Source: Burkholderia diffusa (lineage in GTDB: Bacteria; Pseudomonadota; Gammaproteobacteria; Burkholderiales; Burkholderiaceae). From it: a stretch of 64,000 nucleotides of DNA. The stretch spans positions 806,001-870,000 of the forward strand of contig NZ_CP013363.1 of assembly GCF_001718315.1 (NCBI RefSeq), given 5' to 3'. The notes beneath the pieces are model-generated. The model saw nothing but the letters and a program-made list of their open reading frames with translations, was not told the origin of the DNA and did not search any database. Of the stretch, positions 1 to 64,000 are shown one piece after another (positions within the stretch are counted from its first letter, which is position 1; each line of letters begins with the position of its first letter). The translations under genes were made by a program, and so were the position numbers.

Positions 1-446
1 CCACCGCTCGCGCGCGCGGTCGTGCCGGCCGCGCGGACGCCGCCGGGCGCGTCGAGCAGCCGGCCGATCTGGTCGATTTTCGCGAGCAGCAGCCGCGCGG
101 TGTCGCCGCCGGCGCCGTCGCCGAGGCGCGGCGTGTCGACCGCGTCGAGCGCGCCCGCGCCCATCGCTTCGAACACGCGCCACGCGTTCGCGCCGATGCA
201 GCTCGTCACGATCAGGATCGCGCATGGGCGGCCGGAACGCATGATCCGCCGCGTCGCCTCGATGCCGTCGAACTTCGGCATGATCAGGTCCATCAGCACG
301 ACGTCGGGCGGTTGCGCGGCGCATAGTTCGACGGCCTGCGCGCCGTCGGTCGCGACCCACAGCACGCGATGCTCGGGCCGGTGCGCGAGCGCGCGGCGCA
401 TCGCCTCGACGGCAAGCGGGAGGTCGTTGACGATGCCGATGTTCAC
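1..446 (-). CDS. wspF: WspF/CheB-type methylesterase, N-terminal part (cut by window edge)
   Basis: The 148 visible residues form a response-regulator receiver domain and the start of the linker to the methylesterase domain. N7/D8 provide the acidic pocket and D53, in the segment LMDLIMPKFDG, is the phosphoacceptor. The segment VFEAMGAGALDAVDTP is characteristic of CheB proteins and especially of WspF. In the Wsp surface-sensing system WspF demethylates the receptor WspA and so resets the pathway that drives the diguanylate cyclase WspR. The GTG start at 446 is chosen because GGAG lies 10 bases upstream and homology begins there (MNIGIVND). The esterase domain lies beyond base 1. A wspE gene would normally precede wspF directly but is not present; the next gene upstream is an unrelated 74-residue ORF. 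A generic CheB is the alternative. Confidence 0.85.
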   Translation of the reverse strand, partial: MNIGIVNDLPLAVEAMRRALAHRPEHRVLWVATDGAQAVELCAAQPPDVVLMDLIMPKFDGIEATRRIMRSGRPCAILIVTSCIGANAWRVFEAMGAGALDAVDTPRLGDGAGGDTARLLLAKIDQIGRLLDAPGGVRAAGTTARASG

Positions 447-862
447 AAGCGGGATACTCCGGTCGGTTCGTAGTGTTGGATATGGGCCGGGTTCATGAAA
501 GGCGGTGCCGGGTCGGCGCCGCCGAACGGCATCGGCGGGCGGGCGGCACGGAATTCTTTTCGATTGGCGACGCCCGAATGCTGTCATGCGGCGCGAGCGG
601 CGGCAATCGAAAAAATTGCGCATTGCATCGTTTCCGACCCTTTCCTCTATGGCCGAGCGGGATTTTTTGCCGCCCCGGGAGGCGGACGGCCGTGCGCAGG
701 ATCATGCTGCAGCGCGGCCACGCGCCGCGGCGCATTCGTTTTCAACGGGAAGGGGCGCCGGCACGGGTTCCCGCGCAGGCACCGGCGAGCCGGCCGCACA
801 GGCCGGCACACCGCGCCCGGTGCGCCCGGTGCGCCCGGTGCGCCCGGTGCGCGTTCAGTCGT
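447..862. other. Gene-free stretch upstream of wspF
   Basis: About 416 bases lie between wspF and the next minus-strand gene. Reading frames exist on both strands, but they are rich in Arg and Pro and lack a ribosome binding site. A short frame ends TTGTGA across the wspF GTG start, but it is only 17 to 29 codons long from its ATGs and has no ribosome binding site. The region probably holds the wspF promoter; I see no convincing promoter boxes. Confidence 0.5.
814..849. repeat. Four tandem copies of a 9-bp unit
   Basis: CGCCCGGTG is repeated four times head to tail without mismatch, followed by a partial fifth unit. It lies just past the stop codon of the minus-strand 74-residue gene, outside any gene I can support. 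Such GC-rich short tandem repeats are prone to copy-number change. Confidence 0.9.
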
Positions 863-1087
863 TCAATGGCTGCGCGCGTACCCCTGGATCAGCGCGCGCA
901 TCATCCCTTCGACCGTTGCGTCGAGCAGGTCGGCTTCCTGCTCCGCTTCCTCGACGAGCGCGGCGTAGGCGGTCGCGAGCGTCACGCGATCGACTTCATG
1001 GCGTTGTTCCATCAGCGTCACCATCCCGTCCTTCGCCAGATGAGCGGAGAACGCGCGGCTGCCGATGGTCTGGAATACGTCAATCAT
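863..1087 (-). CDS. Small hypothetical protein, 74 aa
   Basis: I do not recognise a family. The start (MIDVFQTIGSRAF) is set by GGGAGAG six to eight bases upstream of the ATG at 1087; the frame could extend upstream but the added residues are Arg/Pro/Cys-rich and unlike protein. The product is acidic, helical-looking and has no membrane segment or signal peptide. The C-terminal half (EEAEQEADLLDATVEGMMRA) looks like an amphipathic helix. It stands alone, divergent from the DUF969 operon. A small cytoplasmic protein of unknown function is all the sequence supports. Confidence 0.6.
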   Translation of the reverse strand: MIDVFQTIGSRAFSAHLAKDGMVTLMEQRHEVDRVTLATAYAALVEEAEQEADLLDATVEGMMRALIQGYARSH

Positions 1088-1414
1088 GGCGGCTCTCCCG
1101 AACGTTGCCGATGCCTTCCAGTGTAGTCGGCGCACCGGCGCTCCGCCATGCGCGGCGGGGGCGGGCCGCGCCCGGCAGGCCAGCCGGAATCGCGCGTGCC
1201 GCGCGCGTTGCCGCCGCCCGCCGTGAATCGTTCCGCCGCAACAGCGCGGACACGGCCGGCGCAACATGACGTCGATTTCAACGTTTACCCGAAACTTCAA
1301 ATTGTCGACTTTTTATCGATAAAGTCTCGTGTTAGATTTTGCCGCCTGAACCCGGTCGATACCGGGCGGGCGGCGCGCCTTCACGGCGCCGCGCATCCAT
1401 CACAAGGAGGGGCA

Positions 1415-2104
1415 ATGCTGGTGCTGATTGGGGTGCCGATCGTCGTGATCGGTTTCGCGCTGCGCTTCAACGCGCTGCTGGTGGTCACGATCGCGGGGCT
1501 CGCGACGGGGCTGGCGGGCGGCATGAATCTCGTCGACATCGTCAGCGCATTCGGCAAGGCGTTCACCGACAACCGCTACATGGGCCTGATCTGGCTCACG
1601 CTGCCGGTGATCGCGCTGCTCGAGCGCAACGGGCTCAAGGAGCAGGCGAAGCGGATGATCTCGCGCGTGCACGCGGCGACGGCCGGACGCGTGCTGATGC
1701 TGTATTTCGTGCTGCGTCAGGTGACGGCCGCGCTCGGCCTCACGTCGCTTGGCGGCCACGCGCAGATGGTGCGGCCGCTGATCGCGCCGATGGCGGAAGC
1801 CGCGGCCGTCAGCCGGCTCGGCGACCTGCCCGAATCCGTGCGCCAGCAGATCCGCGCGCACGCATCGGCCGCCGATAACGTCGCCGTGTTCTTCGGCGAG
1901 GACATCTTCATCGCGATCCAGTCGATCCTGCTGATCAAGGGCTTTCTCGAACAGAACGGAATCGCGATCGAGCCGCTGCACCTGTCGGTCTGGGCGATTC
2001 CGACGGCGATCGCCGCGCTGCTGATCCACTGCACGCGGCTCGCGCTGCTCGATCACCGGCTCTCGCGCGGCTTCGGCGCATTCGGGCGGGAGGGCGCGCG
2101 ATGA
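1415..2104 (+). CDS. DUF969 family inner-membrane protein
   Basis: The 229-residue protein matches the DUF969 family: several hydrophobic segments, starting with LVLIGVPIVVIGFALRF, and the conserved stretch RYMGLIWLTLPVIALLERNGL. The ATG at 1415 is preceded by AAGGAGGGGCA, a near-ideal ribosome binding site; an open frame upstream is not protein-like. Its stop overlaps the start of the DUF979 gene by four bases (ATGA), so the two are translationally coupled. DUF969 and DUF979 proteins habitually occur as a pair and are thought to form a two-part transporter, often beside pyrrolidone-carboxylate peptidase, which suggests a small acid such as 5-oxoproline as substrate. That substrate is inference only; no peptidase gene is present here. 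Confidence 0.85.
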   Translation: MLVLIGVPIVVIGFALRFNALLVVTIAGLATGLAGGMNLVDIVSAFGKAFTDNRYMGLIWLTLPVIALLERNGLKEQAKRMISRVHAATAGRVLMLYFVLRQVTAALGLTSLGGHAQMVRPLIAPMAEAAAVSRLGDLPESVRQQIRAHASAADNVAVFFGEDIFIAIQSILLIKGFLEQNGIAIEPLHLSVWAIPTAIAALLIHCTRLALLDHRLSRGFGAFGREGAR

Positions 2105-3051
2105 TCGGCCTCGAACCGCTGTACACGCTCGCCGGCCTGATGTTCGCCGCGTTCGCGTGCTTCAACCTGACGGACCGCACGAACCCGCGCCGCGTCGTCA
2201 ATTTCGCGTTTTGGGCGATCTACGCGCTCACGTTCCTGTTCGGCGCGCTGCTGCCGCACTTCGTGACGGGCTGTCTCGCGATCGCACTCGCATTGATCGC
2301 GGGCTCCGGCAAGCTCGGGCGCGGCAAGTCGGACGAAGCCGGCGACGCGGCGGCCGCGCGACGCGACGCGAAAGCGCTGCGCTTCGGCAACCGGCTGTTC
2401 CTCCCGGCGCTGCTGATACCGCTCGTCACGCTGATCGGCACGTTCGCGCTGAAGCTCGTGCCGTTCGTCGATCCGAAGAGCGTGACGCTGATCTCGCTCG
2501 TGCTCGGCACGCTCGTCGCGTTCGCCGTCGCGCTCGCGATGCTGCGCGATTCGCCGGTGCATGCGCTGAAGGAGGCGCGTCACACGATGGACGCGGTCGG
2601 CTGGGCCGCGATCCTGCCGCAGATGCTTGCGGCGCTTGGCGCGCTGTTCGCGGTCGCCGGCGTCGGCGGCGTGGTGTCGGGGCTCGTCAGGGAGTGGGTG
2701 CCGATCGATTCGCCGTTCGCGGTCGTCGCCGCCTACACGGTCGGCATGGCGCTGTTCACGATGATCATGGGCAACGGCTTCGCCGCATTCCCCGTGATGA
2801 CGGCAGGCATCGGCCTGCCGCTGATCGTCCACCAGTTCCACGGCAACCCGGCGATCATGGGCGCGATCGGGATGCTGAGCGGCTTCTGCGGTACGCTGAT
2901 GACGCCGATGGCCGCGAACTTCAACATCGTGCCGGCCGCGCTGCTCGAACTGAAGGACAAGAACGGCGTGATCAAGGCGCAGTGGCCGACCGCCGTGCTG
3001 CTGCTGGCCGTCAACACGCTGCTGATGTACGCGTTCGTATTCCGCTTCTGA
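2101..3051 (+). CDS. DUF979 family inner-membrane protein
   Basis: This 316-residue polytopic membrane protein belongs to DUF979, the constant partner of DUF969. Hydrophobic segments run through the whole length, and a conserved GNGFAAFPVMTAGIG stretch in the C-terminal half resembles re-entrant or substrate-site segments of ion-transporter-like permeases. It overlaps the DUF969 stop by four bases and is followed ten bases later by the DUF2891 gene, so the three form one operon. The pair probably acts as one permease in the cytoplasmic membrane. The substrate cannot be read from the sequence. Confidence 0.85.
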   Translation: MIGLEPLYTLAGLMFAAFACFNLTDRTNPRRVVNFAFWAIYALTFLFGALLPHFVTGCLAIALALIAGSGKLGRGKSDEAGDAAAARRDAKALRFGNRLFLPALLIPLVTLIGTFALKLVPFVDPKSVTLISLVLGTLVAFAVALAMLRDSPVHALKEARHTMDAVGWAAILPQMLAALGALFAVAGVGGVVSGLVREWVPIDSPFAVVAAYTVGMALFTMIMGNGFAAFPVMTAGIGLPLIVHQFHGNPAIMGAIGMLSGFCGTLMTPMAANFNIVPAALLELKDKNGVIKAQWPTAVLLLAVNTLLMYAFVFRF

Positions 3052-3061
3052 CGAGACGCCC

Positions 3062-4084
3062 ATGACCGATCGACTGACCCCCGAACTCGCATCGAAATTC
3101 GCGTCGCTCGCGCTCGCGCATCTGACCCGCGAATATCCGAACAAGCTCACGCATTCGCTCGAAGGCCCGCACGACGTGCAGGGGCCGCGCGCACTGCACC
3201 CGATCTTCTACGGCAGCTACGACTGGCATTCGTGCGTGCACGGCTACTGGCTCGTGCTGAGCGTGCTCGAACGCTATCCGGCGCTGCCGGAGGCCGAGCG
3301 GATCATCGCCGTCGTCGACGCGCATTTCACCGACGCGAACGTCGCCGGCGAACGCGCGTATCTGGCGCTGCCGCACAACAGCGGTTTCGAGCGGCCTTAC
3401 GGGTGGGCTTGGCTGCTCGCGCTGTCCGCGCAACTGGAGCGGCTCGCGCTGAAGGGCGCGGTGCCGCAGGCCGCCCGCTGGGCGAAGACGATCGCGCCGC
3501 TCGCCGAACTGTTCGTCGCGCGCTTCGAGACCTTCCTGCCGAAGGCCACCTACCCGCTGCGGGTCGGCACGCACTTCAACACCGCGTTTGCGCTCGCGCT
3601 CGCGCTCGACTTCGCGCGCGCGACGCAGCGCGACGGGCTTGCGGCGCTCATCGTCGATACGGCGAAACGCTGGCATCTGAACGACGTCGCGTGCCAGGCG
3701 TGGGAGCCGTCGGGCGACGAATTCCTGTCGCCCGCGCTGATGGAGGCGGAGCTGATGCGGCGCGTGCTGCCGGCCGCCGAATTCGACGGCTGGTTGGCGC
3801 GCTTCCTGCCCGATCTCGCGCGTGGCCAGCCGGCGACGCTGTTCGAGCCGGCGACGGTCAGCGACCGCAGCGACGGCAAGATCGCGCATCTGGACGGGTT
3901 GAATCTGAGCCGTGCATGGTGTCAGCGCTCGCTTGCGGGCGCGCTGCCGGAAGGCGATGCGCGGCGTGCGAAGCTGCTCGATGCGGCCGGCCGGCATCTC
4001 GCGAGCGCGCTCGCACACGTGGCCGGCGATTACATGGGCGAGCACTGGCTCGCGACGTTCGCGCTGCTCGCGCTGGACGCGTAG
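3062..4084 (+). CDS. DUF2891 family protein
   Basis: The 340-residue protein has no signal peptide or membrane segment and matches the DUF2891 family, which is predicted to fold as an alpha/alpha toroid. Conserved aromatic and His-rich stretches are visible, including HPIFYGSYDWHSCVHGYW (about residue 44 on) and GDYMGEHWLATFALLAL at the C-terminus. It follows the DUF979 gene by ten bases, so the operon couples a predicted permease to this putative cytoplasmic enzyme. By analogy with other toroid proteins it could act on a sugar or peptide substrate, but no catalytic role is established. The start ATG at 3062 gives the family's usual length. Confidence 0.85.
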   Translation: MTDRLTPELASKFASLALAHLTREYPNKLTHSLEGPHDVQGPRALHPIFYGSYDWHSCVHGYWLVLSVLERYPALPEAERIIAVVDAHFTDANVAGERAYLALPHNSGFERPYGWAWLLALSAQLERLALKGAVPQAARWAKTIAPLAELFVARFETFLPKATYPLRVGTHFNTAFALALALDFARATQRDGLAALIVDTAKRWHLNDVACQAWEPSGDEFLSPALMEAELMRRVLPAAEFDGWLARFLPDLARGQPATLFEPATVSDRSDGKIAHLDGLNLSRAWCQRSLAGALPEGDARRAKLLDAAGRHLASALAHVAGDYMGEHWLATFALLALDA

Positions 4085-4301
4085 TCGCTGCATCGAAAGA
4101 TCGGCGTTTGGCGGGCGAGATGGCCGGCCGGGTGTCGCGCGATGTGCCGCGCGCGCCCGCCATGCGGCCCGATCGGCTTTGCATCCGGCGCAATACCGCT
4201 TTCCACGGGCCGACCGGCTCGACCCGGCGGCAGAGCCGATACACTGCCGTACCGGTTGCACGGGCCCCGGCAATCAGGCCCCGACGAAGGAGACAGCACA
4301 G

Positions 4302-5366
4302 ATGGACACCCAACGCGCAGCGGTCGTGACGTACCGCGGCAATGCGATCGAGAACACGCACGTCGCCGATGCGGCGGTGGTCGATGCCGGCGGCAGGCTG
4401 CTGTTCCGGCTCGGCGATCCGTTCCGGATGACCCTCGCGCGCTCGGCGGCAAAGCCGGCCCAGGCGCTGTCCGTGATCGAGACGGGTGCGCCCGAGCGTT
4501 TTGGTTTCGACGATGCGGACATCGCGTTGATGTGCGCGTCGCACAGCAGCGAGGAGCGGCACATTGCGCGCACGCGGGCGATGCTGGCGAAGGTCGACGC
4601 GCAGGAGTCGGATTTGCGGTGCGGCGGCCATGCGCCGTTGTCGGACGCGGTGTACCGGTCGTGGATCAAGCGCGACTACACGCCGACCGGCGTGTGCAGC
4701 AACTGCTCCGGCAAGCATGTCGGGATGCTGGCCGGCGCGCGGGCGATCGGCGCCGCGATCGCCGACTACCATCTGCCGGCGCATCCGATGCAGGTGCGTG
4801 TGAAACAGGTGGTCGCCGATGCGTGCGGCCTGCCCGACGACGCGGTCGAGTGGGCGATCGACGGCTGCAACCTGCCGACGCCGGCGTTCCCGCTCGACCG
4901 CCTCGCGCGTCTTTATGCATCGCTGGCCGACGGTGCGGATACGGTCGAAGCCGGCGGCGCGGCGACGACCGATCGCGTGCGCGCGCTGGCGCGCATTCAT
5001 CACGCGATGACGGCTCACCCCGAGCTGGTCGCCGGAGAAGGGCGCTACTGCACGGTGCTGATGGACGCCTTCGAGGGGCAGGTCGTCGGCAAGCTCGGCG
5101 CGGATGCGTGCTACGGGATCGGCGTACGCGCATCGGCGCGCACGCGTGAACTCGGCGCCGACGGCGCGCTCGGCATCTCGGTGAAGATCGAGGATGGCAA
5201 CATCGACGTGTTGTACATGATGGTCAGCGAACTGCTCGAACGGCTGCGGATCGGCACCGACGCGCAGCGCGCGCGGCTCGCCGCGTTCCACCGGCCGCGG
5301 ATGCTGAACACGCAGGGCGTCGAGATCGGACACGCGACCTTCCCGTTCGAGTTGCAACCGGCCTGA
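4302..5366 (+). CDS. L-asparaginase II-type (Rhizobium etli AnsA-like)
   Basis: The 354-residue protein belongs to the Asparaginase_II family (PF06089), structurally unrelated to the E. coli enzymes. It hydrolyses asparagine to aspartate and ammonia in the cytoplasm. Family hallmarks are seen: the RSAAKPAQALSV segment, CASHSSEERH and GVCSNCSGKHVGMLAGA, which holds the Ser-Lys-Cys/His cluster of the active site. AAGGAGACAGCACAG precedes the ATG at 4302. The neighbours make sense of it: a LysR regulator, aspartate ammonia-lyase and an AnsP-like permease follow, so imported asparagine would become aspartate here and fumarate at the next step. No gene name is given because several asparaginase classes share the ans names. 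Confidence 0.92.
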   Translation: MDTQRAAVVTYRGNAIENTHVADAAVVDAGGRLLFRLGDPFRMTLARSAAKPAQALSVIETGAPERFGFDDADIALMCASHSSEERHIARTRAMLAKVDAQESDLRCGGHAPLSDAVYRSWIKRDYTPTGVCSNCSGKHVGMLAGARAIGAAIADYHLPAHPMQVRVKQVVADACGLPDDAVEWAIDGCNLPTPAFPLDRLARLYASLADGADTVEAGGAATTDRVRALARIHHAMTAHPELVAGEGRYCTVLMDAFEGQVVGKLGADACYGIGVRASARTRELGADGALGISVKIEDGNIDVLYMMVSELLERLRIGTDAQRARLAAFHRPRMLNTQGVEIGHATFPFELQPA

Positions 5367-5447
5367 CCCGGGCCATCGCGCCGGTACCGCGTGCCGAAGG
5401 TGCATGCGGCATTAGTGCTGGCTTGCCGGCCGGCGCGACGGCAGCCG

Positions 5448-6422
5448 CTACGCGCTTGCGTCGCGAATCTTCGTCAGCTCGACTTCGGACAGCTCGCCGA
5501 TGTGGGCGAGATGCTCCGCGAGGAAGTCCTTCAGCACGCGCAGCTTCGCCGAGCTGCGCCGGTTCGCCAGGTACGCGATGTAGATGTAGTCGCCGGTGAG
5601 CTTGTTCTGCAGCCGGTAGCGCGGCAGCACGGCTTCGAGCCGGCCGCTCGCGAGCAGGTCGCGCACCAGCCAGATCTCGAATTCGGCGATGCCGAGCCCC
5701 GCGCAGGTCGCGTCCAGCAGCAGTTCCGAATGATCGGTGACGAGGTTGCCGGCCGGCAGCACGCTATGCCGCGCGTCGCCGCGCACGAACTCCCAGCGCG
5801 GATCGCCCTCGGGGTGCACGTAGCGCAGGCAGTTGTGATGCTGCAGATCGTCCGGCGTCACGGGGCGCCCGCAGCGGTCGAGATAGCCGGGCGTCGCGCA
5901 CAGGATGCTGTCGTTGCGCGACAGCCGATGCACGACCAGGTTATCCAGGTAGTTCTCGCCTTCGTGAATGTCGAGGTCGAAGCCGCCGGCGACGAGGTCG
6001 TTGTGATTGTCGGTGAGCCGCACGTCGAGCTGGATCGTCGGGTAGCGCGCGAGAAACGGCGCGATCAGCGGCGCGAGGTGACGGCGGCCGAACGCGACCG
6101 GCGCGGTGAGCTTCAGCGGGCCGCTCGGCTGCGAATTGAGCTCGGCGACGACGCGCAACGTGTCGTCGAGATCGGCGATCAACGTGACCGCGCGTTCCAG
6201 ATAGATGTGGCCCGCCTCGGTCAGCGTCACGCTGTGCGTCGAGCGATGCAACAGCGCGACGCCGAGGGCGTCCTCGATTGCCGTGATCTTGCGCGCGACG
6301 GTCGACGTCGACACGTGCATCTCCTTCGCGACCGCGGAAAAGCTCCCCATTTCGACGACCCGCACGAACGCGCGCATCGCGCCGAGGTGATCGATGCCGG
6401 TGTCTCTCGCCATTGTTTTCAT
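5448..6422 (-). CDS. LysR-family transcriptional regulator, likely of asparagine/aspartate use
   Basis: The 324-residue protein has an N-terminal winged helix-turn-helix (about residues 12-72; FSAVAKEMHVSTSTVARKI) and a substrate-binding domain of the CrgA-like LysR group. It is divergent from aspA, with 154 bases between the starts, and convergent with the asparaginase gene. This arrangement suggests that it controls aspA-ansP and perhaps the asparaginase, with an amino acid as inducer; that is inference from position. A palindrome in the shared promoter (6484-6497) is a candidate binding site. A second in-frame ATG three codons in (6413) is a possible alternative start. Confidence 0.9.
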   Translation of the reverse strand: MKTMARDTGIDHLGAMRAFVRVVEMGSFSAVAKEMHVSTSTVARKITAIEDALGVALLHRSTHSVTLTEAGHIYLERAVTLIADLDDTLRVVAELNSQPSGPLKLTAPVAFGRRHLAPLIAPFLARYPTIQLDVRLTDNHNDLVAGGFDLDIHEGENYLDNLVVHRLSRNDSILCATPGYLDRCGRPVTPDDLQHHNCLRYVHPEGDPRWEFVRGDARHSVLPAGNLVTDHSELLLDATCAGLGIAEFEIWLVRDLLASGRLEAVLPRYRLQNKLTGDYIYIAYLANRRSSAKLRVLKDFLAEHLAHIGELSEVELTKIRDASA

Positions 6423-6483
6423 CCGTCTCTCGCTGTTGCGTCACACGCAAAACCGCTTTCGATAATACAGAAGCGAGGTTCGT

Positions 6484-6497
6484 TATGCAAAGGCATA
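6484..6497. promoter_or_regulatory. Candidate LysR operator between the regulator and aspA
   Basis: TATGC and GCATA face each other across four bases in the gap between divergent LysR and aspA genes, about 80 bases upstream of the aspA ATG. This is the usual location and dyad form of a LysR binding site. No footprint evidence exists. Confidence 0.4.
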
Positions 6498-6576
6498 GAA
6501 TGCGATCCCGTCGCACGGGGAAGCGGTGAATGCAGCCGGTTTCCCGCGGCGGCAGAGACAATCCAGGAGGGGCACC

Positions 6577-7983
6577 ATGACGGAAAACGGCTTCCGCATC
6601 GAGGCGGATCTTTTAGGGAAACGAAGCATTCCGGATTCGGCGTACTACGGCGTCCATACGTTGCGCGCGAAGGAAAACTTCGATATTTCGGGGCGCACGA
6701 TCGCTTCGTTGCCGTACCTTGTCATGGCGCTCGCGGCGGTGAAGGAAGCCGCTGCCGATGCGAACTGCGAGCTCGGGCTGTTGCCGCACGCGTATCGCGA
6801 CGCGATCGCCGCCGCCTGTGTCGAGATCCGCGAAGGCCGGCTGCACGATCAGTTCGTGGTCGACATCATCCAGGGCGGGGCCGGCACGTCGACCAACATG
6901 AACGCCAACGAGGTGATCTGCAATCGCGCGCTCGAAATCATGGGACATGCACGCGGGCAGTACGAATACCTGCATCCCAACGAGCACGTCAATCTCGCGC
7001 AGAGCACGAACGACGTCTATCCGACCGCGATCCGGATCGCAACCTGCTTCGCCGTCGAGCATCTGCTCGACGCGATGGCGCGCCTGCGCGATGCGTTCGC
7101 GGAGCGGGCCGACGCGTTCTCCGATCTGTTGAAACTCGGCCGCACGCAGTTGCAGGACGCCGTGCCGATGACGCTCGGCCAGGAATTCTCGACCTACGCG
7201 GTGATGGTGACGGAAGACATCGCGCGCCTGCAGGAAGCCGGCTTGCTGATGCGCGAGATCAATCTCGGCGCGACCGCGATCGGCACCGGCATCACCGCGC
7301 ATCCGCAATACGCGCAGAAGGCGCTGGCCGCGCTGCGCCGCATCACCGGCCTGGACCTGAGCACCGCGCCGAACCTGATCGAAGCGACGCAGGACTGCGG
7401 CGCGTTCGTGCAGGTCTCCGGCGTGCTGAAGCGGATCGCGGTCAAGCTGTCGAAGATCTGCAACGACCTGCGGCTGCTGTCGAGCGGCCCGCGCGCCGGC
7501 TTCGGCGAGATCAACCTGCCGCCCGTGCAGGCCGGCTCGTCGATCATGCCGGGCAAGGTCAACCCGGTGATTCCGGAAGTCGTGAACCAGGTCGCTTTCG
7601 AAGTATTCGGCAACGACCTCACCGTGACGTTCGCCGCCGAGGCCGGCCAGCTTCAGCTCAACGCGTTCGAGCCGGTGATCGCGAGCGCGCTGTTCCGCAG
7701 CTTCGGCCATCTGACCGCCGCCTGCACGACGCTTGCGGACCGCTGCGTGAGCGGCATCACCGCGAACCCCGAGCGGTTGCGCGAAACGATGGAGCGGTCG
7801 GTCGCGCTCGCGACCGCGCTGAACCCGTACATCGGCTACAAGCGCGCGACCGCCGTGGCCGCCGAGGCGCACGCGAGCGGCAAGTCGATCCGCGAAATCG
7901 TGCTCGATCGCCAGCTGATGACCGCCGCGCAACTGGACGAAGCGCTGCTGCCCGAAGCGCTGATCCGTCCGCGCGCGTACTGA
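6577..7983 (+). CDS. aspA: Aspartate ammonia-lyase (aspartase)
   Basis: This 468-residue cytoplasmic enzyme deaminates L-aspartate to fumarate and ammonia. The fumarase/aspartase superfamily signature GSSIMPGKVNP is at residues 320-330 and carries the catalytic serine loop. Other conserved blocks are GGAGTSTNMNANEVICNRALE and the TNDVYPTA stretch. Length matches E. coli AspA (478). The ATG at 6577 is preceded by AGGAGGGGCACC; an upstream in-frame extension has no ribosome binding site. The ansP-like permease follows after about 100 bases, probably in the same transcript. The signature does not by itself exclude a close homologue acting on another amino acid, but the asparaginase nearby favours aspartase. 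Confidence 0.95.
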   Translation: MTENGFRIEADLLGKRSIPDSAYYGVHTLRAKENFDISGRTIASLPYLVMALAAVKEAAADANCELGLLPHAYRDAIAAACVEIREGRLHDQFVVDIIQGGAGTSTNMNANEVICNRALEIMGHARGQYEYLHPNEHVNLAQSTNDVYPTAIRIATCFAVEHLLDAMARLRDAFAERADAFSDLLKLGRTQLQDAVPMTLGQEFSTYAVMVTEDIARLQEAGLLMREINLGATAIGTGITAHPQYAQKALAALRRITGLDLSTAPNLIEATQDCGAFVQVSGVLKRIAVKLSKICNDLRLLSSGPRAGFGEINLPPVQAGSSIMPGKVNPVIPEVVNQVAFEVFGNDLTVTFAAEAGQLQLNAFEPVIASALFRSFGHLTAACTTLADRCVSGITANPERLRETMERSVALATALNPYIGYKRATAVAAEAHASGKSIREIVLDRQLMTAAQLDEALLPEALIRPRAY

Positions 7984-8086
7984 TTCCGGCCGCGCGACGC
8001 CGGCGCATGCCGCCGGCGGCCCGTGCGCGGCCGTTCCCGCAGCGCCCTGTCGATGGGCGCGACACATCAAGAAACGGAGACACACC

Positions 8087-9592
8087 ATGAAGCACGCCAG
8101 CGAGCGCGCGGCCGGCACGGCCGGCGGCGCGGACCCCCGTCATGCCGACCGGGACGCGATGTTCGCGTCGCACGAAACCGGCTACGAGAAACAGTTGAAG
8201 CCGCGACACGTGCAGATGATCGCGATGGGCGGAGCGATCGGCACCGGCCTCTTTCTCGGCGCGGGCGGTCGCCTGCAGAGCGCGGGGCCTGCGCTCGCGG
8301 TCGTGTATCTCGTGTGCGGCGCATTCGCCTTCCTGATCATGCGCGCGCTCGGCGAGCTCGTGATGCATCGACCGACCAGCGGCTCGTTCGTGTCATACGC
8401 ACGCGAGTTCATGGGCGAGCGCGCGTCGTTCGTCGCGGGCTGGATGTACTACCTGAACTGGGCCACCACCGGCATCGTCGACATCACGGCGGTCGCGATC
8501 TACATGAAGTACTGGGCCGTGTTCACGGACGTGCCGCAGTGGGTGTTCGCGCTCGGCGCGCTGGGGATCGTGTCGGTGATGAACATGATCGGCGTGAAGG
8601 TGTTCGGCGAGATGGAGTTCTGGTTCTCGATCGTCAAGGTGGGGACGCTCGCGTTGTTCCTCGCGGTCGGCGCCGTGTTTCTCGCGAGCGGCCATCCGGT
8701 CGCGGGGCAGATGCCGGGGCTGCACCTGATCGCGGATCACGGCGGGATCTTCCCGCACGGAATCCTGCCGGCCGTGCTGATCGTGCAGGGCGTCGTGTTC
8801 GCGTACGCGAGCATCGAGCTCGTCGGCGTCGCGGCGGGCGAGACCGCCGATGCGCGCAAGGTGCTGCCGAAGGCGATCAACAGCGTGATGTGGCGCATTG
8901 CGCTGTTCTATGTCGGCTCGGTCGTGCTGTTGACGATGCTGCTGCCGTGGACCGCGTACAGCGCGCACGAAAGCCCGTTCGTCACGTTCTTCAGCAAGCT
9001 CGGCGTGCCGTACGTCGGCACGGTGATGAATGTCGTGGTGCTGACCGCCGCGCTGTCGAGCCTGAACTCCGGCCTCTATTCGACCGGGCGCGTGCTGCGT
9101 TCGCTGGCGATGGGCGGCTCGGCGCCGCGCTTCGTGTCGCGGATGAACGCGCGCGGCGTGCCGTACGGCGGGATCCTCGTCACGGTCGCGGTCAATGCGA
9201 TCGGCGTGCCGCTGAACTACATCGTTCCGGCGCAGGCGTTCGAGATCGTGCTGAACATGGCGTCGCTCGGGATCATCACGACCTGGGGCTTCATCGTGAT
9301 GTGCCAGATCCTGTTCCGCCGCGCAGTCAATCGCGGCGAGCTGAGCCCGGTGTCGTTCCGGATGCCCGGCGCGCCGTTCACGTCGTGGCTGACGCTCGGG
9401 TTTCTCGTCAGCGTGCTGGTGATGATGGCGTTCGATTACCCGGGCGGCACGTGGACCGTCGGGATGATCCCGGTCGTCGTGCTCGCGCTCGTGGTCGGCT
9501 GGAAGCTCGCGAAGCGCGGTGCCGCGCAGGAAGCTGCTGCCGCCGCCACTGCCGCTGCGCCGATCGGCGCCGATCCGGCGAGCAACGTCTGA
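8087..9592 (+). CDS. ansP: Amino acid permease, APC family (AnsP/GABA-permease type)
   Basis: The 501-residue protein has about twelve hydrophobic segments and the amino-acid-transporter signature near its N-terminus (LKPRHVQMIAMGGAIGTGLFLG), where the GGAIGTGLF loop binds substrate carboxyl and amino groups. It would import an amino acid by proton symport across the inner membrane. Similarity of the signature region and the position after asparaginase and aspA make asparagine (AnsP) the best guess; other close APC permeases for GABA, proline or aromatic amino acids cannot be excluded. The C-terminal tail is a low-complexity Ala run. A GC-rich hairpin follows the stop codon. Confidence 0.85.
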   Translation: MKHASERAAGTAGGADPRHADRDAMFASHETGYEKQLKPRHVQMIAMGGAIGTGLFLGAGGRLQSAGPALAVVYLVCGAFAFLIMRALGELVMHRPTSGSFVSYAREFMGERASFVAGWMYYLNWATTGIVDITAVAIYMKYWAVFTDVPQWVFALGALGIVSVMNMIGVKVFGEMEFWFSIVKVGTLALFLAVGAVFLASGHPVAGQMPGLHLIADHGGIFPHGILPAVLIVQGVVFAYASIELVGVAAGETADARKVLPKAINSVMWRIALFYVGSVVLLTMLLPWTAYSAHESPFVTFFSKLGVPYVGTVMNVVVLTAALSSLNSGLYSTGRVLRSLAMGGSAPRFVSRMNARGVPYGGILVTVAVNAIGVPLNYIVPAQAFEIVLNMASLGIITTWGFIVMCQILFRRAVNRGELSPVSFRMPGAPFTSWLTLGFLVSVLVMMAFDYPGGTWTVGMIPVVVLALVVGWKLAKRGAAQEAAAAATAAAPIGADPASNV

Positions 9593-9598
9593 CGATAC

Positions 9599-9623
9599 GC
9601 ACGGGCGGGTCGACCGCCCGTGC
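9599..9623. terminator. Hairpin between convergent permease and hydrolase genes
   Basis: A perfect 10-bp stem (GCACGGGCGG / CCGCCCGTGC) with a 5-base loop fills the 33-base gap between two converging genes. There is no T-run. It probably acts as a bidirectional transcription stop or mRNA end stabiliser. Confidence 0.7.
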
Positions 9624-9625
9624 GC

Positions 9626-10315
9626 TCAGTTCAATCCTGAGCGTGCACCGACCCAGCGGCAGAAGTCGCCGGCCATCTCGGCCGTGAGTTCGTGGCCGGC
9701 GTCGTAGAGGTGCGTGTCGTGCGCGACGCCGAGCGCCGTCAGCTTCGCGTCGGCGGTTTCGGCCCACGCAACCGGCAGCTTGTCGTCGAAGCGGCCGTGC
9801 ATCACCAGCGCATGCGACACGGTCAATGCGTCGCGCGGCGCGATCAGCGGATCGATCTCAGGCAGGATGCGCCCGCACAGCACCGCGAACGCGGCGACAT
9901 CGGCCGGCGACGTAAGCGCGACGCTCGCGCTCATGATGCCGCCCTGGCTGAAGCCGGCGATTACGGTGGGCAGTGCGGCGTGTTCGTGGTCGAAGCCGCG
10001 GGCGCGCAACGCGCGCAGCAGTGCGATCAGCTGCACGCGGCTCGCGTCGGCGCGGGCCGCATCGATTTCCGGGCCGTTCGGACCGAAGCGCACTGGAAAC
10101 CAGGCGTGCTGGCCGGGGCCGAACGTCAGCGGGCCGCGCACGAACGCGATTTCGATGCGCGGGTCGATCGTGCCTGCCAGATTCAGCAGATTGGTTTCGT
10201 TGCCGCCGACGCCGTGCAGCAGCAACAGGCGGCCCGCGGGGCGGCCGGCGGCCGGGCGCAACCGGTAGTGGAGGCCGGATTCGGAGTCGGTGGTCAGCGG
10301 CAGGACGTCGGTCAT
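9626..10315 (-). CDS. Alpha/beta hydrolase, phospholipase/carboxylesterase family
   Basis: The 229-residue protein fits the short carboxylesterase family (PF02230): oxyanion-hole segment LLLLHGVGGNE, nucleophile elbow GFSQGG with the catalytic Ser, then an Asp in HGRFDDKLP and a His in DAGHELT near the C-terminus. All three catalytic residues are present. No signal peptide, so it acts in the cytoplasm on a small ester; the substrate is unknown. It lies alone, convergent with the permease. The ribosome binding site is weak. Confidence 0.88.
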   Translation of the reverse strand: MTDVLPLTTDSESGLHYRLRPAAGRPAGRLLLLHGVGGNETNLLNLAGTIDPRIEIAFVRGPLTFGPGQHAWFPVRFGPNGPEIDAARADASRVQLIALLRALRARGFDHEHAALPTVIAGFSQGGIMSASVALTSPADVAAFAVLCGRILPEIDPLIAPRDALTVSHALVMHGRFDDKLPVAWAETADAKLTALGVAHDTHLYDAGHELTAEMAGDFCRWVGARSGLN

Positions 10316-10803
10316 TGCAAGGGTCCGGTGGGGAAGTGATCCGACAGTCTAGAACGCGCGGAAGGGAAGGTGAATCGCCGGACGGCGATTGATTGTTTCC
10401 TGGCGCGAATGAATCGTCGGCCATTCACCCGTATCGGCCGGCGCAGGGATCGGACCGCGCGGCAGAAGGTGCACAACCGATTCGATTCGCAGATAATGCG
10501 CAAACGTTTTACCGGAATTCGGTCGGATTTAATTACCGGATCTTAAATAAAAGAATGAATATCCGGATTGGATTTATCGAGACCGGCGGCTAGACCCGTC
10601 GAGCCGTTCAGGCCGGCAGTTAACGGCCGATCCGAGAAAAACTTTAGTATTTTCTCGCTGCAATTGACCATTGCGATTTTCTCAACGATCGATTGATTTT
10701 CAGTCATCGGACGGTCATACAGCATCCCCGATAATTCGGCGCTCACATTCTTTCAATAGACCAAAGGGCGATCGAAGCCGGATCGCTGCGGGGAGCTGTA
10801 CTC
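10316..10803. other. AT-rich gene-free leader of the chemosensory operon
   Basis: This 488-base gap is clearly poorer in GC than its surroundings, above all from 10500 to 10760. It contains an 8-bp inverted repeat at 10633-10657. Two short frames (10393-10593 plus, 10543-10746 minus) lack ribosome binding sites and family resemblance. The operon start is preceded by GGGGAGC eight bases before the ATG at 10804. I read the stretch as a promoter and regulatory region. Confidence 0.6.
10633..10657. repeat. Inverted repeat upstream of the CheA-like kinase operon
   Basis: CGAGAAAA and TTTTCTCG form perfect 8-bp arms around a 9-base A/T-rich centre, about 150 bases before the kinase start. The form suits an operator for a dimeric regulator; a weak terminator is the alternative. 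Confidence 0.55.
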
Positions 10804-13194
10804 ATGACCATCCGTCATCGCATTACGCTGCTAGTCGTCCTGACGTTTTTCGCGCTTTCCGCGATCGGCGCATACGCCGTGTACCAGACGCGCAAGAGCG
10901 CGTCCGAGGTGCGTCAGGTTACCCAGGGAATCGTGCCAAGCGCGCTCGCGTCGGCGGACGTCGTCGCCGACGTGAAGAACATCCAGATCGCGACGATGAC
11001 GCTGGTGTATGCGCCCGACGCGAACACCGCCGCGCAGGCGCGCGACGAGCTGAAGGCGAAGCAGGGCGCGCTGCGCGCGGCGCTCGACGCCCAGGCCAAA
11101 TCGGCGGTCGGCCGTGCGCAGGAAGGCCTGGTCGCGCAGGCGAAGGACAGCGCTGCCAACTACTTCGCCGCGATCGACGACACCGTGAAGATGAAGACCG
11201 ACGGCAAGCCCGAGATGGCGCAGGCGTTCCTGTTCGCGAACGTCGCGCAGTATCGCGACGAACTCGAAGGCATCGTCGACACGTTGCGCATCGAGAAGAA
11301 CCGTCAGAAGGACGATGCGATCCGCGCGCTGAACGGCATGCTCGCGACGACGGCCACCGCGATCGCGGGCGTGGCGGGCACGGTGGTCGTGCTGTTGACC
11401 GCGCTCGGCTTCGTGCTGTATCGCCAGATCACGCGTCCGCTGATCGGGATGCAGACGGCGATGAGCGAGATCGCGACGAGCCAGGATTTCACGCGCCGCG
11501 TGCCGGTGGGCCGCATGGACGAGATCGGTCATTCGATCGTCGCGTTCAACGGGATGATCGAGAAGATCCAGAAGAATGCCGCGCAACTGAAGCAGAAGAC
11601 GGCGGACATCCAGGCCATGCTGCAGAACATGCAGCAAGGGATCCTGACGGTCGTCGAAGGCGGCGTCGTGCATGCGGAGTATTCGGCTTACCTCGAGACC
11701 ATCTTCGAGACCGGCGACATCGCCGGCCGCGACCTGATGGCGCTCGTGTTCGACGATTCGAGCATCGGCTCCGACGCGCGCTCGCAGGTCGAAGCGGCCG
11801 TGCATGCATGCCTCGGCGAGGACAGCATGAACTTCGCGTTCAACGAACATCTGCTCGTCAACGAAGTCGCCAAGCGGATGCCGGACGGCCGCGAGAAATG
11901 GCTCGACCTGAGCTGGTCGGCGATCACCGACGAGACCGACACGGTCGTGCGGCTGATGCTGTGTGTGCGCGATGTGACCGAGATCCGCGAGCTGACCGCG
12001 CAGGCCGGCGAGCAGCAGCGCCGCCTCGAGATGATCGGCGAGATCCTGTCGATCAGCCAGGACAAGTTCCACGACTTCGTGCACAGCGCGAAGGGTTTCC
12101 TCAGCGAGAACGAGCGCATGATCCGCCAGCACGAACGCGCCGATCATTCGATCGTCGCCGCGCTGTTCCGCAACATGCACACGATCAAGGGCAACGCGCG
12201 CACGTACAGCCTGCAGCACCTGACCAACATCGTGCACGAGGCGGAGCAGGCGTACGAATCGCTGCGCCGCGCGGACGGCGGCCCCGAGTGGAACCGAGAC
12301 GCACTGATGGACGATCTGGCCCGCGTGCGCGAGGCGGTCGACCACTACGCGACGATCAACGCGGTCACGCTCGGCCGACATGGCGAGGCGGCGCAGCACG
12401 GCGGCACCGACTACCTGATGGTCGAGCGCGCGCATATCAGCGAGAGCCTGCGCATGCTCGACGGCGCCGATCCGGCGAACGCGGGCGACTGGCACGCGGC
12501 ACGCGATTCGGTGCGTCGCCTGCTGAGCCAGTTCGGCACGCAGGGCATCGGCGATGCGTTGGGCGGCGTGATCGAATCGCTGCCGTCGCTCGCGGCCGAG
12601 CTCGGCAAGCCGGCTCCCATCGTGCATATCGACAGCAACGGCCACCGCGTGCGCAGCGAGATCGGCGCGACGCTGAAGAACGTGTTCATGCACCTGCTGC
12701 GCAACGCGGTCGATCACGGGATCGAAACATCGGAAGAGCGTCGCGCGGCCGGCAAGGCGCCGGCGGGCAAGATCGACATCGCGGTCGACGTCGAGGACGA
12801 CGCACTGCGCTTCGTGCTCGGCGACGACGGCCGCGGCCTCGCGCTCGACCGGATTCGCGGGATCGCGCGCGAGCGCGGCTGGATCGACGCCGGCAACGAA
12901 GCCGCGCTGACCGACGAAGCGGTGGCCGAGCTAATCTTTCGCCCCGGCTTCTCCACCGCCCGTGCGGTGACCGAAGTGTCCGGGCGCGGCGTCGGGATGG
13001 ACGCCGTGCGCAACTTCCTGAAGCGCGACGGCGGCGACATCGCGCTGCGCTTCACCGACGATCGCGTCGGCGCGTCGTATCGCGCGTTCGAGACGATCGT
13101 GTCGCTGCCGGCGCGATTCGCGGCGGACGGCGCGGCCCGCGACGCCGGGCACCCGGCAGGCGCCGGCATCGCGAACGTCGACGTGGCGGAGTGA
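10804..13194 (+). CDS. Membrane CheA-like histidine kinase with built-in MCP-type sensor, HAMP, PAS and HPt domains
   Basis: The 796-residue protein combines parts usually found on separate proteins. A membrane segment (about 7-29) is followed by a periplasmic four-helix-bundle sensor (about 30-175), a second membrane segment (about 183-206), a HAMP domain (about 207-260) and a PAS-like region (about 275-400). Then comes an HPt domain with phospho-accepting H459 (NMHTIKGN) and a CheA-type ATPase domain with N634 in the N box (LLRNAVDHGIE), DDGRGLALDRI and SGRGVGMDAVR. The chain stops after the ATPase: there is no CheW-like P5 domain and no clear P3 dimerisation domain. It therefore looks able to sense a periplasmic signal itself and phosphorylate the CheY encoded four genes downstream. 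The stimulus is unknown. It heads a tightly packed five-gene operon. Confidence 0.88.
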   Translation: MTIRHRITLLVVLTFFALSAIGAYAVYQTRKSASEVRQVTQGIVPSALASADVVADVKNIQIATMTLVYAPDANTAAQARDELKAKQGALRAALDAQAKSAVGRAQEGLVAQAKDSAANYFAAIDDTVKMKTDGKPEMAQAFLFANVAQYRDELEGIVDTLRIEKNRQKDDAIRALNGMLATTATAIAGVAGTVVVLLTALGFVLYRQITRPLIGMQTAMSEIATSQDFTRRVPVGRMDEIGHSIVAFNGMIEKIQKNAAQLKQKTADIQAMLQNMQQGILTVVEGGVVHAEYSAYLETIFETGDIAGRDLMALVFDDSSIGSDARSQVEAAVHACLGEDSMNFAFNEHLLVNEVAKRMPDGREKWLDLSWSAITDETDTVVRLMLCVRDVTEIRELTAQAGEQQRRLEMIGEILSISQDKFHDFVHSAKGFLSENERMIRQHERADHSIVAALFRNMHTIKGNARTYSLQHLTNIVHEAEQAYESLRRADGGPEWNRDALMDDLARVREAVDHYATINAVTLGRHGEAAQHGGTDYLMVERAHISESLRMLDGADPANAGDWHAARDSVRRLLSQFGTQGIGDALGGVIESLPSLAAELGKPAPIVHIDSNGHRVRSEIGATLKNVFMHLLRNAVDHGIETSEERRAAGKAPAGKIDIAVDVEDDALRFVLGDDGRGLALDRIRGIARERGWIDAGNEAALTDEAVAELIFRPGFSTARAVTEVSGRGVGMDAVRNFLKRDGGDIALRFTDDRVGASYRAFETIVSLPARFAADGAARDAGHPAGAGIANVDVAE

Positions 13195-13196
13195 TC

Positions 13197-13937
13197 GTGC
13201 AGGCATGGATGATCCCGGTCGGCGCCGCGCTGGCGGGCGGCGCGTTGGTCGCAGCGGTTGCCGCGATCGTGTGTCGCATCGCGCGAGTACGGCTGATTGC
13301 GGCACTGACACGCGAAGCCGAGGCGTTGCGCGCCGCGCTCGGCGCGGCCGATGCGCGGGCCGATGAAGCCGTTGCCGCCCACGCCGAAGCGGCGCAGGCG
13401 TGGGCACGCCGCGAAGCGGAGCTCGAGGACGCGCTGGCGCGCGAGGCGGCCGGCACCGGCGAGCAGCGCGACGCGCTGCAGGCGCTCGCGGCCGAGCGCA
13501 CCGCGCTGTCTCAGCATGCGACGAAGCTCGCCGGCGAAGCCGCGCGGCTGCGCGGGCTGGCCGGCACGTTCGAGCGCTGGCACGAGCAGATGATCTCGCT
13601 GACCACGCAGAACCAGGACATGCGCACGAAGAACCAGGAGCTGTCGGCGATCGTCGCGCACGTGTCGATCGTGTCGCTGAACGCGTCGATCGAGGCCGCG
13701 CGCGCGGGCACGGCCGGGCGCGGCTTCTCGATCGTCGCGAGCGAGGTGCGCGGACTTGCCGCGCGCTCGCAGCAACTGTCGAACAGCTATCGGGACAGCC
13801 TGAATCGCAACGATCTCGTGACGGCCGCGACGTTCCAGGACATCCAGGCCGGCGGCAAGATGATCACGGCCGCGCTGGCGACGGTCGAGACGCTCGCCGG
13901 GCAGCTGCATGCGCGACTCGAGGGGGCGGCGGCGTGA
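13197..13937 (+). CDS. Membrane-anchored methyl-accepting chemotaxis signalling protein without a sensor domain
   Basis: The 246-residue product has one N-terminal membrane segment (about residues 4-26), a long coiled coil rich in Ala and Glu, then the receptor hairpin tip (VSLNASIEAARAGTAGRGFSIVASEVRGLA). No periplasmic sensor or HAMP domain is present. The GTG start at 13197 is chosen because GGCGGAG lies five bases before it; GTG at 13191, overlapping the kinase stop, and ATG at 13209 are alternatives. The intact tip normally contacts CheA and CheW; here it most likely organises or modulates the kinase encoded just upstream. The end overlaps the next gene by four bases. Confidence 0.8.
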   Translation: MQAWMIPVGAALAGGALVAAVAAIVCRIARVRLIAALTREAEALRAALGAADARADEAVAAHAEAAQAWARREAELEDALAREAAGTGEQRDALQALAAERTALSQHATKLAGEAARLRGLAGTFERWHEQMISLTTQNQDMRTKNQELSAIVAHVSIVSLNASIEAARAGTAGRGFSIVASEVRGLAARSQQLSNSYRDSLNRNDLVTAATFQDIQAGGKMITAALATVETLAGQLHARLEGAAA

Positions 13938-14518
13938 TCAGTGCGCAGGCTCGGGCCGGTTTCGAGCGGATCTTCTTCGATGCGGCGCGCACACGGCTCG
14001 CGTCCGGCGGCGCGTGCGAGATCCGGGCGGCCGCCGTCGATGCGCACGACGCGTCGCACGACCCGTCACGCATGAAGTCGCGCGCGATGCCAAAGGTGCC
14101 CGAGCACGTCGCGGTGCTGACGATCTCGGCACTGCATTTCCGGTTGCTGCTCGCGCTGCGCTTTCGCGACGACGAACCGACGCGCCGTCATTTCACCGCG
14201 GCAGCGCCTGGCGCGAGCGCGCAGCGGCCGCTGCCCGAGGCGTTCATGGAAGTCGCGAACCTGTGCTGCGGCGCGATCAACCAGGCGCTGACCGCACCGT
14301 TCCCCGATCTGGGGATGTCGACGCCTTACCTGTTGAGCGGCGCGAGCGTCGACTACCTGCCTGCGCTGAACCCCGATCACGTGTCCGCCTACGACGTCAC
14401 GCTCGACGGCGACGTGCGGATCGGCGCGACGCTGTGCGTGTGCGCGAACGCGCCGGTCGATTTCCACGTGCCGGAAGCGGCGAGCGTGGATACGGGCGGC
14501 GAGCTCGAACTGTTTTGA
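13934..14518 (+). CDS. CheX-type phosphatase-like protein
   Basis: The 194-residue soluble protein has the CheX/CheC-type active helix ExxN (E106-V-A-N109, in MEVANLCCGAINQAL), which in CheX and CheC removes phosphate from CheY. The GTG start overlaps the preceding stop (GTGA). The protein ends in GELELF, exactly as does the next gene's product. In this operon it would dephosphorylate the CheY protein and so switch signalling off. The N-terminal 60 residues are not recognisable. Overall resemblance to CheX is moderate; the motif and the context carry the call. Confidence 0.7.
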   Translation: MISAQARAGFERIFFDAARTRLASGGACEIRAAAVDAHDASHDPSRMKSRAMPKVPEHVAVLTISALHFRLLLALRFRDDEPTRRHFTAAAPGASAQRPLPEAFMEVANLCCGAINQALTAPFPDLGMSTPYLLSGASVDYLPALNPDHVSAYDVTLDGDVRIGATLCVCANAPVDFHVPEAASVDTGGELELF

Positions 14519-14540
14519 CCGATTGCGAGGATTCCGCGAG

Positions 14541-15509
14541 ATGACCCTGGACCAACCCGTCAGCAAGGTGCTCGTGCTGGACGACAGCCGCGCGCATGCG
14601 GCGACGATCAAGCGCTTCTGCGACGAGCACAACCTGGTCGGCCTGACCGTGCGGCGCAACCGGCTGCTGAAGGTGCTGCGCTCGAACATCGATCTCGGCG
14701 CCATCCTGCTCGCCGAGGACTACGGCGGCTCGCCGGAAGAAAGCGCGATCATCGCGACGCAGATCGATGCGCTGCGGCCCGAGTTGCCGATCATCCTGCG
14801 CCGCATGTCGAATGCGGGGAACGCATCGCGCGACGGGCTGCCCGATGCGCTCGCACGCGTCGCGTGCGCGGCCTACGTCGCCGACGACCTGGCTCCGCTC
14901 AAGCGCGCGATCGACGAATACCTGTTCGGCCGCGATTACCCGAATGCGCTCGTGCGCGGCATCGCGGAGATCACCGAGGCGCGGCTCGACAGCCTGTTTC
15001 CGGGCCTCGCGATCGAGCGCGATACGCCGTGCATCGTGCGCGACCAGATCATCTTCGGCGAGGTGTTCAGCCTGATCGCGCTGGAGAGCGCATGGTGCCG
15101 CGGCTACATGCTGCTGCAGACGAGCGAGCAGCCGTTGCTCGACATGATCGGCGGCACGCGCGGCGAAGGCCGCGCGCCCGATTTCCGCGACGTGAACAGC
15201 GTACTCGGCGAGCTGACCAACCTCGTGTGGGGCGCGTTCAAGAACCGTTATCTCGGCGACGCCGAGGCACTCGCTCGCCATCCGGTGCAGGTGCCGCTCG
15301 TCGTCAATCACAAGCAGAAGTTCATTTCGTTCGGCGGCGACTGTCCGCAGCTCTGTTTCAAGTACCGGATGACCGACCCCGCGTCGGGGCGGTCGGTGCG
15401 GCTCGATCAGCGTTTCGTGTTCAGCCTGAGCTGGTCGCCGGAGGATTTCCGCGAATCCGTGCAGGACGTGGGGCCGATGGTCGAGTCGGGTGAACTCGAA
15501 CTGTTTTGA
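14541..15509 (+). CDS. Degenerate receiver domain fused to a CheX-type domain
   Basis: The 322-residue protein starts with a receiver-like fold (about 1-125) and continues with a CheX-type domain carrying E224-L-T-N227 (GELTNLVWGAF). The receiver has the acidic pair D14/D15, but the usual phosphoacceptor stretch is replaced by ILLAEDYGG and the usual conserved Lys near the end is replaced (YVADDL), so phosphorylation is doubtful. The chain ends in SGELELF like its neighbour. The ATG at 14541 begins the receiver fold; an upstream TTG would add six residues. It probably acts as a second phosphatase whose pseudo-receiver docks on the kinase or on another protein; that role is inference. Confidence 0.75.
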   Translation: MTLDQPVSKVLVLDDSRAHAATIKRFCDEHNLVGLTVRRNRLLKVLRSNIDLGAILLAEDYGGSPEESAIIATQIDALRPELPIILRRMSNAGNASRDGLPDALARVACAAYVADDLAPLKRAIDEYLFGRDYPNALVRGIAEITEARLDSLFPGLAIERDTPCIVRDQIIFGEVFSLIALESAWCRGYMLLQTSEQPLLDMIGGTRGEGRAPDFRDVNSVLGELTNLVWGAFKNRYLGDAEALARHPVQVPLVVNHKQKFISFGGDCPQLCFKYRMTDPASGRSVRLDQRFVFSLSWSPEDFRESVQDVGPMVESGELELF

Positions 15510-15545
15510 ATGTTGAAGTCAGCAACAAGGAAAGGGGAAGACGGC

Positions 15546-15911
15546 ATGGCAAAGATTCTGGTGGTCGATGATTCGGGCACGGTGCGTGACGAGGTCGCGG
15601 GTTTCCTGCGCAATCACGGGCTCGACGTCGCGACGGCGGTGGACGGCAAGGACGGGCTCGCGAAGCTCAAGGCCACGCCCGGCGTGCGGCTCGTGATCAG
15701 CGATGTGAACATGCCCAACATGGACGGCCTGACGATGGTCGAAAAGATCCGCGGCGAGCTGGCGAATACGTCGGTGAACGTCGTGATGCTGACGACCGAA
15801 AGCAGCCCGGCGATGAAGGAGCGTGGCAAGGCCGCCGGCGTGAAGGGCTGGATCGTGAAGCCGTTCAAGGGCGACGCGGTGCTCGACGCGCTGAAGAAGC
15901 TGGCGGGCTGA
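15546..15911 (+). CDS. CheY-like single-domain response regulator
   Basis: The 121-residue protein is a complete receiver: D8/D9, phosphoacceptor D53 in LVISDVNMPNMDG, the Thr in MLTTES and the Lys in WIVKPFKG are all present. AAAGGGGAAGACGGC precedes the ATG. As the last gene of the operon and the only one with an intact receiver, it is the evident output of the CheA-like kinase. With no DNA-binding or enzymatic domain it must act by binding another protein, such as the flagellar motor or an unknown target. A 7-bp GC-rich hairpin follows 20 bases after the stop. Confidence 0.92.
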   Translation: MAKILVVDDSGTVRDEVAGFLRNHGLDVATAVDGKDGLAKLKATPGVRLVISDVNMPNMDGLTMVEKIRGELANTSVNVVMLTTESSPAMKERGKAAGVKGWIVKPFKGDAVLDALKKLAG

Positions 15912-15930
15912 ACGAGCACGCGTGCGATGC

Positions 15931-15949
15931 ATCGCCGTCGGGCGGCGAT
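15931..15949 (+). terminator. Possible terminator of the chemosensory operon
   Basis: ATCGCCG and CGGCGAT form a 7-bp stem with a 5-base loop, 20 bases after the CheY stop. There is no T-run, so intrinsic termination is uncertain. Confidence 0.4.
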
Positions 15950-16143
15950 CGACGGGCAGTCGGCGTAGTCTTCGCTTCGCGGTGTGGCGGCGTGCGGGAC
16001 GGCTTCGCCGGCCGGCCTGTCGGCCATGCTGGACGCCGCGCGCGATGTGGAGGACGATTCGTGATCATGTCGATCGCGAATCCGGGTGCGTGCCGCCCGT
16101 GCTACCGGTTCGCGACCGATCGAACCCCGTCGAGCGGAGCATC

Positions 16144-16938
16144 ATGGAATCCCGTCACGAGACACCCGAGCCGATCCTGTTGCGCGACGTGCGCGACGGC
16201 GTCGTCACACTGCGGCTGAACCGGCCGCAACAGTTCAACGCGTTGTCGGAGGCGATGCTGTCGAGCCTGCAGGACGCGTTCGATTCGCTGGCCGCCGATC
16301 CGCATGTGCGCTGCGTCGTGCTGGCCGCCGAGGGCAAGGCGTTCTGCGCGGGCCACGACCTGCGCCAGATGCGCGCCAAACCCGAACTCGATTACTACCG
16401 CGCGCTGTTCGCGCAATGCAGCCGCGTGATGCTCGCAATGCGCGCACTGCCGGTGCCGGTGATCGCACGCGTGCACGGCATCGCGACGGCGGCCGGCTGC
16501 CAGCTCGTCGCCGCGTGCGATCTCGCCGTCGCAGCCGACAGCGCGCGCTTCGCGGTATCCGGAATCAACGTCGGGCTGTTCTGTTCGACGCCTGCCGTCG
16601 CATTGAGCCGCAACGTGTCGTCGAAGCGCGCATTCGACATGCTCGTCACAGGGCGTTTCATCGATGCGGCGACGGCTGCCGCCTGGGGGCTCGTCAACGA
16701 GGCCGTGCCCGAGGATGCGCTCGACGCGGCCGTCGCGCGCAGGGTCGCGGAGATCGTCGCGAAAAGCCCGGCAGCCGTGCGCTACGGCAAGCAGATGTTC
16801 TACCGGCAGCGCGAACTGCCGCTCGACGACGCGTACGCGTTTGCGGGCGACGTGATGGCGCGCAACATGATGGAAGAGGACGCAGGCGAGGGGATCGATG
16901 CGTTCCTGGAGAAGCGCGAGCCGGTGTGGCGCTCGTAG
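16144..16938 (+). CDS. Enoyl-CoA hydratase/isomerase (crotonase) family protein
   Basis: The 264-residue protein has the crotonase fold: oxyanion-hole segment AFCAGHDLRQM and the second segment GIATAAGCQLVAACDLAVAAD. At the places of the two catalytic glutamates of true enoyl-CoA hydratases this protein has Gln (GCQLV) and a non-acidic stretch (SGINVGLFCSTP), as in ECHDC3-like members. It may therefore catalyse a different acyl-CoA reaction or none. The start ATG at 16144 gives the usual family length. It stands alone, about 230 bases after the CheY gene, and converges on alanine racemase. Confidence 0.88.
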   Translation: MESRHETPEPILLRDVRDGVVTLRLNRPQQFNALSEAMLSSLQDAFDSLAADPHVRCVVLAAEGKAFCAGHDLRQMRAKPELDYYRALFAQCSRVMLAMRALPVPVIARVHGIATAAGCQLVAACDLAVAADSARFAVSGINVGLFCSTPAVALSRNVSSKRAFDMLVTGRFIDAATAAAWGLVNEAVPEDALDAAVARRVAEIVAKSPAAVRYGKQMFYRQRELPLDDAYAFAGDVMARNMMEEDAGEGIDAFLEKREPVWRS

Positions 16939-16967
16939 CGTGGCGGCGTGCGGGGCGACCGCGCAAG

Positions 16968-17015
16968 CGGCCTTTGCACGTTGCAAAGGCCGGCGGGCCG
17001 TTTGTAAAGCGGCCC
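16968..17015. terminator. Two tandem hairpins between convergent crotonase and alr genes
   Basis: The first hairpin has an 11-bp perfect stem (CGGCCTTTGCA / TGCAAAGGCCG) and a 3-base loop; the second has a 6-bp stem (GGGCCG / CGGCCC, 16995-17015). They lie in the 141-base gap between genes that run toward each other and most likely stop transcription from both sides. Confidence 0.75.
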
Positions 17016-17079
17016 ACCAGCTGATCCGTATGCGCGGTGCGCTGCGACAGCAAGTGTGCCGCCGCATCCGCGCCGGGCA

Positions 17080-18201
17080 TCAACGCCCGTAGCTGCCGGT
17101 GCGCAGCGCCGGCTGCACCATCGACGCACCGGGCGGCACGGTCACGACCGGCACGCGGCGCGCGAGTGCGCACATCAGCTCGTAGCCGATCGTGCCGCTG
17201 GCTTCAGCGACGTCGTCGACCTTCACCTGATCGCCCCACAGCTCGACACTCGAGCCGATGTCCGCGTTCGGGCACGGCGTGAGGTCGACGGTCAGCATGT
17301 CCATCGACACGCGGCCGACGACGCGCGTCATCACGCCGTCCACCGCGATCGGCGTGCCGGTCGGCGCGTGGCGAGGATAACCGTCCGCATAGCCGCATGC
17401 GACGACGCCGATGCGCATCGGCTGGTCGGCCGTGAAGCGGCGGCCGTAACCGACCGTTTCCCCCGGCGCGAGCGTCTGCACGCCGATGATCTTGCTCGTC
17501 AGCGTCATCGCGGCCATCAGCGGCGTGTCGGCGATGTGCCGCGACGCGCCGGTCGGTGATGCGCCATACAGGATCGTGCCGGGCCGCACCCAGTCGCGAT
17601 GCGCGCGCGGATGCCACAGCACGGCCGCGGAATTCGATGCCGAGCGCTCGCCCGGAATCCCGGCCGTGGCCGCATCGAACTGCTCGAGCTGCCAGTCGAC
17701 TTCGCCTTCGTCGGCATTCGCGAAATGCATCATCAGCGTGATCTTGCCGATCGACGGCGCGGCCGCCGCGCGTTCCCACGCGGCGCGGAATGCGTCGGGC
17801 CGGTAGCCGAGCCGGTTCATCCCGGAGTTCATCTTTAGCTGGATGTCGATCGGCTGCCGCGGCTTCGCGGCGATCAGCAGGTCGAGTTGCGCGTCGCAGT
17901 GCACGGCAACCGTCAGCCGGTGGCGATCGGCCAGTTCGACGTCGGCCGGCTCGAAGATCCCTTCGAGCAGCAGCACCGGCTTGTCCCAGCCGAGCTCCCG
18001 CACGCGCACGGCTTCGTCGAGATCGAGCAGCGCGATGCCGTCGGCCGCCGCGAGGCCCGGATAGATGTGCTCGATCCCATGGCCGTACGCGTTGGCCTTG
18101 ACCACGGCCCACACGCGCGATTGCGCCGCGGTGCGGCGGATGAAGTCGAGGTTGTGGCGGACGGCGTCGGGGCGGATATGGGCGACGATGGGACGGGGCA
18201 T
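17080..18201 (-). CDS. alr: Alanine racemase
   Basis: This 373-residue PLP enzyme interconverts L- and D-alanine, supplying D-alanine for peptidoglycan or, if catabolic, feeding D-alanine breakdown. PLP-binding K35 lies in the signature [11 protein letters not shown], and the catalytic tyrosine region of the C-terminal domain ([11 protein letters not shown]) is present. Length is standard. There is no neighbouring dadA, so the context does not decide between the biosynthetic (alr) and catabolic (dadX) type. The frame ends at 17080 after the tandem hairpins. Confidence 0.93.
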
Positions 18202-18504
18202 GAGCGGGCTCGGGTCGAAAGTCGTTCGGCGCGCGCGGCGGCGCGGCGCGGGTGAGCAGGCTGGCGCGGCAACACGCCGAGCCAGTGTTGAGCGCTATCT
18301 TATTGGTGTTCGACCAGTTTTAATTAACGTATTTGTCGACGATTTGGTGGAATTTTTGGTGTCGGCGCGATACCGCCACCGCCTCCGGCAGCCTGCCTGG
18401 CCGAGTCTCCCGTCTAGAAAACCGGTGCGCGAACAGCGCGACGCAATGCTAAGCTCTGCGCGACCCTGTCATTGATCAATGTAATCATAAAGGAGGAGAT
18501 TTTG
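18202..18504. other. Divergent promoter region between alr and the MAPEG gene
   Basis: The 303 bases hold no convincing gene. AT-rich patches lie around 18295-18360. A perfect palindrome ATTGATCAAT sits at 18471-18480, 25 bases before the MAPEG start, and could be an operator. The MAPEG ribosome binding site AGGAGGAG is at 18491-18498. Confidence 0.5.
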
Positions 18505-18876
18505 ATGACGACGTCCCAGATTTGCCTGTTCATCGTGGCGCTGTTGCCGTTTCCGATGACGTTCCTGGCCAAGGCCCGCAAGGGCTACGACAACCACGCG
18601 CCGCGCGAGTACCTCGCGAGACTCGAAGGCTGGCGGGCGCGGGCGCAGGCCGCGCACCAGAATGCGTGGGAAGCGCTGGCGCTGTTTACGGCCGCATTGG
18701 TCGTCGCATGGCACAACGGCGCGAATGCGCACCACGTCGACCAGCTCGCGATGGCTTTCGTCGCGATTCGCGTCGTCTATGCGCTGATGTACCTGCTGAA
18801 CTGGGCGTCGCTGCGCTCGCTCGTGTGGTTCGCGGGGATGGCGTGCGTCGTCGCGTTGTTCTTCGCCGCGCCCTGA
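18505..18876 (+). CDS. MAPEG family membrane protein
   Basis: The 123-residue protein has four hydrophobic segments and the MAPEG pattern: a first helix followed by a basic loop (LAKARKGYDNHAPREYLARLEGWRARAQAAHQNAWEA is the family's conserved loop, residues about 23-58) and a helix with ALYLLNWASLRS-like features near the end. MAPEG proteins are trimeric membrane enzymes of glutathione and eicosanoid chemistry; bacterial members of this short type are mostly uncharacterised. A near-perfect AGGAGGAG precedes the ATG. It appears to be a single-gene unit. Confidence 0.88.
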   Translation: MTTSQICLFIVALLPFPMTFLAKARKGYDNHAPREYLARLEGWRARAQAAHQNAWEALALFTAALVVAWHNGANAHHVDQLAMAFVAIRVVYALMYLLNWASLRSLVWFAGMACVVALFFAAP

Positions 18877-19302
18877 CGAGAGGATGAATCGGCGCCCGCG
18901 CGGCCTTCGAGCGCGGGTTCGCTACGCACCGCCCGCGTGACCGCATTGGATGCGGGCACAACGATCTTCGCGCGCGGGCCACTCCGGCGCTACCTCCGCC
19001 CCGCTGCGGTGGGTGCGCCGCGCTTTCCCCGGTTCCACGCCATTGCATCCTCGCCGCGCGGCGCGATCGCGCCACGGACATTCCCGCTGCATCCTCCTTT
19101 CCTCCGATCAATCCCACCCGTGCGGCTCGGGTTTGTCTCGATGCACTTTCCTGTTGAGCATTTTTTTGTTGTCGTAGTATCGGTGTTGACAACACTTGTT
19201 GCACTAATGTTTAATTCAACATCGCATGTTGCGGTGCGGCTTGATGTCGTCGTTCCCCGGCCAGCCGGCCGGTTACATCGCTCAACCATGCGGAGAAAAG
19301 TC
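18877..19302 (+). promoter_or_regulatory. Regulatory region of the glnH-type operon with promoter and two palindromes
   Basis: No gene is supported in these 426 bases. From about 19140 the sequence turns AT-rich. TTGACA (19186-19191) and TTTAAT (19210-19215), 18 bases apart, make a sigma-70-type promoter. The -35 box lies inside the palindrome GTGTTG-A-CAACAC (19183-19195), and a second dyad CAACAT-CGC-ATGTTG covers 19217-19231, just after the -10 box. Both share the half-site CAACA/TGTTG, as expected for a repressor that blocks the promoter from both sides. The regulator is not encoded next to it. Confidence 0.6.
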
Positions 19303-20055
19303 ATGAGTCGCCGTTCCTTCCTGAAAGCCGTCGCGGTCGTTGCCGCGCTCGGCGCCAGCATCGCGCACGCGGATACCAGGACGCTCGTCGTCGGGACCGA
19401 TACGTCGTTCATGCCGTTCGAGTTCAAGCAGGGCGACAAGTATGTCGGCTTCGATCTGGACCTGTGGGCGGAGATCGCGAAGGACCAGGGCTGGAAATAC
19501 ACGATCCAGCCAATGGATTTCGCGGGCCTGATCCCGGCGCTGCAGACGCAGAACATCGACGTCGCGCTGTCGGGGATGACCATCAAGGAAGAGAGGAAGA
19601 AGGCGATCGACTTCTCCGCGCCGTACTACGACAGCGGGCTCGCGGCGATGGTGCAGACGGACAACGCGACGATCAAGTCGATTGACGACCTGAACGGCAA
19701 GGTGATCGCCGCGAAGACGGGCACCGCGACGATCGACTGGATCAAGGCGCACCTGAAGCCGAAGGAGATCCGCCAGTTCCCGAACATCGACCAGGCCTAT
19801 CTCGCGCTTGAGGCCGGCCGCGTCGACGCGGCGATGCACGACACGCCGAACGTGCTGTTCTTCGTGAACAACGAGGGCAAGGGCAAGGTGAAGGTCGCGG
19901 GCCAGCCGGTCAGCGGCGACAAGTACGGGATCGGCTTTCCGAAGGGCAGTGCGCTCGTGCCGAAGGTCAACGCATCGCTCGTGAAGATCCGGGTCGACGG
20001 CCGCTACGCGCAGATCTACAAGAAGTGGTTCGGCGCAGAGCCGCCGAAGATGTGA
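19303..20055 (+). CDS. Amino acid ABC transporter, periplasmic binding protein (GlnH type)
   Basis: The 250-residue protein has a cleavable signal peptide (about 1-23, [22 protein letters not shown]) without a lipobox, so it is free in the periplasm. The body is the polar amino acid binding fold: [22 protein letters not shown], and the [22 protein letters not shown] block that shapes the ligand site. It delivers an amino acid-like ligand to the permease encoded next. GGAGAAAAGTC precedes the ATG. Closest in character to glutamine-binding GlnH, but the downstream enzymes suggest that the true ligand may be an amino acid conjugate. Confidence 0.92.
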
Positions 20056-20122
20056 GCGTGACGGCACAACATGGCGCGGCCCGCGTGGCCGCGCCGGTCT
20101 CGAATCGGACGGGGAGCGATAC

Positions 20123-20779
20123 GTGAATTTCGATTGGTCGGCGATCTGGGCGGCGTTGCCGGACCTGATGGACGGGGTCCGGTTGACGGTGTTCATTGCA
20201 TTTTTCGGGCTGGCGGGCGGATTTGTCGTCGGGATGATCGCGGGTATGTTCCGCGCATACGGACCGAAGGCAATGAACGTACTCGCACAGGTTTATATTG
20301 AATTGATTCGCGGCACGCCGATCGTCGTGCAGGTGATGTTCCTGTACTTCGCGTTGCCGCTGCTCGCGCATATCCGGATCGACGGTCTGACGGCCGCGAT
20401 CATCGCGATCACGGTGAATTCGGGCGCGTATCTTGCGGAAGTGGTGCGCGGCGCGTTGCTGTCGATTCCGAAGGGGCTGACGGAGGCGGGGCTCGCGATG
20501 GGCCTGTCGATGCCGCGCGTGCTGCTGAAGGTGGTCGGGCCGCTCGCGTTCCGGCGCCTGATTCCGCCGCTCGGCAACCAGTGCATCGTGAGCCTCAAGG
20601 ACACGTCGCTGTTCATCGTGATCGGTGTCGGCGAACTGACGCGCAAGGGGCAGGAAATCATTGCCGGCAATTTCCAGGCGGTCGAAATCTGGACCGCGGT
20701 GGCTGTCATCTACCTGATGCTGACCGGCGCGATGACGATGACGCTTCGGCTCGTCGAAAAGAGGATGCGGATCTTATGA
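20123..20779 (+). CDS. Amino acid ABC transporter permease (GlnP type)
   Basis: The 218-residue inner-membrane protein has about five hydrophobic segments and the His/Glu/Gln-type permease pattern ([20 protein letters not shown], and the EAA-like loop [12 protein letters not shown] that contacts the ATPase). The GTG start is preceded by GGGGAGCGATAC. A single permease gene implies a homodimer. The stop overlaps the start of the ATPase gene (ATGA). Confidence 0.93.
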
Positions 20780-21504
20780 GCATGATCGAATTCCAGAACG
20801 TGTCGAAGAGCTTCGGCCATGTGCCGGTGCTGAAGCATATCGACCTGAAGATCGATGCGGGCGAGGTGGTCGTTGTGATCGGTCCGTCGGGCTCGGGCAA
20901 GTCGACGATGTTGCGCTGTATCAACGCGCTCGAGAAAATCACGGGCGGCGAGTTGCTGGTCGACGGCCAGAGTGTGCGCGGCAACGCGTCGACGATCCGC
21001 AACATCCGGCTCGAAGCCGGCATGGTGTTCCAGCAGTTCAACCTGTTTCCGCAAATGACCGCGCTCGAGAACGTGATGTTCGGGCCGATCCAGGTACGCG
21101 GCGCGTCGCGCGCCGACGCGCGCGACCAGGCGATGGCGCTGCTCGACAAGGTCGGCCTCGAATCGCGCGCGAATCATTACCCATCGGAACTGTCGGGCGG
21201 CCAGCAGCAGCGCGTCGCGATCGCACGCGCGCTCGCGATCCGGCCGCGGCTGATGCTGTTCGACGAACCGACGTCGGCGCTCGATCCGGAATTGCGTCAC
21301 GAAGTGCTGAAAGTGATGCAGGATCTCGCGACCGAAGGGATGACGATGATCGTCGTCACGCACGAGATCGGCTTCGCGAAGCGGGTCGGCACGCGATTGC
21401 TGTTCATGGATCAGGGCGGCATCGCGGAAGATGGCCATCCGGTCGATCTGATCGACCGCCCGCCGACACCGCGCCTGAAGGAATTCCTGAAACACGTGTC
21501 CTGA
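20776..21504 (+). CDS. Amino acid ABC transporter ATP-binding protein (GlnQ type)
   Basis: The 242-residue ATPase has all motor motifs: Walker [11 protein letters not shown]-loop [11 protein letters not shown], signature [15 protein letters not shown], Walker [15 protein letters not shown] and the switch His in VVTHE. It energises uptake through the permease encoded just upstream, which it overlaps by four bases. The next gene, a C45-family hydrolase, begins 20 bases later, so transport and catabolism appear to be transcribed together. Confidence 0.95.
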
Positions 21505-21524
21505 ACGAAACCGAATCATCCGAC

Positions 21525-22574
21525 ATGCCGCTTTCCCTCTCTCCCGTCATCGCCGGCACGCCGTTCGACATCGGCGTGCGCCTCGGCGAGCTTGCCCGCC
21601 CCGTGTTCGACGCGTACATGCAGCAGAGCGGCGCATGGCAGGCCGTGCGCCGCTGGCGCGGCCATCCGTTCGTCGCCGCGCTGCGGCAGGCCGCGCTGGC
21701 CGCGTACCCCGATCTCGTCGCGGAACTGGACGGGATAGCGGCGGGCATCGGCTGGCCGGCCGAGGACATCTTCCTGTGGAACTGCCGTGGCGAACTGATC
21801 CATAACGCGCCGGACGGCTGCACGACGCTCGCCGGGCGCGACGCGCACGGCACGCGCTGGATCGCGCACAACGAGGATGGCGATCCGTACCTGCGCGAGC
21901 GCTGCCTGCTGGTCGACGTTCAGCCGCAGCGCAAGCCGGGCTTCATCAGTTTCTATTACCCGGGCTCGCTGCCCGGGCATACGTTCGCCGCGAACCGCGC
22001 GGGCATCGCGCAGGCGATCAACAACCTGCGCATCCGCACGCCGGCGCCCGGCGTGCCGCGGATGATTCTCGCGCGCGCCGTGCTCGACGCGACGTCGCTC
22101 GATGCGGCCGCCGGCGTGCTGCGCACGCATGCGCGCGCGAGCGGCTTTCACCACACGCTCGGCGCGACCGGCGATGCGCGGCTCCTCAGCATCGAGGCGA
22201 GCGTCGCGCGCTGCTCGGTCGTCGAAGTTGCGCGTCTGACCGGTCACGCGAATCATCTCGTGCATCCGGGATGCGAGAGCGAAGCGCAGATCGTCACGCA
22301 ATCGTCCGGCGACCGACAGCGGCGCGTCGACGTGCTGACGCCGGACATCCAAGCGATCGACGCCGCCGCGCTGCTGCGCGTGCTCGGCGATCGCGCACCC
22401 GAAGGGTTGCCGATCCATCGCGACGATCCGGCCGACCCCGACGACGAAAACACGCTGGCGACCGCCGTGTTCGCGATTCGCGACACCGCGATCGACTTCA
22501 TCATTCACCAGCACGGCACGCAGCGCTTCGCGACGCGCATCGTGCCGTCCGTGCCCGCGCCTGGCGCGTCCTGA
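21525..22574 (+). CDS. C45-family autoproteolytic acyltransferase/hydrolase
   Basis: The 349-residue protein resembles the acyl-CoA:6-aminopenicillanate acyltransferase family (peptidase C45, Ntn-hydrolase fold). In this family the precursor cuts itself before a Cys, which becomes the N-terminal nucleophile; here that is probably C99 in APDGCTTLAGRD, followed by RWIAHNEDGDP, which carries conserved Asn/Asp residues. Bacterial members cleave or form amide bonds on small molecules, including beta-alanyl or acyl conjugates. Placed between a polar amino acid importer and an aminotransferase, it most likely hydrolyses an imported amide conjugate to a free amino acid. The substrate is not known. 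Confidence 0.8.
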   Translation: MPLSLSPVIAGTPFDIGVRLGELARPVFDAYMQQSGAWQAVRRWRGHPFVAALRQAALAAYPDLVAELDGIAAGIGWPAEDIFLWNCRGELIHNAPDGCTTLAGRDAHGTRWIAHNEDGDPYLRERCLLVDVQPQRKPGFISFYYPGSLPGHTFAANRAGIAQAINNLRIRTPAPGVPRMILARAVLDATSLDAAAGVLRTHARASGFHHTLGATGDARLLSIEASVARCSVVEVARLTGHANHLVHPGCESEAQIVTQSSGDRQRRVDVLTPDIQAIDAAALLRVLGDRAPEGLPIHRDDPADPDDENTLATAVFAIRDTAIDFIIHQHGTQRFATRIVPSVPAPGAS

Positions 22575-22589
22575 TCCATGAGGCAACGC

Positions 22590-23924
22590 ATGACGACCGT
22601 TTTTCATCGCGCTCCGCGCGCCACCTTGCCCGTCGCCGTCGCGGGCGACGGCATCGAGATCATCGATTCGACCGGCAAACGCTATATCGACGCGTGCGGG
22701 GGCGCGGCCGTGTCGTGCCTCGGCCACAGCAACCAGCGCGTGATCGACGCGATCAAGCGGCAGGTACAGCAACTGCCGTACGCACATACGTCGTTCTTCA
22801 CGACGGACGTGGCCGAGGAACTGGCCGACCGGCTTGTCGAGGCCGCGCCGGCCGGTCTCGAACACGTGTATTTCGTATCGGGCGGATCCGAGGCGATCGA
22901 AGCCGCGTTGAAGCTCGCGCGCCAGTATTTCGTCGAGAAGGGCGAGCCGCAGCGCCGCCATTTCATCGCCCGTCGCCAGAGCTATCACGGCAACACGCTC
23001 GGCGCGCTCGCGATCGGCGGCAACGCATGGCGGCGCGAGCCGTTCCTGCCGTTGCTGATCGAAGCGCACCATGTGAGCCCGTGCTATGCATATCGCGACC
23101 AGCAGGCGGGTGAAACCGACGAAGCCTATGCGCAGCGTCTGGCTGACGAGCTGGAGCAGAAGATCGTCGGACTCGGTGCGGAAAACGTCGCGGCATTCGT
23201 CGCGGAAACGGTGGTCGGTGCGACGGCCGGCGCGGTGCCGCCGGTGCGCACCTACCTGAAGAAGATTCGCGCGGTGTGCGACAAGTACGGCGTGTTGCTG
23301 ATTCTCGACGAAATCATGTCGGGGATGGGGCGCACCGGTTACCTGTTCGCGTGCGACGAAGACGGCGTCGCGCCCGACCTGCTGACGATCGCGAAAGGGC
23401 TCGGCGCAGGGTACCAGCCGATCGGCGCGACGCTGGTGAGCGATCGGATCTACCGGACGATCGTCGACGGCTCAGGCTTCTTCCAGCACGGCCACACGTA
23501 TCTCGGTCATGCAACGGCCTGCGCGGCCGCGCTCGAAGTGCAGCGCGTGATCGCCGAAGAGAAGCTGCTCGACAACGTGAAGGCGCGCGGCGAGCAGCTG
23601 CGTGCGACGCTGCGCGATCAATACGGTACCCATCCGCATGTCGGCGACGTGCGCGGCCGCGGGCTGTTCGTCGGCGTCGAACTGGTGCGCGATCGCGACA
23701 GCAAGGCGACGTTCGATCCCGCGCTGAAGCTGCATGCGGCGGTCAAGCGCGAGGCGATGCAGCGCGGCCTGATGGTGTATCCGATGGGCGGCACGATCGA
23801 CGGCGTGCACGGCGATCACATCCTGATCGCACCGCCGTTCGTCTGCACCGCGCAGCAGATCGACACGATCGTCGAACGGCTGTCCGGCGCGATCGATGCG
23901 GCGCTCGCACCGGCCGGCGCGTGA
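22590..23924 (+). CDS. Class III PLP-dependent aminotransferase
   Basis: The 444-residue cytoplasmic enzyme has the class III signature: LILDEIMSGMGRTG, then PLP-binding K269 in LTIAKGLGAGYQP, and the GHTYLGHATACAAAL stretch. Members transfer the amino group of omega-amino acids, diamines or amino alcohols to an oxo acid. The start at 22590 has AGG six bases upstream; an ATG four codons earlier (22578) has none. It follows the C45 hydrolase by only 15 bases, so the released amine is probably its substrate. The precise specificity cannot be read from sequence. Confidence 0.9.
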   Translation: MTTVFHRAPRATLPVAVAGDGIEIIDSTGKRYIDACGGAAVSCLGHSNQRVIDAIKRQVQQLPYAHTSFFTTDVAEELADRLVEAAPAGLEHVYFVSGGSEAIEAALKLARQYFVEKGEPQRRHFIARRQSYHGNTLGALAIGGNAWRREPFLPLLIEAHHVSPCYAYRDQQAGETDEAYAQRLADELEQKIVGLGAENVAAFVAETVVGATAGAVPPVRTYLKKIRAVCDKYGVLLILDEIMSGMGRTGYLFACDEDGVAPDLLTIAKGLGAGYQPIGATLVSDRIYRTIVDGSGFFQHGHTYLGHATACAAALEVQRVIAEEKLLDNVKARGEQLRATLRDQYGTHPHVGDVRGRGLFVGVELVRDRDSKATFDPALKLHAAVKREAMQRGLMVYPMGGTIDGVHGDHILIAPPFVCTAQQIDTIVERLSGAIDAALAPAGA

Positions 23925-23954
23925 CCTGATCCCCGACCTTATCGAATCCCCACC

Positions 23955-24509
23955 ATGACCGACAGACTGCCTCCTTTCGACGCCGCATCGGCCACCGACG
24001 AGCAGAAGGCCGTGCTCGCCGACATTCTCAGCGGCCCGCGCGGCAACCTGAACGGCCCGTTCCTCGGCTGGATCGCGAGTCCCGAGCTCGCGCAGCATGC
24101 GCAGCGGCTCGGCGCGTTCTGCCGCTATCGCACGGGTCTGCCGCTGCGCCTGTCGGAGCTCGCGATTCTCGTGACGGCCGCACGCTGGCGCTCGCAGGCC
24201 GAGTGGCACATCCATCATCCGATCGCGCTCGATGCAGGTGTGCCGGCCGCGACGGCCGACGCGATCCGCCGTGGCGTCGCGCCGGCGTTCGAATCAGACG
24301 ACGATGCGCTGATCCATGCGTTCGCGACCGAGTTGTACGACACGCGGCGGGTGAGCGATGCGACATTCGCGCGCGCGCAGGCGCGCTTCGGCCACGAGAC
24401 CGTCGTGAACCTCGTCGCGCTGCTCGGCTACTACGCGCTCGTGGCGATGACGCTCAACACGTTCGGTATGCGCGCGGACGGACAAACTGATTTACCGTTT
24501 CCGGAATAA
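23955..24509 (+). CDS. Carboxymuconolactone decarboxylase (AhpD-like) family protein
   Basis: The 184-residue all-helical protein belongs to the CMD superfamily (LRLSELAILVTAARWRSQAEWHIHHPIA). The family's CxxC redox pair is absent: the stretch reads WRSQAEWHIH, so AhpD-type peroxidase activity is unlikely. Members of this Cys-less type occur as the last gene of many catabolic operons and may be lactone or oxo-acid enzymes, mostly uncharacterised. It begins 30 bases after the aminotransferase stop and is probably the sixth and last gene of the operon. Confidence 0.85.
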   Translation: MTDRLPPFDAASATDEQKAVLADILSGPRGNLNGPFLGWIASPELAQHAQRLGAFCRYRTGLPLRLSELAILVTAARWRSQAEWHIHHPIALDAGVPAATADAIRRGVAPAFESDDDALIHAFATELYDTRRVSDATFARAQARFGHETVVNLVALLGYYALVAMTLNTFGMRADGQTDLPFPE

Positions 24510-24673
24510 TCGCCGCTTGCGCGTGCATCGGCAGCGTGCGGCGCGCGCGTTCCGATTGCGTCGGAAACCCCGTCTGCAAGGGCTTTTCGGTGTTTCGGAA
24601 CAGGTCGAGCGGTATCCTCGCCGCGTTTTGCGCACGCGCATCGCACGGCCTGCGCTTCAGCGCAGAAAATTTT

Positions 24674-24709
24674 CCCCGTATCTAGAATTCCGTAAAACAA
24701 CTTACGGGG
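24674..24709 (+). promoter_or_regulatory. Inverted repeat overlapping the lpxO ribosome binding site
   Basis: CCCCGTA (24674-24680) and TACGGGG (24703-24709) are perfect 7-bp arms, flanked by TTT and GAAA that extend the match with one bulge. The right arm contains the G-rich ribosome binding site, which lies about ten bases before the lpxO ATG at 24719. If transcribed, the hairpin would hide that site. A protein-binding operator is the alternative reading. Confidence 0.5.
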
Positions 24710-24718
24710 GAAATATCG

Positions 24719-25618
24719 ATGCGCTGGGTCCTGTTGTTCGTGTTCGTTGCGTGTGTCGTGCATACGCACCGGCGCGGCAAGGTACGACACAGGTTGTTCA
24801 GGCAACTATCGGACCACTCGACCTTCACCGCGCCGCTGAACTGCTTTTCCTACGCGTTCTCAGCGGTGCCGACCACGCCGTTTCTCGACACGCGGCACTT
24901 TCCCGAACTCGCGGTGCTGCAGCGCGAATGGCGGACTTTCCGCGATGAAGCGCTCGCGTTGCGCGATGCGAGCCGGATCAAGGCGTCTGGCGAATACAAC
25001 GACATTGGCTTCAATTCGTTCTTTCGCAATGGCTGGAAGCGCTTCTATCTGAAGTGGTATGACGCGCCGCATCCGTCGGCACAGGCGTTGTGTCCGCGGA
25101 CGGTCGAGATCCTGTCGCGGATTCCGTCGATCAAGGCGGCGATGTTCGCGCAGCTTCCGCCGGGCGGCAAGCTCGGGCTGCATCGCGATCCGTATGCGGG
25201 CTCGCTGCGCTACCACCTCGGGCTCGATACGCCGAATGACGACGCGTGCCGGATCGTCGTCGACGGCGAGTCGTATGCATGGCGCGACGGCGAGGCCGTG
25301 ATGTTCGACGAGACCTACCTGCACTGGGCCGAAAACCGCACGGGGCACGATCGTGTGATCCTGTTCTGCGACATCGATCGGCCGATGAAATATCGCTGGG
25401 CGCAACGCATCAACGACGCGTTCGGGCAATTGCTGATGCGCGCGGCCGCGTCGCCGAACGAAACGGGCGACCGCACGGGCGGGCTCAATCGTGCTTTCAA
25501 GTACCTGTATGCGATTCGCCGCGCAGGCAAGCGGCTGAAGGCGTGGAACCGTACGGTGTATTACGTCGTCAAGTGGGCGCTGTTCGGCGGCATTGCGATT
25601 GCGATCTTCTGCATCTGA
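24719..25618 (+). CDS. lpxO: Lipid A hydroxylase LpxO-like (aspartyl/asparaginyl beta-hydroxylase family)
   Basis: The 299-residue enzyme has an N-terminal membrane segment (about 1-14) and a C-terminal one (about 280-299) flanking the Fe(II)/2-oxoglutarate dioxygenase domain. Iron ligands are H155 and D157 (GLHRDP) with a second His near H202 (YLHWAEN) or in NRTGHDRVI. LpxO adds a 2-hydroxyl group to a secondary acyl chain of lipid A on the inner face of the membrane. Length equals Salmonella LpxO (302). A hairpin may cover its ribosome binding site, suggesting translational control. Confidence 0.9.
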   Translation: MRWVLLFVFVACVVHTHRRGKVRHRLFRQLSDHSTFTAPLNCFSYAFSAVPTTPFLDTRHFPELAVLQREWRTFRDEALALRDASRIKASGEYNDIGFNSFFRNGWKRFYLKWYDAPHPSAQALCPRTVEILSRIPSIKAAMFAQLPPGGKLGLHRDPYAGSLRYHLGLDTPNDDACRIVVDGESYAWRDGEAVMFDETYLHWAENRTGHDRVILFCDIDRPMKYRWAQRINDAFGQLLMRAAASPNETGDRTGGLNRAFKYLYAIRRAGKRLKAWNRTVYYVVKWALFGGIAIAIFCI

Positions 25619-25787
25619 CGAAGGGCGGCAAGCGGTGTCAGAACCGTCTGACGATAGTGCGGCGCGGTGTTGCAAGCCGTCGGCATTCCGGGGTCGACAT
25701 CAATGAAACCAATTGTATTCGTGCGGGATCAGCCGCGATCGCACGCGTATGATGGCTTGCTCACGTCGATAAGATCGGTGAGCAAGC

Positions 25788-26609
25788 ATGACTAGTACCC
25801 GTAAGACATTGATGATCGCCGGCGGTCTGCTGGTTGCCGCAGCCGGCACCGGCTACGTGATGCTCCTGCGCGCGGATCACCGCGCGATCGCGGAGGCCGG
25901 TATCGGCGACTCCGCGGCACCCGCCGCCGTGACGGCGGCGAACGATGGCCACACCGCACAAGGCACGATTGCGCCGTCTGCGACGGTCGCCGCGCCTTCC
26001 GCGCATATGGACAAGGCCGTACCGCAACCAGCGGCCGTACGGCCGCCATCCGAGGCGTCTGCGCGTACGAGCGCGGCGTCGGCACCCGCTGCCGTCGCGC
26101 CGGTGGTCGCCGCCCAGGCGCCGCCCGCGAAACCGAGTGCGCCGCCGCCGACCGTCCACGTCGTGACGGTCGAGCCGGAGGATGCGACCCCGCCGAAGTC
26201 CCAGCCGGCTCCATCGGTCAAGGCGCCGGTACGGGCGGCGCAATCCGTGCAAACGGCGCCACCGGTCCAGATGGCGCAGGCTACCCGGCAGAGCCAGCCG
26301 GCGGAGCAGCCGACCAGGCGCGCGGCGCGCAAGCGCGACGGGCTCGAGCGGCACGCAGCCGCGGCACCGGCGGTGAAATCCGAAACGCCGGAAACCGCTG
26401 CACTCGTGCGGGAATCGGCAAAGCTCGATCCGTCGTTGCCGCCGCCGCGATACGTGGCCATACCGATGGCGATGCCGAGCACCGATCGGCAGCACGCGTC
26501 GACGGGCGCGAACCCGGTCGCCGCCGCGATGACCGATCAGCTCGTCAGGCAGTCGAGCAGCTTCAACGCAGCCACACCGGCGAACGCCGGCCCCGGCGCT
26601 GCTCAGTGA
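25788..26609 (+). CDS. Membrane-anchored Pro/Ala-rich protein of unknown function
   Basis: The 273-residue product starts with one hydrophobic segment (about 7-27) after a short basic tail, so it is probably anchored in the inner membrane with the rest in the periplasm. The remainder is low-complexity Ala/Pro/Val with scattered charges (APPAKPSAPPPTVHVV and similar), a composition seen in TonB-like or envelope-spanning linkers. No folded domain or TonB C-terminus is visible. It has no clear operon partners and converges on ahpF. A real gene is supported by start position, codon use and length; function is unknown. Confidence 0.65.
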   Translation: MTSTRKTLMIAGGLLVAAAGTGYVMLLRADHRAIAEAGIGDSAAPAAVTAANDGHTAQGTIAPSATVAAPSAHMDKAVPQPAAVRPPSEASARTSAASAPAAVAPVVAAQAPPAKPSAPPPTVHVVTVEPEDATPPKSQPAPSVKAPVRAAQSVQTAPPVQMAQATRQSQPAEQPTRRAARKRDGLERHAAAAPAVKSETPETAALVRESAKLDPSLPPPRYVAIPMAMPSTDRQHASTGANPVAAAMTDQLVRQSSSFNAATPANAGPGAAQ

Positions 26610-26654
26610 GCACGGCGCGGCCGCGCATGCGCGGCGCCCGCTCGACGCCGGATG

Positions 26655-26692
26655 AAAAAGGGCCCCGCACGCCGACCAGGGCATGCAGGGCC
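26655..26692 (-). terminator. Rho-independent terminator of ahpF
   Basis: Read on the minus strand, GGCCCTGCATGCC and GGCGTGCGGGGCC pair (11 Watson-Crick plus two G-U pairs) around a 6-base loop and are followed by CTTTTTC. It starts 33 bases after the ahpF stop. Confidence 0.85.
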
Positions 26693-26724
26693 AAGAGAGA
26701 CGAACCGGTGCGGTGCGTCGCGCG

Positions 26725-28323
26725 TTACGCGGCGATCGCTTCTTCGGCCTGCGGTGCCTCGGCGGCAGCCGGCATCGCGTCTTGCCGGATCAGGTGATCG
26801 AACGCGCCGAGCGACGCCTTCGCGCCTTCGCCGACCGCGATCACGATTTGCTTGAACGGCACCGTCGTCACGTCGCCGGCCGCAAACACGCCGGGTACCG
26901 ATGTCGCTCCGCGCGCATCGACGACGATCTCGCCATGCTTCGACAGTTCGATCGTGCCCTTCAGCCATTCGGTGTTCGGCACGAGGCCGATCTGCACGAA
27001 CACGCCTTCGAGATCGACGCGCTTCGTGTCGCCCGAACGCAGATCCTTGTAGACGAGCCCGTTCAGCTTGCTGCCGTCGCCGGTCAGCTCGGTCGTCTGC
27101 GCCTGCGTGATGATCGTCACGTTCGGCAGGCTGCGCAGCTTGCGCTGCAGCACTTCGTCCGCGCGCAGTTGCGCGCCGTATTCGATCAGCGTGACTTCCT
27201 TCACGATGCCGGCCAGGTCGATCGCCGCCTCGACGCCCGAGTTGCCGCCGCCGACCACCGCGACGCGCTTGCCTTTGAACAGCGGGCCATCGCAATGCGG
27301 GCAGTATGCGACACCGCGGTTGCGGTATTCGCGCTCGCCCGGCACGTTGATTTCGCGCCAGCGCGCGCCGGTCGCGAGGATGATCGTCTTCGCCTTCAGC
27401 ACCGCGCCGTTCGCAAGGCGGATCTGGTGCACGTCGCCGGGAATCAGCGCGTCGGCCCGCTGCACGTCCATGATGTCGACGTCGTACTGCTTCACGTGCT
27501 GTTCGAGTGCCATGGCGAACTTTGGCCCTTCCGTTTCCTGCACCGACACGAAGTTCTCGATCGCCATCGTGTCGAGCACCTGGCCGCCGAAACGCTCGGC
27601 GACGACGCCCGTCGCGATTCCCTTGCGTGCCGAATAGATCGCGGCGGCAGCACCGGCCGGCCCGCCGCCGACGATCAGCGTGTCGAATACCGGCTTGTTC
27701 TCGAGCGACTTGGCGGCGCGGGCGCTGGCGCCCGTGTCGAGCTTCGCGAGAATTTCCTTCACGCTGCTGCGGCCCTGGCCGAACGATTCGCCGTTCAGGA
27801 ACATCGTCGGCACGGCCATGATCTGTCGCGCCTCCACTTCGTTCTGGAACAATGCGCCGTCGATCGCGACGTGGCGGATGCGCGGGTTGATCAGCGACAT
27901 CACGTTCAGCGCCTGCACGACTTCCGGGCAGTTCTGGCACGACAGCGAGAAATACGTCTCGAATGCGTAGTCGCCGTCGAGCGCGCGGATCTGTTCGATC
28001 ACGTCGTCGTCGAGCTTGACCGGATGGCCGCCCGTCTGCAGCAGCGCGAGCACGAGCGACGTGAATTCATGGCCCATCGGAATGCCGGCGAAGCGGATGC
28101 CGGCCGGCTTGCCGGGTTCGCCGATCGAGAACGACGGCTTGCGCTCGGCGTCGTCGCGGCGTTCGGTCACGGTCACGCGCGACGTCAGCGACGCAATCTC
28201 GTTCAGCAGCGCAAGCAGTTCCTGCGATTTCGCGCTGTCGTCGAGCGACGCGACGAGTTCGATCGGGCGCGTGATCTTTTCGAGGTACGCTTTCAGTTGG
28301 TTCTTGAGATTGGCGTCGAGCAT
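26725..28323 (-). CDS. ahpF: Alkyl hydroperoxide reductase flavoprotein subunit F
   Basis: The 532-residue protein regenerates AhpC using NADH. It has a tandem thioredoxin-like N-terminal domain with the active pair CQNCPE near residue 130, an FAD-binding site ([17 protein letters not shown]), the thioredoxin-reductase-type CPHC pair, and an NAD-binding GGGNSG motif. Length is close to E. coli AhpF (521). It lies 125 bases downstream of ahpC on the same strand, with hairpins in between that may lower its expression relative to ahpC. The start at 28323 ([14 protein letters not shown]) matches the family start; the ribosome binding site is weak. Confidence 0.96.
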
Positions 28324-28380
28324 GGCGTTTCGGATTCCGTATTGATGATTCTGGTCGGGCACGTCGTGCCGGAGAAGGGC

Positions 28381-28439
28381 GCGGGCCGCACGAGGCGGCC
28401 CGCATTCGCGTGACGCGCGCGCCTCGTGCGAGGCGCGCG
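28381..28439 (-). terminator. Two hairpins in the ahpC-ahpF gap
   Basis: One perfect stem of 10 bp with loop GTGC lies at 28416-28439, next to the ahpC stop; a second of 9 bp with a 5-base loop lies at 28381-28403. Neither has a T-run. They could attenuate transcription into ahpF or protect the ahpC mRNA end, giving the usual excess of AhpC over AhpF. Confidence 0.6.
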
Positions 28440-28448
28440 GCGAGATCG

Positions 28449-29012
28449 TCAGATCTTGCCGATCAGGTCGAGCGACGGGGTCAGCGTTTCCGCACCCGGC
28501 GTCCACTTGGCCGGGCACACTTCACCCGGGTGCGCCGCGATGTATTGCGCAGCCTGCACCTTGCGCAGCAGTTCGCCTGCGTCGCGGCCGATGCCGTTGT
28601 CATGGATTTCGCACAGCTTGATCTCGCCTTCCGGGTTGATCACGAACGTGCCGCGCAATGCCATCCCTTCTTCCTCGATCAGCACGTCGAAGTTGCGCGA
28701 CAGCGTGAGCGTCGGGTCGCCGATCATCGGGTACTTGATCTTGCCGATCGTGTCCGACGTGTCGTGCCATGCCTTGTGCGTGAAGTGCGTGTCGGTCGAC
28801 ACGCCGTAGATTTCGACACCCAGCTTCTGGAATTCCGCATAGCGGTCGGCGAGGTCGCCCAGCTCGGTCGGGCAGACGAACGTGAAGTCGGCCGGGTAGA
28901 ACACGACGACGGACCACTTGCCCTTGAAGTTCTCTTCGGACACGGGCACGAAATCGCCGTTGTGGTATGCGGTTGCCTTGAACGGTTTGATTTGGGTGTT
29001 GATGATCGGCAT
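28449..29012 (-). CDS. ahpC: Alkyl hydroperoxide reductase peroxiredoxin subunit C
   Basis: The 187-residue typical 2-Cys peroxiredoxin reduces hydrogen peroxide and organic peroxides in the cytoplasm. Peroxidatic C47 is in DFTFVCPTE and the resolving Cys is in [22 protein letters not shown] precedes the ATG. Length equals E. coli AhpC (187). It is the first gene of the ahpCF pair; an OxyR-type control is expected from the family but I could not assign a binding site in the upstream 200 bases. Confidence 0.97.
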
Positions 29013-29216
29013 CTTGCGAGTTCCTTTGCTTGGGTGTTGATGAAGTGTTCCCAGTATCCGGGTTCACCCCCGGTTTGTGAAATTGCTTGTTTTAATCCGC
29101 GGCATCGGGAATTCCTATCTGTTTCCTGCTCCTGCCGCGGCGGGCCGTCCGGTCGGCCCGTGCGATTCGGGCCGGGTTTTTCGGCGGATTTCGGCCGGCC
29201 GGCGCTTCTGACACAT

Positions 29217-29585
29217 GGGGCGTTCGGGAGAGTGCGGCGGCGGCGTCGCGCTGCTGAACCGCTGCGGCGTGGCCGCGCAGCGCGATGTCGGCCCGTGCAT
29301 CGCGGCGCTGAAGGCGCGGAAGCTCGATGCCTCGGTGCGACGCGCGCGCTCGCGAAACTGGCGCGGCGGGACGTGGGCGTGGCGGTGATGGGCTGTACGG
29401 TAGTTCCGATCGCAGCGCGCACGTTGCGCAATACACCGTTCGCGTTGGCCGACAGCACGCAGGACCTGGCACGCGCGACGGTCGCTCGTGCGATCGAGCA
29501 CGGATGGGGGGGCGGGCGGTGTGACGCGTGGAGACGGCGGGACGCGCGGATGTCCGTCAGCAATGACGGACGCCGCTCGCGCTAG
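29217..29585 (+). pseudogene. Probable remnant of an Asp/Glu/hydantoin racemase family gene
   Basis: Two pieces in different frames resemble the racemase family. The first (from about 29217) reads GGGVALLNRCG, like the glycine-rich N-terminal loop. The second (from about 29346, ending 29585) reads VAVMGCTVVPIAARTLRNTPFALADST, like the C-terminal motif with its catalytic Cys (MGCT). The roughly 150 residues expected between them are missing and the frames differ, so the gene has probably suffered a large deletion and frameshift. The two pieces are short and the match is by eye. The rest of the 597 bases between ahpC and the LysR gene holds the ahpC promoter and nothing else recognisable. Confidence 0.5.
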
Positions 29586-29609
29586 GCTGGCCGGTGGCGG
29601 GCCGGGCGC

Positions 29610-30503
29610 TCAGGCGGCGATTTTCCTCAGCCATTCCGCCAGACGTCTCGCGCCGTCCGGCATGTCTGCATCCTCGCGTGTGCACAGGTAGTAGTCGCGT
29701 CCGTCGTCCAGTGCGTGGTCGAACAGCCTCACGAGTTCGCCGCTCGCCAGTTCGCGCTCGACCAGCGGCGCGCGCAGCAGCGCCGCGCCGAGATCCGCGC
29801 GCGCCGCGCTCAGCGTCAGTTGCCCATCCTCGAACATCGGCCCCACCGCATGCGACACGTGCCGCACGCCGGCGCCCTGCAGCCAGTTGACCCAGGTGCT
29901 GCGATCCTCGTCATGCACGAGCGGTGCCCGCGCGAGATCGGCCGGCGTGCGGAATGGCCCGTGGCGCTTCAGGAACGACGGGCTGCACATCGGCACCATC
30001 GCGCCCGGCAGCAGCCGCTCGCAGCGGTAGCCGGGCCAGTCGCCGGTGCCGAAGCGGATCGACAGGTCGGACGCGTCGCTTCGATAGTTGCGGTGGTGCG
30101 CATACAGCACGGTCACGTCGACATCTGTGTTTTCGGCGAGGAATGCGTGCAGCCGCGGAATGAACCAGCCGATGCCGAGCAGCGGAATCAGGCTGATCGT
30201 GATCTGCCGCAGCGACGACCGGTCGCGCACGAAGCGCGTCGCGCTGCGCAGCACCGAGAACGCGGCGCTGATCGAGCGGTAGTAGTCGCGCCCTTCATCG
30301 GTGAGCGCGAGCAGCCGGCCTTCGCGCACGGTCAGCGGCGTCTGGATGAAAGCTTCGAGCAGTTGCAGCTGGTGGCTCACCGCGGACGGCGTGATGTCGA
30401 GCTCGTGCGCGGCCGCGGTGACCGAGCCGAGGCGCGCGAATGCCTCGAACGCACGGACGGCGCGTAGCGGCGGATCATGTGGCAATTGTTCGATATTTTT
30501 CAT
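29610..30503 (-). CDS. LysR-family transcriptional regulator (GcvA-like)
   Basis: The 297-residue protein has an N-terminal winged helix-turn-helix typical of the GcvA subgroup (PPLRAVRAFEAFARLGSVTAAAHELDITPSAVSHQ) and the two-lobed effector domain. It is divergent from the LivK-like gene with 177 AT-rich bases between, so it probably controls that gene and the ATC hydrolase genes behind it. The effector may be the imported substrate. No ribosome binding site is evident before the ATG. Confidence 0.92.
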   Translation of the reverse strand: MKNIEQLPHDPPLRAVRAFEAFARLGSVTAAAHELDITPSAVSHQLQLLEAFIQTPLTVREGRLLALTDEGRDYYRSISAAFSVLRSATRFVRDRSSLRQITISLIPLLGIGWFIPRLHAFLAENTDVDVTVLYAHHRNYRSDASDLSIRFGTGDWPGYRCERLLPGAMVPMCSPSFLKRHGPFRTPADLARAPLVHDEDRSTWVNWLQGAGVRHVSHAVGPMFEDGQLTLSAARADLGAALLRAPLVERELASGELVRLFDHALDDGRDYYLCTREDADMPDGARRLAEWLRKIAA

Positions 30504-30680
30504 GTATCGAATTTTATCGAAAAATCATGTCGAGCGTAAACATAAAAATATCCCGTATTTACAGTGAATTACGCTATTGTGTCGGGAACGGTATAAGCAT
30601 CCAACAATAGAGTATTTGGGGCGCTGGTGCCGAATATTTAATATTTTTCATGTTTTGATCCGAGTCACCGATCCCCGCAC
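30504..30680. promoter_or_regulatory. AT-rich divergent promoter between LysR and livK-like genes
   Basis: This gap is much richer in A and T than the flanking genes. It contains the repeated element AATATT at 30632-30637 and 30640-30645 and several T-N11-A frames typical of LysR sites. I cannot single out one operator. Confidence 0.45.
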
Positions 30681-31847
30681 ATGAAAATCGCACTCTTTCC
30701 CGTCAGCCTCGCATTCTCCGCGGCCACGCTGATCGCCGCCGTTCCCGCCTTCGCGCAGTCCGCGCCGCAGACCATCTTGATCGGTCTCGCCGCGCCGCTC
30801 ACCGGCCCATCCGCGCGGATCGGCAAGGACCTGCAGAACGGCGCGCAGCTCGCGATCGACGACGCGAACGCGAAGCATCCGAGCATCGGCGGCAAGCCGG
30901 TCGTCTACAAGCTCGTCGCGGCCGATGATCAATCCGACCCGCGCACGGCCGTCGCGGTCGCGCAGCAGCTCGTCGATCAGCATGTGATCGGCGTCGTCGG
31001 TCACTGGAACACGGGCTGCAGCGTGCCGGCGTCGCGGATCTACCGCGATGCGGGCATTCCGCAGATCGCTCCGGCGTCCACCGGTCACGCGTACACGCAG
31101 CAGGGCTATGCGACGGCCTTGCGCATCATGGGGCACGACGATGCGGGCGGCGGCTTCACCGGCGCCTATGCGGTGAAGACCCTGAAGGCCGCGCGCATCG
31201 CGGTGATCGACGATCGCACGTCGTTCGGGGCGGGGCTGGCCGACCAGTTCATCAAGGGCGTGCAGGCGAACGGCGGCACGATCGTCGATCGCCAGTACGT
31301 GAACGACAAGACGACCGACTTCAGCGGCGTGCTGACCGCGATCAAGGGCAAGCGCGCGGATCTCGTGTTCTTCGGCGGGCTCGACGCGCAGGCCGCGCCG
31401 ATCGCGCGCCGGATGCGCCAGCTCGGCGTGAACGCGCCGCTGCTCGGCGCCGGCGGCTTCGTGAGCCAGACCTTCCTGTCGCTCGCGGGCAAGGACGGCG
31501 ACGGCGTGACGGCGCTCGAACCGGGCCTGCCGCTCGACCGGATGCCGGGCGGCAAGGCGTTCGACGCGCAATATCGCGCACACTTTCACGCGCCGATCGA
31601 GCTGCATGCGCCGTTCGCATACGACGCGGCCGCCACGCTGATCGCGGCCGCGCAGAAGGCCGGCACGACGCAGCCGGCGAAGCTGGTCGCGGCCGTGCAC
31701 GCGATCGACCGGCCAGGCGTGACCGGCCGGATCGCGTTCGATGCCGAAGGCAACCTGAAGGACCCGGCATTCACGATCTACCAGATGCGCGGCGGCAAGT
31801 GGACCGTCGTCGACGTGCTCGGCGGCGCGCATCCCGCAACGAAATGA
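30681..31847 (+). CDS. Branched-chain amino acid-type ABC transporter binding protein (LivK-like), orphan
   Basis: The 388-residue protein has a signal peptide (about 1-25, ending AFAQS) and the type I periplasmic binding fold of LivJ/LivK (ILIGLAAPLTGPSARIGKDLQNGAQLAID; VGVVGHWNTGCS; APASTGHAYTQ). The serine/threonine pair that grips the ligand amino acid backbone is in the APASTG stretch. No permease or ATPase genes of the Liv type are nearby, so it must share a transporter encoded elsewhere or act as a sensor. The next gene, an ATC hydrolase, starts about 17 bases later, linking the ligand to that pathway. Confidence 0.9.
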   Translation: MKIALFPVSLAFSAATLIAAVPAFAQSAPQTILIGLAAPLTGPSARIGKDLQNGAQLAIDDANAKHPSIGGKPVVYKLVAADDQSDPRTAVAVAQQLVDQHVIGVVGHWNTGCSVPASRIYRDAGIPQIAPASTGHAYTQQGYATALRIMGHDDAGGGFTGAYAVKTLKAARIAVIDDRTSFGAGLADQFIKGVQANGGTIVDRQYVNDKTTDFSGVLTAIKGKRADLVFFGGLDAQAAPIARRMRQLGVNAPLLGAGGFVSQTFLSLAGKDGDGVTALEPGLPLDRMPGGKAFDAQYRAHFHAPIELHAPFAYDAAATLIAAAQKAGTTQPAKLVAAVHAIDRPGVTGRIAFDAEGNLKDPAFTIYQMRGGKWTVVDVLGGAHPATK

Positions 31848-31864
31848 CGACGGAGACGAATCCC

Positions 31865-32404
31865 ATGACCGACACGACACATGCATCCACGACGGCACCC
31901 GAGGACCCACGCCTCGGCATCCTCGCTCGGCGCCGCATCGAAGCGGAAATCATCAAGCCGATCTACGAGATCATGAAGCGCGAATTCGGCATCGAGCGCG
32001 CGCAGGCCGTGATCGCGGAAGCCGTGCGCGGCGCGGCCGTCGACGCGGGCCGCACGTTCGCCGCGCAGGAGCCCGACGGTACGAGCGTGCGGTCATTCAT
32101 TGCGCTGCAAGTGCTGTGGGAGAAGGACGATGCGCTCGACGTCGAGGTGCATCGCGCGGACGACGCGCACTACGACTACGACGTGCATCGCTGCAGCTAT
32201 GCGGAGATGTATCACGCGATGGGGCTCGGCGAGATCGGCCACCTGTTGAGTTGCGCGCGTGACAGCTACTTCATCGAGGGTTACGACCCGCGCATCGCGC
32301 TGATGCGCACCAGCACGATCATGCAGGGCGGCAAGCGCTGCGATTTCCGCTATGCGCTGCGCACGGCGCCGCGCGACGGCGCCCCGGAGGACGGCAATGC
32401 GTGA
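31865..32404 (+). CDS. atcB: L-2-amino-thiazoline-4-carboxylic acid hydrolase family protein
   Basis: The 179-residue protein matches the ATC hydrolase family (PF14196), which opens the thiazoline ring of L-ATC to N-carbamoyl-L-cysteine in Pseudomonas. Conserved blocks include RRRIEAEIIKPIYE and the Cys/His-containing C-terminal part (HRCSYAEMYHAMGLGEIGHLLSCARD). The ATG at 31865 is preceded by GGAG; an ATG at 31844 overlapping the livK-like stop has no such site. The next gene encodes an N-carbamoyl amino acid hydrolase and overlaps by eight bases, as expected for the two-step route from ATC to cysteine. Family members acting on other ring compounds exist, so the substrate is probable rather than certain. 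Confidence 0.8.
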   Translation: MTDTTHASTTAPEDPRLGILARRRIEAEIIKPIYEIMKREFGIERAQAVIAEAVRGAAVDAGRTFAAQEPDGTSVRSFIALQVLWEKDDALDVEVHRADDAHYDYDVHRCSYAEMYHAMGLGEIGHLLSCARDSYFIEGYDPRIALMRTSTIMQGGKRCDFRYALRTAPRDGAPEDGNA

Positions 32405-33656
32405 CGATCTCGCGGGCGCACCGCGCGTCGACGGCGCGCGCCTGTGGGCGTCGCTCGAACGGATGGCGCAGATCGGCGCGACGCAGAAGGGCGGCGTCTG
32501 CCGTCTCGCGCTGACCGATCTCGACCGCGAGTCGCGCGACCTGTTCGTACAGTGGGCGCGCGATGCCGGCTGCACGGTGCGGGTGGACCGCATGGGCAAC
32601 GTGTTCGCGCGCCGCGCGGGCCGCAATCCCGATGCCGCGCCGGTGATGACGGGCTCGCACGCCGATTCGCAGCCGACGGGTGGCCGCTACGACGGCATCT
32701 ACGGCGTGCTCGGCGGCCTCGAGGTCGTGCGCGCGCTGAACGATGCGGGCATCGAGACCGAGCGTCCGATCGACGTCGTGATCTGGACCAACGAGGAAGG
32801 TTCGCGCTTTGCGCCGGCGATGATCTCGGCCGGCGTGTTCGCAGGCGTCTATTCGCTCGAATACGGGCTGTCGCGAACGGATGGCGCAGGCAGGACGATC
32901 GGCGAGGAACTCGCGCGGATCGGTTACGCGGGCCCCGCGCCCGTTGGCGGATATCCGGTGCATGCCGCCTACGAACTGCATATCGAGCAAGGTGCGATTC
33001 TCGAACGCGCGGGCAGGACGATCGGCGTCGTGACGGCCGGGCAAGGGCAGCGCTGGTACGAGGTGACGCTGACGGGTGTCGACGCGCACGCCGGCACGAC
33101 ACCGATGGAGTTCCGGCGCGACACGCTGGTGGGCGCCGCGCGGATGATCGAATTCGTCGATGCGCTCGGTCGTCGCCATGCGCCGCATGCGCGCGCGACG
33201 GTCGGGATGATCGAGGCGCGGCCGAATTCGCGCAACACGGTGCCGGGCGGCTGCTTCTTCACGGTCGAGTTTCGTCATCCTGACGATGCGGTGCTCGACG
33301 CGCTCGATGCGGCGCTGCGTGCGGAGCTGACGCGCGTCGCGGCCGAAGCCGGCCTCGGGGCACGGATCGAGCAGATCTTCACGTGCCCGCCGGTGCGGTT
33401 CGCGCCGCGCTGTATCGACGCGGTGCGCGACGCGGCGCAGGCGCTCGGGCTGTCGCATATGGACATCGTGTCCGGCGCGGGTCATGACGCATGCTACATC
33501 GCGCGCGTCGCGCCGACCGGCATGATCTTCGTGCCGTGCGTCGACGGGCTGAGCCACAACGAGGCCGAGGCGATCACGCCGGAATGGTCGGCGGCGGGCG
33601 CCGACGTGCTGCTGCGCGCGGTGCTGCAAAGCGCGCAGGAACCGGGCGCGCGATGA
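32397..33656 (+). CDS. atcC: Zn-dependent N-carbamoyl-L-amino acid hydrolase (N-carbamoyl-L-cysteine amidohydrolase candidate)
   Basis: The 419-residue M20-family enzyme removes the carbamoyl group from an N-carbamoyl amino acid, giving the free amino acid, CO2 and ammonia. Metal ligands are seen in TGSHADSQPTGGRYDG, in the WTNEEGSRF pair of glutamates and in AAYELHIEQG; the dimerisation-domain His is in DAHAGTTPM. The ATG at 32397 follows GGAGGACGGCA and overlaps the previous gene. Beside an ATC hydrolase the likely substrate is N-carbamoyl-L-cysteine, making this the atcC counterpart. Allantoate or beta-ureidopropionate hydrolases share the same fold and cannot be excluded. Confidence 0.82.
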   Translation: MRDDLAGAPRVDGARLWASLERMAQIGATQKGGVCRLALTDLDRESRDLFVQWARDAGCTVRVDRMGNVFARRAGRNPDAAPVMTGSHADSQPTGGRYDGIYGVLGGLEVVRALNDAGIETERPIDVVIWTNEEGSRFAPAMISAGVFAGVYSLEYGLSRTDGAGRTIGEELARIGYAGPAPVGGYPVHAAYELHIEQGAILERAGRTIGVVTAGQGQRWYEVTLTGVDAHAGTTPMEFRRDTLVGAARMIEFVDALGRRHAPHARATVGMIEARPNSRNTVPGGCFFTVEFRHPDDAVLDALDAALRAELTRVAAEAGLGARIEQIFTCPPVRFAPRCIDAVRDAAQALGLSHMDIVSGAGHDACYIARVAPTGMIFVPCVDGLSHNEAEAITPEWSAAGADVLLRAVLQSAQEPGAR

Positions 33657-33671
33657 GCGCCCGACGGGCGC
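33657..33671. terminator. Small hairpin between convergent genes
   Basis: GCGCCC and GGGCGC pair around GAC in the 18 bases between the amidohydrolase stop and the cytochrome gene end. It is short, without a T-run. Confidence 0.4.
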
Positions 33672-33674
33672 GGC

Positions 33675-34511
33675 TTACTTGCCCGCCTTGCGTCGCGCGA
33701 TGAACGCGAGATAGGCGACGATCTGGTCGAGCTCCCGGTCGCTCAGCTGATCGGGCGGAAACGCCGGCATCACGCGGCCCGGCCAGTCGCGCACCGATGC
33801 CGGGTTGCGGATATAGCGGCGCAGCGCGGCAGGCTGGAAGTAGTCGACCGGATTCATTGGCGCATTCAGGTCGGGGCCGGCATGACTGCTGCCCGCGCCG
33901 TCAAGGCGATGGCACGCGAGGCATTGCGTGACGAACAGGCGCTGGCCGGCGCGGGCCGGATCGTTCGCCGGTAGCGCCGGATCGACGGCGAGCGACGGCC
34001 AGCGCGCGAGCGGTGACGATTCGATCGTGATGCGCACGATCTGATACGGCCACTGCTCGCCGCGCACCGACGATGCGTCCGGCCCGAGCCACACCAGATA
34101 GAACGGCCCGGCGCCAACCTGCTTGCCCGGCAGCTTCGGCCACGGGTGCGCGGGGTCCTCGATCGCGAGCCATGCGACGGCGCCGGCCGGCGCACGGCGG
34201 CGCGCCAGATCCAGCGGCAGTTGCGCGGCGAAACCGTCGGCCGCGCGCGTTTCGAGCACGCCGTCCGCCGGCAAGGGCGTGTCGCCGAGCAGGGCGGCGA
34301 ACGGCACTGCGCGGAACTTCATCGGCCGGCCGTACGCGATGTCGCGCGGCACGTGGATGTCCGTCGCGTCGGCGCGCGCGAGCAGCGCCTGGCGCGTCAG
34401 CACGCGAGGCGTGCCGTCGGTCTCGAGTTCGAGCGAGCCCTGCGCGGACGCGTGCGTCGCGATCAGGCACACCGTCACCAGCAACAGCGAAAACCACCGG
34501 CGCTTCAGCAT
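33675..34511 (-). CDS. Periplasmic c-type cytochrome with an N-terminal extra domain
   Basis: The 278-residue protein starts with a signal peptide (about 1-24, ending ASAQG). The C-terminal 100 residues are a single-haem cytochrome c: CLACH binds the haem, and the Met in the GRVMPAFPPDQLSD segment is the likely sixth ligand. The N-terminal 150 residues (RVLTRQALLARADATDIHVPRD, MKFRAVPFAALL) resemble a truncated oxidoreductase molybdopterin-type domain but no cofactor residue is evident. It probably passes electrons in the periplasm; the partner is unknown. GGAG lies five bases before the ATG at 34511. Confidence 0.85.
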   Translation of the reverse strand: MLKRRWFSLLLVTVCLIATHASAQGSLELETDGTPRVLTRQALLARADATDIHVPRDIAYGRPMKFRAVPFAALLGDTPLPADGVLETRAADGFAAQLPLDLARRRAPAGAVAWLAIEDPAHPWPKLPGKQVGAGPFYLVWLGPDASSVRGEQWPYQIVRITIESSPLARWPSLAVDPALPANDPARAGQRLFVTQCLACHRLDGAGSSHAGPDLNAPMNPVDYFQPAALRRYIRNPASVRDWPGRVMPAFPPDQLSDRELDQIVAYLAFIARRKAGK

Positions 34512-34753
34512 TCGTTCTCCGTGGGGCGTTCCGGCGGCGGCTGGGAGGCGAGCGCGCGGCCGATGGATGGAATCGGGCGACAGTCTATCCGGTACGGGCG
34601 ACGCTGGCGACTTCGGCGCGGGAGATGCGCCCGGCGCACGCGCGATATAGTATCGAGCTCTGACGCATGCCCGGTGCGGCCCCGCGGCACCCGTTGCCGC
34701 ACCGCGAACACAACGATACCGTCGACGATGCTCGACGCGACCGGACGACGCGC

Positions 34754-35596
34754 ATGAACATCTCCGCAGAGCGGGCGCTCGCTCATATCCGACGGTCCTG
34801 GCCGTCGGCGCAGCAAGGCCCCGCATTGCCCATCACGCTCAATTTCCATCCCGACACGCTGGTCGACGGCGTCGGCACGCTCGAACGGATCGTCCGCGAC
34901 CGCGTCTATCGATCGCAGTTCGAAACGGCGACGAGCAATGGCGGCCTGACCGCATTTCCTGGCGGCGATCGCTGGCTTTGGGAAAGCCGGATGTTCGGGG
35001 GCGCATACGATGACGCCGATCCCGCGTTGCGGCCGAAGTACGGCGCGCTGAACCATCGCCTCGACCCGGTCGGCGGGTCGTGCCGCTTCGGTTCATGTCA
35101 TTTGCGGCTTCGACGCGATGTGCATCGGCGAACGACCTTCTGCTATCCGGACAGTCATTACCGGCCTCTGGATTTCGCGATCGACGACTGTGCGGCGCTG
35201 ATCGCGCTCGCGACCGAAAACCGCGACGGCCTCGATCCGCTGCTCGACAACTACATCGAGGCGCACGTTCACGGCGTGGTGAGCATCGACCACGATGTCG
35301 ACGCGATCGTTCTCGACCCGAGCTATCGCCATACGTCCGTCGAGACGGCTGCAGTGCGCTCGGGCTGCCGGATCGAGTGGCATGGCGGGTTCCGGCTGTC
35401 GCTGGGTCGGCTGGCCGAATGCGAGCAATTTCGCGGACCGCCGGCGGCCGACGCGATTGCGCGCATCGCCGTCGACGGCGTCGTGACGCCGGCCGTGATC
35501 GGCCGTGCGCGTGACGGCCTGCTCGACTATCAGACGGCCAAATGGGTGTGGCATTGCGTGGCGCGGTTCGGACAGGGAAGCGGGGCCGCGGACTGA
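34754..35596 (+). CDS. DUF3626 family protein
   Basis: The 280-residue soluble protein matches DUF3626, a family of unknown function found in many bacteria. Conserved stretches are FHPDTLVDGVGTLERI near the N-terminus, YGALNHRLDPVGGSCRFGSCHLRLR in the middle and the acidic-His segment YIEAHVHGVVSIDHDVDAIVLDPSYRHT. The His and Asp residues suggest a metal-binding or transferase-like site, but no activity is known; some members resemble toxin domains. It has no operon partner: cytochrome c lies behind it on the other strand and the pga operon converges on it. Confidence 0.8.
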   Translation: MNISAERALAHIRRSWPSAQQGPALPITLNFHPDTLVDGVGTLERIVRDRVYRSQFETATSNGGLTAFPGGDRWLWESRMFGGAYDDADPALRPKYGALNHRLDPVGGSCRFGSCHLRLRRDVHRRTTFCYPDSHYRPLDFAIDDCAALIALATENRDGLDPLLDNYIEAHVHGVVSIDHDVDAIVLDPSYRHTSVETAAVRSGCRIEWHGGFRLSLGRLAECEQFRGPPAADAIARIAVDGVVTPAVIGRARDGLLDYQTAKWVWHCVARFGQGSGAAD

Positions 35597-35641
35597 ATGC
35601 GCTCGCCCGGCGGGTATTGCGTTACGTCGCACGCCATGCCG

Positions 35642-36910
35642 TCAACGACTCGAACACTGCGCGTCGGCCTTCGACAAAGGCGTTTCCCGTGCGGTGTCGA
35701 AATCGGCTTCGCGCGTCCCGGACGGTGTCAGCGATACGAAATGCATCGTTCCGCCGCGTGCCGCGAACCCGGCGACGCCGGTCGAGCCCCATGGAATCGG
35801 CGAGCGCTGCACGCCGCTCACCGACATGCCCGTCGAGGTCAGCGCCAACGTCAGAAGCCGCCCGTCGCGCGTCGGCACATACGCATGCGCGCCGTCGACG
35901 CCGATCCCGGACTCCCGCACCGACGCCGGCAGGCAGTCGAGCGTCGCGAGGCGGCGGCCGTCCGGATCGATCAGCATCGCGACGCCGCGATTGTCCGACG
36001 TCGTCGTGACGACGACGAAGCGGTCGACCGCCGGCACGTAGGCGGTCGAATACACGTAGTACTGGATCGCGTCGCTCAGCGGCCCGAGCTTGTCGAGCTT
36101 CGCCGTGACCGGATCGAACATCGCGTATTCGAGCGTCGCATCGGTGCTGTGCTCGATGTACTTCTGCCAGACCAACAGCGCGCGACGCGGCGAGCCGGCG
36201 ACCATGGGCCACCATTCGCGGCGGCGCGGCGCGACCGGCACGTGATTGAGCACGTGTCCTTCGGCATCGTAGGTCTTCAAGTAAACGCCGTTGCCGGTAC
36301 CGAGGTTGTCGACGCCGCCGCCATCGATCCAGTCTGTGGAATAAAACACGACGAAGCGTTCGCCCACCGCGGCAACGTGCCCGGAGTGGCCGCCTGATTC
36401 GACGTCGTTCGGGTAGGGTTTGATCGGCTTCAGATCGCGCCGATAGATGCCGTATCGCTGGCTGACCACGTTCGGCGTGTTCCAGCCGTCCTCGAACGTG
36501 ACGAAGATGTCACCGTGCGGGTTCTGCGCGATCGACACGGGCTCCTGCGCTTCCGGGCGGCTGATGAACGTGTGGACGCGCAGCAGGCGCGGCTTGCCCG
36601 GCAGCCATTCGCCGACGTACACGTCGTGCGGCCAGTTGCCGTTGCGCAGCGCGCCGCGCGGCTCGATACCCGAGCTGCTGAAGAACACCCAGCGCCGGCC
36701 GTCGCCGGCGTCGGCCACGCCGATTCCGTGCATGAAGCGCCGCAGGTCCCCGTTGTCCTGCGGCGATGCGGGCGCCTGCACGGTGACGGTGTGCACGACC
36801 GGTGTGCCGGCACACGCGCGTGGCGGTGCCGCCAGGGCGCAACACGCGCCGCAGAGCACGGCCGCGGCACGCCAGGCGGCGAGCCGCGTCGCGACAGGTC
36901 GTTGCATCAT
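35642..36910 (-). CDS. Secreted beta-propeller-like protein of unknown function, last gene of the pga operon
   Basis: The 422-residue protein has a signal peptide (about 1-35, cleavage after RACAG or a little later) and no membrane segment. The body contains repeated beta-strand-type blocks with Trp/Phe-Val-Phe patterns ([41 protein letters not shown]), suggesting a beta-propeller. It overlaps the glmS stop by four bases, so it is transcribed with the polysaccharide genes. A periplasmic or surface role tied to PNAG, such as binding or hydrolysis, is possible but not shown. I do not recognise a named family. Confidence 0.75.
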
Positions 36911-38730
36911 TCGACCGTGACCGATTTCGCGAGGTTGCGCGGTTTGTCGACGTCGGCGCCGCGCGCGCAGCCGACGTGATACGCGAGCAGCTGCAACGGG
37001 ATCACGTTGACGATCGGCGACAGCGCGTCCCCTGATTCGCGCACGCGGATCAAGTGTGTGTCGCGGTCGGCGTCGATCTCGAGATGATGACCCGCGAGCA
37101 CGTACAGCCGTCCGCCGCGTGCGCGCACCTCGGCCATGTTGGACTTCAGCTTCTGGAACAGGCGGTCATCCGGCGCGATCGTGACGACAGGCATCGCGCT
37201 CGTGACGAGTGCGAGCGGGCCATGCTTCAGTTCGCCTGCCGGGTAGCCTTCCGCATGGATGTACGAGACTTCCTTGAGCTTCAGCGCACCTTCCAGCGCG
37301 ATCGGATAGTGGATGCCGCGCCCGAGGAAAAGTGCGTTCTCGGTGCGCGCGAACTTCGTGGCCCAGCCCATGATCTGCGTTTCCAGCGCGAGTGCGTGAC
37401 CGATGCGCTCCGGCAGTTCGTGCAGTTTCTTCAGGTGCGTCGCGACATGCGCCGCGTCGAGCCTGCCGCGTTGCTGCGCGAGCGTCAGTGTCAGCAGGAA
37501 CAGCGCGACGAGCTGTGTCGTGAACGCCTTGGTCGACGCGACGCCGAGCTCGATGCCGGCACGCGTCAGGAAGCTGAGCGGCGCGCTGCGCGCAATCGTG
37601 CTGGTCGCCACGTTGCAGATCGCCATCGACAGATCCTGACCCATCGCGCGCGCACGCTCGATCGCGCCAATCGTGTCGGCCGTTTCGCCGGACTGCGAAA
37701 TACCGACCACCAGCGTGCGCGGATCGGGCACGGTATCGCGGTAGCGGTATTCGCTCGCGATCTCGACCTGCGCCGGAATGCCCGCGATGCTCTCGAGCCA
37801 GTATTTCGCCGTCAGGCCCGCGTAGTAGCTGGTGCCGCAGCCGAGCAGCAGCACGCTCCGGGTCTTCGACAGCAGCGCACGCGTGCTGTCGGTGCCACCG
37901 AACAGCGCGGGCGAGATCGCGTCGATGCCGTCGATCGTGGCGGCGATCGCCTTCGGCTGTTCGAAGATTTCCTTTTGCATGAAGTGCTGATACGGGCCGA
38001 GCGCAGCGTCGTCGTCGCGCGCCTTGACCAGGCACAGCGGACGCTGTGCCTCGCTTCCGATCGCGTCGACCACGTCGATCCGTTCCGGCGTGATCAGCGC
38101 GACGTCGCCGTCTTCCAGGTAGACGAAGCGGTCGGTCAGGTCGCTGAGCGCCGCGCAGTCGGACGCGAGGTAGTTCTGGTCCGCGCCGATGCCGATCACG
38201 AGCGGCGAGCCCGCGCGCGCGGCGACGAGCCGCTGCGGTTCGCACGCGCTCAGCACGGCGATCGCGTATGCGCCGTGCAGCCGCTTGACCGCGCGGGTGA
38301 CGGCATCGAACAGGTCGTCGCGATACATGCTGTGGATCAGGTGCGCGATCACCTCGGTGTCGGTCTCGCCACGGAACGTGTAGCCGCGCGCCCGCAGTTC
38401 GGTGCGCAACGCATCGTGGTTTTCGATGATCCCGTTGTGCACGACCGCGATCGTGTCGCCCGACATGATCGGGTGCGCGTTCATTTCCGACGGCGCGCCG
38501 TGCGTGGCCCAGCGCGTGTGCGCGATGCATGTCTGCCCTTCGAGGCCGAGCGTCAGCACGCGGTCCTGCAGGTCCGCCACGCGCCGCAGCGTGCGTTCGC
38601 TGCGCAGGTGGCCGTCACGCAGCACGGCGATGCCGCACGAGTCGTAACCGCGATATTCGAGCCGGCTCAGTGCATTGACCAGTTGCGGCACCTGATTCCT
38701 CAGGCCGCTTGCTCCGACGATTCCGCACAT
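36907..38730 (-). CDS. glmS: Glutamine-fructose-6-phosphate aminotransferase (isomerising), pga-linked copy
   Basis: The 607-residue enzyme makes glucosamine-6-phosphate from fructose-6-phosphate and glutamine, the first step to UDP-GlcNAc. C2 of the N-terminal glutaminase domain (MCGIVGASG) is the nucleophile; two SIS isomerase domains follow ([33 protein letters not shown]) and the C-terminus is the canonical [13 protein letters not shown]. Length is standard. It lies between pgaD and the secreted protein gene in the pga operon, so it is probably a second, dedicated glmS that raises precursor supply when PNAG is made. GGTGAAATC precedes the ATG. Confidence 0.95.
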
Positions 38731-38840
38731 GATTTCACCTCGTCTACAGGAAATTGCCGGCCGGCGCACGACGCGCGGCGGCGCGAATTCGAGAGCGGTG
38801 TCGCGCCGCGCGGCATGCGTCGCGGCACGTCTCCCATGTC

Positions 38841-39329
38841 TTACTCGCGGGGCTGCGGTCCCGCATGCGCGATCCACTCGATGCCCGAGATCGAGCCGTT
38901 CGCATCGTGCGACGCGACGAGAATGCGTGTCGTGCGCCGCGCGCCGCGCGGGCGGCCGCCCGCGAGCGCGGTCGGCGGCACCGAGCGCATCTTCGCGCTG
39001 GCCGAGCGCCGCAGCATCTTCGACACGCGCAACCGGTACGCGAGCGGATGCACGACGCGTCCCGCGATCAGCCACGTAACGATCGTGCCGGCGATCAGCG
39101 CGATGCTCGTCACGTAGAACACGATCTGCTCGATCGGCATCTCGGCCTCGTTGAACGGCAGCAGGTAGCGGTACGTGTAGATGCAGATCGATGCCCAGAC
39201 ACCCCCGACCAGCGCGGGCCGCACGAGGCGGAACCACGCGACCAGCACGGGGCCGACGATGCCGCCGCGTTCCGCGATCAGTTCGCGCGGGGCGCGCAGG
39301 GAAAGGTCAATAATCGGCGCGTTCTTCAT
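38841..39329 (-). CDS. pgaD: PNAG biosynthesis protein PgaD
   Basis: The 162-residue inner-membrane protein has two hydrophobic segments (about 25-55 and 70-95) and a basic, Arg-rich cytoplasmic tail. PgaD is the partner of the synthase PgaC and, in E. coli, the two together sense c-di-GMP. Its start lies 23 bases inside pgaC. Identity rests on position after pgaC, topology and size; the sequence is more divergent than that of PgaC. The C-terminal tail of about 50 residues is longer than in E. coli PgaD (137 aa). Confidence 0.85.
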
Positions 39330-40578
39330 GTTGAATGCCTCGGTCGGGACTGACCCAAACGGCGCGCTTGCCGCGGCCCCGCAATACGACGGCGGGCAGG
39401 GCGACGACGGTGGTGATCATGCTGATCAGCCAGAACGCGACGGGGTACCAGACGGTGTCAAGGAAATACATCAGGAGTTTCTCGTCGTAACGACGATCGA
39501 TCATGCTGCCGATGATCAGCTGCAGGATGCAGGTCGCGACCAGCAGCATCCCGTGCCAGTGCGGCACCACGGACACATGCCAGTTCGGCGGAAGCGGATA
39601 GACGACGTCGATTACCGCGAGCAGCAGGATGAACGACATCGAATAGGCCCATGCGATGCCGATCAGGTACTCGACGAACAGCGGCCACATCATCATCTGC
39701 GTCGGTCGCGCGAGCGTGCCTGCGTACTTGAGCAGCACCTGGATGCCGCCCTTTGCCCAGCGCAGCCGCTGCCGGTACAGCCCTTTCAGCGTCTCGGGCA
39801 TCAGGATCCAGCTGAGCGCGTGCGGCTCGTACACGACGCGCCAGTCGCGGCACTGCAGCTTCCAGCTGATGTCGATGTCCTCGGTCAGCATGTCCGAGCT
39901 CCAGTAGCCGACATCGGCGAGCGCGGTCTTGCGGAACATCGTGATCACGCCCGACACCGTGAAGATGCGGCCGTACACCTGCTGCGTGCGCTTGATCAAC
40001 CCGACGATCGACGAGAATTCGCCGACCTGCATGCGTCCAAGCAGCGACGTGCGCGTGCGGATGCGCGGGTTCCCGGTGACCGCGCCGACGCCCGGATCCG
40101 TCAGGAAATGCTCGAGCATCCAGCCGATCGCGTCGTGCGCGAGCAGCGCGTCGCCGTCGATGCAGAGCAAGTATTCCGCGTTCGATACTGCCGCCGCGGT
40201 GGTGAGCCCGACCGCCTTGCCTTCGTTGCGCGCGTGATGGATCACCAGCAGCCGCGGGATCTCGACGGCCAGCTCGTTCAGGATCTCCCCGGTGCTGTCC
40301 TTGCTGCCGTCGTTGACCGCGATGATGTCGTAGTTCGGGTAGTCCATCGCGTTCAGGTGGCGGATCACGCTGCGTGCGTTCGCCGCCTCGTTGAAGCACG
40401 GCACGACGATCGAGATCTTCGGAATTCCGCTCGCCGCGATCGTGCGCGTCGACAGCCGGCGGCCTTCCTCGAGCAGGAAGTAATGGACGACTCCGCCGAT
40501 CATCCACAGATACGACATGAAAAACGGATAGTAGAAGACGAAATCCTGCAGGCGCTGGATGATGCTGTGGGTGGTCAT
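39307..40578 (-). CDS. pgaC: Poly-beta-1,6-N-acetyl-D-glucosamine synthase PgaC
   Basis: The 423-residue processive GT2 glycosyltransferase polymerises GlcNAc from UDP-GlcNAc at the inner membrane. It has an N-terminal membrane segment, the GT2 domain with VPCFNEAANARSVI, DGDALLAHDAI, the TEDID acid pair and the product-binding QRLRWAKGG motif, then about four C-terminal membrane segments. Length matches E. coli PgaC (441). The start overlaps the pgaB stop by four bases and the end overlaps pgaD by 23. Confidence 0.96.
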   Translation of the reverse strand: MTTHSIIQRLQDFVFYYPFFMSYLWMIGGVVHYFLLEEGRRLSTRTIAASGIPKISIVVPCFNEAANARSVIRHLNAMDYPNYDIIAVNDGSKDSTGEILNELAVEIPRLLVIHHARNEGKAVGLTTAAAVSNAEYLLCIDGDALLAHDAIGWMLEHFLTDPGVGAVTGNPRIRTRTSLLGRMQVGEFSSIVGLIKRTQQVYGRIFTVSGVITMFRKTALADVGYWSSDMLTEDIDISWKLQCRDWRVVYEPHALSWILMPETLKGLYRQRLRWAKGGIQVLLKYAGTLARPTQMMMWPLFVEYLIGIAWAYSMSFILLLAVIDVVYPLPPNWHVSVVPHWHGMLLVATCILQLIIGSMIDRRYDEKLLMYFLDTVWYPVAFWLISMITTVVALPAVVLRGRGKRAVWVSPDRGIQHEERADY

Positions 40579-42668
40579 GGCGTCTTGGTCCCCTGAGCAG
40601 GCTGCATCTGCATCAGCGCGTTGATCGAGGTCGGGTCGAGGCGCGACTTCAGCGACATGACGTCGCGCATCGCGTCGAGCTCCGGTTGGCCGTTCAGGAA
40701 GTTGTCCGGGTAATAGCCGAAATTCACCGCGCCCTCGCTGCGCAGCCGCCGCATCTGAGAGAGCAGCGTGCGGGCCGGCACGTCCTTGTGCGCGTGCCAG
40801 TCGTACGATTGCAGTTCGAACACGGTGCGCTGCAGCCCGCGCTGCTTCGCACGCACCGCCTTCACGAGCTGATCCAGCCAGCCCTCGGGGTCCTTCGCCT
40901 GCTCCATGTACGGCATCGCCATCAGCGCGACGTAGTCGTAGGTGGCAAGGAAATCGTCGTAGTTCTGCGCGTACCACGCTTCCGATTCGGGCTTGAGCAC
41001 CGGCATCGCGAAGATGTTGCGCGCGGTCAGCACGTCGCCAATGTTCTGGTGGGCCAGCACGATCTGCTGGAGCTGCCGCGTCATGTCGATCAGGTAGCGC
41101 GACTTCTGGCGCGTCCAGCGCTTCATCAGGTCGGGGTTCTCGCGAATCTTGCCGACGTCGGCCGGCAGCCCCCACTGCGAATAGGTGCGCAGCGCATGCC
41201 GGCCCGCATCCTCGTAGTCGTCGAGCACGGCGTCGTCGCTGAACAGGATGCCGCTGAACGACGCGTGCTTGCTGAGATCCTCGTAGATCTGCTGGATCAT
41301 CAGCCGCGCCTCCGGGTCGAACGGGCTCAGCCGGAACACACGCGTGCCGTTCTCGCGGGCCGGCGCGCCGCCATATGCGCTGACGGCCTCGAGCCCTTGA
41401 TGCTTGTCCGGCGGCGGCCGGAATGCGAGCACCGGCATCCACGCGTACACCTGCACGTTGGAGCGCGTGTTGAGCTGCCATGCGGCGCGCGAGAACAGGT
41501 CGGCGCGCATCGGCAGGTGCCGGTTCGGGAAATACACCGCTTCGGCCACGCCGGTGCCTTTCGGGTCGGCATAGGCCTGCAGGTACACGGATTTCGGCTG
41601 CATCCGGTAGATGCGTTCGATCAGCTTGCCGAGATTCGCTTCCTGCCGCGCGGGATCCGGATCGTAGACCTGGTCGAGGTCGACCTGCACGGTGCGCTCG
41701 GGCACGTCGACGTCGCCGCGGTTGGACGCCGGCTCGCGCATCGAGCGCTCGAACCCGCCGATGTCGACGTCGTACATCATCAGGATTCGTCTCAGCCGAT
41801 CCAGCGGCACGTCCGGCGTATTCGGGCCGGCATCGAGGCTGAACTGGATGTCCATGCCGAGCGACGTCGAGATCTGGCGCACGGGCTGGTTTTCCGCGCC
41901 GTACGGCCACACCATCGAGCGTGCGACGAGGCCGGTGTGTTCGCGAATCTGCCGCACGCATGTCTGCAGATCGTCGTGCACGCGGGCGTGGAATTCGGCG
42001 TCGGTTTCATAGCGTTTCTGGTCTTGCAGGTAGAGATGGGACGTAGTCGCCGGCAGCTCGTTGCCCTGCGGATTCGCGATGGCGCCGTGATGGAGATTGT
42101 GCGTGTGGCAGCCGAGCTCGACGAATTCCGACTGGCCGAGCTTCTTCACCTCATCCCACGACAGGAAGTAGTCGCGCGGCACCTGCACCTTGTCGCTGAT
42201 GCGGATCGGCGTATCCGCCGGTGCATCGATCCACGCGGTGACGATGCCCATCACGGCCGGATACTTGAAGCGCTCGAGCAGTGGCAGCACCTTCGTGTAG
42301 TGGCTGCGAAAGCCGTCGTCGAACGTGAGCAGCACCGCGCGGGGCGGCAGCGGCCTGCCGCCGTGCCGCGACTCCTCGATCTGCTTGACCGTGATGGTGT
42401 GGTAGTTGTTGGTCTGCAGCCACGAGAAGATCGCGGTGAGCGTGCCGGTATCGACCGCGAACGGATCGACCAGCGCCGTCGGCGACGAAAACGACGCCAT
42501 CAGGTTGTCGCGCACGTCGTGCATGCAGATCACGCGGAACGTCTTGCCGTCGGCCGGATCGGACGGCGGCAGCAGGTCGATCATCCGGGCGTTCGACACG
42601 CCCGGGAACAGCGAACAGGCGGCGAACGTGCCGAGACATCCGCACATGAAGGTCCGTCTGGTTTGCAT
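40575..42668 (-). CDS. pgaB: Poly-beta-1,6-N-acetylglucosamine N-deacetylase PgaB
   Basis: The 697-residue envelope protein has a signal sequence with a possible lipobox (GTFAAC, about residue 18), then a CE4 polysaccharide deacetylase domain with the catalytic Asp pair region LLTFDDGFRSHY and the metal-ligand stretch ELGCHTHNLHH. The C-terminal half is the glycoside-hydrolase-like GH153 domain (SGILFSDDAVLDDYED carries acidic residues). It partly deacetylates PNAG in the periplasm so that it can be exported through PgaA. AAGGAGATCGCTTA precedes the ATG. Length is close to E. coli PgaB (672). Confidence 0.95.
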   Translation of the reverse strand: MQTRRTFMCGCLGTFAACSLFPGVSNARMIDLLPPSDPADGKTFRVICMHDVRDNLMASFSSPTALVDPFAVDTGTLTAIFSWLQTNNYHTITVKQIEESRHGGRPLPPRAVLLTFDDGFRSHYTKVLPLLERFKYPAVMGIVTAWIDAPADTPIRISDKVQVPRDYFLSWDEVKKLGQSEFVELGCHTHNLHHGAIANPQGNELPATTSHLYLQDQKRYETDAEFHARVHDDLQTCVRQIREHTGLVARSMVWPYGAENQPVRQISTSLGMDIQFSLDAGPNTPDVPLDRLRRILMMYDVDIGGFERSMREPASNRGDVDVPERTVQVDLDQVYDPDPARQEANLGKLIERIYRMQPKSVYLQAYADPKGTGVAEAVYFPNRHLPMRADLFSRAAWQLNTRSNVQVYAWMPVLAFRPPPDKHQGLEAVSAYGGAPARENGTRVFRLSPFDPEARLMIQQIYEDLSKHASFSGILFSDDAVLDDYEDAGRHALRTYSQWGLPADVGKIRENPDLMKRWTRQKSRYLIDMTRQLQQIVLAHQNIGDVLTARNIFAMPVLKPESEAWYAQNYDDFLATYDYVALMAMPYMEQAKDPEGWLDQLVKAVRAKQRGLQRTVFELQSYDWHAHKDVPARTLLSQMRRLRSEGAVNFGYYPDNFLNGQPELDAMRDVMSLKSRLDPTSINALMQMQPAQGTKTP

Positions 42669-42683
42669 TAAGCGATCTCCTTG

Positions 42684-45476
42684 CTAGAACGGCAGGTTGA
42701 CCGACAGGAAGCCGGTTTCGGAGCGCTCGCGCTGGCCGTCATACGCGTGGCTGCTGACCTCGATGCCATAGCTCAGCGTGATGTCGTGCTTGAACGTCCA
42801 CGCGTGCTCGAGGCGTGCGCTCCACAGCGGGCTGGTGCCGAAGCCGCGCTCGTTGTACACGCCGCCCGACGCCGACAGGCGCTGCTGCAGCGCCATGTCG
42901 CCCTTCTTCCACAGCGTCAACTGGTGCATGACGGTCGCCGCGGCTGCGTAGTCGCGGCCCGGGCTGAAGTAAGGCGCGTTGTTGCGCGTGTTGCTGTCGG
43001 TGCCGAGGTCCAGCGATACGTTGACGAGCTGGTTCGCGGACGTGTACACGCGCTGCGTGCCGGTTGCCGTGATTTCCTGGTGCAGGTTCGAATCGCTGTA
43101 CCGGCTCACGCCGTAGCTCAGCTTGACCTCTCGACGGTCGTTCTGGCGATACACGACCGAGACGTTCGCGGAGCGGCCCCAGATGTGCGCGGCATACGCC
43201 TTCCACGGCAGCGAGTTGTCGTTGGTGTCGAGGCCTGCGCTGACCGTCCAGTAGTCGTTCAGCGCGTATGCGATCGACCCGCGGCCGCCGGTTCGGCCGT
43301 CCGAGCCGAACGAGCGCGTGACTTCGCCCTGCACGGTGAGCGGGCCGTGCCGGTAATCGCCGCCGACGCCCGTGCGCGTGCGGCTGATGTTGCCGGAGTC
43401 GGTCTGCGCATGGCCGAAGAACGTGTGCGAGAAGACACGCCAGTTGTCGCCGAACGGTTGGGAGTACACATAGCTGTCCGACGTGAAGCTGTTGTCGGCC
43501 AGCGCGCTGTTGCCGTGCTCGTAACTCAGGTCGGTCGTGAACACCGGGCTGCGGTATGCCTTGTAGTCGCGCTTGAAACCGCGCACGGCGCCGCTGTCGG
43601 GGAATACGTTGTCCACGGTCTGGTCGACGTACTTCGCGGTCGCGTAGTCGTCCGCCGCGAGCGCCGCGCGACCGAGGCCCGCCAGCATTTCGACGCTGTC
43701 CGGGTGATCGGTCAGCGAGGCGCGATACATCGCGATCGCCTGGCGCGGATGCGCCTGGCCCGACACGGCGTCGGCGTGCGCGGCACGGACTTCCGCGTTG
43801 AACGGCACCTGTTGCTCGAGCTGCTCGAGCGCGGCGATCCCTTCGTCGACGCGGCCCGTATAAATCAGGTATTGCGCGCGCAGCCGGTAGTAGCGCAAGA
43901 AGTCGCCTTCCTCCGGACCGTAGTGGCGCACCTCCTTGGCCGGCGGCAGCGACTTGCCGATGTCGTCGAGCACCTGCTTCGCGTCCGCCGAGCGTCCCTG
44001 GTCGACGTATGACCAGAACAGTCCTTCGCGCAGTTCGATCGCACGCGTGCGCGCGCCGTACTGGAAGCCGCGGGTCGCGCGGTCGGTCGGCGCCGCGGTC
44101 GCCTGCTTCAGCGCGCGCTGGTACACGACGTTCGCCTTGGCCGGTTCGCTCAGGTACAGGTAGGCGTCGCCGACCGCCGCCAGCGCATCGATCGAGATCT
44201 CCGCGTCGGGCGGAATCGTCTCGAACGTGGCGACGGCCTTCGTCATGTCGCCTCGCGCCGCGTAGGCGACCGTGCGATCGCCTGCGAGCGCCGTCCTGAC
44301 CGGCGAGTATTCGGGCGTCGCCGGCATTCGCTTGTCGAGGTCGTCCGCCGCGCGCAGGGCGCTGTCGATGCCGTCGAAGCGGTCGGAACTCGTCATCGAG
44401 CGGGACTTGTCGCGTCCGCCGCGCACCTGCTGGCGGATCGACAGTTCTTCCAGCTGCGCGACGTCGACGGCGGAAAACGCATCGGGCCGCGCCTTCGCTT
44501 CTTCGAGTGCCTTGATCGCGCCGCCGCTCGCGGCGAGGCCGAACACGTCGTTGCGCACCGTCGCGACGTCGGCGGTGCGAAGATTCGGCGCCTGGGCATT
44601 CGGCGCTTCGACGTCGGGGCCCTGCGAACGTTGCGTCGGCTCGCCGGGTAGCTGGGCGCCGGGCGTTTGCGAATTCGGCGTCGCGGAAGGCGCGGGCGGC
44701 GAGCCGGGTGTCGGGGCGACGGGCGCGGGCGAACCCGGCATCGGAGTGCCGGAGGCCTGCGCGGTTTGCGTCGGCGCATTCTGCGGCGCGGTGGTTGCGG
44801 CCTGCGCGGATTGCGCCGGTTGCCGCGCCGGCTTCGGCGTATGCGCGACCGGCGTGGGTGAACCGGACGCAGGTGTGCCGGACGTTGTCGGGGAGGTTTG
44901 CACCGGTGCTTCGGGCAGCTGCGGGTTCGCGGCCTGCGCGATCCCGATCGGCGCGTCCGATGCATGCGCGACGGGCGCCGGCGTGTTCGGCGGCGCGGTG
45001 CCGGGTGGCTCGGCAAGCTGCATCGGAGCACTTTGCGTCGGCGCGGTTTCGCTCGCCTGGGCGATCCGGATCGGCGCACTCGACGCCTGCGCGTCCGGCG
45101 CAGGTTCGCTCGGCTGCGCGACGTCCGGGTCCACCACGACCGTGGTCGGCATCGTCTGCGGTTGCGGGTCGGACGCCTGCGCGATCTGCATCGACGCATC
45201 CGATGCCTGCGCGATCGGCGTCGGCGCTTGCGGCGGCGCGGCGTTTCGATCCTGGGCGATCCCCAGCGACGCGGGCGTCGGTTGCATGTCGGGCGGCAGC
45301 GCATCCGGCGTGCCGCCGGGCCCGGCGATTTCGCTCGCGCCACCCGGGCCAGCGCCGCCTTCGGCAGCAAGACAGGAGCCGGACGCGACGAGCAGCAACA
45401 GCAATGGCGCATGCAGGAGGATCCGCCGGTTGGGCGGAGCGACGGTGGTGCATTGTTCCCTACGATTGTTGGCCAC
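42684..45476 (-). CDS. pgaA: Outer-membrane PNAG export porin PgaA with a long Pro/Ala-rich N-terminal region
   Basis: The 930-residue protein has a signal peptide (about 17-38, LLLLVASGSCLAAEG), then a 250-residue Pro/Ala/Gln-rich stretch with many copies of IAQAS-like units. TPR-like helices (about 300-600) and a C-terminal 16-stranded beta-barrel ending in Phe (FLSVNLPF) follow. The barrel exports deacetylated PNAG and the TPR part interacts with PgaB and the polymer. E. coli PgaA has 807 residues and lacks such a long linker. The start is the only upstream Met before the signal peptide. It is followed 15 bases later by pgaB. Confidence 0.93.
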   Translation of the reverse strand: MANNRREQCTTVAPPNRRILLHAPLLLLLVASGSCLAAEGGAGPGGASEIAGPGGTPDALPPDMQPTPASLGIAQDRNAAPPQAPTPIAQASDASMQIAQASDPQPQTMPTTVVVDPDVAQPSEPAPDAQASSAPIRIAQASETAPTQSAPMQLAEPPGTAPPNTPAPVAHASDAPIGIAQAANPQLPEAPVQTSPTTSGTPASGSPTPVAHTPKPARQPAQSAQAATTAPQNAPTQTAQASGTPMPGSPAPVAPTPGSPPAPSATPNSQTPGAQLPGEPTQRSQGPDVEAPNAQAPNLRTADVATVRNDVFGLAASGGAIKALEEAKARPDAFSAVDVAQLEELSIRQQVRGGRDKSRSMTSSDRFDGIDSALRAADDLDKRMPATPEYSPVRTALAGDRTVAYAARGDMTKAVATFETIPPDAEISIDALAAVGDAYLYLSEPAKANVVYQRALKQATAAPTDRATRGFQYGARTRAIELREGLFWSYVDQGRSADAKQVLDDIGKSLPPAKEVRHYGPEEGDFLRYYRLRAQYLIYTGRVDEGIAALEQLEQQVPFNAEVRAAHADAVSGQAHPRQAIAMYRASLTDHPDSVEMLAGLGRAALAADDYATAKYVDQTVDNVFPDSGAVRGFKRDYKAYRSPVFTTDLSYEHGNSALADNSFTSDSYVYSQPFGDNWRVFSHTFFGHAQTDSGNISRTRTGVGGDYRHGPLTVQGEVTRSFGSDGRTGGRGSIAYALNDYWTVSAGLDTNDNSLPWKAYAAHIWGRSANVSVVYRQNDRREVKLSYGVSRYSDSNLHQEITATGTQRVYTSANQLVNVSLDLGTDSNTRNNAPYFSPGRDYAAAATVMHQLTLWKKGDMALQQRLSASGGVYNERGFGTSPLWSARLEHAWTFKHDITLSYGIEVSSHAYDGQRERSETGFLSVNLPF

Positions 45477-45580
45477 GATGTCTCCTCACTCTGAAACGGT
45501 CACATCGGTTGCACGCCTGACGGCGCGCGCCGCCGGACGTCGGGCCGCCGGACGACGAGGCCCGACAGCATCCAGCCGGT

Positions 45581-46339
45581 TCACAGGCGGTTGCGGATCG
45601 CTTGTCCGAGCAGCGCGCGCGATTCGCTGTTCCTCGGGTCGATGGCGAGCGCGCGGCTCGCGTTCTGCTCCACGCAGTTCCATTCGTCGATCCGTGCGCA
45701 CCAGCGGGCCTTGGCGAGTGCCCGCGCGCCTTCCAGTTCGTCGCGCGTGACGCTGGTGGTCTCCATGTGCGCCGAGTCGGCGATATACGATTGCGGTTGC
45801 TGTCTCGGCGCGGGGTCGGTGTGTTTTTTCGTGCGAGCAAGCGTCTGAGAACGCGACGTCCGGTGCGTGTCGCCGGGGCGCGCCGCGCGGCCGCTGGCCG
45901 ATGCGGCCTGCGCATTGGCCGCGAGCGTCGTGGACGGCACATGCGCACGGCGCGGATGTTGCGCGGCCGAGCGGGCGGTCGTCCGGGGCGGCGCGGTCGG
46001 TTCTGCCGCGGCCGGTACGGCAGGCGTTGCCGAGGCATACGGAGTGCCCGCCATGGAAGGCGTAACCGGCTCGGCCGGGGCGTCGCGCGACGCCACGCCG
46101 GAGGCGTCGGCCGTCGCGGCCGCGATGGTCTTGCGATAGTTTCCGACGGCGGTGGCGATCATGCCGGCGATGTCGTGCGTCACGGTTGCATGGCCGACTC
46201 TCGCGTCTCGCTCGACGTACGCGAAGCCGCCGAAGATCGCGGCAAACGCAATGACGCTGAGTGCCGCATTCTTTCCGGGGCCCCAGGCGGGTTTCGGCTG
46301 ACGGACGGGCGAGCCGTCCGGTCGTTCTGCACGAGTCAT
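45581..46339 (-). CDS. Membrane-anchored protein with C-terminal TPR-like motif, pga operon
   Basis: The 252-residue protein has a cytoplasmic basic tail, one membrane segment (about 26-43, AALSVIAFAAIFGGFAYV), a long Ala/Pro/Thr-rich periplasmic linker and a compact C-terminal helix pair (ARCARIDEWNCVEQNASRALAIDPRNSESRALLGQAI region) that fits one TPR with two Cys that could form a disulphide. It precedes pgaA by about 100 bases on the same strand. The architecture suggests a periplasmic scaffold that contacts the PgaA TPR domain; this is inference. I do not know a named family. Confidence 0.7.
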   Translation of the reverse strand: MTRAERPDGSPVRQPKPAWGPGKNAALSVIAFAAIFGGFAYVERDARVGHATVTHDIAGMIATAVGNYRKTIAAATADASGVASRDAPAEPVTPSMAGTPYASATPAVPAAAEPTAPPRTTARSAAQHPRRAHVPSTTLAANAQAASASGRAARPGDTHRTSRSQTLARTKKHTDPAPRQQPQSYIADSAHMETTSVTRDELEGARALAKARWCARIDEWNCVEQNASRALAIDPRNSESRALLGQAIRNRL

Positions 46340-46414
46340 TCAATCCTCCTCGATTGATGGGTTGCGTGTGCACGACGCGAGCGCGTGCCATCGTCACGCG
46401 GATCCGACCGACGC

Positions 46415-46840
46415 TCACCAACGCAACTGCGTGGCGAGCGAGCCCGTTTCGACGACCGCGAACTGGGTGGAGCCCTGATAAGTCCCCTCCACCCGGTAAC
46501 TTGCATCGGGCACGCTGAACAGGCAGCGCGGCCCCGTTGCCTTGAATTCGACGAGCACGCGACCATGCCGCCGCAGCCGCACCTGCACATTCGACAGCGG
46601 TTGCCCGGACGAGCCCGATACGAACGACACGCCGAGGTTGTAAGGACGGCCATCCGGAGGAAGTGGCGCCGTACCGTCGATTCGTGCGTCGCCGCAGATA
46701 TACGAGATCACGTATCGGCCGGCATCCGCATCGGACGAAGGTGGTGTCGGGACCTGGGTCTGGGCCACGGCATTGATGCAGAGCGCGGATACGATGATGC
46801 CGAGGAGCGGGCGAGCATGCTGTTCAAACGACGAAGACAT
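46415..46840 (-). CDS. Small secreted beta-sandwich-like protein, first gene of the pga operon
   Basis: The 141-residue protein has a signal peptide (about 1-26, ending INAVAQ) and a body of alternating strands (RPYNLGVSFVSGSSGQPLSNVQVRLRRHGR..., residues about 62 to 92) like a carboxypeptidase-regulatory or transthyretin-type fold, with two Cys. The start at 46840 is set by GGAGGTTGCA directly before the ATG; a longer frame upstream lacks a site. It is probably the first gene of the operon and sits 75 bases before the next gene. Function is unknown; a periplasmic or surface carbohydrate-binding role is a guess. Confidence 0.7.
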   Translation of the reverse strand: MSSSFEQHARPLLGIIVSALCINAVAQTQVPTPPSSDADAGRYVISYICGDARIDGTAPLPPDGRPYNLGVSFVSGSSGQPLSNVQVRLRRHGRVLVEFKATGPRCLFSVPDASYRVEGTYQGSTQFAVVETGSLATQLRW

Positions 46841-47489
46841 TGCAACCTCCATCCGAAATCGCTGGCAGCACATTTATTCCGATTTGAAATTGCGGCGTTC
46901 TTTTCGAGACATGCTATTGATACACGATGGGTTTTGAACAAACAATCGCGTGTGGCCCGAATGGAACACGTTTTAAATGTCTTATTTAAATAGGATTGGT
47001 ACTAATTCGACGAAATGGACCAGAACTGAACAAAGTCGATATTGCCGAACATGAAATTTGCTCATCGGTAGCGATGACCATTTCGCAAATTTAGGACGTA
47101 AGTGGTACCGAAGTTTGTGCCGAAAAATAACGACTGATAAAAGGAAGAGTTGCCTCTGTCATCGAGGCATCTCGATGAATCCGGGAGCACAGGTCAGGTA
47201 AATCGAAGCGGCTGGTATGACCTTTTTTGGCGAGAATGTCGTTACATGAAAATCGAAACTTTTGATGTGTTGTGTAACAGGTTATTTCTGTCATCCGAGT
47301 CGGCAATTCAGTCGGATTCGCAAACGTTTGGCAATTTACGGAATTGATCGAGCGTGCGGAACATATATTGAAGACGAAGCGGGATCGGAAAATGCTTCGC
47401 GATGTCGAGCGTGGAATACTCGCGCGCCGCGCGGAATGGGATCCGCGCGGCGCTCGGGCGAGTCAGGCGATGAAGCGTGGTGAAGGGCG
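46841..47489. other. Long AT-rich region upstream of the pga operon
   Basis: These 649 bases are conspicuously AT-rich compared with the window, above all 46850-47400. Short frames on both strands (47091-47306 minus, 47150-47347 plus) lack ribosome binding sites and family resemblance. The part next to 46840 should contain the pga promoter and binding sites. At 47424-47453 a hairpin marks the end of the neighbouring LysR gene. Such low GC may reflect binding by an H-NS-like silencer, a hypothesis only. Confidence 0.55.
47424..47453 (-). terminator. Hairpin downstream of the LysR gene
   Basis: A perfect 12-bp stem (GCGCCGCGCGGA / TCCGCGCGGCGC) with a 6-base loop lies 37 bases after the LysR stop. 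It has no T-run but is very stable. Confidence 0.65.
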
Positions 47490-48485
47490 TTACCGTGTGC
47501 CGCCGACGCTGCGGCGCGCGATGCGCGCGGCAGGCTCGCTCGACTGCCCGGTGGCGCGGGCGGTGTCGGCCGCGACGCGCGGGCGGTTCATGATGTAGGT
47601 CCACAACTGTTCGGCTGCAAGCCCGCGCTTGCGCGCGGACCGGTACAGGCGGATCTCGAGTTCGGTGATCCAGTCCGCCGAGCCAGCACGGACGAGGGAA
47701 CCCTCCGCGAGCTCCTTCGCCACACAGCTTTCGGGCAGCCAGCCGATCCCGTGCCCGGCCACGACCATTCCCTTCAATGCCTCGGACATATGCGTCTCGA
47801 AGCACCGGTGCAGCGCATACGATTCGGCTGCGTTCAGCAGCAGCATCTCCACGACGTTCCCGAGGAAGGCGCCCGACGAATACGCGAGGAGCGGCAGCGG
47901 GTCGTCGGGCGTGCCGGGCAGTTCGAACACCGGCTTGCCGCGCGCGTCGGGCGTCGACACCGGCAGGATCCGTTCGACGCCGAGCGTGACGAACGGAAAA
48001 TGGTTCGGATCGAGCACGATCGGCAGTTGCGGATGGTGATAGCCGAGCAGCAGGTCGCATTCACCTTCGACGAGCTGCTGCACGCCTTCGGGCACGTTCA
48101 CCGCATTCACGCGCGCGGTCACGTGGCCGACTTCGCCGTTGAGCTGCTTGAGCCATTCGGGGAACAGCGTAAACACGAGCGTATGCGCGACCGCGAAGCG
48201 CACGACCTGGTCGCTTGCCGCGAACTGATCGTAGCCGTTCACGAGGTTGCGTGCCGCGTACATGCTGCGCAGGATGTCCGCGGCCAGCCCGCGGAACATC
48301 TGCCCGGCCGGCGTCAGCGCGATCGGGTTGATGCTGCGGTCCACCAGCTTCGCGTCCATCCATGTTTCGAGCGCGGCGATTCGTCGGCTGAATGCCGACT
48401 GCGTGAGATGCCGATGACGCGCGGCCCGGGAAAAGCTCTTGGTATCCGCAAGGCTCAGGAAATCTTCCAGCCACTTTGCTTCCAT
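47490..48485 (-). CDS. LysR-family transcriptional regulator (HypT/YjiE-like group)
   Basis: The 331-residue protein has a helix-turn-helix with the pattern WLEDFLSLADTKSFSRAARHRHLTQSAFSRRIAALE, which resembles the HypT (YjiE) subgroup, and a standard effector domain. The C-terminal 25 residues (ARATGQSSEPAARIARRS) are an extra tail. HypT itself responds to hypochlorite; whether this protein does is unknown. It stands alone: the pga operon is on its downstream side, the amidoligase locus on its upstream side, divergent, across about 690 bases. Confidence 0.88.
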   Translation of the reverse strand: MEAKWLEDFLSLADTKSFSRAARHRHLTQSAFSRRIAALETWMDAKLVDRSINPIALTPAGQMFRGLAADILRSMYAARNLVNGYDQFAASDQVVRFAVAHTLVFTLFPEWLKQLNGEVGHVTARVNAVNVPEGVQQLVEGECDLLLGYHHPQLPIVLDPNHFPFVTLGVERILPVSTPDARGKPVFELPGTPDDPLPLLAYSSGAFLGNVVEMLLLNAAESYALHRCFETHMSEALKGMVVAGHGIGWLPESCVAKELAEGSLVRAGSADWITELEIRLYRSARKRGLAAEQLWTYIMNRPRVAADTARATGQSSEPAARIARRSVGGTR

Positions 48486-49179
48486 TTCGATCTTCGCTTT
48501 TTATAGTCGGCGCCGGAAGGGCGGCGCCGTTTCACTGAACCGGTTTGGTAGCGTACCGCGCCTTGCGCACGGGAGCCGATGTTTTTTTTCGATAGGTGTC
48601 AGTCGAAATATGCATGGGCGTTGTCGGCGGTATTACGGCTGCATACGTTTGAGGTGCCGGACCCGGCTAACCGGTTAGTTCACCGCGTCGAACTGCCCGA
48701 CTTGCCGCAGACGGTACTTCCCCAGGGCCGGCCGCATGCGCGCGCCGGCCCGCCTTCCCGCTATTCCGCCAGGCAACCGAAGGATGTGGCGCAATCCGCG
48801 TCGCGGTGCAGGATGCGGTGCCGCAACGGGTCGCCGATGCCGGTTCGCGGTCCGCCGTGATGCGGCAGCACGGTAATCGGCGAGGCGCGTCGCCAAGGGA
48901 AGGATTGGTGCAGTGCAGATTGCACAGTGGTGACACGCAGGGGAACCATGCTGGACGGGCGCGATGCAGCAGCGGCCGTGCGCGCGCCACGGCACGCCGC
49001 TGGCGCGTCTTGCGCCATGCGTCGCACCATGGTGGTGCGGCGTGCCGCGCAGGCGTGCCGGCCGTGCGACAAAAAGGGGGACCTGAGGGAATATCGCAAG
49101 GCACGGTCCTTGCGAGGCAGTCAGTACGCCGGTCCGGCATGCGCAATGCCGGGGAAAACGATCGATGGAGAAAAGATCG
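48486..49179. other. Gene-free region upstream of the amidoligase locus
   Basis: About 690 bases separate the divergent LysR and ATP-grasp genes. Frames on the minus strand (for example 48675-49217) are rich in Arg, His and Ala and have no ribosome binding site. An AT-rich patch at 48575-48615 may belong to the LysR promoter. GTGCA and TGCAC face each other at 48908-48925. The promoter of the downstream locus is expected here, but I cannot fix it. Confidence 0.5.
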
Positions 49180-50595
49180 ATGAAGCCATTCGATGAAATG
49201 CTGCAATCCGGCGACATGGTGAGGGCGCCTTACGCGCGCCTCAAGCAGTGGCTCGACACGCAGAACCCTGCGAGCCTCGCCCAGAAGGCCCACGATGCGG
49301 AAGGCGTGTTCCGCAGGACGGGCATCACGTTCGCCGTGTACGGCGACGCGCAGGCCGCCGAGCGGCTGATTCCGTTCGACATCGTGCCGCGGATCATCTC
49401 GGGTGCGGAATGGAGCCGGCTGTCGCTCGGCATCGAGCAGCGCGTGATGGCGCTCAACGCGTTCCTCGACGACATCTATCACCGCCAGGAGATCGTGCGC
49501 GCCGGCATCGTGCCGAAGCACCTGATCGCGCACAACGAGGCGTTCATTCCGGAGATGATCGATTTCCGGCCACCCGGGAACGTTTACACGCACATCATCG
49601 GCGTCGACATCGTGCGCACCGGCGAGAACGAGTTCTACGTGCTGGAGGACAACGCGCGCACGCCGTCGGGCGTGTCGTACATGCTGGAAAACCGCGAGAC
49701 GATGATGCAGCTCTTCCCCGAGCTGTTCCAGCAGGTCAAGGTGCGCCCGGTCGAGACCTATCCGCAGATGCTGCGGCAGTCGCTCGCGGCCGTGTGCCCG
49801 CCGGGCGGCAACGCCGACAACCCGACCATCGCCGTGCTCACGCCCGGCATCCACAATTCGGCGTACTACGAACATTCGTTTCTCGCCGACCAGATGGGTG
49901 TGCACCTCGTCGAGGGCAGCGACCTGCAGGTGGTCGACGGTCGCGTCGCGATGCGCACCACCGAAGGCTTCCGGCCGATCGACGTGCTGTACCGCCGCGT
50001 CGACGACGCGTTTCTCGATCCGCTTACGTTCCGCCCAGATTCGGTGCTCGGCGTCGCCGGGATCATGGACGTCTACCGCGCCGGCAACATCACGATCGCG
50101 AACGCACCCGGCACCGGCATCGCCGACGACAAGGCGATCTACTCGTACATGCCGGAGATCGTCGAGTTCTACACGGGCCGCAAGGCGCTGCTGGAGAACG
50201 TGCCGACCTGGCGCTGCGGCGAGGCCGACAGCCTTAAATACGTGCTCGACCATCTCGACGAACTGGTCGTGAAGGAAGTGCACGGCTCGGGCGGGTACGG
50301 GATGCTGGTCGGTCCGTGTGCATCGAAGGCCGAACTCGAGGCGTTCGCCGCGAAGCTGCGCGCGCGTCCCGCCAACTACATCGCGCAACCCACGCTGGCG
50401 TTGTCCACGACGCCGATCCTGACCGAGGCCGGCCTCGCGCCGCGCCACGTCGACCTGCGGCCGTTCGTGCTGGTGTCGGACCGGATCCGCATCACGCCGG
50501 GCGGGCTCACGCGCGTCGCGCTGCAGGAGGGATCGCTCGTCGTCAACTCGAGCCAGGGCGGCGGCACCAAGGACACCTGGGTGCTGGCCGACTGA
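49180..50595 (+). CDS. Circularly permuted ATP-grasp protein (DUF404/DUF407 type)
   Basis: The 471-residue cytoplasmic protein belongs to the circularly permuted ATP-grasp family (COG2308). Typical blocks are FDIVPRIISGAEWSRLSLGIEQRVMALNAFL, DNARTPSGVSYMLENR, and the nucleotide-loop stretch VVKEVHGSGGYGMLVG. ATP-grasp enzymes join a carboxyl group to an amine, making amide bonds; family members are predicted peptide ligases. The start at 49180 has GGAG nine bases upstream and gives the family length; an ATG at 49165 is possible. It heads six same-strand genes that together form two amidoligase/alpha-E/transglutaminase sets. Confidence 0.9.
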   Translation: MKPFDEMLQSGDMVRAPYARLKQWLDTQNPASLAQKAHDAEGVFRRTGITFAVYGDAQAAERLIPFDIVPRIISGAEWSRLSLGIEQRVMALNAFLDDIYHRQEIVRAGIVPKHLIAHNEAFIPEMIDFRPPGNVYTHIIGVDIVRTGENEFYVLEDNARTPSGVSYMLENRETMMQLFPELFQQVKVRPVETYPQMLRQSLAAVCPPGGNADNPTIAVLTPGIHNSAYYEHSFLADQMGVHLVEGSDLQVVDGRVAMRTTEGFRPIDVLYRRVDDAFLDPLTFRPDSVLGVAGIMDVYRAGNITIANAPGTGIADDKAIYSYMPEIVEFYTGRKALLENVPTWRCGEADSLKYVLDHLDELVVKEVHGSGGYGMLVGPCASKAELEAFAAKLRARPANYIAQPTLALSTTPILTEAGLAPRHVDLRPFVLVSDRIRITPGGLTRVALQEGSLVVNSSQGGGTKDTWVLAD

Positions 50596-50659
50596 GCCGG
50601 GCACGACCGCGCGCGCCGCAGCCGGCGCGCGAACCGAACGAAGACGGAGTGGACACGAG

Positions 50660-51601
50660 ATGCTTCTGGGACGAACTGCGAGCGGTCTCTACTGGATGTA
50701 CCGCTATATCGAGCGCGCGGAGAACATCGCGCGCATCGTCGATGCCGGGCTGCGGATGGCGCTCACGCGCACGTCCGACGCGCCGGCCGAATGGTCGTCG
50801 GTGCTGGTCAGCTCGGGCGCGGACGGCGGCTATCGTCAGAAGTACGACGCATATGCCGCCGATACCGTGACCGACTACCTGCTGCGCGACCGCGACAATC
50901 CGTCGAGCGTGCTGTCGTGCATCGAGGCCGCGCGTTCGAACGCGCGGATGGTGCGCACGGCGCTCACCCGCGAGGCGTGGGAGAGCGTGAACGGCGCATG
51001 GCTCGCGCTGCGCCACGCGCTCGCGCAGCCGGTGCCGGAGAGCGGGCTGCCGGCGGTGCTCGACGGCGTGAAGCGCGAAACCGCGCTGATCCTCGGCAGC
51101 TTCTACAGCACGATGCTGCGCAACGAGATCTTCGATTTCGCGCAGATCGGCGCGTTCGTCGAGCGGGCCGACAACACCGCGCGGATCCTCGACGTGAAAT
51201 ACCACCTGCTGCTGCCATCGGTCTCGCACGTCGGCACGATCCTCGACAACTACCAGTGGGAGACGATCCTGCGCTGCGTGGCCGCGCACCGGTCGTATCG
51301 CTGGGTGTACGACGTGCAGTACAAGCCGATGAACATCGCCGACTACCTGATCCTGAACGGCCGCATGCCGCGTTCGCTGCGCTATTGCTACGGGCGCGTG
51401 GTGTCGAGCCTGAACCTGCTCGCGAAGGATTACGGCGTGACACACCCGTGTCACGACACGGCCACGAAGATTCTGCAGATGTTGTCCGACACCTCGGTCG
51501 ACCGGATCTTCAAGAGCGGCCTGCACGAGTTCCTGACCGATTTCATCGGCCGCAACAACAGCCTCGGGATCGACATCGCCCAGGCGTACAACTTCGACTG
51601 A
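50660..51601 (+). CDS. Alpha-E domain protein
   Basis: The 313-residue all-helical protein is a stand-alone alpha-E domain (PF04168), named for its conserved Glu-Arg pairs. Both are seen: YIERAENIARIVDAG near residue 18 and FVERADNTARILDVK near residue 170. Alpha-E proteins always accompany circularly permuted ATP-grasp ligases, either as a separate gene, as here, or fused, as in the gene at 56313. They are predicted to act as partner or accessory catalytic domain of the ligase. It lies 65 bases after the ligase gene and nine bases before the transglutaminase gene. Confidence 0.92.
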   Translation: MLLGRTASGLYWMYRYIERAENIARIVDAGLRMALTRTSDAPAEWSSVLVSSGADGGYRQKYDAYAADTVTDYLLRDRDNPSSVLSCIEAARSNARMVRTALTREAWESVNGAWLALRHALAQPVPESGLPAVLDGVKRETALILGSFYSTMLRNEIFDFAQIGAFVERADNTARILDVKYHLLLPSVSHVGTILDNYQWETILRCVAAHRSYRWVYDVQYKPMNIADYLILNGRMPRSLRYCYGRVVSSLNLLAKDYGVTHPCHDTATKILQMLSDTSVDRIFKSGLHEFLTDFIGRNNSLGIDIAQAYNFD

Positions 51602-51609
51602 GGCTCGCC

Positions 51610-52584
51610 ATGCGACTCGCCATCCGACACATCTCGCGTTATCAGTTCGACGATCAAGCCACCCATGCACTGCAACGGCTGCGGCTGCGCCCGCAATCGG
51701 GGCCGGGGCAGACGGTGCGCGCGTGGCAGGTCACGATCGACGGCGTCGAGCCGGCGCTGTCCTACGCGGACGGGCTCGGCAACCGGATCGACCTCGTGCG
51801 CCACGACCGCGGTGCGAAGAACGAGATCGTCGTGATCGCGGCCGGCGTCGTCGAGACGCAGGACCGCGCCGGCATTCTCGGCAACCCCGAGGGCTATGCG
51901 CCGCCGTGGATCTTCGAGCGCGAGACCGCGCTCACGAAGGCGGGCGACACCGTGCGCGCGCTCACGCAGGCGCTGCCGATCGAGCCGCACAGCCTCGACG
52001 CGCTGCACTGGCTGATGACGGAAGTGCACGGCCGCATCGCGTACGCGCCGAACCTGGCAGATACGCCGGTCGATGCCGAAACCGCGCTGCAAAGCGGCGA
52101 AGGCACGAGCCGCGATCATGCGCATGCGTTCATCGCGGCCGCGCGCGCGCTGAAGGTGCCCGCGCGCTACATCTCCGGTTACGTCCTCGCGGACAGCGCG
52201 ATGCAGCGCATCGCCGACGCGAAGCAGAGCGTCGGCGGCGACGAGGAAGAGGAGGCGCTCGCACTGCAAAGCGGCGACGGCATGCAGCAGGTGCTCGGCG
52301 CATCGCACGCCGCGCAGTCGCAGGGATTGCCGCAGGCGGCGCTCGGCGGGCAACCGCAGGCCGCCGCGCTGATGCAGCAGCCGGCCGGCCATGCGTGGGC
52401 GGAGGCCTACGTCGAAGGGCTCGGCTGGGTCGGCTTCGATCCGTTCATGAACCGCTGCCCGGACGAGCGCTACGTGCGCATCGCGGTCGGCCTCGACGCG
52501 CGCGACGCGCAGCCGGTGACGGGGCTCGGTGCGAGCACCGTCGGCATCGAGATCAGCGTCGTGCAGTCGCCGGAACTGGTCTGA
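51610..52584 (+). CDS. Transglutaminase-like protein with Ser in place of the catalytic Cys
   Basis: The 324-residue cytoplasmic protein has the bacterial transglutaminase N-terminal domain (about 1-85) and a transglutaminase core. Alignment by eye with its two paralogues in the locus (GSCRD, GVCQDFAH) puts S167 (GTSRDHAH, codon AGC at 52108) where the nucleophile Cys should be; H261 and D277 of the triad are kept (GHAWAEAYVEGLGWVGFD). A roughly 60-residue Gln/Ala/Glu-rich insert separates two parts of the core (about 198-258). It may be inactive as a peptidase and serve for binding, or act as a Ser hydrolase. It begins nine bases after the alpha-E gene. Confidence 0.88.
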   Translation: MRLAIRHISRYQFDDQATHALQRLRLRPQSGPGQTVRAWQVTIDGVEPALSYADGLGNRIDLVRHDRGAKNEIVVIAAGVVETQDRAGILGNPEGYAPPWIFERETALTKAGDTVRALTQALPIEPHSLDALHWLMTEVHGRIAYAPNLADTPVDAETALQSGEGTSRDHAHAFIAAARALKVPARYISGYVLADSAMQRIADAKQSVGGDEEEEALALQSGDGMQQVLGASHAAQSQGLPQAALGGQPQAAALMQQPAGHAWAEAYVEGLGWVGFDPFMNRCPDERYVRIAVGLDARDAQPVTGLGASTVGIEISVVQSPELV

Positions 52585-52677
52585 CGCATCCCTTCGCCGA
52601 ATCCGCCGTGCCGGGCCGCCGCAGCGACGGCGGCGCGGCGCGCGCGGCCGGCCCAACCCGAACCGAGCGGCTCTCCC

Positions 52678-55600
52678 ATGCCTATTCACGTCGCGCTGCA
52701 TCACACCACCCGCTACCGCTACGACCGGCCCGTCAACCTCGGCCCGCAGATCGTGCGGCTGCGGCCCGCACCGCACTGCCGGACGCCGATCGTCGCGTAC
52801 TCGATGACGGTCGAGCCCGCGCAGCACTTCATCAACTGGCAGCAGGATCCGTTCTCGAACTATCTCGCGCGGCTCGTGTTTCCGGAACGCACCGAACACT
52901 TCGAGATCACGATCGACCTGGTTGCCGAGATGTCGGTGTACAACCCGTTCGACTTCTTTCTGGAAGCGAGCGCGGAGCAATATCCGTTCAACTATGACGA
53001 TGCACTGAAGACCGAACTTGCGCCGTACCTCGCATGCGATCCGCAGACGAGCGCCGCGCCGCTGTTCCGGGCGTACCTCGACGGCGTCGACCGCACGCCG
53101 GCCGGCACCGTGAACTTCCTCGTCGCGCTGAACCAGCAGTTGCAGCACGACATCGGCTATCTCGTGCGGATGGAGCCGGGCGTGCAGACGCCCGAGCAGA
53201 CGCTCGAGCTCGCATCCGGATCGTGCCGCGACAGCGCATGGCTGCTCGTGCAGCTGTGTCGGCATCTCGGCATCGCCGCGCGCTTCGTGTCCGGCTACCT
53301 GATCCAGCTCACACCCGACGTGAAGGCGCTCGACGGTCCGAGCGGCACGTCGGTCGACTTCACCGACCTGCATGCGTGGTGCGAAGTCTATCTGCCGGGC
53401 GCGGGCTGGATCGGATTCGATCCGACCTCGGGCCTGCTCGCCGGCGAAGGGCACATCCCGCTCGCCTGCACGCCGCAGCCGACCAGCGCGGCGCCGGTCG
53501 AAGGGCTGATCGACGAATGCGAAGTCGCGTTCGAGCACGAGATGACGGTGACGCGCGTGTACGAATCGCCGCGCGTGACGAAGCCGTATACCGAGTCGCA
53601 GTGGGACGCCGTGCGCACGCTCGGCGCGCAGGTCGATGATGCGCTGAGCGCCGGCGACGTGCGGCTCACGCAGGGCGGCGAGCCGACTTTCGTATCGATC
53701 GACGATCGCGACGGCGCCGAATGGAACACCGACGCGCTCGGTCCGACCAAACGCGGTTATGCGACCGAACTCGTGCAGCGGCTGCGCGCCGAATACGGCG
53801 AAGGCGGCTTCCTGCATTTCGGGCAGGGAAAGTGGTACCCGGGCGAGCAGTTGCCGCGCTGGGCGCTGTCGATCTTCTGGCGCGCCGACGGCCAGCCCGT
53901 GTGGCACGATCCGTCGCTGTTCGCCGACGAGCGCGAGCCGTCCGCGTGCACGACAGACGACGCGAAGCGCTTCATCGACGCGCTGGCCGCGCGCCTCGGG
54001 CTGACCGACGAATTCGTGCGGCCCGGCTACGAGGACGTCTGGTACTACCTGTGGCGCGAGCGCCGGCTGCCCGTCAACGTCGATCCGTTCGATTCGCGCC
54101 TCGACGACGAGCTCGAACGCGCGCGGCTGCGCAAGGTGTTCGACCAGCAGCTCGACAGCGTGGTCGGCTATGTGCTGCCGATCAAGCGTGCGGACGATGT
54201 GCCGGGCCGCGATCGGCCGGGCCGCGATCGGCCGGGCCTCGATGGCCCGCGCTGGCAGACGGGGCCGTGGTTCTTCCGCGACGAGCGGATGTACCTCGTG
54301 CCCGGCGATTCGCCGATGGGCTATCGACTGGCGCTCGATTCGCTGCCGTGGGTCGCCGGCGCCGACTATCCGTACCTGATCGAACGCGATCCGTTCGCGC
54401 CGCGCGACGCGCTTCCGGACGCGGCCGCGTTTCGCGCGCGTCATGCGGGCACGGCCGACGCGCCGCGCTACCTGGCCGGCGCGCATCGCGAAGCGCCCGT
54501 GCAAACGGTCATGCAGTGGCGCAGCGACGGCACGGCCGCCGGGGAACGGCACGCGCATGGCGCGCCGGACGCGCAGCGCCGCCCCGAGCGCTTCGAATCG
54601 GCCGCATGGATCACGCGTACCGCGCTGTGCGCCGAAGTGCGCAACGGCATCCTGTACCTGTTCATGCCGCCGCTCGCCGCGCTCGAGGACTATCTCGATC
54701 TGCTCGCCGCGATCGAGCTGACCGCGCATGCGCTCGGCGTGAAGCTCGTGCTCGAAGGCTATCCGCCGCCGCGCGACGCACGGCTCAAGCTGCTGCAGGT
54801 CACGCCCGATCCCGGCGTGATCGAGGTGAACATCCATCCGGCCAGGAGCTTCGACGAACTCGTCGGCCAGACCGAATTCCTGTACGACGCTGCCTGGCAG
54901 ACCCGCCTGTCCAGCGAGAAGTTCATGGTCGACGGCCGGCACGTCGGCACGGGCGGCGGCAACCACTTCGTGCTCGGCGGCGCGACGCCGGCCGACAGCC
55001 CGTTCCTGCGCCGCCCGGACCTGCTCGCGAGCCTGATCGCTTACTGGCACAACCATCCGTCGCTGTCGTATCTGTTCTCGGGATTGTTCATCGGTCCGAC
55101 GAGCCAGGCGCCGCGCGTCGACGAGGCCCGCAACGACCAGGTCTACGAGCTCGACATCGCATTCGCGGAAATCCAGCGCAACAAGCTGCTGTACGGACAG
55201 GACATGCCGCCGTGGCTTGTGGACCGCGTGCTGCGCAACCTGCTGATCGACGTGACCGGCAACACGCATCGCAGCGAGTTCTGCATCGACAAGCTGTATT
55301 CGCCGGATTCGCCGACCGGACGGCTCGGCCTGCTCGAACTGCGCGCGTTCGAGATGCCGCCGCATGCGCGGATGAGCATCGTGCAGCAACTGCTGCTGCG
55401 CGCGCTGGTCGCGCGCTTCTGGGCCGCGCCATACACGACCCCGCTTACGCGCTGGGGCACCGCGCTGCACGATCGTTTCATGCTGCCCGCGTTCCTGAAG
55501 ATGGATTTCGACGACGTGCTGGCCGAGCTGCGCGACGCCGGGTTCGCGTTCGATCCAGCCTGGTTCGCGCCGCATTTCGAATTCCGCTTCCCGCTGTTCG

Positions 55601-56127
55601 GCCAGATCGCGGTGAACGGAATGCAGCTGTCGCTGCGCGGCGCGCTGGAACCGTGGCACGTGATGGGCGAGGAGGGCGCGATCGGCGGCACGGTGCGCTA
55701 CGTCGATTCGTCGGTCGAACGGCTCGAAGTGTGTGTGACCGGTCTGAACGACAACCGGCACGTCGTGACCGTGAACGGCCGCGCGCTGCCGCTGCAGCCG
55801 ACCGGCACCGTCGGCGAATACGTCGCGGGCGTGCGTTACAAGGCGTGGGCGCCGCCGTCGGCGCTGCACCCGACTATCGGCGTGCATGCGCCGCTCACGT
55901 TCGACATCGTCGACACGTGGCTGCAACGCTCGCTCGGCGGCTGCCGCTATCACGCCGCGCATCCGGGCGGGCGCAACTACGCGACGTTTCCGGTCAACGC
56001 GTACGAGGCCGAGAGCCGCCGGCTCGCGCGCTTTGTCGCGATGGGGCACACGCCGGGGCGGATGGACGTGTCGGCTGCCGCGCCGAGTCGCGAATTCCCG
56101 TTCACGCTCGACCTGCGACGGCCCTGA
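52678..56127 (+). CDS. Large transglutaminase-DUF2126 putative amidoligase
   Basis: The 1149-residue protein fuses an N-terminal transglutaminase part (about 1-290; C183 in SGSCRDSAW, H232 in LHAWCEVY, D248 in IGFDPTSG) to a long DUF2126 domain (about 310-1145). DUF2126 is described as a putative amidoligase related to the glutamate-cysteine ligase/glutamine synthetase fold. Conserved pieces include FHFGQGKWYPGEQLPRWAL, INIHPARSF-like EVNIHPARSFDEL and GTGGGNHFVLGGATPADSPFLRRPDL. The combination suggests making one amide bond and breaking or transferring another. It lies about 90 bases after the Ser-type transglutaminase. In-frame 15-bp repeats occur near residues 509-523. Confidence 0.92.
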   Translation: MPIHVALHHTTRYRYDRPVNLGPQIVRLRPAPHCRTPIVAYSMTVEPAQHFINWQQDPFSNYLARLVFPERTEHFEITIDLVAEMSVYNPFDFFLEASAEQYPFNYDDALKTELAPYLACDPQTSAAPLFRAYLDGVDRTPAGTVNFLVALNQQLQHDIGYLVRMEPGVQTPEQTLELASGSCRDSAWLLVQLCRHLGIAARFVSGYLIQLTPDVKALDGPSGTSVDFTDLHAWCEVYLPGAGWIGFDPTSGLLAGEGHIPLACTPQPTSAAPVEGLIDECEVAFEHEMTVTRVYESPRVTKPYTESQWDAVRTLGAQVDDALSAGDVRLTQGGEPTFVSIDDRDGAEWNTDALGPTKRGYATELVQRLRAEYGEGGFLHFGQGKWYPGEQLPRWALSIFWRADGQPVWHDPSLFADEREPSACTTDDAKRFIDALAARLGLTDEFVRPGYEDVWYYLWRERRLPVNVDPFDSRLDDELERARLRKVFDQQLDSVVGYVLPIKRADDVPGRDRPGRDRPGLDGPRWQTGPWFFRDERMYLVPGDSPMGYRLALDSLPWVAGADYPYLIERDPFAPRDALPDAAAFRARHAGTADAPRYLAGAHREAPVQTVMQWRSDGTAAGERHAHGAPDAQRRPERFESAAWITRTALCAEVRNGILYLFMPPLAALEDYLDLLAAIELTAHALGVKLVLEGYPPPRDARLKLLQVTPDPGVIEVNIHPARSFDELVGQTEFLYDAAWQTRLSSEKFMVDGRHVGTGGGNHFVLGGATPADSPFLRRPDLLASLIAYWHNHPSLSYLFSGLFIGPTSQAPRVDEARNDQVYELDIAFAEIQRNKLLYGQDMPPWLVDRVLRNLLIDVTGNTHRSEFCIDKLYSPDSPTGRLGLLELRAFEMPPHARMSIVQQLLLRALVARFWAAPYTTPLTRWGTALHDRFMLPAFLKMDFDDVLAELRDAGFAFDPAWFAPHFEFRFPLFGQIAVNGMQLSLRGALEPWHVMGEEGAIGGTVRYVDSSVERLEVCVTGLNDNRHVVTVNGRALPLQPTGTVGEYVAGVRYKAWAPPSALHPTIGVHAPLTFDIVDTWLQRSLGGCRYHAAHPGGRNYATFPVNAYEAESRRLARFVAMGHTPGRMDVSAAAPSREFPFTLDLRRP
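54202..54246 (+). repeat. Three in-frame 15-bp repeats within the DUF2126 gene
   Basis: Two exact copies of CCGGGCCGCGATCGG and a third with two changes encode a PGRDR-PGRDR-PGLDG run. Being a multiple of three, copy changes would keep the frame. The run lies between recognisable blocks and is probably a surface loop. Confidence 0.8.
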
Positions 56128-56312
56128 TCCCCGGATGAACGAACGGACGACGATGCGCGGTTCGCGACCTCCCGGCGCGCCGGCCGACGGCGGCCCCGCC
56201 GGAGTGCTAGGATGCGGGCAGAACGCGGCCGCCCGTCGCGTCCGCGGTGCCCGGCCGCCGATTCGGCGGCGCGCGGGCGCGTCCGCACCCTGACGACGGA
56301 ACGATACCGACC

Positions 56313-58961
56313 GTGCCGCCCATTCACCCCGACGATCTCGCCGACGCCGACGCGATGCCCACGCTCTTCGATACCGGCGCGCAGCCGGATGCCGCGGAAC
56401 TGGCCGCCGCGCTCGCGGCGCCGGCCGCGGCTGGCCGCTACGACGAACTGCGCGGCAGCGCCGCGGGCCTCACCGCGCCGCTGCTCGCACCTGCATGGCG
56501 CAGCTTCTTCACGTCGATCGGCAGCGATGGCGTGGCCGACCTCGACCGCCGCGCCGACGCGCTGCAGCGCCGAATGCGCGAGAACGGCCTGTTCTACCAG
56601 CTTCACGAACAACGCGCGGGCGACGGCGCCGCCGGCCCGTGGTCGCTCGACCTGCTGCCGCTCATCGTCACGCCCGAGGACTGGGTCGCGATCGAGCGGG
56701 GCGTGCTGCAGCGCGTGCGGCTGCTGAACGCGACGATGGTCGACCTGTACGGGCCGCAGACGATCCTGCAGCGCGGGCTGCTGCCGCCCGCGCTCGTGAC
56801 CGGGCATCCGGGCTACCTGCGCGCGATGCGCGGCGCACGCGTGCCGGGCGATACGTGGCTGCACGTCGTCGCGTTCGACCTCGCGCGCGGCCCCGACGGG
56901 CAATGGCGGATCGTCGCGCAGCACACGCAGGGCGCGGCCGGCCTCGGCTATCTGCTCGAGAACCGGCTGATCGTGTCGCGGCTCTTTCCGCGCGGCTTCC
57001 GCGGGCTGCGCGTGCAGCGGCTCGCGTCCGCCTACCGGTCGCTGTTGCAGAGCTTGCAGGCGCTCAGCCCTGCCGCCAGGAATTCGCGGATCGTGCTGCT
57101 GACGCCGGGGCCGCACAGCGCGACGTATTTCGAGCATGCGTATCTCGCGCGCTACCTCGGCCTGACGCTCGTCGAGGGCGGCGACCTGACCGCGCGCGAC
57201 AACCGCGTATTTCTGAAGACGCTGCGCGGGCTCGAACCCGTGCATGGCATCCTGCGGCGCGTCGACGACGCATGGCTCGATCCGCTCGAACTGCGGCCCG
57301 ACTCGCTGCTCGGCGTGCCGGGGCTGCTGCAGGCCGTGCGTGCGGGCAACGTGCTGCTCGCGAATGCGCCGGGCTCGGGCTTCCTCGAATCGCCGGGCGT
57401 GCTCGGCTTCATGCCTCGCCTCGCGGAAGCGCTGCTCGGCGAAACGCTGACGCTGCCCGCCGTGCATTCGTGGTGGTGCGGCGAGGCGGCAGCATGCGAC
57501 GACGCGCTGCCGCAGCTCGCGCGCAGCATCGTGAAGCCGTCGTATCCGCCCGACGCGCAGGCCGGCGGCGCGTTCGACCCGGTGATCGGCGCACGGCTCA
57601 CGCCGGCGCAACTGGCCGAATGGCGTGCGCGAATCCTGGACCGGCCCGAGCATTACACGGTGCAGGCCGACCTGCCGCTGTCGCAGGCGCCGACCTGGCC
57701 GGGGCAAGGCGCGCCCGACGGGGCCGGTGGCGCGCGCATCGTGCCGAAGCCGCTGCTGCTGCGCGTGTTCGCGCTCGCCGATGGCGCGCAACGCTGGCGG
57801 CTCCTGCCGGGCGGGCTGTCGCGGGTCGGCACGCGCGATACGCTGTTCAACGCGCCGATGCCGCGTGGCGGCAGCACCGTCGATACGTGGGTGATGACCG
57901 AAGGCATCGTCGATTCGACGACGCTGCTGCAGACCCGTCTCGGCCCCGACGATCTGGTCGAGCGCCCGCGCGCGATCGCGAGCCGCGCGGCCGAGAACCT
58001 GTTCTGGCTCGGCCGCTACACCGAGCGCGCGACCAACCTGATGCGTCTCGCGCGCGCCGCGCTCGAACGGCTGCGCGGCGAGGACGACGTCGACAGTCCC
58101 GCACATCTCGAGTTGCTCGACACGCTGTGCCGCGACACGGGACTGATCGCGCCCGACGCGCCGAATGCCGTCGATGCGCCGCGCGCGTTCCAGCACACGC
58201 TCGCGACATCGCTGACGCGCGGCGCGGACCGCACGTCGGGCATCGCGTCGTGCCTGTTCGGGATGCGCGCCGCCGCCGCCGCGATCCGCGAACGGCTGTC
58301 GAGCGATCAGTGGCGGCTGATCGACGATGCGACGCAACTGTTCGCCGACAGCGCCGATCATCCGGAAGCCGAGGAGCAAATGGGCAACGAGGCGCTGCAA
58401 TTGCTCGAGCGGCTCGGGCTGCTGCTCGGCGCGATCACCGGCGCGCAGACCGACAACATGACGCGCGACGACGGCTGGCGGTTGCTGTCGATCGGCCGGC
58501 AGATCGACCGGCTGGATTTCCTGTGCAGCGTGCTGAAGTTCGCGTTCGACGATGGCGCCGTGCACCGGCAGGACGGCTTCGAGCTCGTGCTGGAACTGTT
58601 CGACAGCACGATCACGTTTCGCTCGCGCTTCCAGCGCGGTTTCGACGTCGCGCCGCTGCTGTCGCTCGTGGTGCTCGACACCGACAACCCGCGTTCGCTC
58701 GGCTGGGTCGTGCAAGCGCTGCGCGGCCGGCTGACGAAGGTCGAGCGCAGCGAGGGCTATGCGCTGTCCGAACTGGCCGAGACGATTCCGGATGTGCCCG
58801 CATGGTCGCTGCATGAACTGTGCGAAACCGGCGACGACGGCCGCCACGACAAGCTGCTCGATGCACTCGACACGACTGTGAAGGCCGTGTGGGATCTGTC
58901 GAACCGGATCGGCGAGCGCTATTTCAGCCACGTGCGCGAGGCGGGCAGGACGCTATGGTGA
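56313..58961 (+). CDS. Circularly permuted ATP-grasp ligase fused to an alpha-E domain
   Basis: The 882-residue protein repeats in one chain what the genes at 49180 and 50660 encode separately. The first 500 residues are the ATP-grasp part (LDLLPLIVTPEDWVAIERGVLQRVRLLNATMVDLYGP region; NRVFLKTLRGLEPVHGILRRVDDAWLDPLELRPDSLLG). The last 350 form the alpha-E domain with LGRYTERATNLMRLAR and IGRQIDRLDFL. The GTG at 56313 is the likely start; an ATG at 56355 is possible, and neither has a strong ribosome binding site. The end overlaps the next transglutaminase gene by seven bases. Confidence 0.9.
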   Translation: MPPIHPDDLADADAMPTLFDTGAQPDAAELAAALAAPAAAGRYDELRGSAAGLTAPLLAPAWRSFFTSIGSDGVADLDRRADALQRRMRENGLFYQLHEQRAGDGAAGPWSLDLLPLIVTPEDWVAIERGVLQRVRLLNATMVDLYGPQTILQRGLLPPALVTGHPGYLRAMRGARVPGDTWLHVVAFDLARGPDGQWRIVAQHTQGAAGLGYLLENRLIVSRLFPRGFRGLRVQRLASAYRSLLQSLQALSPAARNSRIVLLTPGPHSATYFEHAYLARYLGLTLVEGGDLTARDNRVFLKTLRGLEPVHGILRRVDDAWLDPLELRPDSLLGVPGLLQAVRAGNVLLANAPGSGFLESPGVLGFMPRLAEALLGETLTLPAVHSWWCGEAAACDDALPQLARSIVKPSYPPDAQAGGAFDPVIGARLTPAQLAEWRARILDRPEHYTVQADLPLSQAPTWPGQGAPDGAGGARIVPKPLLLRVFALADGAQRWRLLPGGLSRVGTRDTLFNAPMPRGGSTVDTWVMTEGIVDSTTLLQTRLGPDDLVERPRAIASRAAENLFWLGRYTERATNLMRLARAALERLRGEDDVDSPAHLELLDTLCRDTGLIAPDAPNAVDAPRAFQHTLATSLTRGADRTSGIASCLFGMRAAAAAIRERLSSDQWRLIDDATQLFADSADHPEAEEQMGNEALQLLERLGLLLGAITGAQTDNMTRDDGWRLLSIGRQIDRLDFLCSVLKFAFDDGAVHRQDGFELVLELFDSTITFRSRFQRGFDVAPLLSLVVLDTDNPRSLGWVVQALRGRLTKVERSEGYALSELAETIPDVPAWSLHELCETGDDGRHDKLLDALDTTVKAVWDLSNRIGERYFSHVREAGRTLW

Positions 58962-60004
58962 CGCCGAAACACGCGGCGAAGACGTCGCCCGCGACCGGTC
59001 ACGGTAGCGCGAAGGAGGCCGCGACGCCCGCCGCACCCGCAACGCCGGCTGCTGTCGCGGCCGGCCGCGTGCTGCGCGTCACGCACGATACCGAATACCG
59101 CTATGCCGCACGCGTCGAATCCGCCCAGCACCAGGCACGGCTGCAGCCGCTCGCGACGCCGCGCCAGCAGGTATTGTCATTCGCGCTCGACATCGAGCCC
59201 GCACCGGAAACGGTCGGCACCGAGATCGACGCGTTCGGCAACGCGCGCGCATCGTTCGCGCTGAACCAGCCTCACGATGCGCTGCTCGTGCGCAGCCGCA
59301 GCACGGTGCGCGTGAGCGCGCCCGTCTGGTCGCAGGGCGCACGCGGCGCGCCGCCGCCCGCGATCGCGCATCCCGACGCCGAACATGCAACGGCATGGGA
59401 GGCCGTGCGCGACCGCTTGCGGTTTCGTGCCGGACAGCCGTACGACGCGGCGAGCGAGTTCGTGTTCGCGTCGCCGCACGTGGCGTGCGATCCCGAGCTG
59501 GCCGCGTATGCGGCCGCCAGCTTCACGCCACGGCGGCCGCTCGTGCAGGCCGCGTGGGACCTGATGCGGCGAATTCACGCCGACTTCGCGTATACGCCGA
59601 ACAGCACCGACATCACGACGACGGCGCTCGATGCATTGCGATTGCGCAAGGGCGTCTGTCAGGATTTCGCGCACGTGATGATTGGCGCGTTGCGCTCGCT
59701 CGGGCTTGCCGCGCGCTACGTGAGCGGTTATCTGCTGACGCAGCCGCCGCCCGGGCAGCCGCGACTGATCGGCGCGGACGCATCGCATGCATGGGTCGAC
59801 GTATACGACCCGGCGTGGCCCGAAGACGGTGGTTGGCTGCAGCTCGACCCGACCAACGACCGTGCACCCGGCGACGATTACGTGATGCTGTCGATCGGCC
59901 GCGATTACGCGGACGTGACGCCGCTGCGCGGCGTGATTCGCGGCGGCGGCGCGGATCAGGAGCTGAAGGTCGGCGTGACGGTCGAACCGCTCGATACGCC
60001 GTGA
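58955..60004 (+). CDS. Transglutaminase family protein with intact catalytic triad
   Basis: The 349-residue protein has an Ala/Pro-rich N-terminal tail (about 1-35), the bacterial transglutaminase N-terminal domain and a core with C235 (GVCQDFAH), H278 (ASHAWVDVY) and an Asp in LQLDPTND. No signal peptide is evident. Proteins of this family in such loci are predicted cysteine peptidases or amide transferases acting on the ligase product. The ATG at 58955 overlaps the fusion gene's stop, so the two are translated together. It is the last gene of the locus. Confidence 0.93.
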   Translation: MVTPKHAAKTSPATGHGSAKEAATPAAPATPAAVAAGRVLRVTHDTEYRYAARVESAQHQARLQPLATPRQQVLSFALDIEPAPETVGTEIDAFGNARASFALNQPHDALLVRSRSTVRVSAPVWSQGARGAPPPAIAHPDAEHATAWEAVRDRLRFRAGQPYDAASEFVFASPHVACDPELAAYAAASFTPRRPLVQAAWDLMRRIHADFAYTPNSTDITTTALDALRLRKGVCQDFAHVMIGALRSLGLAARYVSGYLLTQPPPGQPRLIGADASHAWVDVYDPAWPEDGGWLQLDPTNDRAPGDDYVMLSIGRDYADVTPLRGVIRGGGADQELKVGVTVEPLDTP

Positions 60005-60193
60005 GCCACGCGGGATGAGCGGGCCGGCGCCGTGCTCGCCGGCCGTTTAAGTCTTCGTTAATACTGCCCGCCTAGCATGGTGATGCCGGCGAACGGACCG
60101 GGCCATGGTCCCGCGCCGGCGGCACGCGCGGGTGCGTCGACGTCACGGCGCCGCGCCGTCGCGCGTGGCCATTCCCTTGCAACGGCGGCAGAC

Positions 60194-60466
60194 ATGATCA
60201 AGAACTTCGACTACACGCTCGGCAACGAGACGATCGCGCTGTGCGCGAGCTTCGGTGCGGGCCCCGCGTTCCGTCGCGTGCTCGTGAGCCGCGCGGATTC
60301 GATGGAGACGCTCGTGGTGCTCGACGCGCGCGGCCTGTCGGGCCTGCTGAAGGTCGCGACCGAAGAGCCGGAAGGATTGCTCGACGATGCGATCCGCAAG
60401 GTCGGCGACGAACAGCTCGTCGAGCGGGCGATCCGCGGCCGGACGATCGTCGAAGCCGCGCTTTGA
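60194..60466 (+). CDS. Small conserved-looking hypothetical protein, 90 aa
   Basis: The 90-residue protein (MIKNFDYTLGNETIALCASFGAG...) has no signal peptide or membrane segment and mixes short strands and helices. The C-terminal half is acidic, then basic (DDAIRKVGDEQLVERAIRGRT). GGCGGCAGAC is a modest ribosome binding site before the ATG. It lies about 190 bases after the transglutaminase gene, on the same strand, so it may or may not belong to that operon. I do not recognise a family. Confidence 0.65.
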   Translation: MIKNFDYTLGNETIALCASFGAGPAFRRVLVSRADSMETLVVLDARGLSGLLKVATEEPEGLLDDAIRKVGDEQLVERAIRGRTIVEAAL

Positions 60467-60482
60467 GCAGGCGGCGCGTGCA

Positions 60483-60506
60483 GGCCGGCATTGCCCATTG
60501 CCGGCC
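60483..60506. terminator. Hairpin between convergent small gene and pip
   Basis: GGCCGGCA and TGCCGGCC form a perfect 8-bp stem with an 8-base loop in the 65-base gap between converging genes. There is no T-run. Confidence 0.65.
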
Positions 60507-60531
60507 GCAACGCGCCGCCTGGCGTTGCCGC

Positions 60532-61611
<1,080 letters not shown>

Positions 61612-61817
61612 TCATTATGCCCATTCATTCCGGCCGCGGTGTGCCGGCCGGCACCGTGCATGGCGCGCAGCGTGCCGCGCTGACAGACGCATCGAAATTT
61701 TTTGAAGCAATTTCGTTCCGATATTTTTCAGACAAAATCCCGGCGACATATCGGCGAGCCGGTCGCGGGCGCCGGCCTTCATACCGTTCCTCCACCGTGC
61801 CAACGGGAAACGAGCCG

Positions 61818-62969
61818 ATGAACCATCGCGTCAAGCAGCTGACCGGGTTGCGCGCCGTCGCGGTCACGATGGTCGTCGTCGGCCATGCGGAGCACATGCT
61901 GCCGGGCGGCTACACCGGCTGGTTCGCGCCGTTGAGGCTGATCGCCGACGGCCGGCTCGGCGTGCTGATCTTCTTCGTCCTCAGCGGCTTCCTGATCACC
62001 AACGTGCTGCGTGCGGAGTTCGCGCGCACCGGCGGGATCGCACTGACGTCGTTCTACGTGCGCCGTGCGCTGCGGATCTGGCCGGCCTGCTACGTATATC
62101 TCGCGACCGTCGGCGTGCTTGCCTTCACCGGCTGGCTCGATGTCGATCGCCGTCAGTGGCTGTATGCGGCGCTGCATCTGTGGAACTACTCGGCGTGGTT
62201 CGGGCTGGCCGGCGACAACACGCTGCATCCGGCCGGCGCGTGGTATCTCGGCCATTTCTGGTCGCTCGCGCTCGAGGAGCAGTTCTACTGGTTCTGGCCG
62301 CTGCTGTTCGTGTACGGCGCCCGACGTTGCGGCACGCGCTGGCTGGCCGCGCTGATCCTGGTCGTGCCGCTGGTGCGCGCGCTCACCTACGGCATTGCGC
62401 CGGCGCTGCGCGGCCAGCTCGGGATGATGCTGCATACGGGCGTCGATCCGATCCTGATCGGCTGCTACGCGGCGCTCAACCGCGAACGGCTCGAAGCGTG
62501 GATTCGCTCATGGCGCGCCGAGTCGCGCATCGTGACGGCGCTCGTCTTCATCGTGCTGTTCGCGATGCCCGTCGCCGAACATCGGCTCGGCGGCTTCTGG
62601 AATGCGACGTACGGCGTGACGCTCGAGGCCGCGCTGATCGCGATTATGATCGTCGTGCTGAATTTCCGCAGCGAGTTCTGGTGCGCGCGGTGGCTGAGGG
62701 CCGCGCCGGTGGTGTTCGTCGGCACCATCTCGTTCAGCCTGTATCTGTGGCAGCAGCCGTTCGCGAATCCCGATCTGGCAGTTCCGCATGCGTTCCCGCT
62801 CGGTATCGTGTGGGCGCTGCTGGCCGCGACGGCCAGCTACTTCTTCGTCGAGAAGCCGTTCCTGCGGTTGAAGGAACGTTTTACGGCACGCGAGGCGCGA
62901 CGTGTGCGGGATGATGCATTGCTCGGAGCGGTGCAGACGGATGCGATCGGGCCGAAGGTGGTGAAGTAG
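61818..62969 (+). CDS. Acyltransferase 3 family membrane protein
   Basis: The 383-residue polytopic protein has about ten hydrophobic segments and the acyltransferase-3 (PF01757) features: LTGLRAVAVTMVVVGHAEH with the conserved Arg and His, FFVLSGFLITNVL, the FYVRRALRIWPAC motif, and SLALEEQFYWFWPLLF. Such enzymes O-acetylate lipopolysaccharide, exopolysaccharide or other glycans at the inner membrane. No glycan gene cluster is adjacent, so the substrate is unknown. The ATG at 61818 begins the first membrane region; the open frame upstream is Arg-rich. Confidence 0.9.
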   Translation: MNHRVKQLTGLRAVAVTMVVVGHAEHMLPGGYTGWFAPLRLIADGRLGVLIFFVLSGFLITNVLRAEFARTGGIALTSFYVRRALRIWPACYVYLATVGVLAFTGWLDVDRRQWLYAALHLWNYSAWFGLAGDNTLHPAGAWYLGHFWSLALEEQFYWFWPLLFVYGARRCGTRWLAALILVVPLVRALTYGIAPALRGQLGMMLHTGVDPILIGCYAALNRERLEAWIRSWRAESRIVTALVFIVLFAMPVAEHRLGGFWNATYGVTLEAALIAIMIVVLNFRSEFWCARWLRAAPVVFVGTISFSLYLWQQPFANPDLAVPHAFPLGIVWALLAATASYFFVEKPFLRLKERFTAREARRVRDDALLGAVQTDAIGPKVVK

Positions 62970-63018
62970 GCGAGTGTGGTTCGCCCGCCGCCTCGCCGCA
63001 AAAGCGGCGCAAATGAAA

Positions 63019-63071
63019 AAGGCCCTTGCTGAACTGAACCCCGAGAATCGGACAGTTCATGCGGGCCTTTC
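63019..63071. terminator. Bidirectional terminator between acyltransferase and phnW
   Basis: An extended stem-loop pairs AAAGGCCC with GGGCCTTT (63019-63026 / 63064-63071), then TGAACTG with CAGTTCA (63031-63037 / 63054-63060), with a further CCG/CGG inside. The plus strand ends GGGCCTTTCG and the minus strand ends GGCCTTTTTCAT, giving a T-run for phnW transcripts. Confidence 0.85.
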
Positions 63072-63090
63072 GTCGACCGGAAGCGGGTAT

Positions 63091-64000
63091 TTACCGCGTC
63101 AGTGCCGTAAAACCGTCCAGCAGCCGCTCGACGTCGGCCGCACCAATCGCGCCCATCGTCGAGATGCGGAACAGTTCCTTCGACAACCCGCCTTGCCCCG
63201 CATAGATCACGAAGCCGCGCGCCTTCAGGCCGTCGTGCAGCGTCTCGTACGTGACGCCCTGCGGCAGCCGGTACGCGCGCAGCACGACCGACGATGCGCC
63301 TTCGGGCAGCACGAGCGGCATCCCGCGCGCCGCGAGGCCGGCCTGCGCCTGATCGGCGAGCGCCTTGTAGTGCGCATGGCGCGCTCGCCAGCCACCGGCT
63401 TCATCGAACTCGCGCAGTGCCTCGACGAGCGCGTAATACGCGTGCACGGATGGCGTGAACGGCGTATTGCGCTGATCCTGCAGCTTCGCGAGACGGCCGA
63501 GGTCGAGGTAGTAGGTGCGGCTCGCGGCCTTTGCGAGTGCGCTGCGGCGCACGATCACGAACGCGGCGCCGGGCACGCCGTGCAGACACTTGTTCGCGGT
63601 CGCCGCGACCGCGTCGATCACGCCGCCGGCGAAGTCGATCGCTTCGGCGCCGAAGCTGCTGACGCCGTCGACGAGCATTTTGACGCCGCGCGCGCGGCAT
63701 ACGTCCGCGATCGCACCGAGGTTGTTCAGCCGGCCGGTCGTCGTTTCGTGATGAATCACCGCGACGTGCGAATAACCGCCCGCGTCGAGACGCGCGGCGA
63801 TCTGCGCGAGATCGGGCGCCTGCATCCACTCATGCTTGAGCACGTCATGCGCGATTCCGTACTGCGTGGCAATCTGCGTAATCCGTTCGCCGTACACGCC
63901 GTTCTCGATCACGAGCAGTTTGCCGTCCTGCGGCACGAGCGCCGCGATCATGCTTTCGACGGCGGCGGTACCCGAGCCGGTCATCAGCACGGCGGCCCAT
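63091..64000 (-). CDS. phnW: 2-Aminoethylphosphonate-pyruvate aminotransferase, C-terminal part (cut by window edge)
   Basis: About 303 residues are visible, lacking roughly the first 60 of this PLP class V aminotransferase. It converts 2-aminoethylphosphonate and pyruvate to phosphonoacetaldehyde and alanine, the first step of AEP breakdown. The conserved GSGTAAVESMIAAL, HHETTTGRLNNL, DGVSSFGAEAIDF and the PLP-lysine stretch ATANKCLHGVPG are all seen. The C-terminus ends at 63091, followed by a terminator. The gene continues to the right of the window, where phn partners would be expected. Confidence 0.93.
   Translation of the reverse strand, partial: WAAVLMTGSGTAAVESMIAALVPQDGKLLVIENGVYGERITQIATQYGIAHDVLKHEWMQAPDLAQIAARLDAGGYSHVAVIHHETTTGRLNNLGAIADVCRARGVKMLVDGVSSFGAEAIDFAGGVIDAVAATANKCLHGVPGAAFVIVRRSALAKAASRTYYLDLGRLAKLQDQRNTPFTPSVHAYYALVEALREFDEAGGWRARHAHYKALADQAQAGLAARGMPLVLPEGASSVVLRAYRLPQGVTYETLHDGLKARGFVIYAGQGGLSKELFRISTMGAIGAADVERLLDGFTALTR

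What the first reader, a model, noticed from the sequence alone, without database searches (positions are those of the whole stretch)
49180..60004. Two-module amidoligase/alpha-E/transglutaminase locus of unknown product
Six genes encode a split set (ATP-grasp, alpha-E, transglutaminase), a giant transglutaminase-DUF2126 protein, and a fused set (ATP-grasp-alpha-E, transglutaminase). Comparative genomics has predicted such loci to synthesise or tailor peptides through amide bonds, but to my knowledge no product has been proved. Having three ligase-type and three transglutaminase-type domains in a row, without a recognisable carrier, precursor peptide, transporter or proteasome-like Anbu gene, leaves the substrate open. 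The 90-residue protein encoded just downstream could be a substrate candidate.
Basis: partly seen in the sequence, partly recalled or inferred. Interest (0 to 1): 0.75.

Follow-up and report, generated by a model that had tools for sequence, protein, structure and literature searches.

The report
Nitrogen-starvation amide-bond enzyme locus, chimeric
A Burkholderia chromosome carries six neighbouring genes for amide-bond chemistry that seem to have been put together from two sources and placed behind a nitrogen-starvation switch; two of the presumed active enzymes have altered active sites, which changes what the set could be making.

Summary
The six genes are real and correctly placed (49180-60004, + strand). 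They form two modules of different ancestry. Module A (g1 ATP-grasp, g2 alpha-E, g3 transglutaminase fold) is closest to alphaproteobacterial Anbu operons; module B (g4 TG-DUF2126, g5 fused ATP-grasp-alpha-E, g6 TG) is native to Burkholderiaceae. The fused ATP-grasp has lost residues that all 96 split copies keep (Glu153 in 1 of 78 fused copies; Asn155, Asp314, Lys315 in none), so it is probably not a ligase. g3 has Ser in place of the catalytic Cys in all 63 genus genomes read (of 65), with His and Asp kept. One perfect NtrC site and a sigma54 promoter lie upstream of g1 and recur in 42 of 42 genus loci tested. Published RNA-seq of B. cenocepacia H111 puts the probable orthologues of g1-g4 among the strongest NtrC targets under nitrogen limitation. 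Of 91 sampled family genomes with alpha-E, the 18 without Anbu are those of two genera in which A lies directly upstream of B. The 90-residue downstream protein is not constant (22 of 41 loci). Best reading: a nitrogen-starvation amide-conjugation system; the product remains unknown.

The parts
49024..49038 (+). NtrC-type enhancer site GCACC-N5-GGTGC
   Evidence: Only perfect match in the 64 kb window; 41 perfect and 1 with one mismatch in 42 genus module-A upstream regions
49099..49114 (+). sigma54 -24/-12 promoter (GG-N10-GC)
   Evidence: One of two sites at <=2 weighted mismatches in the window, the other at 9211 on the - strand; 42 of 42 in the genus sample
49180..50595 (+). g1: circularly permuted ATP-grasp, catalytic core intact (module A)
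   Evidence: PF14403/PF04174; residues invariant in 96 split copies; homologue solved as 3n6x
50660..51601 (+). g2: stand-alone Alpha-E (module A)
   Evidence: PF04168; all-helical model, mean pLDDT 88.1
51610..52584 (+). g3: transglutaminase-fold protein with Ser-His-Asp in place of Cys-His-Asp (module A)
   Evidence: PF08379+PF01841; Ser167/His261/Asp277 in 52 of 52 unique genus sequences; Ser motif in 63 of 65 genus genomes, the other two not read
52108..52110 (+). codon AGC of Ser167 at the catalytic Cys position
   Evidence: codon census
52198..52377 (+). glutamine-rich, length-variable, predicted disordered loop between Ser and His of g3
   Evidence: sequences; pLDDT <50 over 209-259; loop dN/dS 0.347, rest 0.135
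52678..56127 (+). g4: Cys transglutaminase domain fused to DUF2126 (module B)
   Evidence: PF08379, PF01841, PF09899; Cys-His-Asp in 60 of 60 copies aligned
56313..58961 (+). g5: degenerate ATP-grasp fused to Alpha-E (module B)
   Evidence: PF14403, PF04168; catalytic residues lost
58955..60004 (+). g6: Cys transglutaminase, overlaps the end of g5 (module B)
   Evidence: PF08379+PF01841; Cys-His-Asp in 61 of 61 copies aligned
60022..60044 (+). 8-bp GC hairpin with 7-base loop after g6, possible terminator (weak T tail)
   Evidence: read by eye from the sequence; not listed by the scan
60194..60466 (+). 90-residue protein, probably not part of the system
   Evidence: no family; 22 of 41 genus loci

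Best explanation
The locus is a cytosolic amide-conjugation system that is switched on by nitrogen starvation (NtrC and sigma54). It arose when an ATP-grasp/alpha-E/TG set from an alphaproteobacterial (Hyphomicrobiales-like) Anbu operon, without Anbu, was placed upstream of a resident DUF2126 module. How it most likely works: g1, with its partner g2, is the competent ATP-dependent ligase. It activates a carboxylate as acyl phosphate and joins it to an amine, as its distant characterised relatives, the glutathionylspermidine synthetases, do (recalled). The Cys transglutaminase domains of g4 and g6 then transfer or cleave that amide. g5 has lost its ATP-grasp catalytic residues and acts as a scaffold or regulator that carries its alpha-E domain. 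g3 keeps the fold, His and Asp, but with Ser as nucleophile it is either a binding subunit or a much altered hydrolase. In the starved cell this would tag, store or release nitrogen-bearing amines or peptides. Shown here by computation: anatomy, residue states, separate ancestry, promoter conservation, absence of Anbu. Shown in print for probable orthologues of g1-g4: NtrC dependence. Inferred: which gene does which step, that g1-g6 are one transcript, cytosolic location, and the direction of gene transfer. The substrate is not known.
For: Regulation: NtrC and sigma54 sites upstream of g1 in 42 of 42 genus loci, against neither upstream of g4 (0 of 44) and, upstream of g5, NtrC in 2 of 45 and sigma54 in 0 of 45; no sigma70-like promoter in 48500-61700 (1.1 expected). 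B. cenocepacia H111 I35_5080-83 (DUF404/407; DUF403; TG; large TG) change by -8.2, -9.4, -9.4 and -6.0 in the ntrC mutant under nitrogen limitation (PMC5491218, passages; the table calls it fold change, and for ureC and glnA the same values recur as log2 in its qPCR table). The P. putida Anbu operon PP_2685-2688 is induced by nitrogen limitation (PMC7801951, PMC3325844, PMC8050072, passages). Ancestry: module A joins L053 and, in the TG tree, Hyphomicrobiales (g1 85.4% to Brucella tritici, 60.7% to other Burkholderiaceae); DUF2126 joins Burkholderiaceae/Burkholderiales (best 68.5% there against 54.3% in alphaproteobacteria). Link of A and B: 16 of 30 DUF2126 loci fetched outside the genus hold module A in the same 20 kb, in several orientations. 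Anbu: of 91 alpha-E genomes in the family sample of 120, the 18 without Anbu are the 11 Burkholderia and 7 of genus g133, where A lies directly upstream of B in the loci read. Degenerate g5. g3 under purifying selection.
Against: No product, substrate or activity is known. g5-g6 are not named among the NtrC targets in the text, and 185 bases separate g4 from g5. Two genus genomes (G336, G360) have no DUF2126 match but keep g3 next to g5, so g4 is not always needed. Three of 65 genus genomes have Anbu besides. In P. putida the induction of PP_2686-2688 persists in an rpoN mutant (14- to 20-fold) and PP_2685 (Anbu) is at 1.12 in the wild type in that study (PMC7801951), so sigma54 control there is not borne out by that table; PMC5666114 reports unchanged expression under various other conditions. 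Both sites together are uncommon elsewhere: 0 of 4 in L020-L023, 1 of 7 in g133, 2 of 9 Burkholderiaceae Anbu operons, 5 of 32 others, 0 of 53 alphaproteobacterial Anbu loci, 0 of 23 named loci from L156 on without Anbu, 0 of 3 genus paralogues, 0 of 2 genus Anbu operons. Profile comparison gave no support for DUF2126 as a GCS2-type ligase. The synthetase analogy rests on the name of 3n6x and on recall. Fused copies keep some grasp residues (D140 in 75, R143 in 74, K362 in 40 of 78).
Confidence: 0.55

Rival explanations
1. Protein-tagging system: g1 (and perhaps DUF2126) attach a peptide or amino-acid tag to proteins, and the TG-fold proteins edit it, to steer turnover when nitrogen is short, as pupylation does in actinobacteria (recalled).
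For: Proposed in print for the Anbu operon (as cited in PMC6376114 and PMC5666114, passages). Peptidases recur beside the modules: Anbu in 17 and a zinc-ribbon metallopeptidase in 12 of the 61 loci clustered. Nitrogen-starvation control fits protein recycling.
Against: No tag gene found (g7 in 22 of 41 loci; ORFs under 70 aa not screened). In the 11 genus genomes of the family sample Anbu is in none and PF15887 in none but for one 89-residue fragment. Pull-downs in the Yersinia system found no specific complexes.
Confidence: 0.2
2. Nitrogen scavenging by hydrolysis: the Cys and Ser TG-fold proteins are amidases or peptidases that free ammonia or amino acids from unusual peptides; the ligase-type domains only bind or recycle the product.
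For: NtrC regulon membership together with urease, nitrate and dipeptide genes; co-occurrence with urea genes in marine metagenomes (PMC3597751, passage); a prolyl aminopeptidase gene lies two genes downstream on the other strand.
Against: The g1 ATP-grasp core is invariant in 96 of 96 split copies, which argues for an ATP-consuming synthetic step. No membrane segment or obvious signal peptide (hydropathy and by eye).
Confidence: 0.2
3. Secondary-metabolite or RiPP cluster that makes a secreted peptide.
Against: g3 matches in 65 of 65 genus genomes (one only a fragment) and DUF2126 in 63 of 200 sampled genomes of the phylum: a core trait, unlike a typical product cluster. No constant precursor or exporter among recurrent neighbours of 70 aa or more.
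Confidence: 0.05

Closest known systems
Anbu operon (ATP-grasp, alpha-E, TG, Anbu), e.g. P. putida PP_2685-2688
   Same: g1-g3 correspond to its ATP-grasp, alpha-E and TG genes, in the order found in alphaproteobacterial Anbu operons; both respond to nitrogen limitation
   Different: No Anbu; g3 has Ser for Cys; joined to module B
DUF2126 module (TG-DUF2126, fused ATP-grasp-alpha-E, TG)
   Same: g4-g6 are a standard copy that groups with Burkholderiaceae
   Different: No promoter of its own found; placed behind module A
B. cenocepacia H111 I35_5080-5083 (BCAM1233-1236)
   Same: Probable orthologues of g1-g4 by order and domain names
   Different: In the passages read, named only as NtrC/sigma54 targets; active-site changes and origin not mentioned there
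Glutathionylspermidine synthetase (name given to 3n6x)
   Same: g1 matches 3n6x over its length, motif residues included
   Different: Substrates of g1 unknown; g5 lacks the motif
rlo operon of P. aeruginosa
   Same: An inactive TG domain in an operon with an ATP-grasp (PMC12239564, passages)
   Different: The rlo TG is fused to seven TM helices and its ATP-grasp resembles RimK; the proteins here have no membrane segment by hydropathy

Membership tests
Anbu operon | circularly permuted ATP-grasp and alpha-E genes in tandem | tested here: met
Anbu operon | Anbu gene in the cluster or genome | tested here: not met
   no match in the own genome to an Anbu query; single proteasome-fold gene on contig 1
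Anbu operon | transglutaminase with catalytic Cys next to alpha-E | tested here: not met
   Ser167
DUF2126 module | TG-DUF2126, fused ATP-grasp-alpha-E and TG adjacent | tested here: met
ATP-grasp ligase (g1) | catalytic Glu/Asn, DDK and Gly-rich loop | tested here: met
   carries the residues invariant in 96 split copies
ATP-grasp ligase (g5) | catalytic Glu/Asn, DDK and Gly-rich loop | tested here: not met
   E153 in 1 of 78; N155, D314, K315 in 0 of 78 fused copies
COOH-NH2 (GCS2/YbdK) ligase (g4 DUF2126) | profile similarity to GCS2 | tested here: inconclusive
   hhalign probability 1.9% against an 8-row GCS2 alignment; no PDB profile match of note; no model made
RiPP/graspetide cluster | constant small precursor gene | tested here: inconclusive
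   g7 in 22 of 41 loci; ORFs under 70 aa not screened
rlo operon | membrane-anchored TG | tested here: not met
   highest 19-residue hydropathy mean over g1-g7 is 1.46

The most novel reading that the evidence does not exclude
g3 is a working serine enzyme built on the transglutaminase fold (Ser-His-Asp), fixed across the genus Burkholderia, whose glutamine-rich disordered loop beside the active site is itself the acyl donor or carrier handled by the Cys transglutaminases g4 and g6; with g5 as a pseudo-ligase, the locus would be a self-contained amide-transfer complex in which an enzyme has become the substrate.
Probability: 0.1. Interest if true: 0.8.

Novelty: new variant of a known kind. 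Interest (0 to 1): 0.52.

Why it matters
Iyer and colleagues predicted the chemistry of these loci in 2009 (known to me through papers that cite it), and in the papers I could search no product was reported. This locus narrows the question. It gives a growth condition (nitrogen starvation), one best ligase candidate (g1) instead of three, a widespread natural variant without Anbu, and a TG-fold active site fixed as Ser. The alphaproteobacterial relatives and the Caballeronia copy L156 (Cys, no Anbu in its stretch) suggest the steps by which an Anbu operon became this locus.

Tried and rejected

Choices and dropped rows: the 30 non-genus DUF2126 loci are 10 of 40 in the family list and 20 of 62 in the phylum list, picked by me for spread and contig length; I shifted some 20-kb stretches of the second set so that an alpha-E already listed fell inside, so '16 of 30' is a count for stretches partly so placed. 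One search dropped 11 rows for want of a matched start (L013, L122-L130, L147); L013 and L122-L130 read S-H-D; L147 (G371) has g3 in two frames. L089 and L093 were not placed, and some genomes appear there twice. g3 was not read in G358 and G365. One search gave L147 extra TG rows, one of them probably g6. The dN/dS pairs leave out the 11 rows dropped.
Full report
WHAT IS THERE. The window lies on contig 2 of a 6.86-Mb, three-contig genome that I take to be a Burkholderia (best segment of g1 99% identical to that of Burkholderia lata). By hydropathy the proteins have no membrane segment, and by eye no obvious signal peptide. Downstream are the 90-residue g7, a prolyl aminopeptidase on the other strand (TIGR01249 over its cut-off) and an acyltransferase; upstream is a LysR-type regulator on the other strand.

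TWO MODULES. In 39 of 40 DUF2126 loci fetched from the genus, family and phylum, g4-g6 (TG-DUF2126, fused ATP-grasp-alpha-E, TG) lie together; L038 lacks the fused gene, and gene order or strand differs in L031-L034 and L042. Split ATP-grasp plus alpha-E is a separate module: in 16 of 30 loci outside the genus it lies in the same 20 kb as module B, in several orientations. Some stretches were placed so as to include it (see Tried and rejected), and the loci are not independent; even so, at a generous 1% chance per locus 16 of 30 would have a probability near 1e-24. I infer that the modules are functionally linked.

DIFFERENT ORIGINS. In a tree of split ATP-grasp plus alpha-E (94 loci) the Burkholderia copies leave the other Burkholderiaceae and join L053, a genome of another class of the phylum. 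A named scan (best 80 of a capped list) shows the next relatives: one Caballeronia (89%), then Brucella/Ochrobactrum, Phyllobacterium and Mesorhizobium (79-85%). Of those 80 loci, 53 have Anbu in the stretch. The TG tree agrees: g3 is sister to the Caballeronia TG (Cys) and nested among Hyphomicrobiales Cys TGs. Module B of Burkholderia groups with Burkholderiaceae and Burkholderiales. Best identities run in opposite directions: g1 85.4% to alphaproteobacteria and 60.7% to other Burkholderiaceae; g4 54.3% and 68.5%. The Caballeronia copy L156 (Cys, no Anbu and no module B in its 21 kb) looks like an intermediate.

ACTIVE SITES. (a) g5: the split ATP-grasp keeps E153, N155, D313, D314, K315, K362 and the GGYG loop in 96 of 96 copies, and the solved homologue 3n6x has the motifs too. 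In 78 fused copies (in the tree, 42 from the genus and 36 from elsewhere) E153 is kept in 1, N155, D314 and K315 in none, K362 in 40, and the loop is not conserved; D140 (75), R143 (74) and R424 (77) are mostly kept. That the Glu and Asn bind magnesium is recalled from the glutathionylspermidine synthetase family, not tested. I infer that g5 is not an ATP-dependent ligase. (b) g3: module-A TGs read S-H-D in 55, C-H-D in 27 and A-H-D in 2 of 84 sequences (some genomes twice), while module-B TGs read C-H-D in 61 of 61 (g6) and 60 of 60 (g4). In g3 orthologues the Ser is fixed: 52 of 52 unique sequences and 63 of 65 genus genomes, the other two not read. Second module-A copies in the genus mostly keep Cys (L114-L116, L118, L119). 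Cys was also lost in L054 and L117 (Ser) and in L079 and L080 (Ala), which the TG tree places apart from the g3 clade. g3 is under purifying selection (median dN/dS 0.135 outside the loop, 0.347 in it, 300 random pairs). The model (mean pLDDT 78.6) has Ser167 at the start of a helix; the best structural match is the TG 3isr; the glutamine-rich loop has pLDDT below 50.

REGULATION. The window holds one perfect NtrC site (49024) and, 75 bases on, a sigma54 promoter (49099), 81 bases before the g1 start. Both occur in 42 of 42 genus loci tested. Controls: upstream of g4 neither in 44; upstream of g5 NtrC in 2 of 45 and sigma54 in 0 of 45. Elsewhere both together: alphaproteobacterial Anbu loci 0 of 53, named loci from L156 on without Anbu 0 of 23, Burkholderiaceae Anbu operons 2 of 9, g133 1 of 7, L020-L023 0 of 4, other 5 of 32, genus paralogues 0 of 3, genus Anbu operons 0 of 2. 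PMC5491218 (passages read) lists I35_5080-5083 with changes of -8.2, -9.4, -9.4 and -6.0 in an ntrC mutant under nitrogen limitation and names them as a sigma54/NtrC cluster. The match to g1-g4 rests on gene order and domain names. g5 and g6 are not named in the text. The P. putida Anbu operon is also induced by nitrogen limitation (passages), but in PMC7801951 the induction persists in an rpoN mutant and PP_2685 itself is at 1.12 in the wild type.

ANBU AND OTHER PEPTIDASES. In 120 family genomes alpha-E is in 91, DUF2126 in 51, Anbu in 73 and the zinc metallopeptidase PF15887 in 33, plus one 89-residue fragment. DUF2126 and PF15887 go together (28 both, 23 and 5 alone, 64 neither; Fisher 6.6e-9, kinship not corrected). 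The 18 alpha-E genomes without Anbu are 11 Burkholderia and 7 of genus g133 (an eighth g133 genome, G242, has no alpha-E). In the loci read from both genera module A sits directly upstream of module B on the same strand (L005 and L008 are cut in module A). Over the whole genus 3 of 65 genomes have Anbu; in the two inspected it is in a separate operon (L118, L119). So Anbu seems dispensable once A and B are joined; two lineages are few.

MECHANISM. I commit to a nitrogen-starvation amide-conjugation system with g1 as ligase, g4 and g6 as Cys acyl-transfer or hydrolysis enzymes, g5 as scaffold and g3 as altered TG. Likelihoods (judgement): nitrogen regulation 0.9, g5 not a ligase 0.8, g1 the working ligase 0.75, conjugate made then processed 0.4. 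Whether DUF2126 is a second ligase is open.

NOVELTY. The kind of system is known. In the searches made (listings, with passages of twelve papers read) I saw no report of the degenerate fused ATP-grasp, the fixed Ser, the chimeric origin or the Anbu correlation; the 2009 paper that defined the system was not readable here, so priority is not certain.

Noticed in passing
L015, L017, L018, L020-L023, L026, L029, L043, L047, L062: A zinc-ribbon metallopeptidase (PF10005+PF15887, one member checked) recurs beside modules A or B and co-occurs with DUF2126 across the family; a likely third partner peptidase.
   Followed up: partly
L074, L075, L077, L078: Anbu genes with no ATP-grasp, alpha-E or TG detected in the 15-kb stretch, in four genomes whose module A lies near module B (L020, L021, L023; G232 by coordinates).
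   Followed up: partly
L114-L117: Four Burkholderia genomes carry a second module A without Anbu or module B in the stretch; one TG has Ser, the others Cys.
   Followed up: partly
L128, L129: Two Burkholderia genomes have no DUF2126 match; g3 lies directly before the fused gene.
   Followed up: no
[not shown]
   Followed up: no
window 47490-48485: LysR-type regulator nearest to HypT, below its cut-off, on the other strand upstream of g1; its cluster includes 8 of the 11 genus loci given.
   Followed up: no
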